This document shows, piece after piece, positions 1 through 62,938 of a stretch of 62,938 nt of DNA (position 1 is the first letter of the stretch; every line of letters begins with the position of its first letter). Origin of the DNA: a virus; the IMG/VR virus record IMGVR_UViG_3300009419_000018, positions 1 through 62,938 of that record, one strand, 5' to 3'. The notes under the pieces were generated by a model. That model worked only from the letters and a program-made list of their open reading frames with translations. It was not told where the DNA came from and made no database searches. A program made the translations under genes and the position numbers.

Positions 1-735
1 GATACTTTCAATAATCTCAGGTTGGAACCTGACATTGAATTCTTTTACATCCTGCGTTGGCTTCCATTCGTAGATGAATGCCAATTCATTAATACCTGTG
101 CAGAACATGTACATGTTTGCTTGGCGGAGATGGGACGGAAATGGCTTACGAATGCGATTCCATAACTCATCTATGGTTATTTCACCCTTAGAGTAAGGTA
201 CGAATAACTCAGGAGCCTCAAATCTAATGGTCCCAGTACCCACACTCTTGATCTCAATCAAAAGTTGACCGTTTGCGTCTTCAACGATTCCGTCTGCATG
301 ACCCGTGATGTTGTATTCCTCATTACGGATCGGGACTTCTGCGTAACGGATACTGTTGGAACCACAACTACATAATGAGAAGTCTTCTTCTGAGACAGTC
401 CCACAGGCATTGCATTTGAATAGCCCCCGTAGAACTCCAGCGTTCCGTAACCATTGTTGCCACTTGTGATGGATGGCGTTACCTTCAGCAAAGATGTTAA
501 GACGACCAAAGGTGAGTGTCTCGGCTGGCTTGGGAAATCCTTTGATTGCGTACCATGACGAGCGCGGGCACCAATCCTTTTTGCAGATTTCGCTGGGATG
601 TAAGCCTAAGGTGTCGCGCTTAGCCTGACCATTAGCATTTTCTAATGATGCCTGAACACGCACAATAGGTACAATCCGACCAACTGATTTGGCATTTTCT
701 TTGAACTGGTCTAATAACCATTTACTGCTACTCAC
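1..735 (-). CDS. RecB/Cas4-like PD-(D/E)XK exonuclease, truncated by the window edge
   Basis: Open from a GTG at 735 to the left edge (245 codons, C-terminus missing). The core reads as a RecB-family nuclease: a conserved His near 89, then GHAD (D148), EIK (E161, K163) and a downstream QANMY motif (Gln205) of the QxxxY type. An N-terminal SEICKKDWC pair of cysteines resembles Cas4/AddB-like iron-sulphur nucleases. A four-cysteine zinc-ribbon-like insert (Cys108, 111, 122, 124) precedes the catalytic core. The GTG overlaps the end of the upstream resolvase-like gene by 8 bases, so the two are probably translationally coupled. It sits last in the RecA/polymerase operon, which suggests end processing for recombination. 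Family assignment is strong; the exact substrate is inferred. Confidence 0.8.
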   Translation of the reverse strand, partial: MSSSKWLLDQFKENAKSVGRIVPIVRVQASLENANGQAKRDTLGLHPSEICKKDWCPRSSWYAIKGFPKPAETLTFGRLNIFAEGNAIHHKWQQWLRNAGVLRGLFKCNACGTVSEEDFSLCSCGSNSIRYAEVPIRNEEYNITGHADGIVEDANGQLLIEIKSVGTGTIRFEAPELFVPYSKGEITIDELWNRIRKPFPSHLRQANMYMFCTGINELAFIYEWKPTQDVKEFNVRFQPEIIESI

Positions 736-1060
736 TGATCATCTCCAAGAAATCGTCTTCGCGCAGGATGACATACCTCTTGCCACCTAAGTCAAATTGT
801 AGAACTGGTGTTCTGTCTTCTTTGATAGCCACAGTTTCTAGGTCACGGAGGTCCGTGAACTTGATTGAGTAAGACTTAAGGTTATCTGTAAACTTATTCT
901 CAATAAGAAAATGTTCTGATCTGACATCATTCTTACGCAACCAACCCGATCCTGACCCAGCGTTACGGCTCCCCTTATAGGCAGATGCTGTTCGGTCTTC
1001 TTGTTTGCGCGATTTCTTTTGAATGTATCGCTTTTCGCTACCGTCTGAGCCGATGATCAT
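728..1060 (-). CDS. Small PD-(D/E)XK nuclease, Holliday-junction-resolvase-like
   Basis: A 110-residue basic protein. A glycine/serine-rich stretch (GSGSGW) leads into KNDVRSEHFLIENKFTD, which fits the Asp...Glu-x-Lys active site of small PD-(D/E)XK resolvases and mismatch nucleases; the second half has the usual strand pattern ending in RYVILREDDFLEM. The ATG overlaps the recA-like stop (ATGA), and its own end overlaps the RecB-like gene. Expected role: cutting branched recombination or replication intermediates. The resolvase label is by motif and context; a VRR-Nuc or restriction-like role is possible. Confidence 0.6.
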   Translation of the reverse strand: MIIGSDGSEKRYIQKKSRKQEDRTASAYKGSRNAGSGSGWLRKNDVRSEHFLIENKFTDNLKSYSIKFTDLRDLETVAIKEDRTPVLQFDLGGKRYVILREDDFLEMISE

Positions 1061-2070
1061 TTGACAGCGAAGTGGTTTCGTGCGACTTCAGTGAGGGCAT
1101 CCCTAAGACCAAGGTCTTCACGGACTGATGCAAGGACAGCGTCCTTACCCTGCCACTTCTGACCGTTGAATGAATAGAACGCCCCAGCGCGTGTGATGGC
1201 GTTAATAGCAATGGCGATGTTAACGATATCTTTTATGGTGTCAAACTCACCGAGTTTGAAACCGCTGGTGCTACCGTCCGCAAAGTAGAAGTCAACTTGA
1301 GCGGTCTGTTGTGGGCGGTAGGTCTTATTCTTTAAAGTACGCGCTTTGATGACCTGACCGAAGGCTTCGTCCTTTTCCTTGATCCACTCATCGCGTTTAA
1401 CTTCTACGCGAGTAAAGTAATGGTAGTTCTTAGCCTTACCCCCTGGTGTGGTTCGGGGGTCTCCATACATAACACCAATCTTCTCACGCCATTGGTTAAT
1501 CATTAAACCCGTGCAACCACGGTCGGCATTAACCATTGAACGCTTCTGAGCCTTGGCGCTCTTCTTCATAAACTTGCTGGTGAGTCGGGCACCGAGACCT
1601 ACGGTGAACTCTTCCATCATCTTTTCGTTCTCATCGTTAGGAATGAGTGCTGGGAACGAGTCAACCACGATGCAATCCACGGCTCGGTTATCTAGAGCCT
1701 TGGTGATCAGATCGTACGCCTGTTCCATGATGTTGGTTTCAACAATCCAAATGCGCTCTAAGTCAATACCAATGGCTTGGGCATACTCAGGAACAAACTC
1801 CTCAGCCGCGATCCATAGGACGACCCAGTCGGGGTCTAAGGCTTGGTTAGCCGCGATTGTCTTTAGAACAAGGGCAGTCTTACCTGATGACTCGTCTCCA
1901 ATGATCTCAGACCATTGGTTGACGGGCCAACCGCCACCAAGCATCAGGTCAAATGCCAAGACTCCCGTAGTAATACGGGGAAGTTCTTGACGCATCTCTG
2001 AACCCTTGATGATGGTGTTAGCGCCATGCTTCTTATTGATGATGTCTTTGATTGACTCAAAGGTGTCCAT
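1057..2070 (-). CDS. recA: RecA-like strand-exchange recombinase
   Basis: 337 residues. Walker A GDESSGKT lies at 58-65, preceded by the family-typical ITTGVLAFDLMLGGG segment (34-47). Walker B is DCIVVDSFPAL (about 132-142), and a MINQWREKIG-type L2 region follows. It should polymerise on single-stranded DNA and catalyse homologous pairing, supporting recombination-dependent replication and repair. It is shorter than bacterial RecA at the C-terminus, as in other phage RecA/UvsX-type proteins. Start ATG 2070 has a GGAGAA ribosome binding site. It is followed by a resolvase-like and a RecB-like nuclease in coupled order, a compact recombination cassette. Confidence 0.92.
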   Translation of the reverse strand: MDTFESIKDIINKKHGANTIIKGSEMRQELPRITTGVLAFDLMLGGGWPVNQWSEIIGDESSGKTALVLKTIAANQALDPDWVVLWIAAEEFVPEYAQAIGIDLERIWIVETNIMEQAYDLITKALDNRAVDCIVVDSFPALIPNDENEKMMEEFTVGLGARLTSKFMKKSAKAQKRSMVNADRGCTGLMINQWREKIGVMYGDPRTTPGGKAKNYHYFTRVEVKRDEWIKEKDEAFGQVIKARTLKNKTYRPQQTAQVDFYFADGSTSGFKLGEFDTIKDIVNIAIAINAITRAGAFYSFNGQKWQGKDAVLASVREDLGLRDALTEVARNHFAVK

Positions 2071-2091
2071 TAGTTCTCCGTTTGGTGATTG

Positions 2092-2463
2092 CTAGATAGA
2101 CCAAGAAGATTGGTCTGCTTGTGTGTATTTACCATTCCAACCACAGCAGTAACAGCGTGGTGCTGGGGCATGTCCATTAATCATTGCTTTTGATCGGCTG
2201 AATACTAGGTTACTACCACAGTCGGGACAATCATGTGTTTCACGGCGAGATGCTTCCCCGCCCTTCCATGAACGAATCGCTTCACCCATGTTTATTTCCC
2301 CGTTTGCGTCAATAGATGCTTGGACTTGAGCCTGAGCCTGAGGTGCGGGCTGTTGTACCTGAGGGAACCTAATGTTACTCGGACTAGACGGCATAGTTGA
2401 TGGAGGCGTCCGAGGAGGGGGTGAGGGTTGATTACCTATTTTTCTTGACCACCAGTCACTCAT
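2092..2463 (-). CDS. Small protein with Pro/Gln-rich linker and C-terminal zinc ribbon
   Basis: 123 residues from ATG 2463, which overlaps the upstream stop by 8 bases; a further upstream in-frame start would run deep into the previous gene and was rejected. The N-terminus is MSDWWSRKIG, followed by a proline/glutamine-rich linker (roughly 12-55). The C-terminal half has CPDCGSN and CYCCGW cysteine pairs that would bind one zinc. Small zinc-ribbon proteins of this plan occur in replication operons of actinobacterial phages, but no function is known. It lies between the polymerase and recA-like genes and may bind nucleic acid; that is inference. Confidence 0.72.
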   Translation of the reverse strand: MSDWWSRKIGNQPSPPPRTPPSTMPSSPSNIRFPQVQQPAPQAQAQVQASIDANGEINMGEAIRSWKGGEASRRETHDCPDCGSNLVFSRSKAMINGHAPAPRCYCCGWNGKYTQADQSSWSI

Positions 2464-2941
2464 CGTCTTCATCCTCCTGTTCTCCGTTGAAATATGCGTC
2501 CCATCCGTCATCTTCGTCGTCAAAGTCAGGAGGGTCAATTGTGAACATACTAATCACTGATATCACCTGGCTGAGTGCATCGGGTGGGATAACCAATGGA
2601 ATTTCACCGCAGATTTTAATGTCTTGGTTATCTAACAGCATGGTTATAAGTGAGACACCAAATGAAGTAAAGAGGGCGACAGAAACATCAACCTCTTTTT
2701 CGTCAAGGTCATTCTGTAACTGGATGATATGGGATACCCATTCTGAGCATTTGTGGATGTCGTCAAGTAGCCCGAGAGCCTTTAGGGTAAACCACTTACC
2801 CATAACATCTGTAGTTTCCTGTTCCATGACTTCTTCTGAGGGAAGCGAGAAACCAGCCATCTCGGCAATCTCTTGACCATCCTGTGGGGACATGGTGAGA
2901 AGAAATGTCCTATGGTTTAATGGTTCATACTCTTCGTTCAT
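2456..2941 (-). CDS. Unrecognised acidic protein between polymerase and zinc-ribbon genes
   Basis: 161 residues, strongly acidic, with a C-terminal tail of Asp/Glu (DDEDDGWDAYFNGEQEDEDD). It is predicted mostly helical with one hydrophobic segment near 90-103 (ALFTSFGVSLITMLL). The ATG overlaps the polA stop (ATGA) and its own end overlaps the next gene, so it is translated as part of the replication operon. The acidic tail could be a DNA mimic or a protein-docking tail, as in SSB or gp32 partners. No family was recognised. Confidence 0.75.
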   Translation of the reverse strand: MNEEYEPLNHRTFLLTMSPQDGQEIAEMAGFSLPSEEVMEQETTDVMGKWFTLKALGLLDDIHKCSEWVSHIIQLQNDLDEKEVDVSVALFTSFGVSLITMLLDNQDIKICGEIPLVIPPDALSQVISVISMFTIDPPDFDDEDDGWDAYFNGEQEDEDDE

Positions 2942-5037
2942 TTTCCCTTAGCCTCCGACCATGTATTTGCTGAATGACAGGATACCTTCAATGGGATGCC
3001 ATTGATAATTCGGTCGTGACCCATGGCTTGAACCATTACTTTTTGTGCTTCTTCTACATTTTCATTTGGAACTGCTACCACTAATTCGTCGTGTACCTGT
3101 ACCAATATCTTGGCATTGAAAGGCTTCAATGCTTCGTGGACATCAATCATAGCAATCTTACAGATGTCAGCCGCGGAACCCTGAACAATGGCATTGATGG
3201 CTTGGCGCTCTGCCCGTGCTCGTGCACCGTCATCACGGCTGTGAAGTTCAGGTAGCCGACGACGACGACCTGACAGTGTGTTGACATGCCCGCACATTTG
3301 TGCTTTTACTATTTCAGTTTTCTTCCACAAAGATATTCCGCTAAATTGTTTGTAATAGTTATTAATTACTTCTCGTGCTCTATTTTCAGTAATACCCGTA
3401 GTACTAGCAAGTTTCTGTGCACCACCGCCATATGCCGTCAAGAAGTTAACTCCCTTGCCCAACTGTCGTTCCTCGGAGGTTACATCTGCTACTGGTTTGT
3501 TTAGGACAAGAGCGGCGGCGCCAGCGTGAATGTCCTGATCTTCAAGGAAGAACTTACTCATGTTCTTATCTTTAGAAAACATACACATAACCCTTAGTTC
3601 AATCTGATCGTAGTCAGCAACAAGGAGTGTATGACCGGCTGGTGCAACAAACAAACTGCGGATACTTGAGTCTCTTGGGATGTTTTGTAGATTGGGGTTA
3701 CTTGACGAGAGGCGTCCAGTAGCGGTTCGGTGCAAGTGGTATGACGGGTGCAGGCTGTTGTTGACCAACTTTAGAAGAAGACTCTCAACATAGGTTGATT
3801 TCATCTTCTTGATTTCCTGCCATTCAAGAAGCATAGGAATCAAGGGATGTGCTTTTTCAACAAACCGCAGTGCTTCTTCGTCAACGGAAGAGGCTCCCTT
3901 GGCAGTTTTCTTGTGGGACTTTAAACCAAGACCGCCCTCTGCCTTACTTTTAAATAAGAACTCTTGCTTGCTCTTATTACTATCGGGGTTGAACCCTAAG
4001 GGGGTGAACTGCGACATCTCATTTAGCAGATCACGCATACGCCCATCCAGTTCACGACCAAGGACAACCATGGCGCTTTTCTTAACAGGAATACCAATGT
4101 CTTCCATGTCCATAATGACACGGAGTACGATCATGTCCTGATCAAGAGCATTTCTTAGACCTGCTTTATTTTTAATCTGATTCCACAGTCGTTTGTACAG
4201 CATCCATGTCCAGCGGACATCTAGGTGTACATATTTGGTAGCCGACGAGAACGCCACAGTATTGATGATCTTGCCGAGTTTGCCCTCTTTGTAGTAGGCG
4301 TCATGCCCACCATAGTTATAGGAGATTAAATTTGTCAGGCTGTAGCCACTGAGATTTTCATTCACGATGTGTTGCATGAGCATCGTGTCCATAAATCCTG
4401 ACATAGGCAACTCAACATTTAGGTATTTGCGAATTGATCGGGCGTCAAACTTGACATTGTGACCCACCTTTATGATATTTGGGTCAGAAAACAATGGTTC
4501 TAACGCTTGAAATACATCAGAGCGAGATAACTGTTGCGGTGGTTCGCTGAATACGGCGGGGATGCGATACCGAGTCTTTGCTTCTGACTCAGTGCCATCT
4601 TTCTTTAACTTGCGGTAACCAGTCGGGGGCACGGTTGAACCGTCACCAACCTCTTCGGGTGTGATGACTTCGCCACATAGATGACCCATTGGGATAGCCC
4701 ATGAGTAGCCATCGGTGGCAATGCCAATCCAAAAGACTTCGTTACGCAAGGGGTCAAGGGCAATAATGCCTCTCCACTTATCCATAAGTCGTTCGCGTGT
4801 GGCATCCCTAACTGATTGGGATGTAGACACCATGTCGGCTAGGTGCTGTTTGAGTTCAGTGTTGAACGCATTCATAGCGTCGGCATGACGCTCAACTACA
4901 CCGCGTGTCTCCACATCAAATGCGAATGCTCCCACGCTTTGCACGATTTTAACTATCTCGTGTATTTCTTCAATCGTAGAAACAACAAGGGGAGGGGTTG
5001 TTACGCCCCTCCCCTCGCTACGAACACTGATGTTCAT
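2938..5037 (-). CDS. polA: Family A DNA polymerase with 3'-5' exonuclease domain
   Basis: 699 residues. The N-terminal 3'-5' exonuclease has ExoI AFDVETRG (Asp41, Glu43) and ExoII VGHNVKFDARS. The polymerase domain has motif A LLVADYDQIELR (about 472-482), motif B RQLGKGVNFLTAYGGG and motif C VQVHDELV (about 646-652). There is no 5'-3' exonuclease domain, as in T7-type and many phage PolA proteins. In motif B the residue aligned with E. coli Phe762 is Phe. Motif A has Asp where E. coli has Ser (DYDQ versus DYSQ). It is the replicative polymerase of the phage, coded with its helicase, primase and ssDNA-binding protein. It overlaps both neighbours by 4 bases. Confidence 0.95.
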   Translation of the reverse strand: MNISVRSEGRGVTTPPLVVSTIEEIHEIVKIVQSVGAFAFDVETRGVVERHADAMNAFNTELKQHLADMVSTSQSVRDATRERLMDKWRGIIALDPLRNEVFWIGIATDGYSWAIPMGHLCGEVITPEEVGDGSTVPPTGYRKLKKDGTESEAKTRYRIPAVFSEPPQQLSRSDVFQALEPLFSDPNIIKVGHNVKFDARSIRKYLNVELPMSGFMDTMLMQHIVNENLSGYSLTNLISYNYGGHDAYYKEGKLGKIINTVAFSSATKYVHLDVRWTWMLYKRLWNQIKNKAGLRNALDQDMIVLRVIMDMEDIGIPVKKSAMVVLGRELDGRMRDLLNEMSQFTPLGFNPDSNKSKQEFLFKSKAEGGLGLKSHKKTAKGASSVDEEALRFVEKAHPLIPMLLEWQEIKKMKSTYVESLLLKLVNNSLHPSYHLHRTATGRLSSSNPNLQNIPRDSSIRSLFVAPAGHTLLVADYDQIELRVMCMFSKDKNMSKFFLEDQDIHAGAAALVLNKPVADVTSEERQLGKGVNFLTAYGGGAQKLASTTGITENRAREVINNYYKQFSGISLWKKTEIVKAQMCGHVNTLSGRRRRLPELHSRDDGARARAERQAINAIVQGSAADICKIAMIDVHEALKPFNAKILVQVHDELVVAVPNENVEEAQKVMVQAMGHDRIINGIPLKVSCHSANTWSEAKGK
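4989..5014 (-). repeat. Inverted repeat within the first codons of polA
   Basis: Two perfect 9-base arms (GGGGAGGGG at 4989-4997 and CCCCTCCCC at 5006-5014) with an 8-base loop. They lie 24-50 bases into the polymerase reading frame on the minus strand and would form a very GC-rich hairpin in the mRNA shortly after the start codon. It could lower or delay polymerase translation. No U-tract follows, so it is not a terminator. Confidence 0.6.
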
Positions 5038-5759
5038 GAATATTCCGCTGAGACAGCGAGCAAGTCCTTGCGGTTAGGGATCGGGACAATCTCATCCGTA
5101 TAGGCAAGGCGAAGGAACTTAGTCAGTTCGGCATCGCTCAAGTCTTGGACGCCCCATTCCTCTTCAAGGTCACGAGCCTTTACCAACTGATGGTTGGTAG
5201 CGGTGGTCGCACCCTTGCCTGAGCGTGAAACAGCCCAGTAGTGCTTGGGGAGTGGTCCTTGGCGTGGATCGTCATTGAAGTTCTTCAACTGATCAATAAC
5301 TCGGGTGCCAACTTCGTATGAACGGAGCACAGGTTCTTCGTTTGGAATTAGGAGAGCCACATTGAAAGCAAACTTGTTGCTGGGCTTGTTACCTGATTCG
5401 CATAGTGGGCATCCACGCTCATCAATATTTGCGATGCATGTGAATGACTTTTGACCAGTGCGCTCCATCCAATGCTGGCGATAAGCCGCATAGGGGGCAG
5501 ATTCAAGGAACTTGATAATTACAGGTTCCTCAGCAACCTTGAGGCGCTGTGCATATGAAGAGTCACTGACTGCGGACTTCAACTGGCTAACGCCTTCCCA
5601 ACCACCGCGGATTAACTTGCGGGGTGCGTCTTCAACCTTGGCTGATTTACGCACGGGGGTGTCATCGTCGTCGTCATCGTCCTCAATGGCTCGTGACTTT
5701 CGTGGGGCTTCGTAAGCGACTTCATCTTTCTCAAAGTCGTCATCATCGTACTTAGGCAT
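5034..5759 (-). CDS. Single-stranded DNA-binding protein, gp32-like
   Basis: 241 residues. A very acidic, low-complexity N-terminus includes a run of seven Asp (residues 27-33). It is followed by a core with FLESAPYAAYRQHWMER, then C-x(7)-C-x2-C (CIANIDERGCPLC) and KPSNKFAFNVALL. This resembles the T4 gp32-type OB core with a zinc knot rather than bacterial SSB. It would coat single-stranded DNA at the fork and during recombination. The position directly upstream of polA (4-base overlap) supports the call. The acidic patch is N-terminal, whereas gp32 and SSB carry their acidic interaction tail at the C-terminus. The ribosome binding site is weak and A-rich. Confidence 0.75.
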   Translation of the reverse strand: MPKYDDDDFEKDEVAYEAPRKSRAIEDDDDDDDTPVRKSAKVEDAPRKLIRGGWEGVSQLKSAVSDSSYAQRLKVAEEPVIIKFLESAPYAAYRQHWMERTGQKSFTCIANIDERGCPLCESGNKPSNKFAFNVALLIPNEEPVLRSYEVGTRVIDQLKNFNDDPRQGPLPKHYWAVSRSGKGATTATNHQLVKARDLEEEWGVQDLSDAELTKFLRLAYTDEIVPIPNRKDLLAVSAEYS

Positions 5760-5791
5760 GATTTTTCTTTCTCGTGTGTTTGTGTTTGTGT

Positions 5792-5899
5792 TTATTGGTT
5801 ACTTGTCAGGCGCTTTTGGCGACCGATAAGTTCTTGGTGACCGAGCATATCTTGCGATTTGCTGTTCGGCGCGTTTTTCTTAATAATTTCCCAAGTCAC
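5792..5899 (-). CDS. Possible 35-residue translationally coupled peptide
   Basis: A GTG (5899-5897) overlaps the TGA of the MerR-like gene (GTGA arrangement, used elsewhere in this genome) and opens a 35-codon frame ending TAA at 5792-5794. The peptide is basic (IIKKNAPNSKSQDM... RQKRLTSNQ) and matches no family I know. No separate Shine-Dalgarno site is visible. The alternative is that this 140-base stretch is simply the leader of the ssDNA-binding protein gene. Confidence 0.4.
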   Translation of the reverse strand: MTWEIIKKNAPNSKSQDMLGHQELIGRQKRLTSNQ

Positions 5900-6324
5900 T
5901 TGGGCCAGTGTGTGATTGCGTAATGTCTAAAGTCGTTCCATTGCTTGGAGTTTTTGTCGTCCAAGTTGAAGCGCTTTATGCAGTCTTTCAGGAATTCTAC
6001 CTGTTTGCGGGTGTACAGGCGACGACCCTTCGGAACTTTGTTTGGTAATTGGGGCTTCCTCGGCGCTGATGTCCTGTAGTTCGTTTTTGGTATCCACCCT
6101 TGATGCTCCCACATTCGTAGTGTACTTGCCGTTCGGTTTAATGCTCTCGCGGCTTCGCCAATTGTAAACATTTCTATATCTTCACCGCTAATTCGGTAAT
6201 ACTTAGATTTTGCACCATTGACCGTATCAACGACCATTGGTTTACTTTTTCCTCTATTTTTAGGTGGACGAGAACCAGGCCAATCAGGCAGGTCACCCAT
6301 CAAATCAATTGGGTCAATCCCCAT
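5896..6324 (-). CDS. MerR-like helix-turn-helix DNA-binding protein
   Basis: 142 residues. The central segment (about 49-110) has the MerR-type winged HTH signature: MFTIGEAARALNRTASTLRM, then WEHQGWIPK, a basic linker and RLYTRKQVEFL. There is no C-terminal effector or coiled-coil dimerisation helix of classical MerR length, as is usual for phage excisionase-like or regulatory members. The N-terminal 45 residues are basic and unmatched. Start ATG 6324 has GAGGAC 4 bases upstream. Likely a transcriptional regulator of the early region; the binding site is unknown. Confidence 0.8.
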   Translation of the reverse strand: MGIDPIDLMGDLPDWPGSRPPKNRGKSKPMVVDTVNGAKSKYYRISGEDIEMFTIGEAARALNRTASTLRMWEHQGWIPKTNYRTSAPRKPQLPNKVPKGRRLYTRKQVEFLKDCIKRFNLDDKNSKQWNDFRHYAITHWPK

Positions 6325-6370
6325 TTTAGTCCTCGTGATTAGAAATGTTTAGTCCTCGTAATTAGAAATA
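6325..6370. repeat. 23-bp tandem duplication carrying a ribosome binding site
   Basis: Two adjacent 23-base copies (6325-6347 and 6348-6370) differ at 2 positions. The right copy encodes the last residues and stop of the small gene at 6349; the left copy supplies the GAGGACTAAA ribosome binding site of the MerR-like gene. It looks like a local slippage duplication that separated two genes while preserving the translation signal. Confidence 0.8.
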
Positions 6371-6513
6371 TTATCTGCCAAGTTATCGCACCATATGACT
6401 AATCGTTCCTGCTCATCTAGTGAGACACCAGTATCAGGGTCACATAGTGCATTTGCTAAGTCTTCAGTTGGGCATACAGAGATGACGCGTAACAGGCTGA
6501 CAACAGCATCCAT
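6349..6513 (-). CDS. Small unrecognised protein (54 residues)
   Basis: From ATG 6513 the frame gives a 54-residue acidic protein (DAVVSLLRVISVCPTEDLAN... CDNLADNISNYED). It starts 2 bases after the stop of the zinc-ribbon peptide gene. The same frame is open up to 6660, but that extension would run entirely through the upstream gene, which has its own strong ribosome binding site, so the short form is preferred. An AAGGAG is present but 16-20 bases away, so translation probably depends on coupling. No family recognised. Confidence 0.5.
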   Translation of the reverse strand: MDAVVSLLRVISVCPTEDLANALCDPDTGVSLDEQERLVIWCDNLADNISNYED

Positions 6514-6515
6514 GG

Positions 6516-6698
6516 TCAGGATGAACTCGGAGTCTCCTTCGCAGGTTTCTTCGTTGTCGCTATGAACGGAACGGCGCCACCAGTGTGTCGGGAACACAGA
6601 GGGGGTCCGTTCGTTGGGATCATTGTCTCCAGTAGAGAGCCACATTTCGGACATTCCCATCTCCCGGGAGGTACTTGATCGGTTATTGACTTAGACAT
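6516..6698 (-). CDS. 60-residue zinc-ribbon peptide
   Basis: Starts at ATG 6698, preceded by AAAGGGAGGCAGTC, a good Shine-Dalgarno site. Motif WECPKCGSLLE (about 13-23) and a later PLCSRH give a C-x2-C...C-x2-H zinc knuckle. The tail is Lys/Ser-rich. It follows the unknown gene at 6732 in the replication operon. Probably a small nucleic-acid or protein adaptor; function unknown. Confidence 0.65.
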   Translation of the reverse strand: MSKSITDQVPPGRWECPKCGSLLETMIPTNGPPLCSRHTGGAVPFIATTKKPAKETPSSS

Positions 6699-6731
6699 GA
6701 CTGCCTCCCTTTGGTTTAAGGTTATCATGTA

Positions 6732-7166
6732 TTACTTTTTAGGTTCAATAACCTTAAAAGCCCACGATTCCTTTTCGGAGTACAGTTCCTGGATTTCTGA
6801 TTGCAGTTGTGGGTGTTCCCAAGCCACTGTGGCGAGGGCGTCTTCGTCAAGCATCTGTACGGTAACAGATATCTGATCCCATAGGTCGTTCTTCTCAGCC
6901 CATGCACGAGCAGATTCATGGTTGAGCGAAACTGAGACACGGCGCTCACGCTTTAACTGGATACCGCCCTTGGTCTCAATCCACTTGCTTCCCTTGTGGT
7001 CGGCATAACCTTCGGCATCAACTAACGCTGACAACTCTTTTTTGAATTCTTCGGTACGAGCAGTGGCTAAATCACTGAAGGTCTTTGCCTTGAGGTATTC
7101 CTCGGTAAGCCTGTGGATGTAGTTGTCCTCAGACGGTGCTGGTTCTTGTCTAATAATTTTGGGCAT
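6732..7166 (-). CDS. Unrecognised early protein (144 residues)
   Basis: A charged, mainly helical N-terminal half (HRLTEEYLKAKTFSDLAT, EEFKKELSALVD) is followed by a basic ETKGGIQLKRERRVSVSLN strand region and an acidic ending. The plan resembles small phage proteins found next to primases, with an N-terminal coiled coil and a beta domain, but no named family is certain. Start ATG 7166 has a near-perfect AAGGAGGACC ribosome binding site, which predicts high expression. It lies 40 bases after the primase stop. Confidence 0.78.
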   Translation of the reverse strand: MPKIIRQEPAPSEDNYIHRLTEEYLKAKTFSDLATARTEEFKKELSALVDAEGYADHKGSKWIETKGGIQLKRERRVSVSLNHESARAWAEKNDLWDQISVTVQMLDEDALATVAWEHPQLQSEIQELYSEKESWAFKVIEPKK

Positions 7167-7206
7167 TTGGTCCTCCTTGGTTGGTTTGTCAATATAACAG
7201 CACAGA

Positions 7207-8124
7207 TTACCAATTCGGCATCTGTGAAGAATTTAGTAGTCCAAGTTCTATTTCGTCGTTGGTCATGTCGCCAATGTCTTTGGCGGTAGTACCTGAATAA
7301 TCCCACCACCATACACCTTTGCGGAAGTAAGGCAGTGATTTAAAGAACTTTTTAGAAGATTGTTTTCCAGCGTCGTCATTGTCCATTGCGATGATCACCT
7401 TGTCAGCAACTGAGGCTAGTAATGCGATTTGTTTGGTGCTAACAGCCGCTCCGAAAGTGGCTAATGCCTGTGGCTTGTCAAAGACACTGGCAAAGCGCAC
7501 AACATCCAGTGGGGATTCCACCAAGATTGCTGTGCCCCCCTTGAAGCGTTCAATCCCAAAGAGGCTCTCAGACTTCTTTACACCTACTGGGAAGTTGCGT
7601 ACCCAATCACGAGCCTTAGTCTGCCATCCTTGGAGATCACCGAACTGATTGACAATGGGAATAACCCAAGCGGCTCGTTCTGTATCCCAACGGATACCAT
7701 GCATTCGGGCTTGATCAGGGTCAATCGCTCGTTTCCTGAGTTCTGAATCCGGTGCGGAACCAAACTTTGAAAATGAAATCCAATCAACTTCGGGTTTCTT
7801 TTTAACTACTTCTACCTCAGAAGTAAGTCTTTCTAAGTTGCGATCAATCAAAAAGTGATGGACAGCCATAATTGCGTCTGGTTCGCCAGTTAATTCTGAG
7901 ACCAGCATGCTCAATGTCCCACGGGCACCGCACGAGAAACAAATCCATAAACCAGTCTCGGCGCTCATGCTCCACGATGGGGAACCATCTTCACGACCCG
8001 TCACGCGCTTATGGACTGGGCAACGCCCTGAGATTTCCCTACCTTCGGCACGGCGAATATCTACGCCGAGTGTCTTGAGAACATTCCCAAGATCAGTCAA
8101 ATGCGTCTCCGACACCGTAGCCAT
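7207..8124 (-). CDS. DnaG-type DNA primase (CHC2 zinc finger plus TOPRIM)
   Basis: 305 residues. The zinc-binding CHC2 domain is Cys35-x2-His38...Cys62-x2-Cys65 (RCPVHK, ICFSCGARG). The TOPRIM domain has ILVESPLD (the acidic motif) and AMDNDDAGK (the DxD-type motif). It is shorter than bacterial DnaG and lacks the C-terminal helicase-binding domain, as many phage primases do. It would lay down RNA primers at the fork. Start ATG 8124 has GGAGGTGA and overlaps the helicase gene by 32 bases, which couples the two replisome partners. Confidence 0.9.
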   Translation of the reverse strand: MATVSETHLTDLGNVLKTLGVDIRRAEGREISGRCPVHKRVTGREDGSPSWSMSAETGLWICFSCGARGTLSMLVSELTGEPDAIMAVHHFLIDRNLERLTSEVEVVKKKPEVDWISFSKFGSAPDSELRKRAIDPDQARMHGIRWDTERAAWVIPIVNQFGDLQGWQTKARDWVRNFPVGVKKSESLFGIERFKGGTAILVESPLDVVRFASVFDKPQALATFGAAVSTKQIALLASVADKVIIAMDNDDAGKQSSKKFFKSLPYFRKGVWWWDYSGTTAKDIGDMTNDEIELGLLNSSQMPNW

Positions 8125-9346
8125 CCGCAGTCACCTCCGAGAAGTCCATGTTTTCCCAGTCCCACTTAATGTGTACTTCACCTGTCGGTGCTGAACGAGC
8201 CGCGACTACTCGGATGATTGCTTGGTCGTCTAAGTCGGGGTTGCGCTCAACGCCGAGCACTAGGTCTGCGTCTTGCACGAACGAGGATGAGTAACCAATT
8301 GCGTCGGTAGTAATTGCTCGCGTCTTCTTGTTGCCAAGTTTCCAACCAAGAGCCTGCGTCGTTGCTACAACAGGAATGTCAAGTTTTTGAGACATACGCT
8401 TTAGACCGCGGGTGATGTTGGTGAGTGCCTGAGGGCTTCCCTTGGCTTCACCTTCCTCGTCATCCATAAGGTACACACCGTCAACGATTAGTAGATCGGG
8501 TGCGTACTCCTTGACCTTGCCTGTCAGGGCTGAGATGGTCGTAAGTGATGAGGTGTCCTCGCTGAAAATAAACGGTTGCATGTTCTTGCGTTGCATGAGG
8601 GCGCGACGAATGCGTTCCATTTCTTTGTTATCTAGTTCACCACGCAGAATCTTGTTGAACGGGGTCTTAGAGATGATGGCGTCGTAACGCGCTTCTTGTT
8701 CCTCAATGCTCATTTCAAAAGAAACGAACATAGGAATCTTTCCGTGGATGTGGCAGGAGTTTGCAATAATAAGAGCAAACAAAGACTTACCACGCTTAGG
8801 CTCACCTACGAACACAACAAACTGTTGCGGTCTGAGACCTGAGGTAATTCTGTCTAAGCCAAAGAACCCTGTTGGGATACCGCGTAGGGAGTTTGGTGTG
8901 CTACGCATTTCTTCGTAGCGCATAACGCGCGTTTCCCAGTTTTGAATGATGTCAATGTCCCGCATACGGGACACTTCAACTGCGGCTGTTTGGATACCGA
9001 CCGTCAGTGTGTCTAGGGCATCTTTGGTACGACCAACATTCAACAACGGCATTGTTGTTGAAATGACCTCAATCAAACGGTGCTGGGTATGTGCCTGAAA
9101 GATTTCCTCAATGAGTCGTGAGAATGTTTCAGCCTCGGCATCGTACAACTGGATGTCGGCGTACTGTGACTTGAATACACGCGCTGTCGGTACGGCATTA
9201 TGCTCGCGGTAAAAACCTGTAAGCCAGTGCCACACACCTTGCCATGTGTCTGAGAAGTGTTCTTCCTTAACCCCGGATTTTAACGGCGTCGCAATGTCAG
9301 CAGTTTGGATGATCTTTGAAACTAGGAGATGTTCGGGTGACGACAT
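8093..9346 (-). CDS. DnaB-like replicative helicase
   Basis: About 417 residues from ATG 9346; a GTG at 9355 in frame is an alternative start. An N-terminal helical domain is followed by the RecA-type ATPase: GIPTGFFGLDRI, Walker A GEPKRGKS (about 181-188), Walker B LLIVDGVYLMDD, and a later TTQALG / GVERNPD segment matching the DnaB-family H3/H4 motifs. It should form the hexameric 5'-3' fork helicase, loaded by the DnaC-like protein coded two genes upstream. The start sits 2 bases after the preceding stop. Confidence 0.9.
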   Translation of the reverse strand: MSSPEHLLVSKIIQTADIATPLKSGVKEEHFSDTWQGVWHWLTGFYREHNAVPTARVFKSQYADIQLYDAEAETFSRLIEEIFQAHTQHRLIEVISTTMPLLNVGRTKDALDTLTVGIQTAAVEVSRMRDIDIIQNWETRVMRYEEMRSTPNSLRGIPTGFFGLDRITSGLRPQQFVVFVGEPKRGKSLFALIIANSCHIHGKIPMFVSFEMSIEEQEARYDAIISKTPFNKILRGELDNKEMERIRRALMQRKNMQPFIFSEDTSSLTTISALTGKVKEYAPDLLIVDGVYLMDDEEGEAKGSPQALTNITRGLKRMSQKLDIPVVATTQALGWKLGNKKTRAITTDAIGYSSSFVQDADLVLGVERNPDLDDQAIIRVVAARSAPTGEVHIKWDWENMDFSEVTADGYGVGDAFD

Positions 9347-9348
9347 GA

Positions 9349-9783
9349 TTACCACGCTCTTTCGGAACCAAGCACTGTAGCGCGTATCCCAATGATTGCT
9401 TGCTGTTCTTGGGTGGCAACATAAATAACATGAATACTTCTGTTGAAGCGTAGGTCTTCTGCCAATGTTTCAACATCAGGGTAAGCCTCTACCGAAGTAG
9501 AAACTCCCTTGCGTATTAACCAGTGTTCAATTTCGGGCACTGCCTCAACTGGCATGAATGTATAAACCAATGTACCGATACCGCGTCGGTTGATTGAGTC
9601 ATTGAGTGACTTCAGCGGTAGTTCATTTGGTTTCATGGTGTTAACCAAAGTCGGCATGTCTTTGGCTTTTGATGCAAACCAATTGCGGACCGACTTTGTA
9701 CCTTTTGGATAACTTGCTAAGACTCCCTCAAACAAAACTGCTTGCTGTATCGGTGCGTATGGGGCTAGATCATTGCCCTGCAT
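9349..9783 (-). CDS. Unrecognised protein between helicase and loader genes
   Basis: 144 residues with mixed alpha/beta character. Hydrophobic strands TLVYTFMPV and HVIYVAT suggest a Rossmann-like or ferredoxin-like fold. No catalytic motif recognised. Its ATG overlaps the DnaC-like stop (last base of that gene is the first base of this one) and it ends 2 bases before the helicase start. Conserved placement between loader and helicase suggests a replisome accessory role, which is inference from context only. Confidence 0.75.
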   Translation of the reverse strand: MQGNDLAPYAPIQQAVLFEGVLASYPKGTKSVRNWFASKAKDMPTLVNTMKPNELPLKSLNDSINRRGIGTLVYTFMPVEAVPEIEHWLIRKGVSTSVEAYPDVETLAEDLRFNRSIHVIYVATQEQQAIIGIRATVLGSERAW

Positions 9784-10376
9784 CAGGACACCGTGCTGAT
9801 CGTCATGTCCTCAAGAACTGTCGCAACACGCTCTCCGTACCGCCGAATGAATTCAGTTGGTGACAGGTTTGTTGTGATAATTGTTTTACGAAGGTCTTCA
9901 TTGCGTCGGCGTAACAAACTACCGACCTCATGTTGTGAGAATTCAGTTGATCGTTCTTCCCCAACTGCGTCAAGTACAACGATGTCAAAAACACCCTTGA
10001 GGTACTTGACGATGTGTGGCATGGAGTACATCTCGGGAAGTTCGTTGTCATGATCAAACTGGTCTTTGAGCATGTCCACATAACGCTCGGCAGTAATAAA
10101 CCGACCTGACATGGGCTTAGTTCTGAGGATGTCTTTCAGGATGGCGACAGCAATGGGTGTCTTTCCTGAGCCACTTGGTCCGTGCAGAAACAAACCAGTG
10201 GACTCACCATTGATGAACTTGGCAATGGCGTGGTAAGTCTTGTCTGATACCAGCGACGAATCGTATTCAGCACCCTTCCATCGTGGTGGGAAATTTGCCC
10301 ACTCAAGGCGTTCCTCTAGCGGTCGGTTCTGCCACCATCGTGCAGATTTCCAGTCGGTCGGCGGTGCTGAGATCAT
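9783..10376 (-). CDS. DnaC/DnaI-like AAA+ helicase loader
   Basis: 197 residues. Walker A GPSGSGKT is at 66-73; Walker B is FDIVVLDAVGEE (about 130-141), followed by LLRRRNEDLRKTIITTNLSP, the sensor-1-type TTN typical of DnaC/IstB-like loaders, and RYGERVATVLEDM. The N-terminal basic, tryptophan-rich segment would contact the helicase or initiator. It lies immediately downstream of the replisome organiser with a 4-base overlap, the same order as initiator and loader in lambda (O-P) and P22 (18-12). It would load the DnaB-like helicase at the origin. Confidence 0.85.
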   Translation of the reverse strand: MISAPPTDWKSARWWQNRPLEERLEWANFPPRWKGAEYDSSLVSDKTYHAIAKFINGESTGLFLHGPSGSGKTPIAVAILKDILRTKPMSGRFITAERYVDMLKDQFDHDNELPEMYSMPHIVKYLKGVFDIVVLDAVGEERSTEFSQHEVGSLLRRRNEDLRKTIITTNLSPTEFIRRYGERVATVLEDMTISTVS

Positions 10377-11623
10377 GTTGTGGTTCTCCTTGTGAGTTGA
10401 TAATTAACTACGGCTTGCTTGAGTGATGGTGCTAACTCACGCAAGTTCTTACGGGCAAGAATATCTTCAGGGATGGCAATTCCTGCGTCTGTCAAGATAC
10501 TACGCACAGGAGCGAGATCGTTGTCAAGCATTGTCGTGCAATTTGTGATCAGGAACGATGCCGACTGGATCATGGTATCAAAAACTGAGATGTCCTCAAA
10601 GGTTACTTCAGCGATACCCACCAGCAATTCGGGGTACCTGTAGGCGACATCCATCCCGCGCCTCCAAATGACTCTCTTCATTTTTTCGTTCATGGCTTCA
10701 TCCCACGGGAGGTCAGCCCCGTGTTCAAAGTCGTCGGAGACCCAACCGAGCATTGGGGACTTCTGTGAGACCCCAGCCATTTTGGACATCATGGATTCTT
10801 GGACCTCGCGGGAACAGAAAGTTCTCCATGGGGTGGGGGACTCCACATTCCGAGACAGGGTGAAGAACTCATCGGTCATCTTCTGCAATTCTTGGGGCTT
10901 GACCCCAGCCTTAATCAGACGCTTGACCTGTGAGCGAAACGCTGGTGTGTCAGCGACTGTCGTCGGGGTTCCCCCAACCTTTCTAGCGGTTAGGTTGAAA
11001 TGGTTTAAAACTTCTGTTACTTCATTTGCATTCTTCTTAAGCAGGATGTTTTCATCCCACGGTCGGTCGTCATCAGGGTCAGCGCCAAAGGTAGGCATGG
11101 ATTCTCCTTGTTGTTTTTTCGGGCGAAGCCCACATAGGAAAATGTCGTTAGACATTTTCCTATGTACTATTTCTAGAGTACTATCTATAGAGACGCGTTC
11201 CCCCTGGTCAGAGCCTCGGGGGGGTGTCATGGGTGACCCCCCTGGTAGGTCATGGGTGACCCCCCCTTTGGGGGTAGGTAGGTCACTGGTGACCCCACCT
11301 TTACGCAGTGCTAGGTCACTGGTGAACCCCCCTTTGGGTCTGCGGTAATTAACGACAATGCTCTTCCCGCGGTTGGCTGAGAGCACAGTGGATGTCACAA
11401 CTTTGTGCAATTCTAACCATTTAATTGAACGCTTAACTGTAGACGGTGACACCCCTGAGAGGGTGGAAATGTCGTCAGTAGTCATGATCGGTGCACCCTC
11501 AAATGGGGTCAACCTTATGATGCACATGAGGATGTGCGAGTGTGTTGGGGTGCCCTTTTTGGTGATCAAGTCAATCGCCCATATTGGGACCGCCGCAAAT
11601 GGTCCGTTGAATTTTCTAGACAT
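10373..11623 (-). CDS. Replisome organiser / origin-binding protein with N-terminal winged HTH
   Basis: 416 residues from ATG 11623 (AAGGAG 6 bases upstream). The N-terminal 90 residues form a winged HTH (MTTDDISTLSGVSPSTVKRS, IKWLELHKVV), as in lambda O- and DnaD-type initiators. An 11-residue repeat (KGGxTxDL, three copies, about 95-130) follows, then a variable linker and a helical C-terminal domain. The DNA for the repeat region holds iteron-like elements and a perfect hairpin (listed separately), so the gene may contain the origin, as lambda O does. A strong internal Shine-Dalgarno and ATG at 11098 could also make a 241-residue C-terminal form. First gene of the leftward early operon. 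Confidence 0.8.
   Translation of the reverse strand: MSRKFNGPFAAVPIWAIDLITKKGTPTHSHILMCIIRLTPFEGAPIMTTDDISTLSGVSPSTVKRSIKWLELHKVVTSTVLSANRGKSIVVNYRRPKGGFTSDLALRKGGVTSDLPTPKGGVTHDLPGGSPMTPPRGSDQGERVSIDSTLEIVHRKMSNDIFLCGLRPKKQQGESMPTFGADPDDDRPWDENILLKKNANEVTEVLNHFNLTARKVGGTPTTVADTPAFRSQVKRLIKAGVKPQELQKMTDEFFTLSRNVESPTPWRTFCSREVQESMMSKMAGVSQKSPMLGWVSDDFEHGADLPWDEAMNEKMKRVIWRRGMDVAYRYPELLVGIAEVTFEDISVFDTMIQSASFLITNCTTMLDNDLAPVRSILTDAGIAIPEDILARKNLRELAPSLKQAVVNYQLTRRTTT
11096..11109 (-). promoter_or_regulatory. Internal ribosome binding site and ATG inside the replisome organiser gene
   Basis: AAGGAG (11109-11104) lies 5 bases before an in-frame ATG (11098-11096). It is as good as any start signal in this operon. 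Initiation here would give a protein beginning MPTFGADPDDDRPW and lacking the DNA-binding half. It may be a true second product or a relic of two genes that became fused. Confidence 0.5.
11132..11165. repeat. Perfect 15-bp inverted repeat inside the replisome organiser gene
   Basis: Arms ACATAGGAAAATGTC (11132-11146) and its exact complement (11151-11165) are separated by GTTA. The arms are coding (HRKMSNDIFLCG) yet perfectly palindromic. An A/T-rich stretch with a direct repeat GTACTAT (11164-11170, 11178-11184) follows. No U-run follows on either strand, so it is not a simple terminator. It fits an origin hairpin, a protein-binding site, or an mRNA hairpin upstream of the internal ribosome binding site at 11104-11109. 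Confidence 0.8.
11223..11338. repeat. Four iteron-like repeats with internal dyad
   Basis: Repeats begin at 11223, 11246, 11279 and 11312. Their 15-base cores are GGTGTCATGGGTGAC, TAGGTCATGGGTGAC, TAGGTCACTGGTGAC and TAGGTCACTGGTGAA, with C/T-rich downstream flanks. The third core gives the perfect palindrome GGTCACTGGTGACC. The last three are spaced 33 bp (11 codons) and encode a peptide repeat. The first is offset 23 bp, so it is read in another frame, which points to selection on DNA rather than on peptide. Confidence 0.7.
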
Positions 11624-11646
11624 GGTGGCTCCTTGTGGTGTCGGAA

Positions 11647-11652
11647 AGCATA
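11647..11652 (-). promoter_or_regulatory. Possible promoter -10 box of the leftward early operon
   Basis: On the minus strand TGTGTATGCT gives an extended -10-like TATGCT (11652-11647) about 24 bases upstream of the replisome organiser ATG. No convincing -35 box lies at the proper spacing. It is the best candidate seen for driving the early operon, but weak. Confidence 0.3.
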
Positions 11653-11674
11653 CACAAGAAACGCCAAACAAGTG

Positions 11675-11703
11675 TTGCGTACACTGATTTCTTTCTGTAT
11701 GAT
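11675..11703 (+). promoter_or_regulatory. Possible sigma70-type promoter of the Dps cluster
   Basis: TTGCGT (11675-11680), a 17-base spacer, and TATGAT (11698-11703) preceded by TG. A start near 11710 would give a leader of about 120 bases ahead of the Dps gene. It overlaps the region from which the leftward operon must also start, making this a divergent control region. A second box, TGCTATAAG (11796-11804), is an alternative promoter closer to the gene. Confidence 0.4.
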
Positions 11704-11710
11704 TTAGACA

Positions 11711-11810
11711 CCGAGTTGGTGGTTCTCCTCGGGATCGCCGGTCTGCCCTATCACCGGCGTGGTGGTTATGGATGGGGCGCTATAGTGTAGAGTTATGCTA
11801 TAAGCGCCCC
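11711..11810 (+). promoter_or_regulatory. Structured leader or operator region upstream of the Dps gene
   Basis: Three inverted repeats occur in 100 bases: CCGAG/CTCGG (11711-11715, 11728-11732), CGCCGGT/ACCGGCG (11736-11742, 11753-11759), and a long one with arms GGGGCGCTATAG (11774-11785) and CTATAAGCGCCCC (11798-11810; one bulged A). The last lies just before the AAGGAG of the Dps gene. None has a U-tract. They could be leader RNA hairpins or repressor operators between the divergent transcription units. Confidence 0.5.
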
Positions 11811-11832
11811 ATTCCATACAAGGAGTCCACAC

Positions 11833-12276
11833 ATGGCGACAGCCCCAACCCTTACCAAATCCCTCAAAACCCTGCTATCTGACACCGTCACTTTCTACTT
11901 CATGGCGCACGGATTTCACTGGAATGTTGAGGGTTCTGACTTCAGCCAGTACCACGGTCTCTTCGCAGAAATCTATGAAGATGTTTACACGATGATTGAC
12001 CCAGTGGCTGAGAACATCCGCAAGTTGGATGATTACGCACCGTTTAATCTTCAGAAGTTTATTGATCTTCGGACACTTGAATTCAAAGAAGTAAGTCCGA
12101 ATCCTAAGGCAATGTCAACGGCATTGTTGAAGGCTAACGAGGCACTGATCACTCAGTTAAATGCCTCATTCAAAGAAGCAACCAAAGCCGACCAGCAGGG
12201 GATTGCAAACTTCTTGTCCGAGAGGGTTGACAGTCAAATGAAATGGTCATGGCAACTACGAGCATCGGTTAAGTGA
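11833..12276 (+). CDS. dps: Dps-like DNA-protection mini-ferritin
   Basis: 147 residues with the Dps signature: HWNVEG at 29-34, then FSQYHGLFAEIYEDVYTMID and VAENIR. The inter-subunit ferroxidase ligands keep the E. coli spacing exactly (His29, His41, Asp56, Glu60 against His51, His63, Asp78, Glu82). It should form a dodecamer that oxidises and stores iron and may bind DNA. The N-terminal extension is short with only two lysines, so DNA binding, if any, may rest on the basic partner peptides coded next. Start ATG 11833 has AAGGAG. It is the first gene of the only rightward multigene unit. Confidence 0.9.
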   Translation: MATAPTLTKSLKTLLSDTVTFYFMAHGFHWNVEGSDFSQYHGLFAEIYEDVYTMIDPVAENIRKLDDYAPFNLQKFIDLRTLEFKEVSPNPKAMSTALLKANEALITQLNASFKEATKADQQGIANFLSERVDSQMKWSWQLRASVK

Positions 12277-12286
12277 GGTAACCATC

Positions 12287-12577
12287 ATGGTTGAAAAGAA
12301 TAAATACACACGCAGTGGAGAAACCTTCTCGGGTTATAACAAGCCGAAGGCGACACCTGATCATCCCAGCAAATCACATGCGGTCCTTGCAAAACAAGGA
12401 GAGACCGTCAAGTTGATTAGGTTTGGTGAACAGGGCGCTGAGACAGCAGGAAAACCCAAAGAAGGAGAGTCTGAGCGCATGAAGGATAAGCGCGCATCTT
12501 TTAAGGCTCGCCACGGTAAGAATATTGCTAAGGGTAAGATGAGCGCGGCTTATTGGGCCGACAAGGTGAAATGGTAA
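12287..12577 (+). CDS. Small basic conserved phage protein
   Basis: 96 residues, rich in Lys, Gly and Glu. The motif VKLIRFGEQG followed by a Lys/Arg-rich stretch (KDKRASFKARHGKN) and an aromatic ending AAYWADKVKW is a plan I recognise from uncharacterised small proteins of aquatic phages; no function is established. It lies 10 bases after the Dps gene and overlaps the next start. Net positive charge suggests nucleic-acid contact. The family match is from memory. Confidence 0.75.
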   Translation: MVEKNKYTRSGETFSGYNKPKATPDHPSKSHAVLAKQGETVKLIRFGEQGAETAGKPKEGESERMKDKRASFKARHGKNIAKGKMSAAYWADKVKW

Positions 12578-12840
12578 TGGCTCCCCGTAAAACAGAAAAC
12601 CCAAAGAGAACAGCAAAGTATTACCGAGATCATCCTGAGGCTCGGGAGAAGAAGGCTGAAACAGATAAGAAATTTAACGCTAAGCCCGAACAGAAAGAGA
12701 AGCGCCGCGAACTCTCAGAAGAGCGTCGTAAGCGTGGAATCATGGGTAAGGGTGGAGATGATCTGTCCCATACCAAAGATGGTGGGCTTGTCAAAGAAGA
12801 CCCATCTAAGAATCGCGCCCGTAACCGAGGAAAGAAGTAA
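12577..12840 (+). CDS. Highly charged lysine/arginine-rich protein
   Basis: 87 residues from ATG 12577, which overlaps the preceding TAA (TAATG); ATG 12571 is an alternative with two more residues. About half the residues are charged (KKAETDKKFNAKPEQKEKRR), probably forming one long helix, then MGKGGDDLSHTKDGGLVKED and a basic RNRGKK end. Similar short proteins occur in aquatic phages without known role. It could bind DNA or act in head-DNA condensation; that is inference. Confidence 0.7.
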   Translation: MAPRKTENPKRTAKYYRDHPEAREKKAETDKKFNAKPEQKEKRRELSEERRKRGIMGKGGDDLSHTKDGGLVKEDPSKNRARNRGKK

Positions 12841-12842
12841 TC

Positions 12843-13010
12843 ATGGCTGAGAAGAAAAAGAAAGTTTGGGAAACTAAAGACCCAACTAAGTCAGATAAAA
12901 AACTAACCCCTGAACAAAAGGCTAAGGCAAAAGCCTCTGCTAAAGCCGCAGGTCGCCCTTACCCTAACCTTATTGACAATATGAAAGCGTCTAAGAAGGG
13001 AGGTAAGTAA
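12843..13010 (+). CDS. 55-residue lysine/alanine-rich peptide
   Basis: ATG 12843 follows the previous stop by 2 bases; TAA at 13008-13010. The N-terminus is MAEKKKKVWETKDPTKS, the middle is a Lys/Ala helix (EQKAKAKASAKAA), then GRPYPNLIDNM and a KKGGK end. The GRPYPNLIDNM motif recurs in small phage proteins. The lysine/alanine helix is histone-H1-like in composition. Coding is supported by the chain of closely spaced genes and by the shared composition. Confidence 0.65.
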   Translation: MAEKKKKVWETKDPTKSDKKLTPEQKAKAKASAKAAGRPYPNLIDNMKASKKGGK

Positions 13011-13011
13011 T

Positions 13012-13125
13012 ATGTGTACAGCATGTGGATGTGGTCTCAAAGATAAGAAGGACCCTGGATATGGAAAAGGTCCAGCAAAAGCAAAGAAAGCACCAGCCAA
13101 AAAATCTCCTGCTAAAAAGAAGTGA
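13012..13125 (+). CDS. 37-residue Cys-rich and Lys-rich peptide
   Basis: ATG 13012 lies one base after the preceding TAA and is preceded by GGGAGGTAAGT; TGA at 13123-13125. The N-terminus MCTACGCG offers three cysteines in 5 residues, a metal-knuckle arrangement. The remainder is Lys/Pro/Ala-rich (AKAKKAPAKKSPAKKK), like histone-H1 or HU tails. Last gene before the terminator. Function unknown; metal and DNA binding are suggested by composition only. Confidence 0.6.
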   Translation: MCTACGCGLKDKKDPGYGKGPAKAKKAPAKKSPAKKK

Positions 13126-13132
13126 ATAACAA

Positions 13133-13158
13133 AAACACCCCCCGAAAGGGGGGTGTTT
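13133..13158 (+). terminator. Intrinsic terminator between converging units
   Basis: Perfect 11-bp stem AAACACCCCCC / GGGGGGTGTTT with a GAAA tetraloop, followed by CTTATT on the plus strand and preceded by an A-rich stretch, so it should work in both directions. It lies 8 bases after the rightward cluster and 33 bases before the end of the converging leftward gene. Confidence 0.92.
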
Positions 13159-13190
13159 CTTATTGTGGCTACATTTTGAAATGAATGTGA

Positions 13191-14018
13191 CTACATTGCC
13201 AAGAGTTGTATTGCGCTCAGCAGACTCTCTACATGAGCGATCTTGTCACTAGCAAACAAGTAGGAAATATCCGAACCATCACCGCGATGGACAACCACCA
13301 CAGTGGATGGTTTTTGCTCAACCATTGCTGGCTCAACCAACCCAATGTCATCAAGGCCATTCAGCAGGATGCCAATGAGTTGTTCCTTGGTCGTAGTCTT
13401 CTCAATTTCAATACCAAGCAATTTAGCCTGACGGCGCAGTGATGCAATTGGTTGCATACGCAATTCTTCTTCAGTAAATGCCTCGGGTTTAGATTCCTCA
13501 GCAATTTGTTTCTCTTTAATTCCATTAAGGACTTTCTCAAGTGCTTCTTCTCGGTCCGTTTTAACTACGGGCACTTCAGGGATTTCTTCAACTTCCCGCA
13601 CATCAACGACATCAATTGGCGCAAGTGCATTTGTGAGGTCAAGTAAACGAATACCGCTGGCGTGAGCCTTCAGCAATGTGTCTTCAGTTTCAGGAGCGTC
13701 ATCCCACAAAACGAGCAATGACTTCTCACCCGCTAATCGTTGTACATAATTGAGTACTGCGGAGTTTGCATCCTCAGTATCTTCCCAATCCTTGGCATCT
13801 TTTAAGACTGAGCGCGGAATACGGTTACCGACCATGATGTACTCATGACCGAAGTCAATGATTGCGGTGTAGACGCGGTCAAGACTTTCGTCAGGCTTAC
13901 CGCCGTACCACGGCAAGACAAAGATACTGTCATTGACCAGTTCGGACAATGAGTCTTCAATGATGTTGAGGCTGGCGTTACCTTTTCCGATAACACCAAT
14001 AACTTTCTTGGTGGACAT
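13191..14018 (-). CDS. Unrecognised protein with Rossmann-like N-terminus and SAP-like C-terminus
   Basis: 275 residues. The N-terminus VIGVIGKGNASLNIIEDSL resembles a nucleotide-binding Rossmann start; alpha/beta alternation continues to about 135. An acidic linker (about 140-180) is followed by MQPIASLRRQAKLLGIEIEK, TTTKEQLIGILLN, which has the helix-turn-helix look of a SAP/LEM motif, then a beta-rich end. Start ATG 14018 has TAGGAG. It is the last gene of the baseplate operon. Possible roles are DNA or nucleotide binding; not assigned. Confidence 0.8.
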   Translation of the reverse strand: MSTKKVIGVIGKGNASLNIIEDSLSELVNDSIFVLPWYGGKPDESLDRVYTAIIDFGHEYIMVGNRIPRSVLKDAKDWEDTEDANSAVLNYVQRLAGEKSLLVLWDDAPETEDTLLKAHASGIRLLDLTNALAPIDVVDVREVEEIPEVPVVKTDREEALEKVLNGIKEKQIAEESKPEAFTEEELRMQPIASLRRQAKLLGIEIEKTTTKEQLIGILLNGLDDIGLVEPAMVEQKPSTVVVVHRGDGSDISYLFASDKIAHVESLLSAIQLLAM

Positions 14019-14027
14019 GTTGTTCTC

Positions 14028-14282
14028 CTATTGGAAGGACTGGCGTATTGATGAGTCACCTACGAGAGTGATCAATCGCAACACCGAGTGAGTGGCACTG
14101 GCAATTGTAGCCATAGCCAACCCACTAAACACAACATTCTCTGAAGATATGAAGATGGAAGTAACGATGCCCAGAATCGCTCCAGACAAAACAATGACCC
14201 AGCCATTCAGTTTCTTTGGCAAGGCACTTGTAATGATATGTATAACTTTATAAACGGCTAAGCCGCCTATTAGTAATGTCAC
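14028..14282 (-). CDS. Small two-helix membrane protein, holin-like candidate
   Basis: 84 residues from GTG 14282, which overlaps the TGA of the tail gene (GTGA). Two hydrophobic segments are visible, about 1-12 plus 26-45 (WVIVLSGAILGIVTSIFI) and 50-72 (VVFSGLAMATIASATHSVL), with a short basic N-terminal loop. Size and topology fit holins, but the position after the baseplate genes and far from the endolysin (43.8 kb) leaves this open. Confidence 0.65.
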   Translation of the reverse strand: MTLLIGGLAVYKVIHIITSALPKKLNGWVIVLSGAILGIVTSIFISSENVVFSGLAMATIASATHSVLRLITLVGDSSIRQSFQ

Positions 14283-16558
14283 AATACTGTTGCTCCTGTG
14301 TAACCCGGGATTCGGTTGAATCTCAGGTTAGCAAGAGCATAGGTTGTTTCAGTTACAGGAACCATGTATTCAATCATTCTCTTAGTTGCCTCAACTACTC
14401 GTCGGTAGTCAGCGGTGTAGTACGAGAAATTTGTGTGAGCCGTACTCTGTCCCCAGCGGTAATCAGCCGCACCAGGCGTTCCTGAGCCACCAAGCCAACC
14501 ACCATTGTCACTGTTACCATCAAAGTACGGATTAGGTGATGATGGTTCAAACAATGGGCGACTTACCTTTAATGGGCTTGTTGCTGTAGCCGTGGCAGTA
14601 ATCTCTAGATGGTATAAGTATGAGTTACGCGGGTACCACGGGTAATTGTCAACAAACTCCAATTTCCAGTACTTGCGTTTTGCTATACCTGAAATAGTGT
14701 CTTGTATGTATGGCGTCGTGGCTGAGGCTAGGGTAATTGAGCCATCTAAGTTCTTTACACTTACCTGAACAATATTGTCATTGTAGTCATCAATGGATAA
14801 AAAGTAATCAGTGTCAGTGCTAATTGGCGTGTATTGCATAGTGCCATCATTATTTACATCTGTAGATAGCGTTACTGAGGCTGAGGTACTCGGTGTTGCA
14901 GTAAATATCTTGTTCGCAATAACAGATGACACTGACCCCGAGGTAGTTGCGACTCGCCAATAAGCAGAAGCGCTGGTTGCCTGTAGTGCCGTACTTGGAG
15001 TAATCGTAAATTGTGGATCGCGCACGAGGTTTAGCCTGCGCGAATAAACATCTATGTAATACGGATACCTATTTAAAGTTGTTACTCTATTAGGAATAAG
15101 ATATAAAGTCCCTGTGTTAGAGGATTGGGAGGCAATCCAAATATGCAAGTACATATCTGTTGTGCTTAACGACCCATCACCACATACACCAAAGTCTACG
15201 GGCCATTCAAAGACGCTAGTACTACTATTAGTGGTTGTCGTAATAAAATTAGGCAAGGTAGTAGAAGCACCAGTAACTGGTGCGTAAGAAACTGACGCCG
15301 CTGGTAGTACTGATGCACCCAGCCAACACCCAATAACACTTGCTCCTGAACCGTTGTATGTAGCGCCAAAGTCCATGTATAAACGACTTGCTTGGCTTAC
15401 ATTTTGTACTTTTGCTTTCAAGCAAGCCATTTGAACACTGGCTCCACTTGAGTGAGTAATCGCCAAAGCCTTTGGTGTTGTGAACATATCGGAATATGTG
15501 TAGGCACTAGCGGCTGTCATTGTGTGCGCTGAACTTTCCAAAAGCCATTGGTCGGTTGCTGGTGCAACTGACGCAGATGTAGTAACTGACGCCGAAGTCA
15601 TAGCATGGTGAGTACTGGTTAAAAGGTCAGGCTGGGTATTATTAATCTCGGTATGGCACCCAGTAATAGCCGTAATGTACTCCTCTACACCAGTCAGCAA
15701 TCCTTCGTTTTGCGTTAGATATGTAAAGTTAGCGATTAACTCACGCAGTTTTGCAGTGCCTAAGTCAACGACAGACAAAGGAAGTCCAACCTCTACAGCC
15801 AGTTTTTCAATCATCTCACTGTTAGCAACAAATGGGTCTTTTTGTCTCATCACATAATCAATGATTGTTTTGATGACATTGATTTCCCAACCAAATACAT
15901 CAAGCATCCGTTGTAGTGGTCCTGCTATTTTAAGAGACTCAGGTAGACTTGCTATCTTGTCATAATTAGGATCATTTTTGGGAATTAGTAAATTAGTTAA
16001 GCCAATTTGCTCATCTTGGATTCGGTAATGTAAAGGTATGCGTCGGAATAGATTATTAGAGTAACCATAATCCTGAGGTACAAGCACCTCAGTTGAGACA
16101 ACTCGTTCATACCATGATCTGGTGTCAGTTGATTCGTACTTAGCAAACAGCGTGTAATAAATCCATTTTCCGCTAGGCAAATCAGCATGTGTAACTGAAG
16201 AGGCACTGTTATCTGCTGTAATAGGTTTTGTAAACTCTATGCCCTCAGAAAGAGTTTGCGGTGGACCAATTAAAGAATAACGCAATTCTAAAGTTGTAAT
16301 AGCAGGTGTTACTTCTTTTGTTGTAGCCAACGCTGTCGTAATACCCCAAGATAAGTAAACCTTATCGTAATCAGTTGGTGACGCTGATAGGAATGACAAA
16401 GAGCCGGGGACACTTGTTGGCGTAGTTACATAACCATCAGCCTTTAATGCTGATGGGTTATCTGCCCCATAGTTGACTGAGGCGGCTTGAAGGAACGAAC
16501 CAGTAGTGCTTGCCGCACTACCAACATTACTTTTTAGTGTAAAAGATATACGGGCCAT
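14279..16558 (-). CDS. Baseplate protein with P2 gpI-like core and long C-terminal receptor-type extension
   Basis: 759 residues. The part from about 170 to 305 matches the P2 gpI baseplate-wedge pattern (LPLSVVDLGTAKLRELIANF, then GLLTGVEEYITAITGC). The first 165 residues look like fibronectin/Ig-type beta repeats. The last 450 residues are Ser/Thr-rich beta sheet, probably a distal adhesion or carbohydrate-binding part. It starts with TAATG overlap to the gpJ-like gene, the usual J-I order. It would close the baseplate wedge and anchor fibres. Much longer than P2 gpI (about 176 residues). Confidence 0.8.
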   Translation of the reverse strand: MARISFTLKSNVGSAASTTGSFLQAASVNYGADNPSALKADGYVTTPTSVPGSLSFLSASPTDYDKVYLSWGITTALATTKEVTPAITTLELRYSLIGPPQTLSEGIEFTKPITADNSASSVTHADLPSGKWIYYTLFAKYESTDTRSWYERVVSTEVLVPQDYGYSNNLFRRIPLHYRIQDEQIGLTNLLIPKNDPNYDKIASLPESLKIAGPLQRMLDVFGWEINVIKTIIDYVMRQKDPFVANSEMIEKLAVEVGLPLSVVDLGTAKLRELIANFTYLTQNEGLLTGVEEYITAITGCHTEINNTQPDLLTSTHHAMTSASVTTSASVAPATDQWLLESSAHTMTAASAYTYSDMFTTPKALAITHSSGASVQMACLKAKVQNVSQASRLYMDFGATYNGSGASVIGCWLGASVLPAASVSYAPVTGASTTLPNFITTTTNSSTSVFEWPVDFGVCGDGSLSTTDMYLHIWIASQSSNTGTLYLIPNRVTTLNRYPYYIDVYSRRLNLVRDPQFTITPSTALQATSASAYWRVATTSGSVSSVIANKIFTATPSTSASVTLSTDVNNDGTMQYTPISTDTDYFLSIDDYNDNIVQVSVKNLDGSITLASATTPYIQDTISGIAKRKYWKLEFVDNYPWYPRNSYLYHLEITATATATSPLKVSRPLFEPSSPNPYFDGNSDNGGWLGGSGTPGAADYRWGQSTAHTNFSYYTADYRRVVEATKRMIEYMVPVTETTYALANLRFNRIPGYTGATVL

Positions 16559-18057
16559 TAGACTGCCGCCACTCCTCCAGTAGGTGTAATAGTAACAATA
16601 CCCAACTTTGGAAGTTGATTAGAGGCTACGGTAATTTTTCCGTTATTATCAATCGTAGTTGAAGGAGTGCCTACCGTACTAGTGGTAAAACCTTTAACAA
16701 TCACATAATCAACACCAGCAATAGCCATGGCTGTTCGGTAAATCTCACCCACAGTTACCGTGTCTCCAAAAGATACACTCCCAAAATCAAATAGCGATTC
16801 TAATGCGCTCTGTACTTCGGCTTTAACAACTGATTGAATATAGTTAGAGGTAACAAACAAATCTAAATATACATAAATTCTAGTAAAACTAACTGAAGAT
16901 GGAACATTAATAAGAGTTACTCCAAGCATTGCGTTTTCTAACAACTCGCGTGAAACGCGGTCACGAAGTGTTTGTGGGACACTCACAGAGGCGGAACCAT
17001 CCGTAAGGTACGCTGTTTGGTTATCAAGCACTGTTGCTGTGATGGAAGCACCAGTAGAGGCTGATCCGAGGTACGAGATAACAGCCTTAGAAACACCCTG
17101 AGTTGTTAGGGCAATATCAGCAAAGTCCGAGAGGGTCACAGCGCCATTGCGTGTCCGAACTGTACTAGGGATGGCTTGTTTAATTGCGTCAATGCTTTCA
17201 AAATCTAAACCTCCACCAGCCGCTACAGCATTTGTTACTGAAGTAATGGTTGGGTACAGACTGTTACCAATAGTAGTGATTGTCCCAGCCGCGACATTAC
17301 CGACAGCACCAGCGGATTGGATATAAGTAACTGTGATTGGTGAGTTGATCGGCGGAATGCGCCCGTTGATGCCATTACCAAATACAACCTGAGTTACTCC
17401 CGAAGAAGTGACCGTTACTGAGAATACTGAGTCATCGGGGCCGTACGGGATAACACTATTGACTCGTGTCCAAGTTTTAATTTCTCCAAACGAACCCTCA
17501 GCGACATTTACAACGACAGACTCAGCGTCTACACTTTGGCGATAGATATTAAATCTTTGACTAGCATTACCATTGCTCTTAGTTAATGTTGCGTTAGTAT
17601 CCGAAATGACTGCTTCATTGGAGTACTTGACACCTTGCCTCACAACTACAGTTCCCGTTGACAATGCTGAAATAGTTGTTGCTGTTTCATTAAAGAAATA
17701 CAAACCACCCGTTGACACAAACGGAGTGTTTTCTGCAATTGCTACAGATGCCGCCCCGCTATTTGTAAGCGTCAAAGTAGCAGTTGATGAGCGCATGTAA
17801 TTAGGGGTATAACCATAGAGGTTTGCCATTGCTAATACGCTTTCACGCTGAGTAGCAGTTGATAAAAACGCTTCAGTAGATGCACGATCAATGTAGTAAT
17901 GCATGATGTCTGCGTTGTAGGCCCACAGGTCAATCAAAGATGACATAAAGTCTGAGGCATCATTTCCTGACCATTCCGGTATAGAACTAGATGCTCGTGC
18001 CTGAAGGGACGAGCGAATAGCGTTATAGTCTCGTGATGTGTAGTCAAAATTAGGCAT
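16558..18057 (-). CDS. Baseplate wedge protein, P2 gpJ-like
   Basis: About 499 residues from ATG 18057 (GAGGATAACT upstream); a GTG 12 bases earlier is less likely. The N-terminus MPNFDYTSRDYNAIR followed by WSGNDASDFMSSLIDLWAYN is the Baseplate_J family start (compare T4 gp6/P2 gpJ). A beta-rich middle and the C-terminal VGEIYRTAMAIAGVDYV also match. It forms the inner wedge ring with the gp25-like and gpI-like proteins coded on either side. Overlaps the gp25-like gene by 8 bases. Confidence 0.9.
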   Translation of the reverse strand: MPNFDYTSRDYNAIRSSLQARASSSIPEWSGNDASDFMSSLIDLWAYNADIMHYYIDRASTEAFLSTATQRESVLAMANLYGYTPNYMRSSTATLTLTNSGAASVAIAENTPFVSTGGLYFFNETATTISALSTGTVVVRQGVKYSNEAVISDTNATLTKSNGNASQRFNIYRQSVDAESVVVNVAEGSFGEIKTWTRVNSVIPYGPDDSVFSVTVTSSGVTQVVFGNGINGRIPPINSPITVTYIQSAGAVGNVAAGTITTIGNSLYPTITSVTNAVAAGGGLDFESIDAIKQAIPSTVRTRNGAVTLSDFADIALTTQGVSKAVISYLGSASTGASITATVLDNQTAYLTDGSASVSVPQTLRDRVSRELLENAMLGVTLINVPSSVSFTRIYVYLDLFVTSNYIQSVVKAEVQSALESLFDFGSVSFGDTVTVGEIYRTAMAIAGVDYVIVKGFTTSTVGTPSTTIDNNGKITVASNQLPKLGIVTITPTGGVAAV

Positions 18058-18451
18058 AGTTATCCTCACTCAAGAAGTCGCTCACACTCAGTGTAACACT
18101 GGATTTTTGTGATGGTAATATTTCATAAAATACAGATATAGATATGGATGTCTGTGTATTTGACATTTGGCTCTGGTCATTATCTGATATAACAATATCT
18201 CGGATAGTCACACCACGAACATTGTCAGAGATTTCCCGCATAGCGACTTCTTTAAAGTCTTCCCAAACAAGCGGATCAATTAATTCATACAGCATGCCGT
18301 ATGCTCCAACACCATAGTCAGGGCGCATAACACGCTCCTGCCTAGACACTGTCAAGACATCTAAGATTTGTTGTTTAATAATAGAATCAAAATCACCTAC
18401 AGTGGCAATTTTTCCATTCTTAAATTGAAATGGTAAGTATATTGCTTTCAT
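18050..18451 (-). CDS. Baseplate wedge protein, gp25/gpW-like
   Basis: 133 residues with the gp25-type core: KIATVGDFDSIIKQQILDVL, SRQERVMRPDYGVGAYGMLY (the conserved R..RP..G) and LIDPLVWEDFKEVAMREI. It joins sheath initiation to the baseplate wedge. Its ATG overlaps the TGA of the 39-residue membrane peptide (ATGA) and its end overlaps gpJ. Position in the gpD-gpX/gp25/gpJ/gpI order is canonical. Confidence 0.9.
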   Translation of the reverse strand: MKAIYLPFQFKNGKIATVGDFDSIIKQQILDVLTVSRQERVMRPDYGVGAYGMLYELIDPLVWEDFKEVAMREISDNVRGVTIRDIVISDNDQSQMSNTQTSISISVFYEILPSQKSSVTLSVSDFLSEDNYA

Positions 18452-18567
18452 TTGGTATCACCATGTACACTTTTGTACAAACCGTAGGCGCACCATGAAA
18501 CATAACTGCTCATAATAAATGCTCCAATAAGAGTTATTAAAAGTCCTTTAAGGATTACTTTAAACAT
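18448..18567 (-). CDS. 39-residue single-span membrane peptide inside the baseplate operon
   Basis: ATG 18567 with a near-perfect GGAGG ribosome binding site; it overlaps the hub-protein stop by 8 bases and ends in ATGA overlap with the gp25-like gene. The peptide has a short basic start, one hydrophobic span (VILKGLLITLIGAFIMSSYV) and a polar end (YGLYKSVHGDTK). No family recognised. Strong translation signals on both sides argue that it is real. It could be a lysis or infection-membrane factor rather than a virion part. Confidence 0.7.
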   Translation of the reverse strand: MFKVILKGLLITLIGAFIMSSYVSWCAYGLYKSVHGDTK

Positions 18568-19723
18568 AGATGTCCTCCATTTGTCTAGATGAACGCCAAA
18601 TACCATCCACAAATGACGACTCCGGTACCTCAGGCATAGTTGACTGCATAGTCATGTACGCATTGATATCGTTTGTGTCTTTGCGTGACACAGTCATTTG
18701 TGTAAAGAACTCATCACGAGTAACTGTATGGGAAACCTCTTTGACATACCAAAAACCCTCAAAGTTAGATTCAAAATTAGAAATACTGACAATCCCACCT
18801 GGCAACACCCCCGCAGTACCAGTTAAGGATAATTTTGCGGTAAGAGTGTTAATGCCACGGCTATTAGCCGTAACAATAGTATCTGCCATAGTAGTAGAAG
18901 TGGCGTTAATACTAATACTGTCAGTAATATTTATATCAATAGGTTTACCAAATCCAGTAGTTTCATTAAAGTTATTTGATGTATAAGTTTTACCTTTGTT
19001 ATCTAACACTGTTGCCAACAGCGTATGACTGCTTAATGGATCAATAGAGTCACCAAATATTCCCTGCATTGACAAGATGGTTGCTGGGTATGTCCTAGTA
19101 TCGCCGTTACGCGCTTTAGTATTTTTAAGTTCGTGATAAGAGATTTGTCGGCCCAACGCATTCATTGGGTTCCATACATGTATATGTGTCTCATGCATTG
19201 AGACAGACAAGCCATACATATGTGCAACCTTATTTAAAAACTCCCAGTCAGATTCTTCTGATTGAACAATCCGTGGGTATGCAAACGGTTCAGAAACTGT
19301 AGATACGCTGAACTTATATTCGTCTGCCAATGTTGTCGCAACACTTTGAATAGAAGCGTTTTCCCATAGTCGCGTCTTTTTAGAGCGCATCCTGTATGAG
19401 GCACCCATACACACAAGTTCAACTAATTGAAATGGGCTTCCGTTAATTACACCGTCAGAGTTTCTAAATGAAGGTTCAACTGATGCGATGTACCCACAGA
19501 ACTCATGTTTATCTACACCAAACCCCCAGTAACAAAGGACGGGCTTGGATAGGTACTCTGTAAGTAATCGCGGCGGTACACCAGCCACTCGGACACGCAG
19601 GATGTCATGCTGGTTTTCAGCAAGTCCCAATTCCATTTGAACAATGGACATATATCGCATAGGGGCGTTGTCTATCACAAAGTTAATATTTGGTGATATG
19701 CGACTATGCGATGTAAAGATCAT
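18560..19723 (-). CDS. Baseplate hub protein, P2 gpD / T4 gp27-like
   Basis: 387 residues. The pattern VLCYWGFGVDKHEFCGYIAS, then a LVCMGASYRM-type strand and VATTLADEYKF, followed by EESDWEFLNKVAHMYGLSVS, is that of the gpD/VgrG hub fold (two beta barrels, with helices between). It would form the trimeric hub that receives the spike. It overlaps the LysM-type gene by 4 bases. The separate OB-fold spike candidate lies 25 kb away at 44.6-44.9 kb. Confidence 0.85.
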   Translation of the reverse strand: MIFTSHSRISPNINFVIDNAPMRYMSIVQMELGLAENQHDILRVRVAGVPPRLLTEYLSKPVLCYWGFGVDKHEFCGYIASVEPSFRNSDGVINGSPFQLVELVCMGASYRMRSKKTRLWENASIQSVATTLADEYKFSVSTVSEPFAYPRIVQSEESDWEFLNKVAHMYGLSVSMHETHIHVWNPMNALGRQISYHELKNTKARNGDTRTYPATILSMQGIFGDSIDPLSSHTLLATVLDNKGKTYTSNNFNETTGFGKPIDINITDSISINATSTTMADTIVTANSRGINTLTAKLSLTGTAGVLPGGIVSISNFESNFEGFWYVKEVSHTVTRDEFFTQMTVSRKDTNDINAYMTMQSTMPEVPESSFVDGIWRSSRQMEDIYV

Positions 19724-19980
19724 TTGAGCGGAATCCGAATCAAGGTACCTACGGGTATTTCATCGGGGAAAGGGACATGTGGGTTTAAGTCCGCAATCTC
19801 CCAATAGCGTTCCGAATCAAAAAGGGTACGATAAGCAATGCGGTCAAAAGTATCACCTTCCATTGCCGTGTAACTGTGGTACCGTGATCCACTACCATAT
19901 TTACGGGTAGAGATATACGAACCATTTCCGTCAGGTGATGGTTGCGTAAAGTAACGGGATATTGATTGTACAAACGCCAT
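19720..19980 (-). CDS. LysM-domain baseplate protein, gpX/gp53-like
   Basis: 86 residues. The C-terminal half is a LysM fold: GDTFDRIAYRTLFDSERYWE, then IADLNPHVPF and PVGTLIRIP. In P2 (gpX) and T4 (gp53) such proteins attach the hub to the wedge. The N-terminal 40 residues include a Tyr/Ser-rich segment. Coded between the tube-connector and hub genes with short gaps or overlaps. Confidence 0.85.
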   Translation of the reverse strand: MAFVQSISRYFTQPSPDGNGSYISTRKYGSGSRYHSYTAMEGDTFDRIAYRTLFDSERYWEIADLNPHVPFPDEIPVGTLIRIPLK

Positions 19981-19982
19981 TG

Positions 19983-21857
19983 TTATTTAATACCATTTCC
20001 AAAATTAGTGTGTTTAAAAAGTATGTTTTTTGCGTATAAAGCACTAGTATCTTTAATAGTTGTTGAGTATACTGATTCATTAGAACTATTTGCCTTAGAT
20101 ATCCTTGCAGTAAACTGTATTTCAATATCTAATATTAATGGTGTCTCTAGTTTATTTGCCGAGAATGCTCCGCTTAAGTATAAGTCTTCTGCCTTATCTT
20201 TTGATGCACCTGACTCTTTAAATATATTGTTAGTTATGTTGTCGTAAGTCTTATCCCTAGTCCTGTCCTCACTACCATAACTACACCACTTTTTCCATGA
20301 ATCAAAATCATTAGCAACTGCCTTTTGACCAGTAATGTCCAAAAGAAGAACATCACGACTCATAGCAGAGCCATATTTAGTCCCTGGTCCCTTTTTTGCA
20401 CCTGATGATGTTACACCATATTGTTTTTCTTGGTCTTTTTCAGGACCTACAAAAGATCGCCATAACTTAATTATTGGTTGATGTTCAATTGTTAACTCAT
20501 AGTTTGATTCATAAAATAGTTTATTAAGACCCCTATAGTCTGATGGTTGTCCTTGGAATAACTCAAAATTAACAAATCCAGCAACTAATAGAAATGTTTC
20601 ATAATCTAATATTTTATGAATCTGTTCGTATCCTCTATTCCCTAATACTCCATCAAGTGGATTAAAAAAACCATAATTTCTTTCACTGTCGTCATAAAAA
20701 TAAGCATTATCTAATGGGTTATTAAACGGTGGATGATCATTATCACTCGTACCACCAACAGCAATTTGGTACTTTCCCGAATCTTTAAGTGCCGCTATCA
20801 AGACATCATAGTCGGCACCCTTTTTAATTTCAGGTAATGCTGTAGTACCACCAGCATCAGCAGATGTAGGTGCGGGTTTTAATTCATTTAGTGACTTTGT
20901 TAGATATGTATCTTTCTTAGCAAAACCAATATACTTTGCCTCAACTTGAACATTAATGACGCACATAGTTGGCACCATTTTTGTATTAAACTTTGTGAAG
21001 TTGACAGATGATGCTTGGATAAAACCATCAACCATAAACATTGACGAGAATACAATTCGTACCGGTGTGCTTACTAGGAATGCGCTGTTACCACGAATTG
21101 CTTTAAAAGCATTACTTGCATCTGTCTCTGAAATAAAGTTAGGGTCCGCACCAGCAGATGCCCCTGACGAGGAGTCTGATGAATCCCATGTGCTACTGCG
21201 GCTAGATAATTTAGATAAAGCAGAAATAATATCGTCAGAGATACCCTGACCAATAATGCTATCCATAATCATTAGGTCTGCAAGAACACCGATCTGCCCG
21301 ACATCCTGCCCAGTTGGCATACCACTGTTTACGGTACTGGTGCTACTAGTGGTTCCAGTAGTACCAGTAGAGTAAGCAAAACCACCAACATCAGTAGATT
21401 TAGAAATGGGGGAATTTGTTTTGGTGGTATTTGCTTTTTTATTTAAAAAGTTAGTATGGTTGTTGACTTCCATTTCTCGGTTAAGCATGATGTCAAATGA
21501 GAAAGTGGCGTTACCTGGAGTTGCAACAGAAAACTGACCTGGGTCTTGAAACAACACATTCGTCATACCACTAGAAAGTGAAACACTTCGCATAATACGC
21601 TCAGGGTTAAACTGGAAAAAGAACCTTCGGTTAGGTAAATCTTTTGGTGCCCCATCAACCTCAGTCAACAGGCAACGCATAAAGCCTCGTGATATTGTAG
21701 TGGACGGTCCAATACCAAGATTTTGACGAACTTTTCCTGGGAACATAAACTCAGGATTGTCCTTGTCAGTCCGTACTAAAGACTTGTGAGTACCTGGTCC
21801 AGTCACTCCAGTTGGCAGGTTGTACCACTGATTTGATGTATAAGAGTCAATTGCCAT
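19983..21857 (-). CDS. Tail-tube/baseplate connector protein, CIS-tube-like
   Basis: 624 residues. The N-terminal domain contains RRFFFQFNPERI and a following MTNVLFQDPG region, matching the FxFNPe motif of contractile-injection-system tube/LysM-associated proteins (as in Afp7). The middle is Ser/Thr-rich (about 150-260), and the remainder is unmatched with a C-terminal IEIQFTARI strand. It lies between the tape measure and the LysM-type protein, the position of the tube-to-hub adaptor. The fold call rests on the N-terminal motif and gene order. Confidence 0.65.
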   Translation of the reverse strand: MAIDSYTSNQWYNLPTGVTGPGTHKSLVRTDKDNPEFMFPGKVRQNLGIGPSTTISRGFMRCLLTEVDGAPKDLPNRRFFFQFNPERIMRSVSLSSGMTNVLFQDPGQFSVATPGNATFSFDIMLNREMEVNNHTNFLNKKANTTKTNSPISKSTDVGGFAYSTGTTGTTSSTSTVNSGMPTGQDVGQIGVLADLMIMDSIIGQGISDDIISALSKLSSRSSTWDSSDSSSGASAGADPNFISETDASNAFKAIRGNSAFLVSTPVRIVFSSMFMVDGFIQASSVNFTKFNTKMVPTMCVINVQVEAKYIGFAKKDTYLTKSLNELKPAPTSADAGGTTALPEIKKGADYDVLIAALKDSGKYQIAVGGTSDNDHPPFNNPLDNAYFYDDSERNYGFFNPLDGVLGNRGYEQIHKILDYETFLLVAGFVNFELFQGQPSDYRGLNKLFYESNYELTIEHQPIIKLWRSFVGPEKDQEKQYGVTSSGAKKGPGTKYGSAMSRDVLLLDITGQKAVANDFDSWKKWCSYGSEDRTRDKTYDNITNNIFKESGASKDKAEDLYLSGAFSANKLETPLILDIEIQFTARISKANSSNESVYSTTIKDTSALYAKNILFKHTNFGNGIK

Positions 21858-24571
21858 TATGCATTCCTCATATTCTTTAATCGCATTTCGCGCTCAATAA
21901 TTGTTACTACCTCACGGGCAATTACTTGTGCATCAGCCTGCGGGTTACCACCACCATTAACATTAATTACTGGTGAGATGTTAAAAGTTGCCCCAGTTGT
22001 TAAAGTAGAAACACTCATACCGCTACCTCGCGCTGAGGAACGGATGTCAGGGTCACCCTCTGTACTAAAACCCGCATTTGTTACCGCTTGTCGGGCGGCT
22101 TCAGGGTTAGTGCTATATAACGGGTCCTTACCCTTATAAGGACCCCATGCATAGAAATTATTACCACCAGACATCTGAAAGGCGGCTTTCATATTTAGCG
22201 CAGGATCATAAAGGTCTTCATTTTTAGAAAGACCAAATTGCTTAAGACGCGCCGGACCTAGGGCACCCAGCATGTTGATCTGCATAAGACCATATGAAAG
22301 GTCCTTAGTAGAAGCATCAGGGTTATATGACCCTGCATTCCACCTACTTTCACGGTAAGCAATAGCGACTGCCTTAACTAAATTCTCACCACGGAATCCA
22401 GCGTTATATGCAAAACGCGCTACATCTTCACCAGATAACTGACCACCTGTTTTTGTCGGAGTGGAGTTAGGTGTAGACCCAGCACCACCACCTCGTCGTC
22501 TCGGACTGCCTGAGCCACCACTTAATCCAGTAGAACCAAGGAACCCACTTGCTCGGAAGGAAGAGATAGCATCAGCCATACTCATTCCTGCAAAGGATGC
22601 TGTGGTTATACCCGCAGTAGTTGTATTACCACCAGTATATGAATCACTAGTGTGTTCCGTTTTCCCTGATGGCCCACTTCCTGATGACATTGGTTCTCCA
22701 CCCCAAGGGCGTCCCTGCTTTTCATACTCAGTACGACCATTAGGGAGTTCTGCTGGCTGGACATGCCAAGGTTCTCCCATGCCCGCAAAGTGTTTCAAAC
22801 CAAAACGACCAGCGTTTGCTTGTACCCAAGCCATATCACCAGTTAAGTCAGCCGCAAGACCAATTTCGTGCATTGATCGTCCAGGGGGTGCGGCTTGAGC
22901 GCCACTTACATGCTCCCAGTAAGAACCATCCCATTCCCAGTTCTTCTTACCGTTAGCATCAGTAGGACTAGAAGTCTTACGGTAACGCGAGCGGAACATA
23001 GTTTCTTGCTCAGCCTTACTACGGTAACCTTGACCAATACCCACCTTGCCACCTGAAGCGGCAACAAGTTGATCTACGCGCTGTTGCATCGTAGGGTGCA
23101 TTTTCCCTGAACCACCTGCTGTGTTTGGGTCACCAGTTTTACCGATTGAGGGTAGATTACGCCCAGGACCTGGGTCACCCCCATCTATGGATGAACCAAA
23201 AGCAGTTGCCAACGCTCCAAGAGCCATTAGTGGTACACCAAACGCGGCGCCAGCACCAGTGGAAGACATTGCGGCACCAGCCAACATAGCGGCTGGTCCT
23301 ACTGCCTTAAGTGCACCACCAGCGATCTTACGCCCAGGTTTGGTTTCAATACCCTTACCAATAACTCCTTGGAGTCTTTCTTCAAGTCTTCCAAACATTT
23401 GCTCAAGGCTTTGGGTTGCTTTTTCAAGTTTGGCAAAATTATCCTGTTGACGACCGTAGAAGTCTTCTTCACGGTTAGTCTTAACCTTCATAGTTTCTTC
23501 AATTTGAGTAGCAAAGTTATCTTCAATACCTACAAATTGCCTTTGGGATTTACTGGAAGGGTCGTACATTCCCTTGCCGCCCTTGGCACCATATTTTTGG
23601 TTTGCCATGGCGTACTGGATAACTAGGTCCTGTGTAGCAGTATCCACACCCATGTCTGCCAAGCGGGCACGAGTGTTACTTCCTTGTTGTAATGCCCCAC
23701 CAGGATTTCTGAGGTTCATTAAACCCGATGCTCGCGCCAAGTTTTGAATAACTTCCGTACCACTACGCTGACCACCACCCGGTTTATAGAGGCTTTGACC
23801 AGTCATCATGAACATACGGTTAGTGGTTTGGGCGCTACCCAAACTAGTGAGCATGCTGGTAACACCCTCAGCACCAAGGCTGTACCCCGATAATGCGTTC
23901 AGACCCTCAACAGTAGAAGCGTTACCAAGGGCGCTAATACCAGTAGATGCCTGCATACCCATTAGGGCGTTGATGCCATTTTGACCAAGGCGGTAGTTAG
24001 TTAAAGGCTGGCGATAGGCACTGCGAACACCAGCATTACTGAGACCAGTAATCTGCTGGTACAAGACTGACATTTTGTCAGCGGATGATGAGTATTCGTA
24101 CCCTCGCGCAATACGCGAGTCCATAGCCGAAACGCCAGCACCAACCACACTACCAACTGCGGTAGCCGCCCCAACTGCCCCCATAGCAAATGGGGAAGCG
24201 TTTTGTTGGAATACCTGCAATGCAGACATACCACGGCTACTACCACTACCACTCGCGGCTGGATTGATTGCGTACCGCGTGTTGCTACTAGTAGTAGATA
24301 CAGGAGAACTACTAACTAGAGTGGGGTGACCCTGTGATCCTGGGGTAGCACCAGTAGTAACACCACTGCTACTACCATTAATACCCTTTAGAGCCGCGAC
24401 AGCCTTGTTACCCTTAGCGGTAATTAGGTCTAATGATTTAGCAACACCATCAAGGGCACTTTTTAAAGCATTTGCTTGCTTTGTTAGTTTTGCAAGACCC
24501 TTTTGGTCACCCGAAATAACAGGCATAGACGCAGAACCACTGCTATTTCCTGAAATGTTTGGTTCTGCCAT
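21857..24571 (-). CDS. Tape-measure protein with M15 peptidase and lytic transglycosylase domains
   Basis: 904 residues from ATG 24571 (GGAGGGTAGTG upstream). The N-terminal part is Ala/Gly-rich and helical, with hydrophobic stretches (FAMGAVGAATAVGSVVGAG; AGAAMSSTGAGAAFGVPLMA). About 490-610 is an M15-type D-Ala-D-Ala peptidase domain (SMHEIGLAADL, EPWHVQP with the His/Asp/His zinc ligands). About 700-835 is an SLT/lysozyme-like domain (YRESRWNAG, LSYGLMQINM with catalytic Glu). So it sets tail length and carries two wall-cutting activities for DNA entry. Position between chaperone and hub genes is canonical. Confidence 0.85.
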   Translation of the reverse strand: MAEPNISGNSSGSASMPVISGDQKGLAKLTKQANALKSALDGVAKSLDLITAKGNKAVAALKGINGSSSGVTTGATPGSQGHPTLVSSSPVSTTSSNTRYAINPAASGSGSSRGMSALQVFQQNASPFAMGAVGAATAVGSVVGAGVSAMDSRIARGYEYSSSADKMSVLYQQITGLSNAGVRSAYRQPLTNYRLGQNGINALMGMQASTGISALGNASTVEGLNALSGYSLGAEGVTSMLTSLGSAQTTNRMFMMTGQSLYKPGGGQRSGTEVIQNLARASGLMNLRNPGGALQQGSNTRARLADMGVDTATQDLVIQYAMANQKYGAKGGKGMYDPSSKSQRQFVGIEDNFATQIEETMKVKTNREEDFYGRQQDNFAKLEKATQSLEQMFGRLEERLQGVIGKGIETKPGRKIAGGALKAVGPAAMLAGAAMSSTGAGAAFGVPLMALGALATAFGSSIDGGDPGPGRNLPSIGKTGDPNTAGGSGKMHPTMQQRVDQLVAASGGKVGIGQGYRSKAEQETMFRSRYRKTSSPTDANGKKNWEWDGSYWEHVSGAQAAPPGRSMHEIGLAADLTGDMAWVQANAGRFGLKHFAGMGEPWHVQPAELPNGRTEYEKQGRPWGGEPMSSGSGPSGKTEHTSDSYTGGNTTTAGITTASFAGMSMADAISSFRASGFLGSTGLSGGSGSPRRRGGGAGSTPNSTPTKTGGQLSGEDVARFAYNAGFRGENLVKAVAIAYRESRWNAGSYNPDASTKDLSYGLMQINMLGALGPARLKQFGLSKNEDLYDPALNMKAAFQMSGGNNFYAWGPYKGKDPLYSTNPEAARQAVTNAGFSTEGDPDIRSSARGSGMSVSTLTTGATFNISPVINVNGGGNPQADAQVIAREVVTIIEREMRLKNMRNA

Positions 24572-24573
24572 CA

Positions 24574-24741
24574 CTACCCTCCGTTACTTTGCCACCGTGC
24601 TAACTTTCCCCAGAACAGCCGTTCTCTGACGGGCATGTTCTTTATCTCGTTTAAAGAAAAACCTTTGTACACAGTGGCTATGGAGTTGTATTCCCAATAT
24701 ATATTATCAATATTAACCGAATAAAAGTGAGACCCAGTCAA
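24574..24741 (-). CDS. Second tail-chaperone frame, probably reached by programmed frameshift
   Basis: An open frame ending TAG at 24576-24574 overlaps the end of the gp26-like gene in the +1 (equally -2) frame and fills the gap before the tape measure. The encoded segment, NIDNIYWEYNSIATVYKGFS and MPVRERLFWGKLARWQSNGG, looks like the C-terminal part of tail-assembly chaperones made by frameshifting (gpE/E', G/GT). The frame is open from about 24744; the listed start is a TTG at 24741 without a good ribosome binding site. The likely shift site is CTT-TTA just before the upstream stop. Its stop lies 2 bases before the tape-measure ATG. Confidence 0.6.
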   Translation of the reverse strand: MTGSHFYSVNIDNIYWEYNSIATVYKGFSLNEIKNMPVRERLFWGKLARWQSNGG

Positions 24742-25486
24742 ACATCAATGTAATCTCCTCACTACAGTGTCCGCACGGGGCATTCACCTCCCGAGGACTC
24801 GGGCCTACTTTGGCGCTGAATACTGCACTGATAATGGTAGAACGATCCGCGATACTAAGATTCCGTGCCCATTGTTCTTTATTGGGCACATCAATCTGAG
24901 CGCAACGGGCGATCATCATGGTGTTCTGTTGGGCTGTATTTTTACCTGAACGACCAATCCGCGCACTGTCATCAGAGTTAGGGTGATTCAACACGAGTGT
25001 TGAGCCATCCCTGAGGACAACCTTGATGGGCTTGCGGGCTGATTCCTGATCTCCCTCAATTGGGAAGTCAGAATGCAGGTCAATAAGTAGATCGTTTGAT
25101 TGATTGCAATGCGGACACGAGACTTTGAATTCTCGCGTTTCACCGTATGTGGCACGGATAACCGCCAAGAACAACAAGTCCCGATCCCCAATAATTAACT
25201 CATTGAGAACTGCTGGAGTTTGTTTAACTGAGATATCACCAATTGAAACAACAACGCGCTTCAACAAGGCAAGTACATACTCGCCATAGTTAGAAGTCGT
25301 TCGGGCTTCCATACTGGAAAGGAATTCTTCATCCTCACCAGTCATTTCCCGAACGATTGCGTTTGTAATCCAATCACTTCCTAATTCAATTCCACGGATA
25401 AGTTCAACACTAGTATTGGGTGACTTAGGCATGGTTGGTGCGCTCTCCGTAGAGATAGCATCAAAACTTTGGACATTTGTTGTCAT
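24713..25486 (-). CDS. Tail/baseplate assembly protein, T4 gp26-like, with zinc ribbons
   Basis: 257 residues. GDRDLLFLAVIRATYG followed by VSCPHCNQSNDLLIDL is the pattern of the T4 gp26/tail-chaperone family, with a C-x2-C pair; a second pair, CGHCSE, lies at the C-terminus. It sits between tail tube and tape measure, where tail assembly chaperones are coded. The short reading frame overlapping its end suggests it also makes a frameshifted, longer form. Start ATG 25486 has ATAAGGAGC. Confidence 0.78.
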   Translation of the reverse strand: MTTNVQSFDAISTESAPTMPKSPNTSVELIRGIELGSDWITNAIVREMTGEDEEFLSSMEARTTSNYGEYVLALLKRVVVSIGDISVKQTPAVLNELIIGDRDLLFLAVIRATYGETREFKVSCPHCNQSNDLLIDLHSDFPIEGDQESARKPIKVVLRDGSTLVLNHPNSDDSARIGRSGKNTAQQNTMMIARCAQIDVPNKEQWARNLSIADRSTIISAVFSAKVGPSPREVNAPCGHCSEEITLMFDWVSLLFG

Positions 25487-25539
25487 GTAATGCTCCTTAT
25501 TACTTACTTCTAATGTAGCACCCTAATAGGTGTTGTGTA

Positions 25540-26142
25540 TCAGGTTGGGTCCCAGTTAATTTCAAAACCTTCATGGTTAACTGTCATCTGCTGAATCATG
25601 ATTGAACTGTTACCAGCGTTGAGGTCACCCAATGCAAAGCCAGCGGGCCATGCGTTATAGATTGTGAATTCAAGTTTCTTATTACCAGGAACAACATTGC
25701 GTCCAGCCGAACCTGGGTCAATTGCGTAACCAGCGTTACCGCCCTCTGCAATAGCCGCCGAATACGGGTGGTCATAGACCGTTACAATAATGTTACAACG
25801 GTAGTCATTACGACTGCCAGTGCTACCAGTATTGTCAGCAAGGGAACCCTGGGTCCATGAGTGCATGAATTGTTGCCAGCGCCACAATTGGTCCTGCTTT
25901 TCAAACACACCACGACTAAAAGTAATGGGGTTAAAGTCTGACTGACCAATCATCTTGTGCGGATGGGTGTTCATACCACCTTCACGATAAGGGATCATTT
26001 CGTTGGTAACGCTCAGACCAGTAACAACAGCAAAACCAAGATTACCGATACCTGTGGTAGCGGATTCCAGTTCCCCTGTTGGGATAATTTTTACCGTGAA
26101 CTTAAAGTCACGCAATGGATCGGTACGAGTTAAAACTGCCAT
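25540..26142 (-). CDS. Tail tube protein, gp19-like
   Basis: 200 residues. The N-terminus RTDPLRDFKFTVKI, then GFAVVTGLSV, EMIPYREGGMNTHPHKMIGQ and ITFSRGVF is the conserved phage tail-tube pattern (T4 gp19/Afp1 family), ending with the usual beta strand NHEGFEINWDPT. It forms the inner tube under the sheath. Directly follows the sheath gene with an 8-base gap. Confidence 0.93.
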   Translation of the reverse strand: MAVLTRTDPLRDFKFTVKIIPTGELESATTGIGNLGFAVVTGLSVTNEMIPYREGGMNTHPHKMIGQSDFNPITFSRGVFEKQDQLWRWQQFMHSWTQGSLADNTGSTGSRNDYRCNIIVTVYDHPYSAAIAEGGNAGYAIDPGSAGRNVVPGNKKLEFTIYNAWPAGFALGDLNAGNSSIMIQQMTVNHEGFEINWDPT

Positions 26143-26150
26143 GTTTCTCC

Positions 26151-27713
26151 TTAGATAGTTTCAATGGTGGTATTTCCACCAAGCCATTGACTTACATTAA
26201 TAACAATAAATTCTGCTGGGTACAACAATGACACACCGATTTGTATATTAACTTGTCCATTATCAATAGATGTTGATGTGTTATTTGTGGAGTCACACAC
26301 AACATAGAACGCCTCACTTGGGGTACGACCCTTAAGACCACCTGATCCCCAAAGGTCACTCAAGAACTTATTGAGTTTTCCAGTAATACTTGCCCACAGG
26401 CGCGAATCGTTGGGTTCAAAGATGGCGAACTGGGTTAGTTCCTTTGAGCCATTCTTGACATAGTTCAAGGTACGACGCACGGGAATGTACTTGTCAGGCT
26501 TAGTCAAGTTCAAGGTACGGGCACCTTGGATGATGATTCCAGCACCAGGCACTGCCTTAAAGGTGTTAACACCTGATTCATACAGCAAACCAACTGTTGA
26601 CTCCGAGAATGGAGTAGCAAGACCAAGAGCGTTGCGAACCTCAAGACCATAACCTGCGGGGGCCTTAGCAACCGTGCGCTCTACTTCAGTGCGGGCAAAC
26701 ATACCAGCGACTGCACCACCTGGGAATGTGTTACGAATTGCTCCGACACCAGTCTTAGTGGGGTCAGTCATTGTCAACATTGGGTAGTACATTGCGCCAT
26801 AACCTTGATTAGCGTTATAAGTGTTAGCCACTCCTGAGATAGCAACCTGAGTTGTTAATGCGGGGTCTGGGTCAATGATTACAAATGAATCACCACGGGT
26901 CTGGGCAACTGAAAGTGCTGACTTAACAATTTCAGAACGGAATTGTCCGACCGCGTTAATAATGAGAGGCTCAGGAAGGTCAACCAACTTATTAAGTGCA
27001 ACAGAGAACGGGATGTCCCAGTCCGCAGGTGCGGTTTCTCCAGCGGCGGCAGTACCCTCAGTACCACCAGTAAGTGACTTTGTAATAAATCCAGAAACGC
27101 TTGCGTTGCTATAACTAAACCCAGCAGATGCTGATGTTTGTGCCGCAAAGTTAGTGATGTTTACATATGAAGAGTATGTGTTAACAACGGTTGGTGCGTA
27201 ACGACTACTGCTTGGTGATGGACTGAGTTCATTCCATGATTCAACTTCTGCGCCATTCAAGGACACTGACAAGTTGAATGTTGGGAAGGTATTTGTAGCC
27301 ACATCCAAAGATGTGGTACCAGCAGTGGTTGTCAACGAGATGTTATTACCAAAGGTACCTGGATCAAGGGCTGTGGCGTTAAACAACGATGCCGATGCGC
27401 CAGCAGTGTTTGGCTTGTAGAACATAACCGAACTAGCAGTGGCGGTAACAGCATTAGCGTAGACAGCGCGTGATACATAACAAGCACGACCACCATTGGC
27501 AAAGAACTGGTACACGGCATAACCCAAGTCATACGCCTGGTTCAGATCACCGAACTGTGCGGTGTATGAAGACCATGAGGTAATCAATGTTGGGGTAAGC
27601 GGGCCACGAGGGTTAATGCCAACAAAAGCCGCAGTAGCGGTCCCATTGTCTGCTCGTACGATTGTCTTTAACGGAGATTCTGTTACATAGACTCCGGGGC
27701 GGGTATAAGCCAT
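26151..27713 (-). CDS. Contractile tail sheath protein
   Basis: 520 residues. The N-terminus YTRPGVYVTESPLKTI, the early AFVGINPRGPL strand-turn, and the C-terminal half with YIPVRRTLNYVKNGSKELTQ and FAIFEPNDSRLWASI match sheath proteins (T4 gp18 family). Conserved C-terminal domain follows the usual FLSDLWGSGGLKG segment. It defines the virion as a myovirus. Start ATG 27713; preceded by the tail-terminator-like gene. Confidence 0.95.
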   Translation of the reverse strand: MAYTRPGVYVTESPLKTIVRADNGTATAAFVGINPRGPLTPTLITSWSSYTAQFGDLNQAYDLGYAVYQFFANGGRACYVSRAVYANAVTATASSVMFYKPNTAGASASLFNATALDPGTFGNNISLTTTAGTTSLDVATNTFPTFNLSVSLNGAEVESWNELSPSPSSSRYAPTVVNTYSSYVNITNFAAQTSASAGFSYSNASVSGFITKSLTGGTEGTAAAGETAPADWDIPFSVALNKLVDLPEPLIINAVGQFRSEIVKSALSVAQTRGDSFVIIDPDPALTTQVAISGVANTYNANQGYGAMYYPMLTMTDPTKTGVGAIRNTFPGGAVAGMFARTEVERTVAKAPAGYGLEVRNALGLATPFSESTVGLLYESGVNTFKAVPGAGIIIQGARTLNLTKPDKYIPVRRTLNYVKNGSKELTQFAIFEPNDSRLWASITGKLNKFLSDLWGSGGLKGRTPSEAFYVVCDSTNNTSTSIDNGQVNIQIGVSLLYPAEFIVINVSQWLGGNTTIETI

Positions 27714-27735
27714 GAGTAATCCTCCAGTGGATTAA

Positions 27736-28416
27736 TTAATAGGTTTCGGTCAGGTTGGAGTTCTTATCAGAAATACTACTACTAATTGTAGCAACTCGCT
27801 TAGAGGCTACCATACTAGTAGTTGTCATTTCTGCGGACATTTTTAGTGTATACACTTTTCTAAATATCCTCTTTCGGTAACCAGCCTCCGGGTCAAGGAG
27901 GTCGGCTGTAACCCAATCAAGGAGATCAAACCTGCGGATGGTTCCATCCTCAGGAACATCTATAAAGCCATAGCGCAAACGGGCGCGACTATGAAGCATT
28001 TGAGAACTAAGTTGGCGGTCATGTAAGGCAGAGCGGGTGTAGGTGGAGACCTGGTACAGGATGTCTACTGGCACAAATTCAGTGGTAGTAACCATAGGTG
28101 CAGAACCAGCAAATTGCGTAAAGTTTTGGTGCTCACTAGGCCAGTACTGAAGGTCATTTGGACCCGTATATTGCAAAGAAGCGGCTCCGCTAGTGGAGGC
28201 ATATAACTGTACTTCTGAATGCTGACGGTCCAAGGCATGGACAATGTCAATCATTTCAATAGTAATAAATGGGTAGGTACGCTCTGTGTCACCCTCAGGG
28301 TAACGGAAGAACACCTGTACGGGTCGTGCCGCATTTTTATCGTCTGTTACGGTCATACCCGAGAAACGGGTCTTAACAGCGGCGTCTTCCGCCAACAGGA
28401 ATCCAGGGTTAGTCAT
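27736..28416 (-). CDS. Tail terminator / head-tail completion protein candidate
   Basis: 226 residues. A VFFRYPEGDTERTYPFITIE strand region is followed by a beta-rich middle, then MLHSRARLRYGF and DLLDWVTADLLDPE. This composition and its location immediately before the sheath gene suggest a gp15/tail-terminator-type protein capping the tube and sheath. No signature motif is decisive. Start ATG overlaps the preceding stop (ATGA). Confidence 0.6.
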   Translation of the reverse strand: MTNPGFLLAEDAAVKTRFSGMTVTDDKNAARPVQVFFRYPEGDTERTYPFITIEMIDIVHALDRQHSEVQLYASTSGAASLQYTGPNDLQYWPSEHQNFTQFAGSAPMVTTTEFVPVDILYQVSTYTRSALHDRQLSSQMLHSRARLRYGFIDVPEDGTIRRFDLLDWVTADLLDPEAGYRKRIFRKVYTLKMSAEMTTTSMVASKRVATISSSISDKNSNLTETY

Positions 28417-28823
28417 TCCATGACCTCGGCTAGGGCATTATCAATAATTTTAGCCAGTACATCACCGCTATTTGCCATAGAGCGAATACGACCACCAGCA
28501 CCACTATTAGGACCACCGTACTCAAGTTCCATATACTTTTGCTCAATCTCGGAGCCACCCTGTACGGAATATGAGAGCGACTGCCCATCGGCAGAGAGGT
28601 CAATTGTAAGATGCGGGGCAACTTCAGCCCACTCGGCATGCGTAGCCAGGTTAGAACGCGCTTCTTTTTCGTACTTTTTAATGCCACTTGTAACGGCTTT
28701 ACTAAACTTGTTATCCTTACCCTCAAAGGCTTGGATCATCTGAACAACCGGATCATCATCAGAGATAGGTATTAATGAGTCCCTATAAGCCATAGATTTG
28801 ATGCCAAAGGTATAGAAAGACAT
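28413..28823 (-). CDS. Neck / head-tail connector protein candidate
   Basis: 136 residues from ATG 28823 (AAAGGAGGT upstream); an upstream in-frame codon 27 bases earlier lacks such a signal. A helical part (AVTSGIKKYEKEARSNLAT) is followed by beta strands (PHLTIDLSADGQSLSYSVQG) and MELEYGGPNSGAGGRIRSM, reminiscent of HK97-gp10-type connector proteins (LEYG motif). It lies in the neck gene block. Confidence 0.6.
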   Translation of the reverse strand: MSFYTFGIKSMAYRDSLIPISDDDPVVQMIQAFEGKDNKFSKAVTSGIKKYEKEARSNLATHAEWAEVAPHLTIDLSADGQSLSYSVQGGSEIEQKYMELEYGGPNSGAGGRIRSMANSGDVLAKIIDNALAEVME

Positions 28824-28886
28824 AACTACCTCCTTTGAGAATCTAGGCAATGTACATTGAAGACGCGCATCTCCAATACATGTATT

Positions 28887-29426
28887 TTATCCTAAATTTG
28901 CTATTGATGTAGGCCAAGGAAGGTCAGAAATTGAATAAGGGGTAGGACCTGGATCATTGACCATTTCCTGTGAGATGTAGGTCTCAATACCCTCAACGAC
29001 GAGCATGACATCATCTCGGGCGCGACCACGGACTCGGTAAGACACCACGCTGAAATAGCGACCGTCATACTGGAACATGTCGTTCAAGCGGTTCTGATAC
29101 TCCCAAGGAGCAGTAATACCAGCGGCTCGGAAGTCGTCAATGGACGCCACGAAGTTAGTCAATTGAGTAGGCTGACGACCTTCAGGAATAGCGCGCTTTT
29201 GGTCCTCAGATTCAGTAATCATTAGGACTGGGACGACTACGCCAGTCTTGTAGCGCCGACCACCATTACCGTAGGTGCCCTCATCATAGACATCGTCATA
29301 GAGGCTAGAAGCCGAGGCACTGTTACCTAGCGGTATAAACTCGTGCCATACGATGGACTCTCCAGCCTGATCGTGGTACGAGCGGTAATGCTTCCTAATT
29401 ATGGATAACTCTCTGCGGACATCCAT
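28887..29426 (-). CDS. Neck protein candidate (179 residues)
   Basis: Begins MDVRRELSIIRKHYRSYHDQ and continues with beta-rich segments (FVASIDDFRAAGITAPWEYQ; RYFSVVSYRVRGRARDDVML). It is similar in plan to head-tail joining proteins coded between the adaptor and tail terminator. Gene order is the main support: portal, scaffold, capsid, adaptor, this gene, connector, terminator, sheath. Start ATG 29426 lies 2 bases from the preceding stop. Confidence 0.6.
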   Translation of the reverse strand: MDVRRELSIIRKHYRSYHDQAGESIVWHEFIPLGNSASASSLYDDVYDEGTYGNGGRRYKTGVVVPVLMITESEDQKRAIPEGRQPTQLTNFVASIDDFRAAGITAPWEYQNRLNDMFQYDGRYFSVVSYRVRGRARDDVMLVVEGIETYISQEMVNDPGPTPYSISDLPWPTSIANLG

Positions 29427-29428
29427 AA

Positions 29429-30229
29429 TCAGAAGTACGAAATGTTAGAGAATGATCCGGTAGGAATAGCGCCATCAATAAGAACATCTGTACGAAGTTC
29501 TTCTTCCTTGATTTCATGCTCCACGATACCCGCGTCAATAGTGGGCCATAGGCGTTCAGGCATTGTGTAGTCCCCAAGTTCACGAGCACGGTACAGAGGA
29601 ACAAGGAAGTTAGTACTACGGGAAGTACGGCGGAGGGTGAATACCTCCATGCGGTCATAACCAATATTAAGAGCGACGGCGTGGCGCTTGTACTCCTCTT
29701 CCCACTGGGCAAGGAGTCCTTGTACCATGCGGAAACGCTGACTGGCTGGGATATGGATTGATTCTGAGGTCATGACATCAATGTCACGACTGAACTCAGT
29801 CATCAATGCCCATAAAGATTCACAGATTGCGGCGATGCCAATGGCATTGATAACAACAGGGGCTAGTTCTTCAATACCAATACCAGTATTTACTAGGTGC
29901 TTTTCAACGGCATGTTTAGTATAAAAACTAAGATCGGTGGGCGTAACCCATTCATAGTAGTAACCCTCAACAAGCAAGTTTGTTCCTGAGGGCAAAGTAC
30001 TAGCGAGTCGGAGCACACCATTACGGGAGTCAATTGTATAGTCGGAAGGAGCAAGGGTTGAGGCGGAGCCTGACCCCGAATGCTTGGCAACCCAAATACT
30101 GCTGGTGTCAAGGTTGATATGACCCAACTCATATGTGCGACCTACGACGGGAAAAGATACCTGAAAGAACTTCGGGAAATCTCGTAGATAGGTTCTTGCA
30201 ATTTCCTCAATATCTTTAATAGTTGCCAT
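29429..30229 (-). CDS. Head completion / adaptor protein candidate
   Basis: 266 residues. A helical N-terminus (IKDIEEIARTYLRDFPKFFQ), a beta segment (TYELGHINLDTSSIWVAK, PSDYTIDSRNGVLRLASTLP) and a helical C-terminal half (FRMVQGLLAQWEEEYKRHAV). The mixed plan and location just after the capsid block fit the adaptor ring under the portal. No named family is certain. Confidence 0.55.
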   Translation of the reverse strand: MATIKDIEEIARTYLRDFPKFFQVSFPVVGRTYELGHINLDTSSIWVAKHSGSGSASTLAPSDYTIDSRNGVLRLASTLPSGTNLLVEGYYYEWVTPTDLSFYTKHAVEKHLVNTGIGIEELAPVVINAIGIAAICESLWALMTEFSRDIDVMTSESIHIPASQRFRMVQGLLAQWEEEYKRHAVALNIGYDRMEVFTLRRTSRSTNFLVPLYRARELGDYTMPERLWPTIDAGIVEHEIKEEELRTDVLIDGAIPTGSFSNISYF

Positions 30230-30243
30230 GAATCCCTATCTTA

Positions 30244-30399
30244 CTATTGATCGCCGGAGCCTGCTCCCGGAATTGAGTCTTGTGCGGCCTGGTTAACGCC
30301 TGGTTGAGTATCTCTAAGTCGGTGAACCATAAAACCGCGCTTCAGAATGATCTGCTCCGCGGGTACATTTTCAACTGGTTCAATCGGTGTATCGCTCAT
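30244..30399 (-). CDS. 51-residue small protein coupled to the collar-fibre gene
   Basis: ATG 30399 overlaps the TGA of the collar-domain gene (ATGA); TAG at 30244-30246. The sequence has an acidic/proline start (MSDTPIEPVENVPAEQIIL), KRGFMVHRLRDTQPG, and a Gly/Ser end. No family. The overlap and the 14-base gap to the next gene support coding. Confidence 0.6.
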   Translation of the reverse strand: MSDTPIEPVENVPAEQIILKRGFMVHRLRDTQPGVNQAAQDSIPGAGSGDQ

Positions 30400-31814
30400 G
30401 TGTGGCGAATAAACCAGCGAACACGGATGCTCTTAGAAAGGATACTGAATGCACTAGTGGAACCAGTACTACTTGTAGTACCCGCAACAGTACCCACATC
30501 AATAGTAGTAGTTGTACTACCAATATTAGTATTTACTGCAAGGTTTGTAGGAATAGTAATTGATGCGGTACCACCAGTGGCAGAGTTACCTGTTAAGGCA
30601 TCTCCTGATTGAGAACCCACAACCATTCCATTGTTATAAGCACTCGTGGAGTAATACGGAACCTCATAGTGTGCGCCACTAGGCATATTTGCATATCTAA
30701 TGGTGTAATACTCAGTATTACTTGCTTGACCAGTATTGGTGTAATGCCTATGATCCGTACCTGTAACAGAGCCAGTCAATGTAGTGGCGGTAGTAGGGTA
30801 ACCAGTCTTAGTACCAAAACTTGTTGTTCCAGACTTATTTCCAACTAAGGTGCTATGTGTGTGGGTATGAGCAGGAAGTGTAGACAGACTTAAGGTAGCC
30901 GTATTTGCTGAACTGGCTGTCTTGCCATCTGTACTAATTTGTGCCGCAGTTGCGCCAACTACACCAGTATCATCAACTAGGTTTGGCAATGAGAATGAGT
31001 CACCACTACCACCAAACGAGTAACCAATTGCGTTAAACAATGGTAAGTACTGGTTTGAGTTGGCGCTCTTAGAGAGAGTCTGACCATTACATTCAAGGTA
31101 AAAAGCGGCATTGGGGGATGCGGTGGTGTTATGCGTACCAGCAAAGGCAAAGATGCCACCAATGGGAATCTTTGCTCCCTCAACATCAGCACTTGTGGAT
31201 AATGTCGCCCAAGTAAGGGCGGCAGTTTTAATGTAAGTAACGCCACCAGAAATAACAGTATCTCCAATGACATCCTTAGCATTAGATGTAGGAGCAGACG
31301 CAGTAGTGTAAGTGACAGGCGCTGAGTTTAAAACGCGCTTATCCACGATATTTGCATCAGTTAAAGTTCCTGATGGAATGCGGTATACAGAGCAAATTAA
31401 GGCATCGGTACTTGGATAGTAGTTAGAGCCAACTAAGGGAGTAGTCCCACTAGCGAGAGTGTTAGTACTCTGTGGAAGCGTAGGGTTAGTATCATTCTCA
31501 GCACCCGATACTAGCGTAAGTGTGGCGGTACTTCCTGACAGACGAACCACAATAAGGTCAAACCGCGTGGCGGTTGCGTCGGCGGGGGTAAAAGAAAGCG
31601 CATCAAAAGAATAGGGCACTCCATTAATAATGGCTACACCAGCGGCAACACTTACTGTGGTGCCACCTGCGACCGTAACCCCACCGCCACTGCGAATATA
31701 GTTCAGGGTATTTCCAAGTGCTTCAAAGTCAACCGAGTCGGGTTCGGCTTGGTTGATGTTTGAGTACTTGTTGGAAGACCCTGTCGCAGTAGCGTTGGGG
31801 ACGATCAGTGCCAT
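30396..31814 (-). CDS. Fibre protein with tail-collar domain, coded among head/neck genes
   Basis: 472 residues. The first about 165 residues are a beta-rich stalk or attachment domain. The part from about 205 has the collar pattern (PIGGIFAFAGTHN, YLECNGQTLS, YSFGGSGDSFSLPNL), followed by a Thr/Ser/Gly-rich tip with HTHTH and HRHYTNTG, histidines that may bind metal as in T4 gp12. Its position between the capsid-associated gene and the neck genes suggests a head-, neck- or whisker-attached fibre rather than a baseplate fibre. Confidence 0.75.
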   Translation of the reverse strand: MALIVPNATATGSSNKYSNINQAEPDSVDFEALGNTLNYIRSGGGVTVAGGTTVSVAAGVAIINGVPYSFDALSFTPADATATRFDLIVVRLSGSTATLTLVSGAENDTNPTLPQSTNTLASGTTPLVGSNYYPSTDALICSVYRIPSGTLTDANIVDKRVLNSAPVTYTTASAPTSNAKDVIGDTVISGGVTYIKTAALTWATLSTSADVEGAKIPIGGIFAFAGTHNTTASPNAAFYLECNGQTLSKSANSNQYLPLFNAIGYSFGGSGDSFSLPNLVDDTGVVGATAAQISTDGKTASSANTATLSLSTLPAHTHTHSTLVGNKSGTTSFGTKTGYPTTATTLTGSVTGTDHRHYTNTGQASNTEYYTIRYANMPSGAHYEVPYYSTSAYNNGMVVGSQSGDALTGNSATGGTASITIPTNLAVNTNIGSTTTTIDVGTVAGTTSSTGSTSAFSILSKSIRVRWFIRHT

Positions 31815-31822
31815 TAGTTACC

Positions 31823-32092
31823 TCAGAGGGTGTCGTAGATGTTTGAGTGCTGTACGAGGTAGTTGTAGAGGTCGCGTGGGAGTTTGTAACGCTTACCGTC
31901 TACGAAATCAAAGGTGCTACGGCCCCAGTACATTTTCCATGTACCTTTAACGCGAGCAGTGACAAAATCACTTGCCTGTGCGCTGGCCTTAGACTCAGTG
32001 ACAGCCTTAGGGGTTTCTTCCAAGACTTCCACTGCTTCATCAATGTCATCTTGTTGTTCTGCAAAAGCCATCGTATCTTTACGCGATGCCAT
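31823..32092 (-). CDS. Small virion-associated protein candidate after the capsid gene
   Basis: 89 residues. An acidic helical N-terminal half (about 10-40) is followed by FDFVDGKRYKLPRDLYNYLV, QHSNIYDTL, a C-terminal motif that I recall from small proteins coded just after the capsid gene in actinobacterial phages. It may be a head-tail connector or capsid-associated factor. Separated from the capsid gene by an intrinsic terminator. Confidence 0.7.
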   Translation of the reverse strand: MASRKDTMAFAEQQDDIDEAVEVLEETPKAVTESKASAQASDFVTARVKGTWKMYWGRSTFDFVDGKRYKLPRDLYNYLVQHSNIYDTL

Positions 32093-32129
32093 GTTTTTCT
32101 CCTATTGTTTGTTGTGTGAAATTATTAAT

Positions 32130-32151
32130 GGTGGGGGATTTCTCCCCCACC
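32130..32151 (-). terminator. Intrinsic terminator just after the major capsid gene
   Basis: On the minus strand a 9-bp stem GGTGGGGGA / TCCCCCACC with a GAAA loop is followed by ATTAATAATTT. It lies 26-47 bases after the capsid stop and 38 bases before the next gene. It probably attenuates transcription, so that capsid mRNA exceeds the downstream neck and tail mRNA. Confidence 0.75.
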
Positions 32152-32176
32152 ACCAACACTAGACTGATCCAGGGGA

Positions 32177-33286
32177 TCAGGCGATTGAGCCACCGAGGGT
32201 GTTCAAGATAACGCGGGATTCGTGAGTGATAACTCCGAAGCCCCAAATTGCGTACCAAGCCAAACCGTGTTCACGACCGAAGTCAATGACACCACCGTCA
32301 CGGAGTTCAACCGGGAGGGCAATAGCGTGACCGAATGCGTTGTCACCGATCATGATGGCGTTGTAAGCATTAGCGTTTTCCTGGTAGCCCGCCGAAGCGT
32401 TGCTGTCCAAGGTTGCGCCAAGTTCGTACAACGGAGCGCCAGACGCAGTTGCGTCCAAGCCCTTCTTGACCTGTGTGGTTTCAATGAACACGACATCGTA
32501 GATACGACCGATTTCACCGAGCATGAAGTTGCCAGGTGCGGCGTACTTCGTGACTTCAATAAACTCGGGCCAGTCGCGGAGCGAGCGGCTCTGTGATGGG
32601 TGAACGAAGCAGACATAGGTGTCGCCCAAACGCGGGATGTTCTGACCCGCGAGAACTTCAACTGCGTCCTTGATGGATGCAGGCGAGAGGTAGCCAGGTG
32701 CAGAAGCGGTACCGAGGGTACCCGAGTCGTACGGGCTGAGTGCGCCACGAGCCGAAGCGGCGGTGCGACCGAAGACGACCGACGGAGCAACAGCAGAGCC
32801 GCCACCGAAGGGAACGCCAGCCTTGTACAAGGTGTTACGGGCTTGGGTGTCCATGCTTTGTGCCATGTGGCGACCGAGCAAGCGTGACGATGAAGCCATA
32901 ACATCGTCAAACGATGCATTGAGCAACAATTCAGTAACGGCAACAGCCTGACCGTTTTCAGATACGGTGATCTGAATCTGGCTAGCGGTCAACGAAACTG
33001 GCTCCATACGCACACCTTCAGTAAGGTTTGCGCCTGAGTTCTCGTCTACGCTGAGGTTGTTGTAGCGCATGAAGTTGATGGTTAAACCCGGCTGAACACC
33101 GAGTTCCGTCTTCTTCACGGCGAACTGCTCAAAACGCAGGACGGGCATGGCTTGGAACAAGATTTCCTTGGACCAAATCTGTTGAATTGCTGGGGAAAGA
33201 GTTGCGTCACTGGAATAACCGGTCGTGGTAATTGAACCAAGACCTGCTCCGGTAATCGCACCTCCTACTGGGGCGGGAAGGGCCAT
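32177..33286 (-). CDS. Major capsid protein (HK97-like, N4-gp56-type)
   Basis: 369 residues. The N-terminus lists TLSPAIQQIWSKEILFQAMP, VLRFEQFAVKK, then LTINFMRYNNLS and LTEGVRMEPVSLTASQIQIT, matching the N4-gp56 family of HK97-fold capsid proteins. A later HPSQSRSLRDWPEFIEV and the C-terminal REHGLAWYAIWGFGV also fit. It follows the scaffold gene and precedes a terminator. Start ATG 33286 has CGGAGG. Codon use is visibly richer in G/C than in the neighbouring fibre genes, as expected for a highly expressed gene. Confidence 0.88.
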   Translation of the reverse strand: MALPAPVGGAITGAGLGSITTTGYSSDATLSPAIQQIWSKEILFQAMPVLRFEQFAVKKTELGVQPGLTINFMRYNNLSVDENSGANLTEGVRMEPVSLTASQIQITVSENGQAVAVTELLLNASFDDVMASSSRLLGRHMAQSMDTQARNTLYKAGVPFGGGSAVAPSVVFGRTAASARGALSPYDSGTLGTASAPGYLSPASIKDAVEVLAGQNIPRLGDTYVCFVHPSQSRSLRDWPEFIEVTKYAAPGNFMLGEIGRIYDVVFIETTQVKKGLDATASGAPLYELGATLDSNASAGYQENANAYNAIMIGDNAFGHAIALPVELRDGGVIDFGREHGLAWYAIWGFGVITHESRVILNTLGGSIA

Positions 33287-33329
33287 TTTAATATCCTCCG
33301 TGGATAGTTAGTTGTTGGGTTATTTGGTT

Positions 33330-34115
33330 TTAGAAACGGCCTCGGGAGGTCCGAGTCGCTTGCATGAGCCGTTCGCGCATTTTCGTGTACTGATCCATCG
33401 GCATATTACGGATATCATCCGCAGACATCGTTTGGTATTCCTGTTGGTTGTCCATTGGCCCAGTCGGGGGCGCAGTTACCTGCGGTCCCCGCAGACGACC
33501 ACTTTGTGAGGTCGCCTGTTGGATTGATTCAATTATAGCACTACTCCGATCACGAAGTACTGCAATACTGTTTTCAATATCTTCTTCACTATTACCCGCA
33601 ATGAGGTCAATCAATTCCGGGATAATTGTTTCTTGCTCTTCCGCCAAACGGCGCTGACGGTAAGAATCAATCTGCTGGATGCGTCGTTCTTTTTCAAGAA
33701 GCGCTTCCTGCACTTGGCGCTGTTGTTCCATGTCTTCAAACTTGGAACGCCATTCCTGCTCAACCTGGTTAATGCGCTGGTTGAACTCATCTTCGCGCTT
33801 GGCGAGGAGTTCTTTTGCGCTGAGTTCTTGGATTTCGCGCTGGCGGAGGATTTCAGCCTCAGTCTTGGCGCGCTCATCGGCTTCTTTGCGAGCGGCTTCG
33901 CGCTCCTGAGCGATGATGCCCAATTGCTCCTCAAGGGTCTTGACACGACCGTCAGCGTCTTCAACGCGTCGGTACAACTTGTCTTTCTCCTGACGGCGAA
34001 TTGCTTCAACCTCAGTCTCAGTGAACACGCGACCCTCAGTCTTAGGGGCCTGCTGTTCTTGGGATGTGCTTTCAACGGGGATCATAATCCCGTCACCATT
34101 AAAGGCGTTACTCAT
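33330..34115 (-). CDS. Capsid scaffolding protein
   Basis: 261 residues, dominated by a long charged coiled coil (about 20-150; repeated Glu/Arg/Lys heptads such as EAARKEADERAKTEAEI) and a C-terminal region rich in Gln/Pro and then Arg (MRERLMQATRTSRGRF). This is the usual plan of internal scaffold proteins, with a basic C-terminus to contact the capsid. Located between portal and major capsid genes. No protease domain is visible in it. Confidence 0.85.
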   Translation of the reverse strand: MSNAFNGDGIMIPVESTSQEQQAPKTEGRVFTETEVEAIRRQEKDKLYRRVEDADGRVKTLEEQLGIIAQEREAARKEADERAKTEAEILRQREIQELSAKELLAKREDEFNQRINQVEQEWRSKFEDMEQQRQVQEALLEKERRIQQIDSYRQRRLAEEQETIIPELIDLIAGNSEEDIENSIAVLRDRSSAIIESIQQATSQSGRLRGPQVTAPPTGPMDNQQEYQTMSADDIRNMPMDQYTKMRERLMQATRTSRGRF

Positions 34116-34168
34116 TTTCCTTACCTCTTTGTTGTTGGGCTTTTATTAGCAATTGTTAAATAACGGTT

Positions 34169-35842
34169 TTATTCTTCGTCGGGCACACGACGCTGGGCAA
34201 GCCTTGCTCCGTATGCTCGTTGGATTATGTTGTTAATCATCTGTCCTTCGGCGTCACCGATACCTCCCATAGGAGGACCTGCTTGTCCTTCGGCTGTGTT
34301 TTCACCACCAGATACTACACTATTCTCTCCACCTTGTCCGGGGAAAATACCAGTAGTAATCATTACTGCCTGCTGTATTTGAGCGCGCACCATATCTAAT
34401 GCACCTTGGTCCAAGGCGTCGTCACGCAATTCCTCAAAGATTTCAAGCAATTTCTCACGGGGGAACTCTTCGCCAAGAGCGCGCAATGCGCCTTCCTTGG
34501 ACTCTAAACCAAGAGCCATCTTGGCTTGAACTTCGTTAAGTTTGATAAGAACATCAACAGGCAATGGCTCAGGCCAGTGAACTTGGGTCTGGTAGGTAAG
34601 CGGGTCAGCAGGGTCAAGCGCATACGCCTGATCAGGCTCGGGCATTGCCCCAAGGCTTGGGTTGTATTGAAGCATCTGAGGTTCAAATACAGCCGCAGTA
34701 CGGATGATTACTTCGTTGATCTTTTCTAGACCCTTAGTGAAGTGAATCTTCTTTTGGTTGTACTTATTCATCATTGGCTGGTACTGGATAGCCAATGCCA
34801 CGCCTGATGTATTAGAGACTGGTTGGAACTGACCTAAGGCTGTCTCAGGTACACCAGTGATTTCGTGCATGGCGCGCTTAATGAACTGGATGTATTCCAA
34901 TGCACCAGCCATGTTTCCGCTGGATTCAAGGTTGAATACACTGGCGTCCTTAGGAAGACCAGCCCAAACCTTCTTAGGTCCGCGCTCTAACTGGCTTGCC
35001 TTGGCGCCAGTGATGATAGTGACTGGTGCGGCGTGGTAGTTAATAATGTCCGATACTTCAGTCATCTTTTCATTCAGTTCGCGGTTGAGCGAGATGATGT
35101 CCCAGATGTCCGAATGACCCCATGGCGATGACGAAATGGTCATGTTAGGGATATGAATGATAGGAATAACACCAATAGCGTTATCGTATTGGTCAATTAA
35201 TTCATCATTGATGTACTGCTCTACAGAATCCTCAGTCAAGATTTCAGTAAAGGTGTACACCTGACGGGTTCCCTCAGGGCTGGTACCCCAAAAGCGGTAC
35301 TTTAACTTAAACCGCAAAATACGGTCACGGTCGTGTGGGTGATACTCAGGGAAACAGTGTGCTGGGTTTAGCGGAATAACGCGAATACGACCAGCGTGAG
35401 TGATGCCAGCGGAGTCAACAAAAGGTTCTTCGTAAGCGACCTTGACAAAGCAGTCACCTGTTACACCAGCCAACTGACCCATTTCCCATAAGACATAATG
35501 CTTAGAGTTATGTTGTTCCCATACTGTTTGGAGCAAATGCGGGATAATGGCGGCGTTCTGTTCTGGCGTTTTGAACTGGATGCCTTTACCAAAGCAGAAG
35601 TTAGTGATGTAATCCGACATGGTGCGGATGTAATTCATTGTGATGTTCTGTTCGCCCATCTCACGGCGGTAGGACCAGTGGTGACCGAGGTACCAAGCCC
35701 AGCACGATGAATAGCGGTTTAGGCGCGGTCCATGTACTTCAAATTCCTCATCGGCTAACTCCACCAAGCCCAAAGGCGAGATAGAAACCGTGAGGTCGCT
35801 GGATGATGCTCTATAGGATGGTGACCAAAAGTCAACGGGCAT
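34169..35842 (-). CDS. Portal protein (SPP1 gp6-like)
   Basis: 557 residues. The N-terminal part has a conserved WSYRREMGEQNITMNYIRTM. The middle has VIPIIHIPNM, HSDIWDIISLNRELNEKMTE and a stem helix (LEYIQFIKRAMHEITGVPET), the typical SPP1/phi29-like portal signature. A Gly/Asn-rich C-terminus follows. It forms the dodecameric DNA gate and contacts TerL. Start ATG 35842 has an AAGGA. Confidence 0.9.
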   Translation of the reverse strand: MPVDFWSPSYRASSSDLTVSISPLGLVELADEEFEVHGPRLNRYSSCWAWYLGHHWSYRREMGEQNITMNYIRTMSDYITNFCFGKGIQFKTPEQNAAIIPHLLQTVWEQHNSKHYVLWEMGQLAGVTGDCFVKVAYEEPFVDSAGITHAGRIRVIPLNPAHCFPEYHPHDRDRILRFKLKYRFWGTSPEGTRQVYTFTEILTEDSVEQYINDELIDQYDNAIGVIPIIHIPNMTISSSPWGHSDIWDIISLNRELNEKMTEVSDIINYHAAPVTIITGAKASQLERGPKKVWAGLPKDASVFNLESSGNMAGALEYIQFIKRAMHEITGVPETALGQFQPVSNTSGVALAIQYQPMMNKYNQKKIHFTKGLEKINEVIIRTAAVFEPQMLQYNPSLGAMPEPDQAYALDPADPLTYQTQVHWPEPLPVDVLIKLNEVQAKMALGLESKEGALRALGEEFPREKLLEIFEELRDDALDQGALDMVRAQIQQAVMITTGIFPGQGGENSVVSGGENTAEGQAGPPMGGIGDAEGQMINNIIQRAYGARLAQRRVPDEE

Positions 35843-35847
35843 TGGGG

Positions 35848-36495
35848 TTAATCCTTAGGTAATCCGAGTTGTTCGGCTAAAATTGATGCTTCTACGCCGA
35901 CCATTTCTTGACGAGGTGGAAGAATGCTTACACGGCGTCGTCCCGATGTGGGGTTAATGCCCTTGTCTGTCACAAGAGGTGAAGTTCCCTCATGCCAAAA
36001 TTGCTCTGGGTGTAAGTGCGTAGGAATTGGGATGTCACCCAAATAAGACTTTTTGGCTGTGGGTCCAACATTACCTACAGAATCTTGACGACCCAATGCT
36101 CCAATTTGCATAGCGGCTTCAAGACCACCAGCAGTTTTTGGTAGTGCCACAGAGGTATCTTGCTGAACAATGCCAGTTGACGGATCATGCCAGCCACCTT
36201 GAATCATGTTTGCTCCTGGGGAACCCAGTACATCTGCGTTTCGTCGGTTAAAGTCAAGAAGTTGGGTAGTTGCAGGTTCAGATGGGTCTACTGCCACTTC
36301 AGCCCCACGACCTGATTCGGGTGCATAACCAACAGAAAGAACATTACGAGCAGGACCACCTGCACCACGACCAGATGTGCGTATAGAAAAGCCCTCGTCG
36401 GGTTTTTGTGGTCCGTATTTTGCAATTTCAGCAGGTGACAATTCACCACGACGAGTATCAGAGCGTGAACCTCGGTTTTTACGGCGTAGACCCAT
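35848..36495 (-). CDS. Unrecognised basic protein upstream of the portal gene
   Basis: 215 residues from ATG 36495, which overlaps the previous stop (ATGA). Very basic N-terminus (MGLRRKNRGSRSDTRRGEL), Gly/Pro-rich middle, and a more ordered C-terminal THLHPEQFWHEG and VEASILAEQLGLP. No family recognised. The lack of clear domains and the high glycine suggest a flexible head-associated protein, but this is speculative. Confidence 0.65.
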   Translation of the reverse strand: MGLRRKNRGSRSDTRRGELSPAEIAKYGPQKPDEGFSIRTSGRGAGGPARNVLSVGYAPESGRGAEVAVDPSEPATTQLLDFNRRNADVLGSPGANMIQGGWHDPSTGIVQQDTSVALPKTAGGLEAAMQIGALGRQDSVGNVGPTAKKSYLGDIPIPTHLHPEQFWHEGTSPLVTDKGINPTSGRRRVSILPPRQEMVGVEASILAEQLGLPKD

Positions 36496-36776
36496 CAACT
36501 GTCCCCTGACTTCTTTATCTTTACGGGAGTAATAGACCTAATCATACCACGAGGAATATGCATAGGATTTGAACAAATAAGTATACCATCATCGTCATAA
36601 TAGAAGGACGAGTACAAGGTCAGGTACTTCTCGGCATATTCATCTATAACCCAGCCAATAGTAATGGGGTCAATAATGCGTGGTTCATACTTGGCTGGAT
36701 CAATCCATCCACCAGGGCCATCAAACGCGTCATCCCAAACGACAACAACTGCCTTAAGGTTTTCCTTGTCAGACAT
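36495..36776 (-). CDS. Small unrecognised protein (93 residues)
   Basis: Start ATG 36776 (MSDKENLKAVVVVWDDAFDG) with GGGGTGGG upstream; ATG 36794, which forms ATGA overlap with the metallophosphoesterase gene, is a credible alternative. The beta-rich sequence (AVVVVWDDAFDGPGGWIDP; TIGWVIDEYAEKYLTLY) is a pattern I associate with small conserved proteins of actinobacterial phages without known role. Confidence 0.65.
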   Translation of the reverse strand: MSDKENLKAVVVVWDDAFDGPGGWIDPAKYEPRIIDPITIGWVIDEYAEKYLTLYSSFYYDDDGILICSNPMHIPRGMIRSITPVKIKKSGDS

Positions 36777-36790
36777 ACGACCCACCCCAA

Positions 36791-37936
36791 TCATTCCGGA
36801 GAGTAAACCTTACCACGGAAAAAAGCGGTCTTATTATGGATAGGTATCTGTTCGTACCAAAAGGCGCCTTCGCCATCCTCATAAGAGACAACGGCTAGAC
36901 CCTGTTGCCAGTCCTCCACAATGGTCATTGGGCGACCATCTAGGTCCATACCGCCCTTGGTACTGGGTACAGCACCGTCACAGCGGGCTAGTGTCCCTGG
37001 GGACGCCGCCATGATGGTCTTTGCCCCATCCCAGTCCTCGCGTGACCGTTCAGCCCATTCCCTACGGTGAATGTGCCCGTAGATGACGGATACCTTGCTG
37101 TCGTTGAGGTAGGCGTGGGCGGTTGAACCGTTAGACCTGACCTTGTTTCCGTGGATGACTTTGAGCCTTTGATTAATCCATACTTGTCCAGCAGGGTAGC
37201 CAGCCACATAATTAACCCCGTAATCATTGAAACGACATAGATAAGGCACACTAAGGCAAGGCCAAGAATCCGGAGTATTCCCCCGACGCAAGCCGAACGA
37301 AACCTTTGCATTGTCCAAGATGAAGTTGACGAGTCGTTCTTCATGGTTACCTGAAATCCAATCTATGACGGCGTTTGGTGCGGCGGCACGAAGTTCCGCG
37401 CATAGTGTTGTGGCGCGGTCAATAGATGCCTGAGTAGTAATTGCGTATGCTGGGCTGAGACGGTACTTACCAAACTCAGGAAAGTCAAGGTTGTCACCGA
37501 CCATGATGATTCGGTCAGGATTCAACTTCTTGATAATTGCCATGGAGATAGAGAGAGCCTCTTCATCATGGGTGGGTTCCAGGCTCCCGTCAGCATTTCG
37601 GTAGTAACCGATCTGCATGTCGGGGAGGATAACCGCTACTTTGTATCCCTCTGTATTACTTTGTATTACTTTGCGTACTGGGAGTTTGATTGACGGCCCT
37701 GGTTGTACCACGGGCCAATCAGGTCCTTCAGCCCACTTGGGGTTGAATTGGATACCCATGAGGTCATGAACCTCAGCCTGACCTTGGTCATTCTTAGTGA
37801 GTGACTGGTAGAGGGATACGCGCTTGATTGATCCCACTTCTTCAACATCAATGTTATTGCGGTTTAATAACTCCGCAATCTTTCCCAATGTTGCTTTTGC
37901 TGGGGGTGTTCCTAAATCATCACTAAGGCTTGCCAC
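36791..37936 (-). CDS. Metallophosphoesterase (calcineurin-like)
   Basis: 381 residues from GTG 37936. The C-terminal two-thirds have the metal-binding motifs in order: LPDMQIG, MVGDNLDFPE (GDxxD), SGNHEER (GNHE), KVIHGNK and YGHIHRRE (GHxH). The first motif has Gln in place of the usual His (DxQ rather than DxH). About 95 residues precede the catalytic domain and may be a helical docking domain. Such enzymes in phage packaging regions could cleave nucleotides or phospho-ends; the substrate is unknown. Overlaps both neighbours. Confidence 0.85.
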   Translation of the reverse strand: MASLSDDLGTPPAKATLGKIAELLNRNNIDVEEVGSIKRVSLYQSLTKNDQGQAEVHDLMGIQFNPKWAEGPDWPVVQPGPSIKLPVRKVIQSNTEGYKVAVILPDMQIGYYRNADGSLEPTHDEEALSISMAIIKKLNPDRIIMVGDNLDFPEFGKYRLSPAYAITTQASIDRATTLCAELRAAAPNAVIDWISGNHEERLVNFILDNAKVSFGLRRGNTPDSWPCLSVPYLCRFNDYGVNYVAGYPAGQVWINQRLKVIHGNKVRSNGSTAHAYLNDSKVSVIYGHIHRREWAERSREDWDGAKTIMAASPGTLARCDGAVPSTKGGMDLDGRPMTIVEDWQQGLAVVSYEDGEGAFWYEQIPIHNKTAFFRGKVYSPE

Positions 37937-38189
37937 AACTGCACTTCCCCTTTATATGTCGTTCTATGGTGCTTCGGCTAATTTGATGTCCGTGCTTAAC
38001 TAGCACATTCGCTAACCACATAGAAGAATATACCTTAGACCTACCCTTTCCTGGGTCAGTCATAATTCTTTCTAATGCGGTGTTTAGTGCGGTTAGTTCA
38101 TCTCCGTGAAGTTCGTCCCTGAGAGTGGCAATACCACACCCCCAATTAATTGGACCACGCGAGAGCAATTCATTACTTAACTCGCTCAA
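37923..38189 (-). CDS. Small HTH protein next to packaging genes (possible small terminase role)
   Basis: About 88 residues from a TTG start at 38189, chosen because AAGGAG lies 7 bases upstream; a further TTG at 38231 lacks this. C-terminal RSTIERHIKGKCSCGKP with SSMWLANVLVKHGHQ before it is HTH-like with a short Cys tail, a plan seen in actinophage DNA-binding proteins. No small terminase is otherwise evident in this window, so this is a candidate. Overlaps the metallophosphoesterase GTG. Confidence 0.6.
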   Translation of the reverse strand: MSELSNELLSRGPINWGCGIATLRDELHGDELTALNTALERIMTDPGKGRSKVYSSMWLANVLVKHGHQISRSTIERHIKGKCSCGKP

Positions 38190-38331
38190 CTTTCTGCTCC
38201 TTATTGTGTGACATTTTCTGGATTCCTCCAAGAACTGATATCAACCGTAGCACCTCTTGCTCCTCTGTGTGTCCACGGGGCGCAAGTCTCTTAAGATATT
38301 GTGTAATTAATGCGGCATCTGACGGGCGCAT
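38173..38331 (-). CDS. 52-residue small protein upstream of the HTH gene
   Basis: ATG 38331 preceded by AAGGAGAGAGT; TAA at 38173-38175. Sequence MRPSDAALITQYLKRLAPRG, then HTEEQEVLRLISVLGG and a basic end. Predicted helical. Overlaps the HTH gene start by 17 bases. No family recognised; the strong ribosome binding site is the main support. The 66 bases between it and the next gene hold nothing else recognisable. Confidence 0.55.
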   Translation of the reverse strand: MRPSDAALITQYLKRLAPRGHTEEQEVLRLISVLGGIQKMSHNKEQKVERVK

Positions 38332-38397
38332 ACTCTCTCCTTCTACTGGGAAGGAAAGGTTATCAGAGCCTAGAAAGTACTGTTATTGCGATAACAA

Positions 38398-40020
38398 TTA
38401 GAACAGGCTACCTTGTTTAAACTTCTTCGGAGGAAGTGGATTCCCATCCTTACCTGTTGCGGGAGGTGGGGCATTTTCATCCACTTTCCATGATTGCGTT
38501 TCTTTATCCCAATTTTTATTGTTACTGGTACGACCCTCTAGGTGGATACCTTTAGCCGCCATATCTTTAAGTTTACCCTCAGCCTTTTTACCTCGTTCAT
38601 CTGCCCTAACTGCCTTATCCCAAATTCTTTGTTGTTTGTTGAATGGGGCATCTGCACCTACATTTTCTCGCATCTGCGTCCATGCAACTGCTTGCCCCGT
38701 ACGAGAGGGCAGATATATTGGGTTGTCAAATTGATCAAAAGAAATAGGACCCATTGCCGCGGCAGAATCACGAGTAGCCTTATTATCAAAGGCATGCCTA
38801 GTTCCGACCGGAGTTATTTCTTTAGGTGTACCTTCTAGACCTAAACCTTCTTTTGTTAATCGGCTTGTACTTGCAACAGCACCAACATCTGTAACTACTC
38901 GTTTACCTACGGAAGACTTTTTCCCTTGGCGATTTACATATGTACCAAGTTGACCAGTACTTTCTGCTTGTTGCCATGTATCTTCGGCGGTATGTGCATC
39001 GGGGTCCAAAGACGGGTGGATTGGTTCATCCTTTGATCCACGACTAAAGATCATCATTCCTTGATTTGGGTCTCCATGCACCCAGTGATGTGTAATATTT
39101 AAATCATCTTGATGCACAACAGACGCAGTTTCCCCAGCCTCAGCGGTTGAGGTTCCATATGACCAAGTTTTTGGTGTTGACGCTGGGTCAAAGCCAACGG
39201 TTATTGGTGACTGTCTTCCTGAAACTACATCAGGGTGGCGCATCATCGTAATTGCTTCTGCAACATTATCTTGGTGAGGGCGACCAGTAAGAACTAAGGC
39301 TTCATGGTCAGTAGATGTTACGGACTTAGCAGTGGTGGCGTTTGCTCCTAAATGCTCACTAGCGGCTCGTTGAGCCATAGCGGCAATTTGCGTAGGTTCA
39401 AGTTTAGATACTGGGTGTGCTTCTCCTACATTTACTCCTATTTCTGCGGCAAAACTAGGATCATGAACCGTAATAGTATGACCTGATGATTCTTTTGTTA
39501 GTCTATGAAGACCATGAAGTCCTGCAATTTCATCATCAGGCGATTTAGTAGATGATAGTTTTCCACCAATAGCCGCGGCAAGTAATGGGTCCATTTCTCC
39601 ACCAGTAGCGGCGTGTTGCCTACCCTTGTGTTCACTGTACCAACCAGCACCACGAGGTAGTTCTCTCTGACCCGTAACAGTACTACGCATTAGAGCGTTA
39701 TTCTTGGCTTGAGTAAGTAACTCAATCCGTGATTGAGTAGCACCTTTTAATGTAATTGGCTTATCTTTAATGGTTGGATCAGCCAGCATATCTTCCATAT
39801 TTCGTTTTGATAATTCATACTTTGCACGACCTTCTTCTTTCATAGAAGAAGTAGCAAGTCGTGTGTCAATGTCAGCAATAGCCTGAGGAAGATTTGATCT
39901 GACATTTCCTAAAGGGCGCAACCCTGCCGAGATTGAACCTTGCTGTTTTTTAGTAAAGTCTTCCCACATTGCAGGCCGATCAATACCTGCCGCTCCGCGT
40001 CGTGATTCTCTCTCAACCAT
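38398..40020 (-). CDS. Large unrecognised protein ending in a QxSLF motif
   Basis: 540 residues, hydrophilic, low in Cys, with no transmembrane span. Segments include DNPIYLPSRTGQAVAWTQMR near the C-terminus and a very basic, Pro-rich tail ending KKFKQGSLF. The terminal QGSLF resembles the bacterial sliding-clamp-binding motif (QxxLF) and recurs in the accessory paralogue family at 54.9-59.1 kb. It lies between the terminase/structural block and the portal block. Possibly head-associated or DNA-metabolic; undecided. Confidence 0.7.
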   Translation of the reverse strand: MVERESRRGAAGIDRPAMWEDFTKKQQGSISAGLRPLGNVRSNLPQAIADIDTRLATSSMKEEGRAKYELSKRNMEDMLADPTIKDKPITLKGATQSRIELLTQAKNNALMRSTVTGQRELPRGAGWYSEHKGRQHAATGGEMDPLLAAAIGGKLSSTKSPDDEIAGLHGLHRLTKESSGHTITVHDPSFAAEIGVNVGEAHPVSKLEPTQIAAMAQRAASEHLGANATTAKSVTSTDHEALVLTGRPHQDNVAEAITMMRHPDVVSGRQSPITVGFDPASTPKTWSYGTSTAEAGETASVVHQDDLNITHHWVHGDPNQGMMIFSRGSKDEPIHPSLDPDAHTAEDTWQQAESTGQLGTYVNRQGKKSSVGKRVVTDVGAVASTSRLTKEGLGLEGTPKEITPVGTRHAFDNKATRDSAAAMGPISFDQFDNPIYLPSRTGQAVAWTQMRENVGADAPFNKQQRIWDKAVRADERGKKAEGKLKDMAAKGIHLEGRTSNNKNWDKETQSWKVDENAPPPATGKDGNPLPPKKFKQGSLF

Positions 40021-40493
40021 TACAGAACCTTAAACTTTCCTGGGGTGTAAGAACTATGACCGAAACGACCAGGAATATAAGAAGTCTTACCAGCCTTATA
40101 GCGGTTATAAGATGAGACGCCCTTACGGCGTAACTTATTAGAATCAAACTTCTGACCTGGGTTAGAAATTGTAGAGTTGCCGTACTTACGGCCCTCTAGG
40201 TCTAACTTCTCAGACTTGAAGTTCTGCATCGGGTCAAGCACAAATTCACCAATACCTGATGCATAGCGGGGCATATTGAGTGCTACTTTGCCACCAAGGG
40301 GGCTAGGCACGAAGGGGCTAGAAATCTTGGTAACAATACCAAAGTTGTCAGCGCGCGCCGTAACTAATTCATTACCTTTTTGGACGCGACGAAACATCCC
40401 CGCAACTGCCTGATAATTAGACAGTTCCGGGGATGACCCGAATGTACTACTCGGTGCCGGGCCAACTACCGAGAAATTCCCGGTATCACCCAT
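40020..40493 (-). CDS. Unrecognised basic protein (157 residues)
   Basis: Ser/Gly/Lys/Tyr-rich with a C-terminal repeat-like pattern (SSYNRYKAGKTSYIPGRFGH, SSYTPGKFKVL). A short MFRRVQKGNELVTARADNFG segment is the only ordered-looking part. The ATG at 40493 lies 2 bases after the preceding stop, and its end shares a base with the next start. The low-complexity Tyr/Gly/Lys tail suggests a structural or DNA-contacting protein. Confidence 0.7.
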   Translation of the reverse strand: MGDTGNFSVVGPAPSSTFGSSPELSNYQAVAGMFRRVQKGNELVTARADNFGIVTKISSPFVPSPLGGKVALNMPRYASGIGEFVLDPMQNFKSEKLDLEGRKYGNSTISNPGQKFDSNKLRRKGVSSYNRYKAGKTSYIPGRFGHSSYTPGKFKVL

Positions 40494-40495
40494 GA

Positions 40496-40897
40496 TCAGT
40501 CGTAAACGACTGTTGGGTTCGGGCGGTTCATGTGACCACCCGTGTTGTACGAGTATTCAAATTGCGGGATGTAGTCTCCAGCCATTGAACCCTGTACGAA
40601 TTCACCAAGAACGGTCGGGGCTTCAATCCACGAAGACGACCCGATGTGGGCGCGCTCGCGCATTGTTTCCTCAGCGTACTTGTAGAACATCTCAGGGTTG
40701 TTATGGTTCTGTCGCATGGGCGACGGAGCGGTGTCCTCATAAGCACCAACGCCGAAGTCATAAGGGACATCGGTATCGGTGGCTACGCCTTCTTCAAAGC
40801 GGAGCGGGCCACGGTTACCCGGAATGCTTGGGGCGTACGAACGCTCAAACACTGGGGTGCCTTTTTCTGGGAACATGGGAACAGGTGCAACTGCCAT
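40496..40897 (-). CDS. Unrecognised protein downstream of terminase (133 residues)
   Basis: Pro/Met/Glu-rich and low in predicted structure. Segments include MRQNHNNPEMFYKYAEETMR and EFVQGSMAGDYIPQFEYSYN. Start ATG 40897 has a strong AGGAGG site. A 49-base gap separates it from the terminase stop. Likely a minor head protein by position; no family. Confidence 0.7.
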   Translation of the reverse strand: MAVAPVPMFPEKGTPVFERSYAPSIPGNRGPLRFEEGVATDTDVPYDFGVGAYEDTAPSPMRQNHNNPEMFYKYAEETMRERAHIGSSSWIEAPTVLGEFVQGSMAGDYIPQFEYSYNTGGHMNRPNPTVVYD

Positions 40898-40946
40898 CTA
40901 TGGATTCCTCCTAGTAGGGGTTTATCTCCACTTATCGTACCATAGT

Positions 40947-42521
40947 TTACCTATAAAAGGGAGAGTTAAATGACTCCACCATTGGCATTACTTCTAATGC
41001 CGTCATACTGCAAGCAATTGCTAGAGAATCGGGGTAGTCATCAAATGCACCCTTCTCATCAGGAGCGGCGGCTAGTAGGTACGGGCCACGGTAAATCTTT
41101 TCAAGGTCGCACATCTGCTGGTTGAACTTTTTCCATGATCGGGTACGGCGCGCCTTGGAGTGACCAGGAATAATCAACTGCTCTCGTTGCATTAATTCGG
41201 TCAGGTGTACCCAACGCTCGTTCTGAGTCTTGGCGTCAGATGAGACAGCGACTACCTCAATCTCAGGGAGCAAGAGTTGTAGTCGCTCGGTAACAGCGCC
41301 ACCTACACCTTGGGAGTCCACACCAATGCGGTAGACATCAAAGTTACGGATGAAGTCAATCATTTCAAAGTACTGCTGTTCCCACTCAACATTGTTGATT
41401 TCCAGCCAGTCAAGGACGCGGTGCTCAAAGAAACCGAACCCATCAGGGTGGTCCCAGTCCACCCACACGGCTGTAGCCACGGTGGAGTCATTGGTTCGCG
41501 CCACATCTATACCCATGACAATGGGGCTACGCCACCACTTCTTCACAATAGCCATAGACGGGTCGTACAGGCGCTCTAGGCGTTCCTCGGTGACAAACAT
41601 ACCCTTTTCCAAAATCCACTTGTTGCAGTAGGACATTTGGAACTCGTCTGAGTCTTCACCAATACGGGTCTTTTCCTTAGCAATGAACTTGCCGTAGTTA
41701 TCGTTGTATTTAGCGGCAACTCGCCAGTCATACTCAAAGTGTGCCTGTCTGTGGCCCCGTCTGGCGTTTGTATCACGGCGCTTATTAAACTGGATCATCT
41801 TATAAAAGTAAGACTTATTCCTAGTAGCCGTGCCCGTAAGAACAATAGAACCGTTGTTGAACGCCAACATCGGCTTAATTGATTTAGAAATCATGAACTC
41901 ATCGGCCTCTTGTGCTTCGTCAATCATGACGAAGTGGTAGGTCTTAGATTCAATCTTTGCCTTAGGGTTACAGGTCTGCATACGGCAGAGCGACCCTGAC
42001 TTCTTCAGGCTGATAATACGACCCTTACCGCGAGCGCCACCTGATGACGCCTTATCATCAATCTCAGGATCAAGGAGGAAGTTCATGGCGTGTTCGCTGG
42101 TCAACTTGCTGACGATACGACCAAACACCGTGTCAGCCTGATCCTCAACGGGGGCAAACACACCACACCAAAAGCCCTTCTCAAACTTACCCAGCCATGT
42201 TGGGTAGACCTTGGACAGGCGCGGGAGAATGACCATCATGGATGCCATGACATTAGAAAGAACCTCAGACTTACCAGACTGACGGGTCGCAACGAGGGTT
42301 AGTTCTTCACCGTCGCCAAGGACGATGGACTCAATGATCCGATAGGCAATCGGGACCTGATAGGGGAACAGGGTGACATTACAGAACTCTTCGGTAAAGA
42401 CGATTAACTTCATGACCAGTTGGTCAACGAATTCCGTAGATGTTTCGTCTAGTTCTTCCTCTTGATAGTCACCAATGTCTTCGTTGTATTCCGTATCCTC
42501 AACATCTGATTCTTCACTCAT
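40947..42521 (-). CDS. terL: Terminase large subunit
   Basis: 524 residues. ATPase: Walker A ATRQSGKS (78-85), Walker B FVMIDEAQE (about 197-205), and coupling motif VLTGTATRNK. The nuclease domain shows the RNase-H-like acids: GIDVART (Asp339), RIGVDSQGVGG and DDYPDSLAIA near the C-terminus. It packages DNA through the portal. The acidic N-terminal 35 residues are unusual but not unique. A packaging-site (cos or pac) prediction is not possible by eye. Confidence 0.93.
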   Translation of the reverse strand: MSEESDVEDTEYNEDIGDYQEEELDETSTEFVDQLVMKLIVFTEEFCNVTLFPYQVPIAYRIIESIVLGDGEELTLVATRQSGKSEVLSNVMASMMVILPRLSKVYPTWLGKFEKGFWCGVFAPVEDQADTVFGRIVSKLTSEHAMNFLLDPEIDDKASSGGARGKGRIISLKKSGSLCRMQTCNPKAKIESKTYHFVMIDEAQEADEFMISKSIKPMLAFNNGSIVLTGTATRNKSYFYKMIQFNKRRDTNARRGHRQAHFEYDWRVAAKYNDNYGKFIAKEKTRIGEDSDEFQMSYCNKWILEKGMFVTEERLERLYDPSMAIVKKWWRSPIVMGIDVARTNDSTVATAVWVDWDHPDGFGFFEHRVLDWLEINNVEWEQQYFEMIDFIRNFDVYRIGVDSQGVGGAVTERLQLLLPEIEVVAVSSDAKTQNERWVHLTELMQREQLIIPGHSKARRTRSWKKFNQQMCDLEKIYRGPYLLAAAPDEKGAFDDYPDSLAIACSMTALEVMPMVESFNSPFYR

Positions 42522-42554
42522 AAGAGTAAGTATAAAACAAAAATCAAGGCAGTA

Positions 42555-42776
42555 TTACTTACTGATATCTCTGGAGGCGATTTCTTTTAATATCTCGTGG
42601 AATACTTCTGTGGCTTGGAGTACCTCAGCATTAGTACCATCACGGTAGCGCCAGTTATCAAATGACTGGCAGGTGTAGATCAGGCACTGCTCTCCCCATG
42701 TGGCTAACTCACTCTTAGTCATCTTTTGGAGTCGGGCAATCTTTGGAAGATCAGTCTTAGGTTTGCGTCTCATCAT
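42555..42776 (-). CDS. Small basic protein upstream of terminase (73 residues)
   Basis: Start ATG 42776 overlaps the stop of the membrane protein gene. Helical and basic at the N-terminus (MRRKPKTDLPKIARLQKMTK), then ATEVFHEILKEIASRD. Position just before terL is where small terminase or packaging accessory proteins occur, but there is no HTH visible. Confidence 0.6.
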   Translation of the reverse strand: MMRRKPKTDLPKIARLQKMTKSELATWGEQCLIYTCQSFDNWRYRDGTNAEVLQATEVFHEILKEIASRDISK

Positions 42777-43180
42777 TTCCAGTCCCTGATTTCTTTTGCT
42801 TTGGCTTGAAGAAAGCGCCCCTGGACGGCAGTCATTAGACCGTCTTCCTCAGACATGTCTGAACCTACCTTAGAAATACCAATTTGAAAGGTATGTTTCT
42901 TAAGTTTTATTTGGATTCCTTTACCGACGCGCCAAGGAGCAGATGTCTGGCGCATAAACCCCCACGCAAAAAGGCGGGTATTAGGGGGAACAATATCTCT
43001 ACAAATCCAGTACACAGGACCCACTGCCTGCACGGCGTTCATGGTATCCCTGAATATTAGGAACGATATGAAACAACTAATCAGTAGGGCGATGCCTGTC
43101 ATGGGGGACATAAGGATAACGCTTACTATTACCCAAACGATTGACGCCAACCATGCTGACATGGCTAGAAATGCTCTCAT
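42773..43180 (-). CDS. Membrane protein with two N-terminal spans
   Basis: 135 residues. Two hydrophobic segments (about 5-24, WLASIVWVIVSVILMSPM; 27-43, GIALLISCFISFLIF) are followed by a cytosolic or periplasmic domain with aromatic strands (VGPVYWICRDIVPPNTRLFA, GKGIQIKLKKHTFQIGIS). No family. It could be a superinfection-exclusion or lysis-control protein; unassigned. Start ATG 43180 has AAGGAA. Confidence 0.7.
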   Translation of the reverse strand: MRAFLAMSAWLASIVWVIVSVILMSPMTGIALLISCFISFLIFRDTMNAVQAVGPVYWICRDIVPPNTRLFAWGFMRQTSAPWRVGKGIQIKLKKHTFQIGISKVGSDMSEEDGLMTAVQGRFLQAKAKEIRDWK

Positions 43181-43195
43181 TGTAATTCCTTGTTG

Positions 43196-43768
43196 TTAAA
43201 CGGGCCAATTACTCTTAGTGTATCCAAATGGTTCAAGAATCTGTCTAATACCCTTACCCTTAGAACTGTACTCACGATAATTGCGGTAGATGTCTAATGG
43301 CATAGGTCCATACTTGTAAACGCCGCTGGTAGCACCAGCGCGGTTACGGAACATGACATATACATATCCGAGGATGTTATATGAGGAACCACCCTTGGAT
43401 CGGTCAGTCTTAGCAATCCTGGAGAATTGCTTAGAGAGAACATTTAACCCCTCAGCAACGCTATCGCCAATACCCATTTCCTCAGTTACTTCATCTTGAG
43501 TGGCAACGGGAATGAACACATGAGCCACGACGCAAGAACTCTTGGTCGGACCCATGTAATACTGGTCTACTGGTTGTACCCAGTAGACCTCAAAGTCGCC
43601 ACCGCTAGGTATGAGTTCATTCATACCCGCATATAAGTTTGTGGGTGGCAGACGGGCGCCAGTGGTCTTATCAATACGACCAGTAGAACCGCCGTCCCGT
43701 TGTCCTTCTTCTAATCTGTCCCAGACGCTTTGAGCGCCTGGACCTAATCCTCGTTTTTTAGTTGCCAC
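43196..43768 (-). CDS. Unrecognised protein near the endolysin (190 residues)
   Basis: Start is GTG 43768, 6 bases after the endolysin stop. Beta-rich (DFEVYWVQPVDQYYMGPTKS, SYNILGYVYVMFRN) with a basic N-terminus. No motif recognised; a virion protein is plausible. Confidence 0.65.
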   Translation of the reverse strand: MATKKRGLGPGAQSVWDRLEEGQRDGGSTGRIDKTTGARLPPTNLYAGMNELIPSGGDFEVYWVQPVDQYYMGPTKSSCVVAHVFIPVATQDEVTEEMGIGDSVAEGLNVLSKQFSRIAKTDRSKGGSSYNILGYVYVMFRNRAGATSGVYKYGPMPLDIYRNYREYSSKGKGIRQILEPFGYTKSNWPV

Positions 43769-43774
43769 TGTTTA

Positions 43775-44584
43775 TCAGCCGAACATGGCTTTCCATGTCG
43801 TCGGACCAACAACGCCATCATAAGTGAGACCCTTGGACTTCTGCCAGTTACGGACAAGTTCATGGGTCTTGGCACCAAAGTCACCATCGGGCTTTGCGCC
43901 AACGATTGCCTGAACCAACTTGACGGCGTCACCCTTTGAACCCTGCTTAACGGGTGTTCCTGGGTAAGTAAAAGTAAGTGCGGGTGCGCCTGCTGGAGCA
44001 GGTGCAGGAGCGGCGTCTGGTGCTACGGGAGCGGGTGCGCCATTAGGGGTGGCATCACCGAGGCAGTACTGCCAGTGCCATGCCTCAAACTCTTTTGACT
44101 TAGGGTCAGAACCCTGTAAGTAAAAACCGTATGAAGGGGCGTTGGCGCACATCCAGGCAAGGCATGCTCCACCCATTGATGCGGTTTTACCGCCCTGATC
44201 GTAGCCAAGGTCAATAGCGAGACCCCAGCCATGGTTTGAACCCTTAAGACCAGTGGGGTCTGGGGCCGCCGAAGGGGCTTTACCCTTCTTGAGGTACCAT
44301 GTCTTACCCTCGTACTTGCGTGTAACGCCAGTCCCAGTATCTTCGGTGACATAGCGATCCATAAACATTGCCAACTGACCTTCAAATGAGCGGTAGTCGC
44401 CCACATTCTTCAGTTTGAAGCCAGCGGCGAGAGCGGCGTCGTACAATTTATTGAATTGCTCTGCGACTGGTGCGTACATCTTTCCGCCAGTCTTAACGGG
44501 AGCCAAAACACTCGGGGCTAACTGACCGTTCTTAAACTGCTTAAGTGCGGTGGGCACTACTAGTTTGATGCAGGGGTAATTCAT
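43775..44584 (-). CDS. Endolysin: M15 peptidase plus peptidoglycan-binding domain
   Basis: 269 residues. The N-terminal M15-type L,D- or D,D-peptidase has GSNHGWGLAIDLGY (zinc ligands His118, Asp125) and EFEAWHWQY (Glu167, His170). An Ala/Pro-rich linker (about 178-208) leads to a PG_binding_1 repeat (LVQAIVGAKPDGDFGAKTHE, VGPTTWKAMFG). It cuts peptide cross-links at lysis. No signal peptide, so a holin is needed. A second M15 domain is in the tape-measure protein. Start ATG 44584 has GGAGAC. Confidence 0.93.
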   Translation of the reverse strand: MNYPCIKLVVPTALKQFKNGQLAPSVLAPVKTGGKMYAPVAEQFNKLYDAALAAGFKLKNVGDYRSFEGQLAMFMDRYVTEDTGTGVTRKYEGKTWYLKKGKAPSAAPDPTGLKGSNHGWGLAIDLGYDQGGKTASMGGACLAWMCANAPSYGFYLQGSDPKSKEFEAWHWQYCLGDATPNGAPAPVAPDAAPAPAPAGAPALTFTYPGTPVKQGSKGDAVKLVQAIVGAKPDGDFGAKTHELVRNWQKSKGLTYDGVVGPTTWKAMFG

Positions 44585-44595
44585 AAATGTCTCCT

Positions 44596-44856
44596 TTAGG
44601 CTGATCCACCATGGATGCCAGTAGTTGTCTTTAACCAGAATACATTAGAAAACTGGTCGTCGTCGCTTGCAACAATGATCATATCACCCGGAGTAGGTAC
44701 AGACCAGACGCCACTAATTGACTCCCTATCCACATAGGAAAGGGGTAGATAACTATTTTCACCCATAACATGGGGCAAAGACACATAGATTTCACCCGTG
44801 GTGCTGTCAGACGATTTAACAAGCGCCCTATAAATCTTGCCACCTGGGTTAAACAT
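44596..44856 (-). CDS. OB-fold baseplate spike protein candidate, gp5/gpV-like
   Basis: 86 residues. The beta pattern GKIYRALVKSSDSTTGEIYV, SLPHV, ISGVWSVPTPGDMIIVASDD and NVFWL matches the N-terminal OB domain of phage spike proteins and VgrG (pressure-tight 'VPxxGD' turn). Only the OB part is present; no beta-helix needle follows. Coded far from the hub gene, just upstream of the endolysin. Confidence 0.65.
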   Translation of the reverse strand: MFNPGGKIYRALVKSSDSTTGEIYVSLPHVMGENSYLPLSYVDRESISGVWSVPTPGDMIIVASDDDQFSNVFWLKTTTGIHGGSA

Positions 44857-45028
44857 TATTCAGCATCCATTCTTCAGGGGTATTTCCTTCAGCGACCCAT
44901 ACAAGATATTGCTGATAGTCAGAGTTGGCAGGGTCAAATGGTATCAATGCGCCATCTTCTATGCGTTCAACCAGATTTTGATGTTCAACTACCCCACGAG
45001 GGTTAATATATGCAACTAATCTATACAT
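44849..45028 (-). CDS. 59-residue fibre-associated small protein
   Basis: ATG 45028 overlaps the TAA of the fibre gene; TAA at 44849-44851 overlaps the next ATG. The sequence ends with the motif YLVWVAEGNTPEEW, a common short-protein pattern in tail fibre regions (residues after a DPANSDYQQ). Possibly a fibre-assembly helper; no catalytic site. Confidence 0.65.
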   Translation of the reverse strand: MYRLVAYINPRGVVEHQNLVERIEDGALIPFDPANSDYQQYLVWVAEGNTPEEWMLNNV

Positions 45029-46275
45029 TACAACTCCGCCGCAACTGTGTATGAATAAGTAAAACTGGAGTACGGGAAACCAGTGTTAGAGCAAGTTTCT
45101 CGTATATAAACACTTTTATCTGTTACTGAGGATGTAGACAAAACAGCATTATCGTTGCTTGTAAAACTATTTGTTAATGTTGGCGTTGCCCGCATAGTAA
45201 CAGGAAATTGAAAACTAAATCCTTCTCCAAATTGGTTGACATTATTAGCAACAAATCCACTCCAAACCACCCCTGAGGCATAGTAATACCGCTGACATAA
45301 CGCTAACTCTGTGCCGATAGGTCGCTTCTCAAACGGTGTCATGATAAAAGAACCACGCTCTAGTTGCATTCCAGCAAAAGAAACAACAACACCTGAATTC
45401 TGAACATTAGTAGGGACAATTCCAACTTTCAAACCAACGGCATTAGAAGGGACTGTAAAGGTGCATACAAACCTAACCCATGAGGTCTGTGGACTAATAG
45501 TCTCTGGGAATACTGTAACAGGGACTGTTTGGGACCCGTAGGCATCACTGGATGTGGAGTAGTAGACGCTAAAAGATAAGGTCCCTGTTAGTGCTGTTGC
45601 CCCTCTCTTGACCCATGTACTAAATGTCATAGTATTTCCACGCAAAGGAATAACAGCAGAAGATTCTAATGCTTGGAATATCTGCCCGTAGGAATTACTT
45701 GCACCAGTAGTCCATTTGTTTGAGTATCTGACACCAACACCAGTTGGGAAATCAGATGCATCTTGTGAAAAAGTAGTTGTACCTGAAGCAAGGTTATACC
45801 ATCTATCTGCTGTTGTATATCCCGTAGACGAACTAGATGTGCCCCGTTGCCAAATATCAAACCCACCGTTAATTAGATGATTACGGAAACCCTGGTGCGG
45901 CGAAAGGAGTTCCGTACCCTGATAAAACTGCGGAGCAAGAACACTACCAGTGCTACGAATTTGTCCATTAACATCTAATTTGTATCCATCAAAAGTCGTC
46001 GTGCCTATACCCACAAAATTATTGGTTGAATCAACTTTTAAAGTATTTGTGTCTACAGTGACATCACCAGTAACAGTTAACGAAGAAAAAGTCCCAGTAA
46101 CATCAGAAGCGTCAGTTGCATACAAGAGACTGTTCCAGGCAGTGGAACCAGTACCAATCTTAAACTTACCTGTATTAGTTTCAAAGCCCGTCTCACCAAC
46201 GGCAAGAATAGGGTTTACTGAGGCCCAATTAGCCGCAGTGTCACTTCTCAGTTGTATTAGGTCGTTCCTCGGCAC
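45028..46275 (-). CDS. Tail fibre / receptor-binding protein
   Basis: 415 residues from GTG 46275; a TTG 27 bases earlier is the alternative. The N-terminal domain LIQLRSDTAANWASVNPILA, GETGFETNTGKFKIGTGST is the fibre repeat domain shared by many phage fibres. A linker with VTGDVTVDTNTLKVDSTNN, then HLINGGFDIWQRG, opens a C-terminal carbohydrate-binding-type jelly roll. It overlaps the 52-residue coiled-coil gene. Confidence 0.75.
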   Translation of the reverse strand: MPRNDLIQLRSDTAANWASVNPILAVGETGFETNTGKFKIGTGSTAWNSLLYATDASDVTGTFSSLTVTGDVTVDTNTLKVDSTNNFVGIGTTTFDGYKLDVNGQIRSTGSVLAPQFYQGTELLSPHQGFRNHLINGGFDIWQRGTSSSSTGYTTADRWYNLASGTTTFSQDASDFPTGVGVRYSNKWTTGASNSYGQIFQALESSAVIPLRGNTMTFSTWVKRGATALTGTLSFSVYYSTSSDAYGSQTVPVTVFPETISPQTSWVRFVCTFTVPSNAVGLKVGIVPTNVQNSGVVVSFAGMQLERGSFIMTPFEKRPIGTELALCQRYYYASGVVWSGFVANNVNQFGEGFSFQFPVTMRATPTLTNSFTSNDNAVLSTSSVTDKSVYIRETCSNTGFPYSSFTYSYTVAAEL

Positions 46276-46399
46276 TTTCCTGCCCCTTCTGTATAGCGTC
46301 AATCGTAGCCTCTAGGACTGCGATACGCTGGGCCTGCTGTGAAATCTGATTCACGAGTGATTCAACAATCTTGTTGACATCTAGTTGTACATTGGACAT
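46241..46399 (-). CDS. 52-residue coiled-coil peptide
   Basis: ATG 46399; TGA at 46241-46243. The sequence MSNVQLDVNKIVESLVNQIS, QQAQRIAVLEATIDAIQKGQ is a clear heptad helix; similar short coiled coils are common beside phage fibre genes. Overlaps the fibre start by 35 bases. Likely a fibre assembly or trimerisation helper. Confidence 0.65.
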   Translation of the reverse strand: MSNVQLDVNKIVESLVNQISQQAQRIAVLEATIDAIQKGQESAEERPNTTEK

Positions 46400-46407
46400 T
46401 TGGTTTC

Positions 46408-46656
46408 CTATGGTATTTGTGGAAATATTGGATTTAGATTAGATGGCTCATATGTAGCCATAAAATCTCTTAACTCTTGGCGATATGCAAGCCACGCTTC
46501 TTTGTCAACTATGACATCAGACAATTGGCTAAAGTCTGATGCCATCAATAAAGCATCTCGGCGTTCACGAACAAAAGAAATTCTTTGTTCATCTGTAAAT
46601 TTATTACAAAAGTCATCATACAATGAATGTTCTGCAATTTCAATAATTCTTGTCAT
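46408..46656 (-). CDS. Tail fibre assembly chaperone-like protein
   Basis: 82 residues with RRDALLMASDFSQLSD, then KEAWLAYRQELRDF and PSNLNPIFPQIP: the R..LL..sDw...D...W..YR..LRD pattern of phage tail fibre/assembly chaperones. Lies between two fibre genes. Start ATG 46656 has AAAGGAAAC. Confidence 0.75.
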   Translation of the reverse strand: MTRIIEIAEHSLYDDFCNKFTDEQRISFVRERRDALLMASDFSQLSDVIVDKEAWLAYRQELRDFMATYEPSNLNPIFPQIP

Positions 46657-46667
46657 TTTGTTTCCTT

Positions 46668-48602
46668 TTATGTTTTGATGATGTAGTTAAGAACTATGTA
46701 TGGTTGGAGGTTATTGTGTGCGCTACCGCTACCAGCGTTTTGGTTGGTGGCTGTCTGTGCTTGGTTGGTGGCTGTCTGTGCATTGTTGGTTGCTGTCTGT
46801 GCATTGTTAGTAGCAGTTTGACCAGCAGTACCGCTATTCCAAGTGATAGCAAGATAAGCGTTACCAACCCACGAGTTAAAACCAGTGTTATATGCACTGT
46901 CACGGTATAGGAATTCGCCAGTACCAACAGAGCCACCGTGGTTGTGAGCGTTCTGAGTATGGTTGTGCGAGTTCTGTGTGTGGTTGTGAGAATCTTGTGT
47001 GTGGTTGTGACTATTTTGTATGTGGGTGTGAATAGGCATTTCGGCACTAGTCAAAGTATGAGTCTTAGCACCACCAAGTTCACCCATAGTGTCAAACGAA
47101 GCATCAGCAGAATCACGACCAACAGGAACTTTACCTTTTAAGTTAGGCAAAGAAAATGTTGTAGAACCATCACCAGTACCATAAGTAGTGCCAATGACAG
47201 CAAACAAGGCCGCATAAGTAGTACGACTGACAGCAGTACCATCGCACAACAACCACGATGTAGGGGCAGTAGTAGTCGCCCACATGTTGATTGAACCAGT
47301 AGGAACAAGAAAAGCCTGTAATGCCGTGGATAAATCGCCTAAAACAATAGTGTTATCTGTGATCATTGTAGAGGTAACAGTGCCTGTATCCCCAGTAGTA
47401 ATAACAGTTCCATTAACATTAGGAAGTACTATTTGCCGAGAAACAGTTAAAGTATCGGTTGTTACAAACATTCCATAATTAGATGTGCCACCTGCACGAC
47501 CCCTAAGAACAATACGATCTTGGCTTGCCGCACTTTGGACTGTGGTGTCACCAATAATTGATACACCACCGCCAAATGATCCTGATCCCCAGCAATCTAA
47601 ATCTGTAACTGGTACTTTACCAATACCAACTCTACCTACTGAGTCAATAATAAAAGGTGTTGAGTCAGGGTTTGTTGCATCTTCTACTTTTAATGCATTT
47701 CCACTACCAGTTTGAGTAATACGAACCAAATCTCCACTGGTACTACCGCTAAATACACCGCCAGCAAAAGCAGGTGATGCAGAGGTTGCAACATCTTGAC
47801 CGATGGAAATTGTATGAGCAATACCCTCTCCTACTGATGCACCTGTAGTTGATACCCCCGTACCAGCAGTAATAGTTTCTACATAGTTACCCGTAGTGTC
47901 AGTACCAAGATCAATAGCATCCGCTACCCATAGTGATCCGTTGTACTTTAGGAACTCTCCTGAAGCAGGTGAGGGCAAACTTACATTATGAAGTTCATCT
48001 AACTCATAACCGTTTTGGGTAGCAACATAAATAATGCCGTTATTAGTGGCACGAACTACTACACCAATGAATACCAAGTGGTCTGGTGCTGTGGATTTAG
48101 TTGTTGTAAACGCTCCGTCGTCCCCAAGCCATAGAATGTCACCAGCGGTATAACCAGTTGATAGGTCAATACCATCTACATATCCACGAGTAACAACGGG
48201 GCCATTTTGGCTTGCCGCAATATTTGCACCAACAACACCAACAGTTTTAGCAGAAGTGGTATCGCTAGTCTTATCCGCTCTTTTTACTGTTGCATGATCA
48301 CCAGTCGCGCCGAACAAATAAACACAAGTTCCTGTTGTAATGGTTGTTGTTTCAGCATTACGGACATAAGACACGACTGGCGGATAACTGTTAACCCAAG
48401 ATGTGCCGTTGTATGAAAGACCTTGAAACTCTTCTGGTGCTGTAATGACAACATCTGAAAGGTCGTCAAGGGCTAAAGAACCTGCACCAGGGGTTGTGGG
48501 AGTAAATTTAGTACCGTTATATGACAGTACCTGGGCACTTGTAGCCCCAGCAGTGTCAATTTCAATCCCTTTAACAAAGAGGGATTTTAGGAAGTTAGCC
48601 AT
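46668..48602 (-). CDS. Long tail fibre with collar domain and His-rich repeats
   Basis: 644 residues. The N-terminus (MANFLKSLFVKGIEID) and a long beta stalk lead to a collar domain (about 440-530: GSINMWATTTAPTSWLLCDG, GTGDGSTTFSLPNLKGKVPVG). The tip has four NHTQ-type repeats (NSHNHTQD) and four QTATNNA-type repeats, then LQPYIVLNYIIKT, the usual collar C-terminus. The HxH clusters could bind metal along the fibre axis, as in T4 gp12. A host-recognition fibre. Confidence 0.85.
   Translation of the reverse strand: MANFLKSLFVKGIEIDTAGATSAQVLSYNGTKFTPTTPGAGSLALDDLSDVVITAPEEFQGLSYNGTSWVNSYPPVVSYVRNAETTTITTGTCVYLFGATGDHATVKRADKTSDTTSAKTVGVVGANIAASQNGPVVTRGYVDGIDLSTGYTAGDILWLGDDGAFTTTKSTAPDHLVFIGVVVRATNNGIIYVATQNGYELDELHNVSLPSPASGEFLKYNGSLWVADAIDLGTDTTGNYVETITAGTGVSTTGASVGEGIAHTISIGQDVATSASPAFAGGVFSGSTSGDLVRITQTGSGNALKVEDATNPDSTPFIIDSVGRVGIGKVPVTDLDCWGSGSFGGGVSIIGDTTVQSAASQDRIVLRGRAGGTSNYGMFVTTDTLTVSRQIVLPNVNGTVITTGDTGTVTSTMITDNTIVLGDLSTALQAFLVPTGSINMWATTTAPTSWLLCDGTAVSRTTYAALFAVIGTTYGTGDGSTTFSLPNLKGKVPVGRDSADASFDTMGELGGAKTHTLTSAEMPIHTHIQNSHNHTQDSHNHTQNSHNHTQNAHNHGGSVGTGEFLYRDSAYNTGFNSWVGNAYLAITWNSGTAGQTATNNAQTATNNAQTATNQAQTATNQNAGSGSAHNNLQPYIVLNYIIKT
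46738..46820. repeat. Tandem repeats encoding QTATNNA units
   Basis: About four 21-base units with small variations within the long fibre gene, encoding QTATN(N/Q)A. Probably expand and contract by slippage and vary the fibre tip. Confidence 0.7.
46941..47030. repeat. Tandem 21-bp repeats encoding His-rich NSHNHTQ units
   Basis: Four to five units of 21 bases encode (N/D)SHNHTQ. They give an array of His-x-His motifs in the collar tip. Repeat number is a candidate for phase or length variation. Confidence 0.75.
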
Positions 48603-48622
48603 TGTTGTCCTTTAATGACGGA

Positions 48623-49858
48623 TTAAGCAAGAATAACGACTCGGTACTGGTCAGCAGTCGGGGCAGTTGCAAAAGAGACTGTTGTGGTAGTACTGGTGTT
48701 CACAATATCAGCGTACACAACTTCTCCGGTAGATACTTCATATACAGACACGATAAGGTCAGCAGTAGCCAAGCCATGGGTAAGGGTATAAGAAGTAGCA
48801 CTTGTTGACAAAGTAGCAGAGTGCTTTGTCTTAGTCCATACAGGGGCACTAGCACCTGCGAGTAACTGGTAGCCAGTTGTACCTAACGCAAGGGTTGAAG
48901 TGGCTCCTGAGCCAGTCTGGTAAACAATAGAACCAGCGGCACCACCAGTAACATTGGTAGCCGTAGTAGCGGTGTTGGCATTACCTGTGTACTGGGAAAC
49001 TGAAAGAACTTCAGTACCAGCAATCTTTAGGACTTTGCCCGATGCAAGGTTGATGTGCTCGGAAGAGGTCCATGAATCAGTTGCGTCAACCCAGTTCCAG
49101 GTCTTATCAGTGGTTCCCTTGAGGGTAATACCACCACCATCTGCTCCAGCGTCTGTGGGTGATGCAGTTGAACCAAGTTCAAGGTTCTTATCGTCAACTG
49201 TAATAGTTGTGCTATTTACAGTTGTGGTCGTACCTTCAACGGTAAGATTACCCGCAATTGTTACCGTACCTGAAGCGTTACCAATGTTAAGAGTTGTCGC
49301 CGCTCCACCAAAGTTAATGGTAGTTGCGGTGGTGTTAAGTAGATCAAAGGAAGAAGAACCAGTTGTCAAACTGGTGGTAATGGCTGGTGAGGTGCCAAAA
49401 ACAAGGGCGCCAGAACCAGTTTCGTCTGAAATGACACCAGCCAATTGTGATGAAGTAGTAGCCGCGAACTGACCAAGATTTCCAGTGGTTAGAGCCACAT
49501 TTGTGACTGCCCCCACGCTGGCGTTAACACTTGTAACACCAGTGCTTGAGGTCAAATATGTATTGGTGTCAACTGACCAATTACTAGCACCATCAGTTTT
49601 AAGGAACCCTGCGGTACCAGTAAGAGCGGCAATAGCCGTAAGGTCAGCATCTGCTGGTTGCCAGGTGCCTGAACCACCAGACGAGAGTTCTACCCAAGCA
49701 GAGCCGTTGTAATACTTAAGTTTATTAAGTCCACCGTTGGTGTCAAAATAGATACCACCGGCCTTTGCGTTAACGGTAGGGGTAGTCCCTAAGTTATGGA
49801 TAACGGGGTTTTGGAGTTCGTTACCATTTAAGTTGATGTTTGTTAGAAACTTGGACAT
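48623..49858 (-). CDS. Tail fibre protein
   Basis: 411 residues. The N-terminus SKFLTNINLNGNELQNPVIH and YYNGSAWVEL are fibre-attachment motifs. A long Thr/Ala/Ser beta stalk follows, with the segment TVTIAGNLTVEGTTTTVNST, typical of phage fibres, and a compact C-terminal domain (TSATSYTLTHGLATADLIVS, VYEVSTGEVV). It stands next to the collar fibre; receptor function is inferred. Confidence 0.78.
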   Translation of the reverse strand: MSKFLTNINLNGNELQNPVIHNLGTTPTVNAKAGGIYFDTNGGLNKLKYYNGSAWVELSSGGSGTWQPADADLTAIAALTGTAGFLKTDGASNWSVDTNTYLTSSTGVTSVNASVGAVTNVALTTGNLGQFAATTSSQLAGVISDETGSGALVFGTSPAITTSLTTGSSSFDLLNTTATTINFGGAATTLNIGNASGTVTIAGNLTVEGTTTTVNSTTITVDDKNLELGSTASPTDAGADGGGITLKGTTDKTWNWVDATDSWTSSEHINLASGKVLKIAGTEVLSVSQYTGNANTATTATNVTGGAAGSIVYQTGSGATSTLALGTTGYQLLAGASAPVWTKTKHSATLSTSATSYTLTHGLATADLIVSVYEVSTGEVVYADIVNTSTTTTVSFATAPTADQYRVVILA

Positions 49859-49865
49859 TTAAACC

Positions 49866-50288
49866 TCACGACAAATAGGCTTTACCGCCAAAAGAGGCGT
49901 TAAAGGACACAGAAAGTGTGTTTGTTGATATATATGTTACATCACCAATTACAACATTTTCCCCGCTATCTACAACAGATACTGCGGGATAAAACCCTAA
50001 ATTATGATTTATTGTCCAAGTTGAGGATGACGCGCTTTGTGTGTGTATATAACTACCAGATAATGGTAGTACGAAATTTAGTACTTGAGCAGGTGCTACG
50101 CCCGTAATACTCACAGCGGCTGTGCCTGCGGTAACTGTTCCTACAGTAAGAACATTAGGTGGCCCAGCCACACCAGGGTCATGTATCTCCAGCAGACGAT
50201 CAGCGGGTTCTTCAACCACCGAGTCTGTCTTAGTGCGGGTAACCGTAATAAATGTGCCCGCAGGCTTGGATACCTCTACAGTACTCAT
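49866..50288 (-). CDS. Fibre-associated protein with beta-sandwich end
   Basis: 140 residues from ATG 50288, overlapping the upstream stop (ATGA). PNVLTVGTVTAGTAAVSITG is a collagen-like/fibre linker segment; the C-terminal SSTWTINHNLGFYPAVSVVD and VTYISTNTLSVSFNASFGGK is a domain often found at fibre tips. Probably part of the receptor-binding apparatus. Confidence 0.7.
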   Translation of the reverse strand: MSTVEVSKPAGTFITVTRTKTDSVVEEPADRLLEIHDPGVAGPPNVLTVGTVTAGTAAVSITGVAPAQVLNFVLPLSGSYIHTQSASSSTWTINHNLGFYPAVSVVDSGENVVIGDVTYISTNTLSVSFNASFGGKAYLS

Positions 50289-51022
50289 GTCGGGGGCGTA
50301 GACACCGCTTGCTGGACAAATAGAGTTCCCGATGCGAGGTTGTCCCAATCACCAGCGGAGTCCTTTACGAACAAGTCAAATGAGTGATTACCAGCGGGAA
50401 TGGTATTTTTATCAGAGATGTGTACCTCTAAAGTAGCGCCAGTAGCAGGGGCAAGATAACCACGGCGGTTACCCGTTAAACCAATAATTGTAGCCTCATT
50501 GGGGGCGGTTGCGTACCAGCGTAGGTCTAGGACCGTGGTGCCTGCGGTGTTTTTTGCCTGCATATAGGCATCCGTAACGGCAAGGATGTCACCATTAGCA
50601 TCGCGCCAGGTGAATGTGCGACGGAAGTCCACATATTGTTTGAACCTGATCTCCATTGCCTGTGAGTCCTCCGAAGGTGTAATGTTGTCCGATTCTTCTA
50701 CTGAGATGATCCCGCGGACGACTGGTTGGGTAATTGTTGGCGTTTGACCTGAGTAGTACACGAATCGGTTGCAGGTAGCAATAACATCAAATTCAAGATC
50801 ACCTGCGGGAAGTTCCCGAGTCTGCTCGGCAGTCAGCGCAATAAGAATTTCACCCTTGTTATTAAGGGTAACATTAAACTCACTAACGGTACTATCGCTA
50901 GTTTTAATGGCTCCTCGTGCCTCAGTAATTGCCACCAGACGGCGTGTACGGCGATCTTTGACGACGACAAGCCTTTCCCACGGCAAACCCTTAGTAAGTG
51001 TGTATGTGGCCCGATTCGTCAT
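50285..51022 (-). CDS. Beta-sandwich minor tail protein, BppU-like
   Basis: 245 residues containing two related beta domains: each starts with an aromatic/basic strand (RATYTLTKGLPWERLVVVKD; EIRFKQYVDFRRTFTWRDAN) and ends with a PAGDLEFDVIAT or PAGNHSFDLFVKD strand. This doubled plan resembles baseplate-upper/BppU N-terminal domains that attach receptor-binding proteins. No catalytic motif. Confidence 0.65.
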   Translation of the reverse strand: MTNRATYTLTKGLPWERLVVVKDRRTRRLVAITEARGAIKTSDSTVSEFNVTLNNKGEILIALTAEQTRELPAGDLEFDVIATCNRFVYYSGQTPTITQPVVRGIISVEESDNITPSEDSQAMEIRFKQYVDFRRTFTWRDANGDILAVTDAYMQAKNTAGTTVLDLRWYATAPNEATIIGLTGNRRGYLAPATGATLEVHISDKNTIPAGNHSFDLFVKDSAGDWDNLASGTLFVQQAVSTPPT

Positions 51023-51036
51023 GCTCTAATGATACC

Positions 51037-51207
51037 TCATTCATCATCATCAGGGGTAAGTACTCCTGCCATATGAAATAACAATGATACTACTGAAATG
51101 ACTACACCAAGGTCACGGGTGGAGCCTGAGAGGGTGATAAGGACTAGACCTGTACCGCCGAGGGTCCAGGCCAATCCTGATGATTCTTTCCATAATTTCT
51201 TAAACAT
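51037..51207 (-). CDS. 56-residue two-span membrane peptide
   Basis: ATG 51207 lies 2 bases after the mucin-like gene stop; TGA at 51037-51039. Two hydrophobic segments (LAWTLGGTGLVLITLSG; LGVVISVVSLLFHMAGV) flank a short polar loop, with an acidic DDDE C-terminus. A holin or antiholin candidate by topology. Confidence 0.6.
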   Translation of the reverse strand: MFKKLWKESSGLAWTLGGTGLVLITLSGSTRDLGVVISVVSLLFHMAGVLTPDDDE

Positions 51208-51209
51208 GG

Positions 51210-52487
51210 TTACTGCTTTCGGGTCACTGGGGCGGGCATTGCGAATACGACTGCTGTTGCCGCGACTATTACACGCCGTGCCCCTACCGAGACCGATGAT
51301 CCCGTTGGCACATAGGTATCAAATTGTCCGCCGAACACATTAATTTGTTCCTGAAATTCTTCTTTTACATCGTCAGGGGCGTCTGTTAGTGCTTCTGACA
51401 GAGCCGAAGCCTGTTCATCAGACAATTCACTTGGAACGATGGCATCAATAAGTTCTGTAACCTGCTCATCGGATAGTTCGTTAAGTACTTCTTCGCTAAA
51501 GACAGCGGAGATTGATTCCTCGGTTAATTCACTTACATCAATAGATTCTACTAGATTAGTAATTTCTTCATCAGATAATTCGTCAATTGACGAAACTAGT
51601 TCATCTGCTAATTGGTTAGTTTCTTCAGGCGTAGGGTTATCAGGTATAACTGTTTCTTCTTCAGGTACGGTCGTTATAGGTGGCTCTGTACTCTCTGGAA
51701 TCTCTGGAATCGTCGTAGGTGCAGATGTAACAGTCGGGGGCGCACTCGTGCTTGATGTCGTCAGGGGTGTCGGGAAAAAGGGACTTAAAGTGGTTGTAGG
51801 AGTCAGAGAAGTTTGAGGGACCTCCACAGTACCAACAGGCTGTGTCGTTATAGGCGTTGTAGAAGGAGCCACAGTAACCGCAACAGTAGTGCTCGTAATC
51901 TCCGTAGTAGTTGGGGAGTTTGTTGTCGTTGAGACTTCCGTAGTTGTCGTTTCCTCGGTGGTCGGAACTTCCGTTACAGGCACACTCGTTGTTGGGGCAA
52001 TAGTAGTACTCGTCGTCGTTGAAGTTGTGGATGTTGTAGTTGGGACCCATGTTGTAGTCGTCTCCGGAATAGTAGTCGTTGTGCTTACGGGATTGCCATT
52101 AAATGATAACTCATATTGAATGTTCCAATTAATACCATCACGCCAAACATTAGGCTCCCAGCAACAAGTACCCGCCCGTAAGCGGTAATTACCTGCTGGT
52201 ACTTCTAAGTCAATCTTAGATTGAAGACCAATATAATCATCATTAGAAATGATTAACTCACCAGTATCGTCATTGTAAAGCCACAATTGGGGGTCTGATT
52301 CAAATCCAGGTGACTGATATGTTTGTGCCAAAAACTGGGTTGGTTCTGAGTAGGAGAACCAAAAGTCGGTAATTTCCGTAATTATTGGGTTCGTCTCAGC
52401 CTTAGCCGATGGTACTGGAAATATTGCGATGGCTATTAAAGCCCACTGTAGTGATTGTGTGATGCGCCGAAATACGGCGCGCTTCAC
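51210..52487 (-). CDS. Secreted Thr-rich mucin-like surface protein with C-terminal anchor
   Basis: 425 residues from GTG 52487 (GTGA overlap). Signal peptide: MKRAVFRR, hydrophobic core, cleavage likely after AKA (about residue 30). A PPC-like beta domain (about 35-128; AGNYRLRAGTCCWEP) precedes about 150 residues of Thr/Ser/Pro/Val (about 135-275). An acidic helical repeat region (LSDEEITNLVESIDVSELTE, LSDEQVTELIDAIVPSELSD) and a C-terminal hydrophobic segment (VIVAATAVVFAM) follow. The plan is that of a cell-wall-spanning surface protein of Actinobacteria. It may cover the infected cell or act in adsorption control. Probably host-acquired. Confidence 0.75.
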   Translation of the reverse strand: MKRAVFRRITQSLQWALIAIAIFPVPSAKAETNPIITEITDFWFSYSEPTQFLAQTYQSPGFESDPQLWLYNDDTGELIISNDDYIGLQSKIDLEVPAGNYRLRAGTCCWEPNVWRDGINWNIQYELSFNGNPVSTTTTIPETTTTWVPTTTSTTSTTTSTTIAPTTSVPVTEVPTTEETTTTEVSTTTNSPTTTEITSTTVAVTVAPSTTPITTQPVGTVEVPQTSLTPTTTLSPFFPTPLTTSSTSAPPTVTSAPTTIPEIPESTEPPITTVPEEETVIPDNPTPEETNQLADELVSSIDELSDEEITNLVESIDVSELTEESISAVFSEEVLNELSDEQVTELIDAIVPSELSDEQASALSEALTDAPDDVKEEFQEQINVFGGQFDTYVPTGSSVSVGARRVIVAATAVVFAMPAPVTRKQ

Positions 52488-52666
52488 TTCTTCTTTTCCA
52501 AGAAGGATGCAATGTTGGGGTTACCAATAAGGGTAGACGCCCATGCCATTACAGCGGATACTGCGGGCATAAGGATAACGGCGAATTCAGGATTATTGCG
52601 GAAGCAATATGCGATAAGTCCTAAGACTGCGCCCTTACCTGTCTGGTCAGCGATCTGATTTTTCAT
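52484..52666 (-). CDS. Small membrane protein, holin candidate
   Basis: 60 residues with a hydrophobic N-terminal half (GAVLGLIAYCF, FAVILMPAVSAVMAWASTLI) and basic C-terminus (SFLEKKK). Coded with a GTGA overlap to the mucin-like gene and overlapping the XhlA-like gene. Size and charge fit class II holins. Confidence 0.6.
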   Translation of the reverse strand: MKNQIADQTGKGAVLGLIAYCFRNNPEFAVILMPAVSAVMAWASTLIGNPNIASFLEKKK

Positions 52667-52925
52667 TCCTGTCCTCCAAGTGTTTGTTAAAGCGGTTCTC
52701 TAAACGATTCTGATCCTCACGAAGATACTTTACATCTACTTTTACTTCAGTAACGCTCGTGTGGGTATCAATAATCTTATCAGACAACTGATCTAATTTA
52801 TTTTGAACGATGGCGTGATCCTTGGCATTACTCCTAGTAAATTGAGTAATTAAAGCAATCAATATGCCACCAATTGCGGTAACTACTGAGGCTTGTACAA
52901 CTTCTGATACGCCAAATGCAAACAT
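52647..52925 (-). CDS. XhlA-like membrane/coiled-coil protein, lysis-associated
   Basis: 92 residues. An N-terminal span (VVQASVVTAIGGILIALITQ) is followed by a long charged coiled coil (KLDQLSDKIIDTHTSVTEVK, YLREDQNRLENRFNKHLE). This is the plan of XhlA-type haemolysin/holin-associated proteins or i-spanins. It overlaps the holin candidate by 20 bases. Probably part of the lysis cassette. Confidence 0.65.
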   Translation of the reverse strand: MFAFGVSEVVQASVVTAIGGILIALITQFTRSNAKDHAIVQNKLDQLSDKIIDTHTSVTEVKVDVKYLREDQNRLENRFNKHLEDRNEKSDR

Positions 52926-52928
52926 GAC

Positions 52929-53087
52929 TTAACGCGAAACGGTGAGTGTCACAGACCACGAGTTGGGTCCAACTGGATAGGTGCTCATCACCACGACATT
53001 CCGCCAACCCTCAGCCTTGGCTCGGCGCATCGCAATAGCGCGCACATCGCCAATATATGGGGTGTTGATGTCATAGGTGATGATCAT
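52929..53087 (-). CDS. 52-residue small beta-rich protein
   Basis: ATG 53087, TAA at 52929-52931. MIITYDINTPYIGDVRAIAM, RRAKAEGWRNVVVMSTYP and SWSVTLTVSR read as a ferredoxin-like beta-alpha-beta unit. The 3-base gap before the XhlA-like gene and codon pattern support coding. Function unknown. Confidence 0.6.
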   Translation of the reverse strand: MIITYDINTPYIGDVRAIAMRRAKAEGWRNVVVMSTYPVGPNSWSVTLTVSR

Positions 53088-53104
53088 AAGTTATACGAGT
53101 ATAA

Positions 53105-53407
53105 CTAGTATTTTTTGTCTACTCGTGGGTCTGGCATTCTGCCACCAATGTAGGGGTTATCTCTAGTGTCGTTAACACTCAACCATTGGTCAGCGGCGTC
53201 GCCATAATCTTCAACACCATCGTCAAGAAGTGGGTCTACAGTGCTTACGCCATGCATCCTTTGCATTTCAACGGCTTCTTGTTCACTCATTCCACGGTCG
53301 CTAAATGCGTAGGTTGCCGTACCGCGACGAGCGTTTTCGCGCATGTCTTCAACGCCATGCATCCACGGACGAGCGCCCGTGTTCTGTCCTCGGTGATTAA
53401 GAGTCAT
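53105..53407 (-). CDS. Small protein, paralogue of its upstream neighbour (copy A)
   Basis: 100 residues sharing the N-terminus MTLNHRGQ-TGARPWMHGVED with the gene at 53407, then a charged SEQEAVEMQ helix and a GDAADQWL motif. The ATG overlaps the neighbour's TGA (ATGA). The pair is a tandem duplication. Ends in DPRVDKKY. No family recognised. Confidence 0.7.
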   Translation of the reverse strand: MTLNHRGQNTGARPWMHGVEDMRENARRGTATYAFSDRGMSEQEAVEMQRMHGVSTVDPLLDDGVEDYGDAADQWLSVNDTRDNPYIGGRMPDPRVDKKY

Positions 53408-53679
53408 CAGTAGCCACGACCCATGTTTCCAGCAACTTCTGACGACACTTCATGATCGCGCAACCACTGATCAGCGGCGTCTCCAGCACCCTCGGGGTCA
53501 CCACCAGTTAGTGGTACTGTTCCGTATTGATCCTGCATCTGAGCGGCTTCTTCTTCGCTGACATTACGACCAGTGAATGCCTGACGAGCCATACCGCGAC
53601 GAGCAGATGAACGCATATCTTCAACGCCATGCATCCATGGGCGGGCACCAGTGGGTTGTCCTCTGTGATTAAGTGTCAT
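53407..53679 (-). CDS. Small protein, paralogue (copy B)
   Basis: 90 residues. Starts at ATG 53679 with CGGAGGTTTTAT upstream. It shares GARPWMHGVEDMR and AGDAADQWL with copy A; the C-terminal third differs. The 76 bases upstream contain a TGTAAAATAA box that may be a promoter. Function unknown. Confidence 0.7.
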   Translation of the reverse strand: MTLNHRGQPTGARPWMHGVEDMRSSARRGMARQAFTGRNVSEEEAAQMQDQYGTVPLTGGDPEGAGDAADQWLRDHEVSSEVAGNMGRGY

Positions 53680-53755
53680 TATAAAACCTCCGTGTTTCGG
53701 TATGGTTTTATTTTACACGATATATCACTACCGTGGGTTAGTCAGAAGTTAATGA

Positions 53756-54022
53756 TTACCAGTCAAGAGGCATGACGACAATTGGGGTTTTTTCTCCGAC
53801 CCAAGAGCCAAGGATATTAAATTCAACGAACTCCACGGCGTCTTCAAAGTCCATATTGTCACGCTCTGTCAGGATTGCAATAATCTTTTCCCAACTATAA
53901 ACAGCGAGCACAGGCTCATTGATTCTTTGTGATGTGCCGATAATGGCATCATCCAGACCATCCATTAGTAAAAGATCGTCATGGATACTTGCAAGATGCT
54001 CGCGAATAAGGTTAGAACTCAT
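53756..54022 (-). CDS. Unrecognised acidic protein (88 residues)
   Basis: MSSNLIREHLASIHDDLLLM, then GTSQRINEPVLAVYSWEKII and DAVEFVEFNILGSWVGEKTP read as a compact alpha/beta fold with acidic helices. No family recognised. ATG 54022 has TAGGAGAATC. The promoter for it is not clear. Confidence 0.7.
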   Translation of the reverse strand: MSSNLIREHLASIHDDLLLMDGLDDAIIGTSQRINEPVLAVYSWEKIIAILTERDNMDFEDAVEFVEFNILGSWVGEKTPIVVMPLDW

Positions 54023-54073
54023 GTGATTCTCCTAATTGTGTAGTTTTTTCTTATATTACTTTTTAGTTACTTT

Positions 54074-54625
54074 TTATGTAAAAGATGGACCGTTAATTCC
54101 AGTCACTTTTAAGTGTTCCTCCGGATTGTAGATGGTGACATCTGCATCTGGACTCCACGCGGCGATACTATCGCGGTTGCCATGATAACCCCAACTTGAG
54201 AGTGTGTCAGCAACATTCTCAGTGTTCTTATTAGACTTTGCCCAATTATGGACTGCCTGATGACCCTTACCATAATGGCTCATGTCAAAGTGACCACCGT
54301 GATCATCTAACCATTCTTCAGGATCAGATTTACCATAGTCATGGTAATCATTCAGCGCCTGAGTAACTTGGCGCTGACTCTCTAGGTGTGGGTCGTCATT
54401 AATATCCCCATAGATACGCAATGCACGAGTTGGTTGTGTCGTGACAACATGGTCACCCCATGCACGGGCATCAATCTCACGGGTAGTCATGTATGCGCCA
54501 GGAATACCTGCGATTACATCATCACCTGAGGGTGTTATGCCATGCTGAAGAATGCTCTTAATATTGTGTCCGCTTGTCCCATGGAATAGCGTTTGGTCTT
54601 TATTAATATACTCGTGAGCAGGCAT
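54074..54625 (-). CDS. ADP-ribosyltransferase-like protein (HGTS type)
   Basis: 183 residues. LFHGTSGHNIKSILQHGITP (13-32) followed by GAYMTTREIDARAWG (43-57) is the start of the ART fold: nicotinamide-binding His, then a Tyr-containing strand and an A-x-x-WG helix, as in PARP-like and KptA-like proteins. Two later motifs, WGYHGNRDSIAAW and IYNPEEHLKV, fit the rest of the fold. The Glu of the H-Y-E triad is not obvious. It ends 1 base into the neighbouring holin-like gene. Substrate unknown. Confidence 0.65.
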   Translation of the reverse strand: MPAHEYINKDQTLFHGTSGHNIKSILQHGITPSGDDVIAGIPGAYMTTREIDARAWGDHVVTTQPTRALRIYGDINDDPHLESQRQVTQALNDYHDYGKSDPEEWLDDHGGHFDMSHYGKGHQAVHNWAKSNKNTENVADTLSSWGYHGNRDSIAAWSPDADVTIYNPEEHLKVTGINGPSFT

Positions 54626-54870
54626 TACTCCGTCTTTTCAATTTTGTCAAACACTGCGTTAATCTCTCCAGCGTCTAACTTACCATCATCAATGTATGCC
54701 CGCGCAAGTCCTTCAATAACTGTGGACATACCACCAATACCAGCCATGAGGCAGGCTTTCCATAATGGTACACCTGCAATAGCGCCCGCTCCAACCACAC
54801 CAAGTGCTGAGGCGGCAAATACTGCCAGAATCCGCATACTGATGGCTTTAATATTTGTAATGTCGTTCAT
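54625..54870 (-). CDS. Membrane protein, holin-like
   Basis: 81 residues: hydrophobic spans ILAVFAASALGVVGAGAIAG and WKACLMAGIGGMSTVIEGLA, followed by an acidic DDGKLDAGEINAVFDKIE tail. Two closely spaced helices with a charged C-terminus fit actinophage-type holins. Shares a base with the ART-like gene start and overlaps the downstream paralogue by 4 bases. Confidence 0.65.
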   Translation of the reverse strand: MNDITNIKAISMRILAVFAASALGVVGAGAIAGVPLWKACLMAGIGGMSTVIEGLARAYIDDGKLDAGEINAVFDKIEKTE

Positions 54871-55550
54871 GATTGGTCCTCTCCAAATAATGATTGCTGT
54901 CCCTCAATTGGCTGACCGCGCTTAGTCTTAGGCGCTTTCTCTTGCTTACTGCGTCGTACACGACCCACCAATGTATTGCGCGCCTCACGAACAACATCAG
55001 GGTGGATTGTTTCTACCCCTTCGTCTCCGTCATACTCGTGCATATAATTGCTAAAAAGGGGCATAACACGCCCTCGTGGTACCGTCGCCCGCTTTGGTAC
55101 ATCGCGTTTGTCAACAACACCAAACTTTGCAAGATGACGGACAACTCTGTGGCTGCCCCGTGTCAGGGACTGATCGGGAATTAATGGTAGACCAGACTCA
55201 GTGGCATCCTGATGAGCAAGAGCCATCAGGCTCATTGCCGTGGTGTTGTTACCACCCATATTCCCAGTCATCATGGATAACTTACGGTGTGCTGGTTGTC
55301 CATAATCAGAGAACAAACGCCCCTGACTAATAACACGAGCATCGGGATTTGTGTTGTAATCCTTAGGGTAGTACTTCTTATCTGCTGGTTCGTTCTTAGT
55401 CCACTGGGTGTCATCGTGGTGTTCTACTTGAACTAACCCCAAATCTCGCTTACTATGTGGGTCAAACGCAAAATAGGTAGTTTTTGCTGGTGAACGCCTA
55501 CCACCTGAGTCTTGTGCTGGTGTATGGAATCTACGGTACTCAATCGGCAT
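54867..55550 (-). CDS. Paralogue family member 1 with terminal QQSLF motif
   Basis: 227 residues from ATG 55550, only 7 bases after a TATAAT box (leaderless). An N-terminal beta motif (YFAFDPHSK) is followed by QGRLFSDYG, a conserved helical core (AMSLMALAHQDATESGLPLI, then HRVVRHLAKFGVVDKRDVPK) and a Lys-rich tail ending GQQSLFGEDQS. The order of these elements matches the three tandem genes at 56.7-59.1 kb, from which it is the most diverged. No known family. Confidence 0.7.
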   Translation of the reverse strand: MPIEYRRFHTPAQDSGGRRSPAKTTYFAFDPHSKRDLGLVQVEHHDDTQWTKNEPADKKYYPKDYNTNPDARVISQGRLFSDYGQPAHRKLSMMTGNMGGNNTTAMSLMALAHQDATESGLPLIPDQSLTRGSHRVVRHLAKFGVVDKRDVPKRATVPRGRVMPLFSNYMHEYDGDEGVETIHPDVVREARNTLVGRVRRSKQEKAPKTKRGQPIEGQQSLFGEDQS

Positions 55551-55557
55551 ATTTATG

Positions 55558-55565
55558 ATTATACT
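55558..55565. promoter_or_regulatory. Overlapping divergent -10 boxes, both giving leaderless mRNAs
   Basis: Minus strand TATAAT (55563-55558) lies 7 bases from ATG 55550; plus strand TATACT (55560-55565) lies 6 bases from ATG 55572. With transcription starting about 7 bases downstream, both messages would begin at or near the AUG. No -35 match at 17 bases. Confidence 0.55.
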
Positions 55566-55571
55566 ATGTAT

Positions 55572-56075
55572 ATGCATGCAGAAGCCTGGACATTCTTAGT
55601 CAATAAGTCATTAGAGATATCTCCCAAGTCAATCATTGATATTGGTGGCAGAAACATTAACGGGACACCCCGTGATCTCTGGCCCCAATCCAAATATGTG
55701 GCGCTTGACCACATTGGTGGTACTGGGGTAGATATTGTGGCTGACGCCACAAATTGGGAACCGACCCGTAAATGGGACATGGGAATCTGCACGGAGGTGT
55801 TTGAGCATGTCACTCCTGAGGATTACCGTAAGATTTTAGTTACCTTGGGAAAGGCCATTAATCCTGGTGGAAAACTCCTAGTTACTTGCGCTACTGACCC
55901 ACGCGCCCCCCATGCCGCAGTTGGTACACCTGGTATGCCAGTTGATGAGTTTTACGGCAATGTGGATGTAGAAGACCTATCCAAGGCTCTTGTTGAAACC
56001 AATTGGAAGTGTGTGGATATTATTATTGATCGCACACATGGTGACATCTATGTTGACGCCATTAATATGAACTAA
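55572..56075 (+). CDS. Class I SAM-dependent methyltransferase
   Basis: 167 residues from ATG 55572 (leaderless promoter). SIIDIGGRNING (motif I), KYVALDHIG with acidic Asp46 (motif II), IVADATNWEP (motif III), and MGICTEVFEHVTPEDYRKIL, then NPGGKLLVTCAT (motifs IV-V) form a Methyltransf_11/12-type fold. The only rightward gene in the accessory region. It converges with the glycosyltransferase-like gene, overlapping by 4 bases at the ends. The substrate may be a sugar or nucleotide; not shown. Confidence 0.85.
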   Translation: MHAEAWTFLVNKSLEISPKSIIDIGGRNINGTPRDLWPQSKYVALDHIGGTGVDIVADATNWEPTRKWDMGICTEVFEHVTPEDYRKILVTLGKAINPGGKLLVTCATDPRAPHAAVGTPGMPVDEFYGNVDVEDLSKALVETNWKCVDIIIDRTHGDIYVDAINMN

Positions 56076-56710
56076 AAGGGTTCTGCTACAGTACCAATAC
56101 CCACTGGAAATAGATCGTAGTGTCTGTAATACGGGTCTTCGTTAATTCTGCCCACCCAAGCCTCAGCACAATGGCGATGGTCTTTGGCGCAGATACCTAG
56201 CATGGTGATGTGCTTACCTGTCGCCCACCAGAAGTTGCCACCCCAAAATGGATTGGGATTGTCAAAATTAATGGGGTAGTAATGACAACCAGCAGTGGTG
56301 TAACCCTCATCTAATACTTCTACGGCCCTTTGCCAGTTCACAATATTAAAGCGCGTCATACCGTTACGCCAGACTTCGTTAATTGGGGCAAAGTTAGCCG
56401 CGCCCTTGGTATGTGCGTACACATAGTATGCATCAGGGTCACTGACAGCCATTTCATAAAGTGGGTCAAGAGTTACTTGTTCCCATCCGCTCGGGCTAGT
56501 TGCGGCGACATTGTAGACCAATCCCCTTAAAGTAAGGTATTCCTGAGCCATAAGAATGTTCTGAGGTGTTCCCACAAAGCCAATATTCAATGAAGCAAGG
56601 TTTTCGTACAGACCATATTGCACTAATGCACGGATATGGTCAACTACACACATCTGCCAGTTACCATCCGCATATAGGTGGTAGAAATGGTGAATTCTTT
56701 TGTCAGTCAT
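56072..56710 (-). CDS. Glycosyltransferase-like protein
   Basis: 212 residues. IHHFYHLYADGNWQMCVVDH, YYVYAHTKGA, VWRNGMTRFNIVNWQRAVEV, CHYYPINFDNPNPFWGGNFW, WATGKHI is a pattern seen in uncharacterised phage and bacterial GT-A-like transferases of the DUF4422/wbb type. The DXD motif is not clear, so the call is provisional. Convergent with the methyltransferase gene; the two may modify a shared glycan. Confidence 0.6.
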   Translation of the reverse strand: MTDKRIHHFYHLYADGNWQMCVVDHIRALVQYGLYENLASLNIGFVGTPQNILMAQEYLTLRGLVYNVAATSPSGWEQVTLDPLYEMAVSDPDAYYVYAHTKGAANFAPINEVWRNGMTRFNIVNWQRAVEVLDEGYTTAGCHYYPINFDNPNPFWGGNFWWATGKHITMLGICAKDHRHCAEAWVGRINEDPYYRHYDLFPVGIGTVAEPF

Positions 56711-57428
56711 CCCAAAGGCTCAATTGCTTATGCTCTTCACCCTTTTTAGAACTTCCGAGTAGGTCGCGTATACGGGTACGGGCGGCGGGTACTCGGGAAG
56801 ATAAATCATCTAAGTGGTAACTAGAACCTGCCATTTCAACCAGATTTTTGTGTTCTTTTCTTAAAAAACTGTCTGACTGCTCAAAACTATGGGTATTGGT
56901 TAATCTGTTTTCTGGCATATCTTCAGCAGAAATATGACCACTTTTATGCAATCGGTCAACCAAACCACCGCTATGTTGGGAAAGGTTACTTGATGGGGTA
57001 ATATTTCTACCAGTTGCCTCAGTAGAGGCATTATCTGCTATACCAAGTAATGTCATTCCGGCAGTTCTACCGCCCAAACCCTCTGCTGAATAAAATCCCG
57101 ATGCTGTTCTTTTTGCGGGTACATGCCTATAACCAAACATTGCCATTTGTTCACCAGCCATGGCGGGGCGGGTATATGGGGTACTGTTCCAGTTATATTC
57201 ATTAACAGGAGTATCTGTATGTGTCATCTCCATGTCTGCTACTGGCTTGCCAGTCTTGAAATCAGTTTGTTGAGTAGCATTAATCTCTGGCTCGTGAGTT
57301 ACATCTAATTTTGCAATTGCCTCACCTTTATCGTTGTGCGCTACATAATCAATATAAGTAAATTGTTTTTGATTTTCTTTATCATTTACTGTAGAGTAAG
57401 TTTTTTGTTTTAATGAATATTTAGTCAT
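56703..57428 (-). CDS. Paralogue family member 2, with two QLxLF-like motifs
   Basis: 241 residues. YIDYVAHNDKGEAIAKLDV (beta), GEQMAMFGYRHVP (internal motif), the family core GMTLLGIADNASTEATGRNI, SSNLSQHSGGLVDRLHKSGH, an AR..I..LLG helix, and the end KQLSLWDD. It overlaps both neighbours by 4-8 bases. Members 2-4 are tandem duplicates of one gene. No function recognised. Confidence 0.75.
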   Translation of the reverse strand: MTKYSLKQKTYSTVNDKENQKQFTYIDYVAHNDKGEAIAKLDVTHEPEINATQQTDFKTGKPVADMEMTHTDTPVNEYNWNSTPYTRPAMAGEQMAMFGYRHVPAKRTASGFYSAEGLGGRTAGMTLLGIADNASTEATGRNITPSSNLSQHSGGLVDRLHKSGHISAEDMPENRLTNTHSFEQSDSFLRKEHKNLVEMAGSSYHLDDLSSRVPAARTRIRDLLGSSKKGEEHKQLSLWDD

Positions 57429-58174
57429 TCAAAACCCTCCAACTGAAGTTGCTCAGATTTAGGCTCTGAATTAAGGTTTGGTGCAGATCGCCCCAGTGCC
57501 CAGCGGATACGCGCCTTTGCATGAGGCAATCGTGACTCTAAGTTTTGATGTGGTACCTGGTTACTGTGGGGGTAATTATCAAGTTTGTTATGTGCATAAC
57601 TAAATCCAATACCATTATCATCTATTGTTTCTGGTATATCTTCATCAGAAATAGCACCAGACTTATTTAACTTATTAACTAGTGCGTTGCTATGAGAAGA
57701 AAGACTGCTGGATGGTTTTAGATGCTTACCAGTTGTAGTTGTAGATGCAATATCAGCCATACCCAACAAGTTCATAGCGGCTGTCTTACCCGCCGTACTA
57801 TGTCGGGCATATAACTCATGTACCTCAGATCGTGCTGGCCTATGGTAAGTCCCAAATAAAACTAATTGCTCTCCTGATTGAGCGGGGCGAGTCATACCCT
57901 CACGCCAAGATGGGTGTGCGTCAAGGTTAGTATCATGCGCCCTCTGACCCTCAGCAATTAGTTTTTCATCACCAGTATCAGGGTTATATGTAGTTATACT
58001 TGTACCAGTATGTCCTGGATCATGGGAAATTCTAGCCATAGCAATGGCTTTACCAGAATCATCATGTGCGAAATAATCATCCATTCCACCATATTGGTCA
58101 CCGTGTGGTACATAGTCGGATGTTCTACCTTGCTCTTTATCACTGGGTGGTACATAACGAGAATAACGAGTCAT
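57425..58174 (-). CDS. Paralogue family member 3, with QLVLF and QLQLEGF motifs
   Basis: 249 residues. DDYFAHDDSGKAIAMARISH, internal GEQLVLFGTYHRPARS, the core AAMNLLGMADIASTTTTGKH, SSSLSSHSNALVNKLNKSGA, DEDIPE, then HAKARIRWALGRSAP and the end EQLQLEGFE. Its ATG overlaps member 4's stop (ATGA). Closest relative is member 4. Confidence 0.75.
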   Translation of the reverse strand: MTRYSRYVPPSDKEQGRTSDYVPHGDQYGGMDDYFAHDDSGKAIAMARISHDPGHTGTSITTYNPDTGDEKLIAEGQRAHDTNLDAHPSWREGMTRPAQSGEQLVLFGTYHRPARSEVHELYARHSTAGKTAAMNLLGMADIASTTTTGKHLKPSSSLSSHSNALVNKLNKSGAISDEDIPETIDDNGIGFSYAHNKLDNYPHSNQVPHQNLESRLPHAKARIRWALGRSAPNLNSEPKSEQLQLEGFE

Positions 58175-59076
58175 TCAAAGCCTTCTAACTGGAGTTGCTC
58201 GTTCTTAGGTTCAGTATTAAGTGTTGGAGCAGATCGTCCCAATGCTTTACGAATACGGGCTTTTGCATGAGGTAACCGATGACTAAGGTCAATAAGTTGA
58301 CCATCGGCAAACATACTTCTATGTTGGGTATCTAAAACTTGTGCGGCATCGCCAAAGTTAAGGTCGTTACCTTGGATTAATTCATCAGGTAAATCTTCCG
58401 CAGGAATAGCACCTTTTTTATGTAACTTTTTAACTAAACTTAAACTATGCTCTGACAAGTTGTTATCAGGCAGTAAGCCATGACCAAGGGCATCCCTGGA
58501 TGCATTATCAGCAATACCAAGAATATTCATAGTCGCAAGTTTACCAGCCGTACTATCGCGGGCATATAAACTGTGCAATATCCTAGCAGTGGGCGTATGG
58601 TCTATACCAAACATGACTAACTGCTCACCAGGTTTTGCGGGACGAGTATTAGTGCGATCATCATAGTAACTATCTTTATCAGAAACTGAATTAGATTTAA
58701 CATCTGTGCGTTCTAAATCAACAATAGGGTGTTTTTCTATATGTACCTCATGGGTAGGCATAGCCATTGGGCGACCAGGGGGGTTGTTTATCGGGTTATC
58801 ATGACGAGGAGCGACCTGATGATTTGGGCGCTGGCGCAGTACCCTCTCATTACCATTCATGGAAGTGGTTGTCCATCCCTCAGATTGCCTTACCTGAGCA
58901 TAAACCAGTGAGTTACCTTCGCGGTCATGGGCCATATAGTCAACAAGCCTCTTAGAACCCGACGGTGTGATGTATTCGTTAGCGCCTACATAATCGTGGG
59001 ATAAAGCAGTGTAATTACCGGGAGTATCAGGAGATATGCGCGAATACCTAATTGCATCTTCTTTTTTATCTGCCAT
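58171..59076 (-). CDS. Paralogue family member 4, with QLVMF and QLQLEGF motifs
   Basis: 301 residues. LVDYMAHDREGNSLVYAQVR, an inserted basic segment (about 75-130), internal GEQLVMFGIDHTPTAR, the core LATMNILGIADNASRDALGH, NNLSEHSLSLVKKLHKKGAI, EDLPDE, HAKARIRKALGRSAP and the end EQLQLEGFE. C-terminal 25 residues are almost identical to member 3. First of the tandem trio. Confidence 0.75.
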   Translation of the reverse strand: MADKKEDAIRYSRISPDTPGNYTALSHDYVGANEYITPSGSKRLVDYMAHDREGNSLVYAQVRQSEGWTTTSMNGNERVLRQRPNHQVAPRHDNPINNPPGRPMAMPTHEVHIEKHPIVDLERTDVKSNSVSDKDSYYDDRTNTRPAKPGEQLVMFGIDHTPTARILHSLYARDSTAGKLATMNILGIADNASRDALGHGLLPDNNLSEHSLSLVKKLHKKGAIPAEDLPDELIQGNDLNFGDAAQVLDTQHRSMFADGQLIDLSHRLPHAKARIRKALGRSAPTLNTEPKNEQLQLEGFE

Positions 59077-59633
59077 TAGCGATTCTCCAGTGGATTAACG
59101 GCAGTCAGACCGTGACTGCCAAAGCGTACACCCTCTGCGAATACATTTGATCGCAGATTAGCGTTTGTACCTACTACTTGGGTACCCATAAACTCATCAC
59201 CCAATCGGTATTTCTTAGTACCAGGAATTCGTTCTCGTAGGCGCACAAGACCTGGCCTAGTGGGCACATTAAAGATTTTCTGATTGTTTAACAGTACGGC
59301 ACCCTTGCCACGGAACTGGACTGGGGTGTCTTCACCCTCAAGGTCCTCCACTGGCCTACCCTTAACAAACATATTGCGGGTCTTAGCGCCATTGTTATTA
59401 ATAGCCTGCTCTAATTGAAACTTATCGTATTGGAGGTGTGGTTGAACCAGTTGACCAGCGGTGGTGTGCCCGAGCACCCGATCCACTAAAACACCCTTAG
59501 CATTTCTTACTTTGCCACCAACTGAATAGATAGGAAATCCTTTTTCCTCAGAAGCGGGGCTATGCTTATGGATAGATACCTCATTACGGTCCGTTAACTC
59601 AGACCAATCAATCATGTTTAGTTTCTGTCCCAT
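59076..59633 (-). CDS. Unrecognised protein upstream of the paralogue trio (185 residues)
   Basis: Beta-rich with KGFPIYSVGGKVRNAKGVLV, GAVLLNNQKIFNVPTRPGLV, RLRERIPGTKKYRLGDEFMG and RSNVFAEGVRFGSHGLTAVN. No family recognised. The TAA/ATG overlap with the paralogue trio suggests co-translation. Start ATG 59633 lacks a clear ribosome binding site; ATG 59615 is an alternative. The gap to the next gene is 22 bases. Confidence 0.65.
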   Translation of the reverse strand: MGQKLNMIDWSELTDRNEVSIHKHSPASEEKGFPIYSVGGKVRNAKGVLVDRVLGHTTAGQLVQPHLQYDKFQLEQAINNNGAKTRNMFVKGRPVEDLEGEDTPVQFRGKGAVLLNNQKIFNVPTRPGLVRLRERIPGTKKYRLGDEFMGTQVVGTNANLRSNVFAEGVRFGSHGLTAVNPLENR

Positions 59634-59655
59634 AGAACTATTTTACCTTAAATAG

Positions 59656-59784
59656 TTAGTAGATGCCCTCACAACAGGCATCTCTTTGCCCACAATCAAC
59701 GCACTTATAGTGTGCATGCTCAGGACGCAGTTCTCCACCGCAATAGACACACTGTGTGGAGGTATCGCATTTATCATCAGACAT
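59656..59784 (-). CDS. 42-residue zinc-ribbon peptide
   Basis: ATG 59784; TAA at 59656-59658. Sequence MSDDKCDTSTQCVYCGGELR, then HYKCVDCGQRDACCEG has C-x2-C...C-x2-C plus further Cys residues: a compact zinc ribbon. Of the same general kind as the ribbons at 2.1, 6.5 and 13.0 kb. Function unknown. Confidence 0.6.
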   Translation of the reverse strand: MSDDKCDTSTQCVYCGGELRPEHAHYKCVDCGQRDACCEGIY

Positions 59785-59826
59785 AATTAAGCGGCAAATT
59801 TTTACTACTCAGCGGAAGGATTAGTA

Positions 59827-60201
59827 TTATTCGCCTACTGCGCGACGCAATGGGCTGATGTTATGGCGGTTCGCAACGGCATCACGGATATCATCAACAC
59901 CAGAAAGGTGGTTAACATAATCCGTGTTTGTCATTCCCTTATCACGGTTTGTCCGCAAATTACGGAGCACATTGTAGGATTGGCTAACAGACACTGGGTC
60001 ATAAATATTAGCGCCTAGACCTGCTCGGTCTTCTCCCAGCATGGGGTGGATCGCACGGAAGTGACCTTCCCACAAATCAGGGCCTTCATTGAAGCCATTT
60101 TTATTAAAGTGCTCCATATCCTCTACATAATCTTTTCGTTTGTCATCTAGATGGATTGCGAGTAGTCGCTGGATGCGGGGTAATTCTCTGTATCGTGCCA
60201 T
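59827..60201 (-). CDS. Unrecognised protein, paralogue of the upstream gene (copy A)
   Basis: 124 residues. It shares ELPRL/I (near the N-terminus), a FRxxHxxxG helix, GA(N/D)I-x-DPV and the end DIR(D/E)A with the gene at 60213. Copy A lacks the basic N-terminal extension. No family. ATG 60201. Confidence 0.65.
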   Translation of the reverse strand: MARYRELPRIQRLLAIHLDDKRKDYVEDMEHFNKNGFNEGPDLWEGHFRAIHPMLGEDRAGLGANIYDPVSVSQSYNVLRNLRTNRDKGMTNTDYVNHLSGVDDIRDAVANRHNISPLRRAVGE

Positions 60202-60212
60202 GATGGGTCTCC

Positions 60213-60653
60213 TCAGTACCCTTCGCGGTAAGAGTAGGCTTCGCGGATATCTTGGCGGCTGAACGGTTGATCCTGACCTGAGTCACGATTCTTTCGGTAA
60301 GCCTGAAGCATATTGCTTGCCGCCATCTCGTCTACGGGGTCTTCAATGTCTGCGCCAGCATCTTGGCGCTGTGGTCCTGCAATGGAGTGTGCCATACGGA
60401 ATTCTTCTTCAGCCTGACCATTGTTAGGGTTTTCGTAGTCATCATCGTCACCATACATAAATTGGTGTATTTCCCGTGAACTGTCTAGGAAGTTACCAAG
60501 AGCGGCGCTCAAGCGGGGTAGTTCAGAGCGACCCGTGGTTCCAGGATGGAATTGGGATGAGAGGTGTGCTGGACGCTTTGCGATTGCCTTCTTCAGCGGT
60601 GCAGACTTTGCCTCAGCGGCAATCTTTCCTGCCATTGATTTTTTAACAGCCAT
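60213..60653 (-). CDS. Unrecognised protein with basic N-terminus (copy B)
   Basis: 146 residues. Lys/Ala-rich N-terminus (MAVKKSMAGKIAAEAKSAPL, KKAIAKRP), then RSELPRLSAALGNFLDSS, EEEFRMAHSIAG, GADIEDPVDEMAASNMLQAY, and DIREAYSY. Paralogue of 59827. ATG 60653 has AAGGAG and is the first gene downstream of motif copy P4. A capsid- or DNA-associated role is possible from the basic N-terminus; not established. Confidence 0.65.
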   Translation of the reverse strand: MAVKKSMAGKIAAEAKSAPLKKAIAKRPAHLSSQFHPGTTGRSELPRLSAALGNFLDSSREIHQFMYGDDDDYENPNNGQAEEEFRMAHSIAGPQRQDAGADIEDPVDEMAASNMLQAYRKNRDSGQDQPFSRQDIREAYSYREGY

Positions 60654-60682
60654 GATGAACTCCTTATCGGGTAATGCTTACT

Positions 60683-60696
60683 ATTATATATCAGAA
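60683..60696 (-). promoter_or_regulatory. TTCTGA-N2-TATAAT motif, copy P4
   Basis: Minus strand TTCTGATATATAAT ends 29 bases before the 60653 ATG. One of four near-identical intergenic copies in this region; reads as a -10 box with a fixed upstream element. Confidence 0.6.
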
Positions 60697-60703
60697 TTAA
60701 TAA

Positions 60704-61384
60704 CTAAAAGATGTAACGACCCAGTCGTCTCTTTGTAATCTTTGCCTTTTGTGCGAGTTCATCCAGGGTGGTATTCCCACGATCTAGTTGTAACATTTCT
60801 TGGTCAGTCCACAACCCTGGCTCAAATCTTGATCCATGCCCTTTTCCAAGGTATTCTACGCCATTACCAATTTTTGACTTAGGAATAGAGAATGAAATTG
60901 ATCCGTCATCCTCAAAAGCATTACGGTACGGTAGCGCCTTAGGATCATCGCTTTGTTCGTTCTTACGGATATCATCTTCGGTCATGCTGACATCTTCAAA
61001 CAAACCAGTTTGCATGCCCCGCAACTCAGATTTTAGATTGCTACCACTGTATTGATCTGCTTTTCTATCACCCATAATAATAGGTGACATTGCATCACGG
61101 TGTATTTTGTAGGTGTGGTAGTAATGAGGGCTTCTATTGGCTCGTTCACCTAGTCGTGACCAGGCGGCGCGCATAGTACCAGCATGGAATGAGTCATCAG
61201 TGCTGTTCTCATCAACGCCACTTCTCTTATTAGGGTCTACGAGGTGTGGCGGTGTGGGACTAAAAGAACCATGGGTGACATAGGTAAACTGGCGGCTCAT
61301 GTGGTCTCGTTGCTTACGCTCAAGTGGCTTACGGCTCCACTTCCAACGACCTGGGTCTCCCTGTTTTAACCACTGACCAGTCAT
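60704..61384 (-). CDS. ADP-ribosyltransferase-like protein, module copy 1
   Basis: 226 residues. YVTHGSFSPTPPH (35-47), DSFHAGTMRAAWSRLGERAN (65-84) and YYHTYKIHRDAMSP form the start of an ART-like fold, shared with the protein at 61882. An extra C-terminal part ends LDELAQKAKITKRRLGRYIF, which looks HTH-like. ATG 61384 has AAGGAG. It follows the ParB-like gene at 61430 as the second gene of module copy 1. Confidence 0.6.
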   Translation of the reverse strand: MTGQWLKQGDPGRWKWSRKPLERKQRDHMSRQFTYVTHGSFSPTPPHLVDPNKRSGVDENSTDDSFHAGTMRAAWSRLGERANRSPHYYHTYKIHRDAMSPIIMGDRKADQYSGSNLKSELRGMQTGLFEDVSMTEDDIRKNEQSDDPKALPYRNAFEDDGSISFSIPKSKIGNGVEYLGKGHGSRFEPGLWTDQEMLQLDRGNTTLDELAQKAKITKRRLGRYIF

Positions 61385-61415
61385 ATTAGAAACTCCTTAA
61401 ATATATAATTTACAA

Positions 61416-61429
61416 ATTATATATCAGAA
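61416..61429 (-). promoter_or_regulatory. TTCTGA-N2-TATAAT motif, copy P3
   Basis: Minus strand TTCTGATATATAAT immediately follows the stop codon of the ParB-like gene and lies 31 bases before the ART-like ATG. Same element as P4. Confidence 0.6.
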
Positions 61430-61885
61430 TTAGTTCTCTTTATAGCCAAAGTACTTTTTTGGTCTTCCGTACAGATGCTTGTACTCATCAGTGGTGTCGT
61501 ACATGTAATCAGTATCATGGATCACGGGGATATCTACCTGATGACCTTTTTCTTCTAGGTCTAAAGCGACTGACAAGCGGTGGTGACCGTTACCCAGGAT
61601 GAACTTATTTGTGTAGTTAGATGTTTTTAGGACGACATGGTTCAGAATCCCATCAGTTTCAATGCCATCGTGTAACCCAGAATCTTTAGCCTCGTCCAGT
61701 TTCCTTTCATGGAGGTCGCTGTAGGGATAGTCCTTAGGATCGTCAATATTACCCAGTCCATCATCAGCAAAATGGTGTAGTTTGTTCAAAATCTCATGTG
61801 GTCGCATGAACATCTGCAACTGTTCGGGGTTATCGCCAGGATTTCTAGTCACTTTGGCGAATTGTTTGCTGATATGTGCTCTCAT
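61430..61885 (-). CDS. ParB/sulfiredoxin-like protein, module copy 1
   Basis: 151 residues. FILGNGHHRLSVALDLEEKG (95-114) and VDIPVIHD match the ParB N-domain/Srx 'G-H-H-R' nucleotide-binding motif; the preceding SGLHDGIETDGILNHVVLK is the usual helix-strand ahead of it. Residues 21-26 read EQLQMF, another QLxLF-like motif. No HTH DNA-binding domain, so not a classical partition protein. Its ATG overlaps the upstream ART-like stop (ATGA). Confidence 0.75.
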   Translation of the reverse strand: MRAHISKQFAKVTRNPGDNPEQLQMFMRPHEILNKLHHFADDGLGNIDDPKDYPYSDLHERKLDEAKDSGLHDGIETDGILNHVVLKTSNYTNKFILGNGHHRLSVALDLEEKGHQVDIPVIHDTDYMYDTTDEYKHLYGRPKKYFGYKEN

Positions 61886-62343
61886 GACTTGTACCTCCCA
61901 CCAGACATCACAGACATGGCGTTGTACACGGCCTCAGCACGACCATCATAGGGGTTAACAATTCTCTGGAACTGTACACCGAGGTGTTTTACATGCTTAC
62001 CCACAAAATTACTGGGAATGACATAAGAAGTGGAGCCACGATCCTCACGATCATTTTTATATGGGTAGATACGGTTCTCTTTATGCTCAGGTACTAACTG
62101 ATTTTCATCCTTACCAAACATGGGGTCCTGCCATACACGGCGTGAAGTGGGCGCAGTGTCCGATACTTCGTATGCATGGATACTGGCAATGCCGTTAGGA
62201 TCATCACTCCAGTCAACACCGTTCTGAATTTCATCTGCTAAACGGTCATCAGCGGCCCGTAGGGTGCCAGCGTGGAAGGGATAACCATGCTCATGGGGTG
62301 CCGTTTCCTCTAGGGTGCCGTGATATACAGTTTTAGATGCCAT
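61882..62343 (-). CDS. ADP-ribosyltransferase-like protein, module copy 2
   Basis: 153 residues. KTVYHGTLEETAPH (4-17) and YPFHAGTLRAADDRLADEIQ (21-40), then ASIHAYEVSDTAPTSRRVWQ, an ART-like pattern (Y-H-G-T; second F-H-A-G-T shared with the gene at 60704; strand with basic residues). Leaderless start: a TAAAAT -10 box (P2) lies 7 bases upstream of ATG 62343. Followed by overlap with the ParB-like gene. Confidence 0.62.
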   Translation of the reverse strand: MASKTVYHGTLEETAPHEHGYPFHAGTLRAADDRLADEIQNGVDWSDDPNGIASIHAYEVSDTAPTSRRVWQDPMFGKDENQLVPEHKENRIYPYKNDREDRGSTSYVIPSNFVGKHVKHLGVQFQRIVNPYDGRAEAVYNAMSVMSGGRYKS

Positions 62344-62350
62344 ACCACTT

Positions 62351-62364
62351 ATTTTACATCAGAA
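62351..62364 (-). promoter_or_regulatory. TTCTGA-N2-TAAAAT motif, copy P2
   Basis: Minus strand TTCTGATGTAAAAT lies 5 bases after the previous stop and 7 bases before ATG 62343. Fits a leaderless promoter. Confidence 0.6.
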
Positions 62365-62369
62365 TAGGT

Positions 62370-62792
62370 CTACTTAGAGCGTGGATATACAGGATTTTCA
62401 TTCTCACGGTTATAATGTATGGGTAAACCATCCACTTGATCTTTTTTTGTATAAGTAATAGGTATAAATGAGTGATCATCAGCGGATGCCACCCTGTGGT
62501 ACCCATTCTTGATTTCTATGGTACTACCAGATACACCTAGTTCTACGGGATTTACAATGCCATGTCTCTGTACGCTTTTATATACTCCACTATTAATTGC
62601 CTCAATACCCTTACGATCCCAAAATTCATCCTCAGGTGTCGTGTAACGCCGTTCATTTGTATATGGGTCTCGGATCGTACGGCTACCCGCATCCTCAACA
62701 TCAGCGATATCTAGTTCATTGTCTACTGGTAGTGAGCGCAACCAACTCTTTGGCATAAACAGTTGATCATTTAAGTGGTGAAATGCGGCCAT
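62370..62792 (-). CDS. ParB-like protein, module copy 2
   Basis: 140 residues. GIVNPVELGVSGSTIEIKNG, YHRVASADDHSFIPITYTKK (78-117) is the ParB-like 'P-h-x..G-x-H-R-h-x-A' core with Tyr in the first His position (GYHR). The N-terminal 60 residues are unmatched. First gene of the leftward accessory operon. ATG 62792 lies 6 bases after TATAAT (copy P1), so the message is probably leaderless. Confidence 0.7.
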   Translation of the reverse strand: MAAFHHLNDQLFMPKSWLRSLPVDNELDIADVEDAGSRTIRDPYTNERRYTTPEDEFWDRKGIEAINSGVYKSVQRHGIVNPVELGVSGSTIEIKNGYHRVASADDHSFIPITYTKKDQVDGLPIHYNRENENPVYPRSK

Positions 62793-62798
62793 TTTTTA

Positions 62799-62812
62799 AT
62801 TATAACTCAGAA
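62799..62812 (-). promoter_or_regulatory. TTCTGA-N2-TATAAT motif, copy P1
   Basis: Minus strand TTCTGAGTTATAAT, 6 bases before ATG 62792. It is the most upstream copy and probably the main promoter of the accessory block. Confidence 0.6.
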
Positions 62813-62938
62813 TAGGGCTACATTTGGGCGAATTAGGGGTACCCCATCTGAGCATAGAACCGGTCTCCTCGTTGGAATAGGGCTATTTGGCAGTTGGGCA
62901 GTGCTTGGGGGGTCGCCTCTACCCCCCTCCCGCTTTCC
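62813..62938. other. Right-edge stretch without a recognisable gene
   Basis: About 126 bases with G/C-rich runs (a GGGGGG and later CCCCCC stretch), lacking a long open frame or clear hairpin terminator. It may be the start of an upstream leader, a packaging end, or part of a gene cut by the window edge. Confidence 0.5.

Follow-up and report, generated by a model that had tools for sequence, protein, structure and literature searches.

A probable lambda-like replication origin inside the initiator gene of a family of uncultured phages

Phage lambda carries its replication origin within gene O (PMC7466680, PMC6022878), and oriL of the Bacillus phage SPP1 lies within gene 38 (gp38-gp39-gp40; PMC6316719). 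In-gene iteron origins are already established, and the array that we describe here is of this lambda/SPP1 type. It lies in the window, by which we mean the whole stretch of 62,938 nucleotides that was analysed (IMG/VR virus record IMGVR_UViG_3300009419_000018, positions 1 to 62,938). We put at about 0.9 the probability that the block containing the array is the replication origin of this phage, lambda-like in build and carried inside the initiator gene (Table 1).

Lambda resembles the window in having its origin in a gene, with four dyad iterons spaced 20-24 bp apart in several frames, an AT-rich stretch and then a hairpin palindrome with a 4-nt loop 3' of the iterons, and the helicase loader as the next gene. 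In lambda O (L030), the iterons occupy 735-819 and the palindrome arms follow at 863-874 and 879-890. The preliminary description had likened the array to the iterons of lambda, and the analogy extends further: iterons, AT-rich stretch and hairpin palindrome stand in the order of lambda O and at similar distances, and relatives of the window initiator share O-like PHROGs with lambda. The iteron sequences, however, are unrelated. Unlike lambda, the window phage has its own DnaB and primase, its loader is DnaC/IstB-like rather than lambda P, its initiator has a C-terminal domain without a family match and an internal Shine-Dalgarno sequence and start, and in many relatives the gene is split. We detected no sequence relation to SPP1, which also possesses a second origin, oriR; the window phage yielded no second array. 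In mid-gene, the initiator of Streptococcus thermophilus phage 5093 (YP_002925084) has a pair of GGGACATTTGTCC palindromic repeats at a distance of 24 bp; as in the window, a purine/AT-rich stretch and the gene for a DnaC-like loader come next, but the half-site differs and homology was seen for the loader only. No array of this kind was seen ahead of the loaders in the Streptomyces phages LuckySocke and BRock or in the Rhodococcus phage Finch.

Table 1. Positions in the window of the candidate origin block and of the replication genes around it.
Feature	Position	Strand	Frame	Remarks
DNA primase (zinc ribbon and Toprim)	7207..8124	-		phrog_47, E=1e-38; PF13155
DnaB-like replicative helicase	8093..9355	-		phrog_19, E=2.5e-55; PF03796
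144-aa gene, function unknown	9349-9783			between loader and helicase
DnaC-like helicase loader	9783..10376	-		phrog_50, E=2e-27; PF01695; start codon overlaps initiator stop
Initiator (replisome organiser) gene	10373..11623	-		416 aa; AAGGAG ribosome site before ATG (11621-11623)
C-terminal helical domain	10376..11098	-		predicted separate product from internal ATG (M176); separate overlapping gene in ~60 relatives
Internal Shine-Dalgarno AAGGAG	11104..11109	-		5 nt ahead of internal ATG (11098)
GC mini-hairpin	11121..11131	-		GGGC-TTC-GCCC; GGGCGAAGCCC on + strand; just ahead of internal start
34-bp perfect inverted repeat	11132..11165	.		arms 15 bp, loop 4 nt; covaries in relatives
AT-rich stretch	11166..11196	-		3' of iterons; near-invariant in close relatives; presumed unwinding element
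Iteron 4	11224..11239	-	0	GGGTCACCCATGACAC; covaries with iteron 3 among relatives despite the other frame
Iteron 3	11247..11262	-	1	GGGTCACCCATGACCT
Iteron 2	11280..11295	-	1	GGGTCACCAGTGACCT
Iteron 1 (gene order)	11313..11328	-	1	GGTTCACCAGTGACCT
N-terminal winged helix-turn-helix domain, residues 14-95	11339..11584	-		presumed iteron binder

Four hyphenated palindromes of the class GGGTCA-N4-TGACCC lie at 11224-11328, some 300-400 nt into the initiator gene. Each unit is a dyad whose half-site is GGGTCA, or differs from it by one or two bases, around a centre of 4 nt. The start positions of the repeats (11220, 11243, 11276 and 11309) are 23, 33 and 33 bp apart, and the 33-bp array was called by TRF as well. 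The claims that there are four dyad repeats inside the coding sequence and that one of them is read in a different frame were both borne out. One unit had also been described as a perfect palindrome; instead, GGTCACTGGTGACC consists of perfect 6-bp arms flanking a 2-nt TG centre. When the whole window was searched for GGTCACCNNTGACC, exactly or with one mismatch, no match was found outside the array, and the intergenic region upstream of the initiator gene contains no iteron sites. The part of the protein that the iteron block encodes is a linker, predicted to be disordered, between the winged-helix DNA-binding domain and the helical C-terminal domain.

The AT-rich stretch in the window is modest: AT content is 66% over 11132-11196 as against 49% for the gene, and the most AT-rich 60-mer of the gene lies outside the stretch, at 11054. 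Across 90 arrays, the most AT-rich 45-mer beyond the last iteron has a mean AT content of 74%, as against 54% in the gene, so that an AT-rich candidate unwinding region adjoins the iterons in the family, more weakly in the window. The 34-bp palindrome exceeds what codon resampling gives (p=4e-4). In six distinct close sequences 15 of its 15 pairs are kept, two of them by two-sided changes, and when the columns were slid by 1-3 positions there were no two-sided changes and pairing fell to about 50%. In one of these pairs, the change in the left arm is non-synonymous, whereas that in the right arm leaves the protein unchanged. In place of the GC mini-hairpin, other clades carry GGCC-GAT-GGCC or GCCG-CAAG-CGGC, the same shape with a different sequence. 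The internal Shine-Dalgarno sequence is kept in the L064-L067 clade although its spacing and neighbours have changed, and it is GGAGG in L090, L102, L105, L109 and L110; L070 and L081 have no clear one. A promoter scan gave nothing above chance.

To measure selection on DNA beyond the protein, we fixed the peptide of the window and redrew its codons from the usage of the phage 20,000 times. None of the 20,000 redraws reached the observed identity among the repeats, and none reached the match of the out-of-frame unit, which excludes chance for the array; the dyads had p=5e-5 under the same resampling. Synonymous changes between the window and L003 numbered 8 of 65 in the origin block and 99 of 267 elsewhere in the gene (Fisher p=5e-5), about one-third of the rate in the remaining gene. 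At about 52% amino-acid identity, the comparison with L064 gave 8 of 42 and 95 of 159 (p=2e-6). Suppression in the linker was also seen between L087 and L095 (p=1e-6) and between L102 and L105 (p=3e-7), and in all nine pairs compared, with p from 0.012 to 1.4e-8. Across 12 relatives, the iteron match score at fixed positions, which is the decisive test, was 494, whereas codon resampling gave a mean of 382.5 (sd 7.5; z of about 15); counting sites with at most two mismatches under codon resampling is a weak test in several clades, with p of 0.002-0.22. The coding sequence of the initiator thus holds several near-identical repeats whose DNA is conserved beyond what the protein needs, as the preliminary description had proposed. 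It had suggested a check for synonymous codons that vary freely among homologues, and the outcome was the opposite, with synonymous change suppressed in the block.

Initiator homologues at 76-100% identity were found on eleven IMG/VR contigs. In the window, L001 and L002, CCCATGA occurs in units 3 and 4 alike, and CCAGTGA takes its place in both units in L003-L011; since gene conversion could produce such a joint change, we did not use it alone as proof of selection. One entire unit is missing in L010. Searching with the DnaB protein extended the family to further loci that share the operon, whose initiators are as little as about 26% identical (26-100% overall). All 28 aligned fused homologues retain three or four sites, spaced by 22-23, 33-34 and 45. 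Of the 97 sites in total, frame 1 accounts for 55 and frame 0 for 42, and the third frame, with its TGA codon, is never used. Identical DNA, TAGGGTCACCCATGACCCTA, is translated as GSPMT at one place and as VTHDP at another. Two further scans brought the set to 95 distinct initiators, and 90 of these have at least three palindromic repeats at the same place after the helix-turn-helix, with more than one frame in use in every one of the 90 arrays. This search takes the best motif per locus and was hence run on controls: at least three sites were found in 39 of 40 sampled linkers, but in none of 120 stretches from downstream and in 3 of 40 linkers after codon resampling. In four large relatives (G001, G004, G006 and G008; 92-95 kb), the array, defined by the half-site of the clade with at most one mismatch, is present solely in the initiator gene; a few isolated single matches of GTGTCA type occur elsewhere in large relatives. 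Four distant initiators (L291, L294, L296 and L298) have no recognisable iterons at the linker position; they lie upstream of DnaB proteins of 53-57% identity, and three of them are fused. A tblastn search with the initiator in 50,697 phage records gave no match, and a scan of genome contigs with alignment A2 found no relative.

Half-sites across the relatives comprise GGGTCA, GTGTCA, GTGTCT, GTGACT, GTATCT, GGTAGT and GGTAGC. The recognition helix SxxTxKRS goes with GGGTCA; [DSN]R[RS]T[VI][IM]R[AS] with GTGTCA, including the variants GTGTCT or GTGACA; NKRTVIRA with GTGACT; SRITIIRA with GTATCT; HRTTVIKS with GGTAGT; and HRTT[VI]IRS with GGTAGC. We hypothesize from these pairings, which represent few independent events, that the half-site follows a few residues of the recognition helix.

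An AlphaFold2 model of the initiator from a 28-sequence alignment (pLDDT 67) shows a winged helix at residues 14-95, a linker at 96-197 and a helical C-terminal domain. Secondary-structure elements of the N-terminal domain come in the order H-H-H-H-E-E, and its match to PF13412 is below the gathering score. The linker, which is the part that codes for the origin, has pLDDT below 50. This model supersedes an earlier one from eight near-identical sequences that was unusable (pLDDT 36). Foldseek against the PDB returned generic winged-helix matches only, none at E<=0.001; against viral models it returned one full-length relative and many helix-turn-helix initiators, one of them annotated as lambda GpO N-terminal. 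The window protein itself matches no PHROG, so that its membership of an initiator family is seen by profile only through its relatives: 17 of the 28 homologues match phrog_678 and 20 match phrog_270, to which split-gene relatives match with E down to 6e-17, and phrog_678, phrog_391 and phrog_345 (replication initiation, O-like) are matched by relatives and lambda O alike. Among Pfam models, that of lambda O was unmatched and only generic helix-turn-helix models were hit. The C-terminal domain was not found to be like that of lambda O, and searches with C-domain reading frames from split-gene relatives gave no PHROG match.

In about 60 distinct relatives (L113-L127 and L153-L223), the frame stops just past the AT-rich block and a second reading frame overlaps it, with the iterons in the first (for example, L118:4042-4521 and L118:4436-4918). 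The first matches the N-domain profile and the second the C-domain profile, with E from 3e-9 to 1e-3. On a tree of the short N-domains, built on about 105 columns, fused and split genes are nearly fully separated, with 3 label changes against a shuffled mean of 22; because these changes are few, the joint has been fused or broken rarely. Judging from its start signals, the C-terminal domain could also be made alone in the window, from M176. The plasmid pIGRK provides a parallel, as an internal start gives two products, RepR and RepR', from one frame (PMC6854812); the short form in the window phage is a prediction and, in contrast to that plasmid system, would be without the DNA-binding domain. 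We consider it an even bet that the initiator is a two-part protein whose joint is the origin. The clade of the window would have fused the parts and kept the Shine-Dalgarno sequence and start at the joint, so that one gene would yield a fused protein and a free C-domain, which may tune initiation, and the relatives would form a series in half-site and recognition helix.

The genes around the initiator form a replication operon. The adjoining gene had been called a DnaC-like loader and is confirmed as such by its family matches, and a helicase gene lies close by. The 144-aa gene occurs in all relatives that have the operon, at 37-98% identity, with no family match. The nearest cultured DnaB proteins are those of Streptomyces phages, at about 33% identity. 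GC skew, which the preliminary description had proposed as a check, showed no turn at the array and no usable signal in the window and four large relatives. On the other side of the initiator, a divergent dps/ferritin-like gene (11833-12276; phrog_3636) adjoins it in most relatives. Other repeats in the window include a 23-bp unit, TTTAGTCCTCGTAATTAGAAATG, in near-perfect intergenic tandem duplication at 6325-6369, and neighbouring arrays of 21-bp repeats at 46743-46808 and 46938-47031, which are multiples of three and possibly a coding repeat. The window aligns with G001 partially and in inverted orientation, at 97% over the first 20 kb and about 79-91% beyond 48 kb. In G001, G004 and G006 (92-94 kb), the opening 126-127 bp are found again close to the far contig end (L133, L138 and L143; L137, L142 and L147), representing either terminal repeats or the overlapping assembly ends of a circular map.

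That the array is an origin within the initiator gene, as first proposed, is supported by the conservation of its DNA, its position in 90 of 95 initiators and the operon. By analogy with lambda and SPP1, we infer that one dimer would sit on each of the four dyad iterons, bound through the winged-helix domain, and that the resulting nucleoprotein complex would open the adjoining AT-rich stretch. Loading of the phage DnaB helicase onto the opened strand would then fall to the C-terminal domain and the DnaC-like loader, and priming to the phage primase. The hairpin palindrome past the AT-rich stretch would belong to the same origin block. Two features allow this block to be coding: its product is a disordered linker, and the TGA of the dyad limits the units to two stop-free frames.

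Selection for an 11-residue peptide repeat, KGGVTxDL, with the likeness of the DNA as a by-product, would account for the three in-frame units at 33 bp, which retain KGG[VF]T[SH]DL. It is highly improbable: the frame of the fourth unit differs, units 3 and 4 alternate jointly between CCCATGA and CCAGTGA across frames, relatives translate the same DNA into unlike peptides and the repeat-coding linker is predicted to be disordered. Codon resampling excludes the peptide explanation, and the synonymous sites refute it as the sole cause. Autoregulation is frequent in helix-turn-helix proteins, an intragenic roadblock is possible and plasmid Rep proteins such as pIGRK RepR are capable of both roles (PMC6854812), so the dyads might instead be operators through which the protein regulates its own operon only, with the origin elsewhere. 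The sites, however, lie deep inside the gene with none in the upstream intergenic region, an AT-rich stretch and a palindrome adjoin them, and their position is kept in the family; we consider it unlikely that the array is an operator only, and autoregulation may be a second role.

Centromeres too can consist of iteron-like arrays, and the block might in principle be a partition, packaging or recombination site of a different protein that lies in the initiator gene by chance. We give this almost no credence, as the half-site tracks the recognition helix of the product of the same gene and the neighbours are replication genes. A further alternative concerns the hairpins only and leaves the iterons untouched: the palindrome and the GC hairpin could be RNA elements, either a terminator or a control of translation from the internal start, rather than parts of the origin. 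Both stand directly ahead of the internal Shine-Dalgarno sequence and ATG, on the + strand the palindrome has a terminator-like score and covariation is equally compatible with RNA or DNA hairpins. No + strand gene, however, is transcribed toward the palindrome, and we rejected a rho-independent terminator because of the weak T tail, which is not conserved among relatives. An RNA role for the hairpins, perhaps in translation from the internal start, is possible but less likely, and we favour their assignment to the origin block.

We found no publication on this origin family in the open-access literature, the coverage of which is incomplete. New here are the phage family, the breadth of the array and its two-frame constraint, the covarying palindrome, the fused or split initiator with an internal start and the half-site series. 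The block supplies a probable origin and an initiator for a family of uncultured phages of about 90 kb, a family with only about 33% identity to the nearest helicases from cultured phages. The wide range of divergence shows how an origin is carried in coding sequence, with a disordered linker, two stop-free frames and stepwise spacing. About ninety distinct relatives, with the same DNA repeats in different frames, form a natural series on the joint change of an origin and its presumed binding protein. The matched changes in half-site and recognition helix make initiator-origin specificity directly testable by swaps, and with it the question of why phages keep the origin within the initiator gene.
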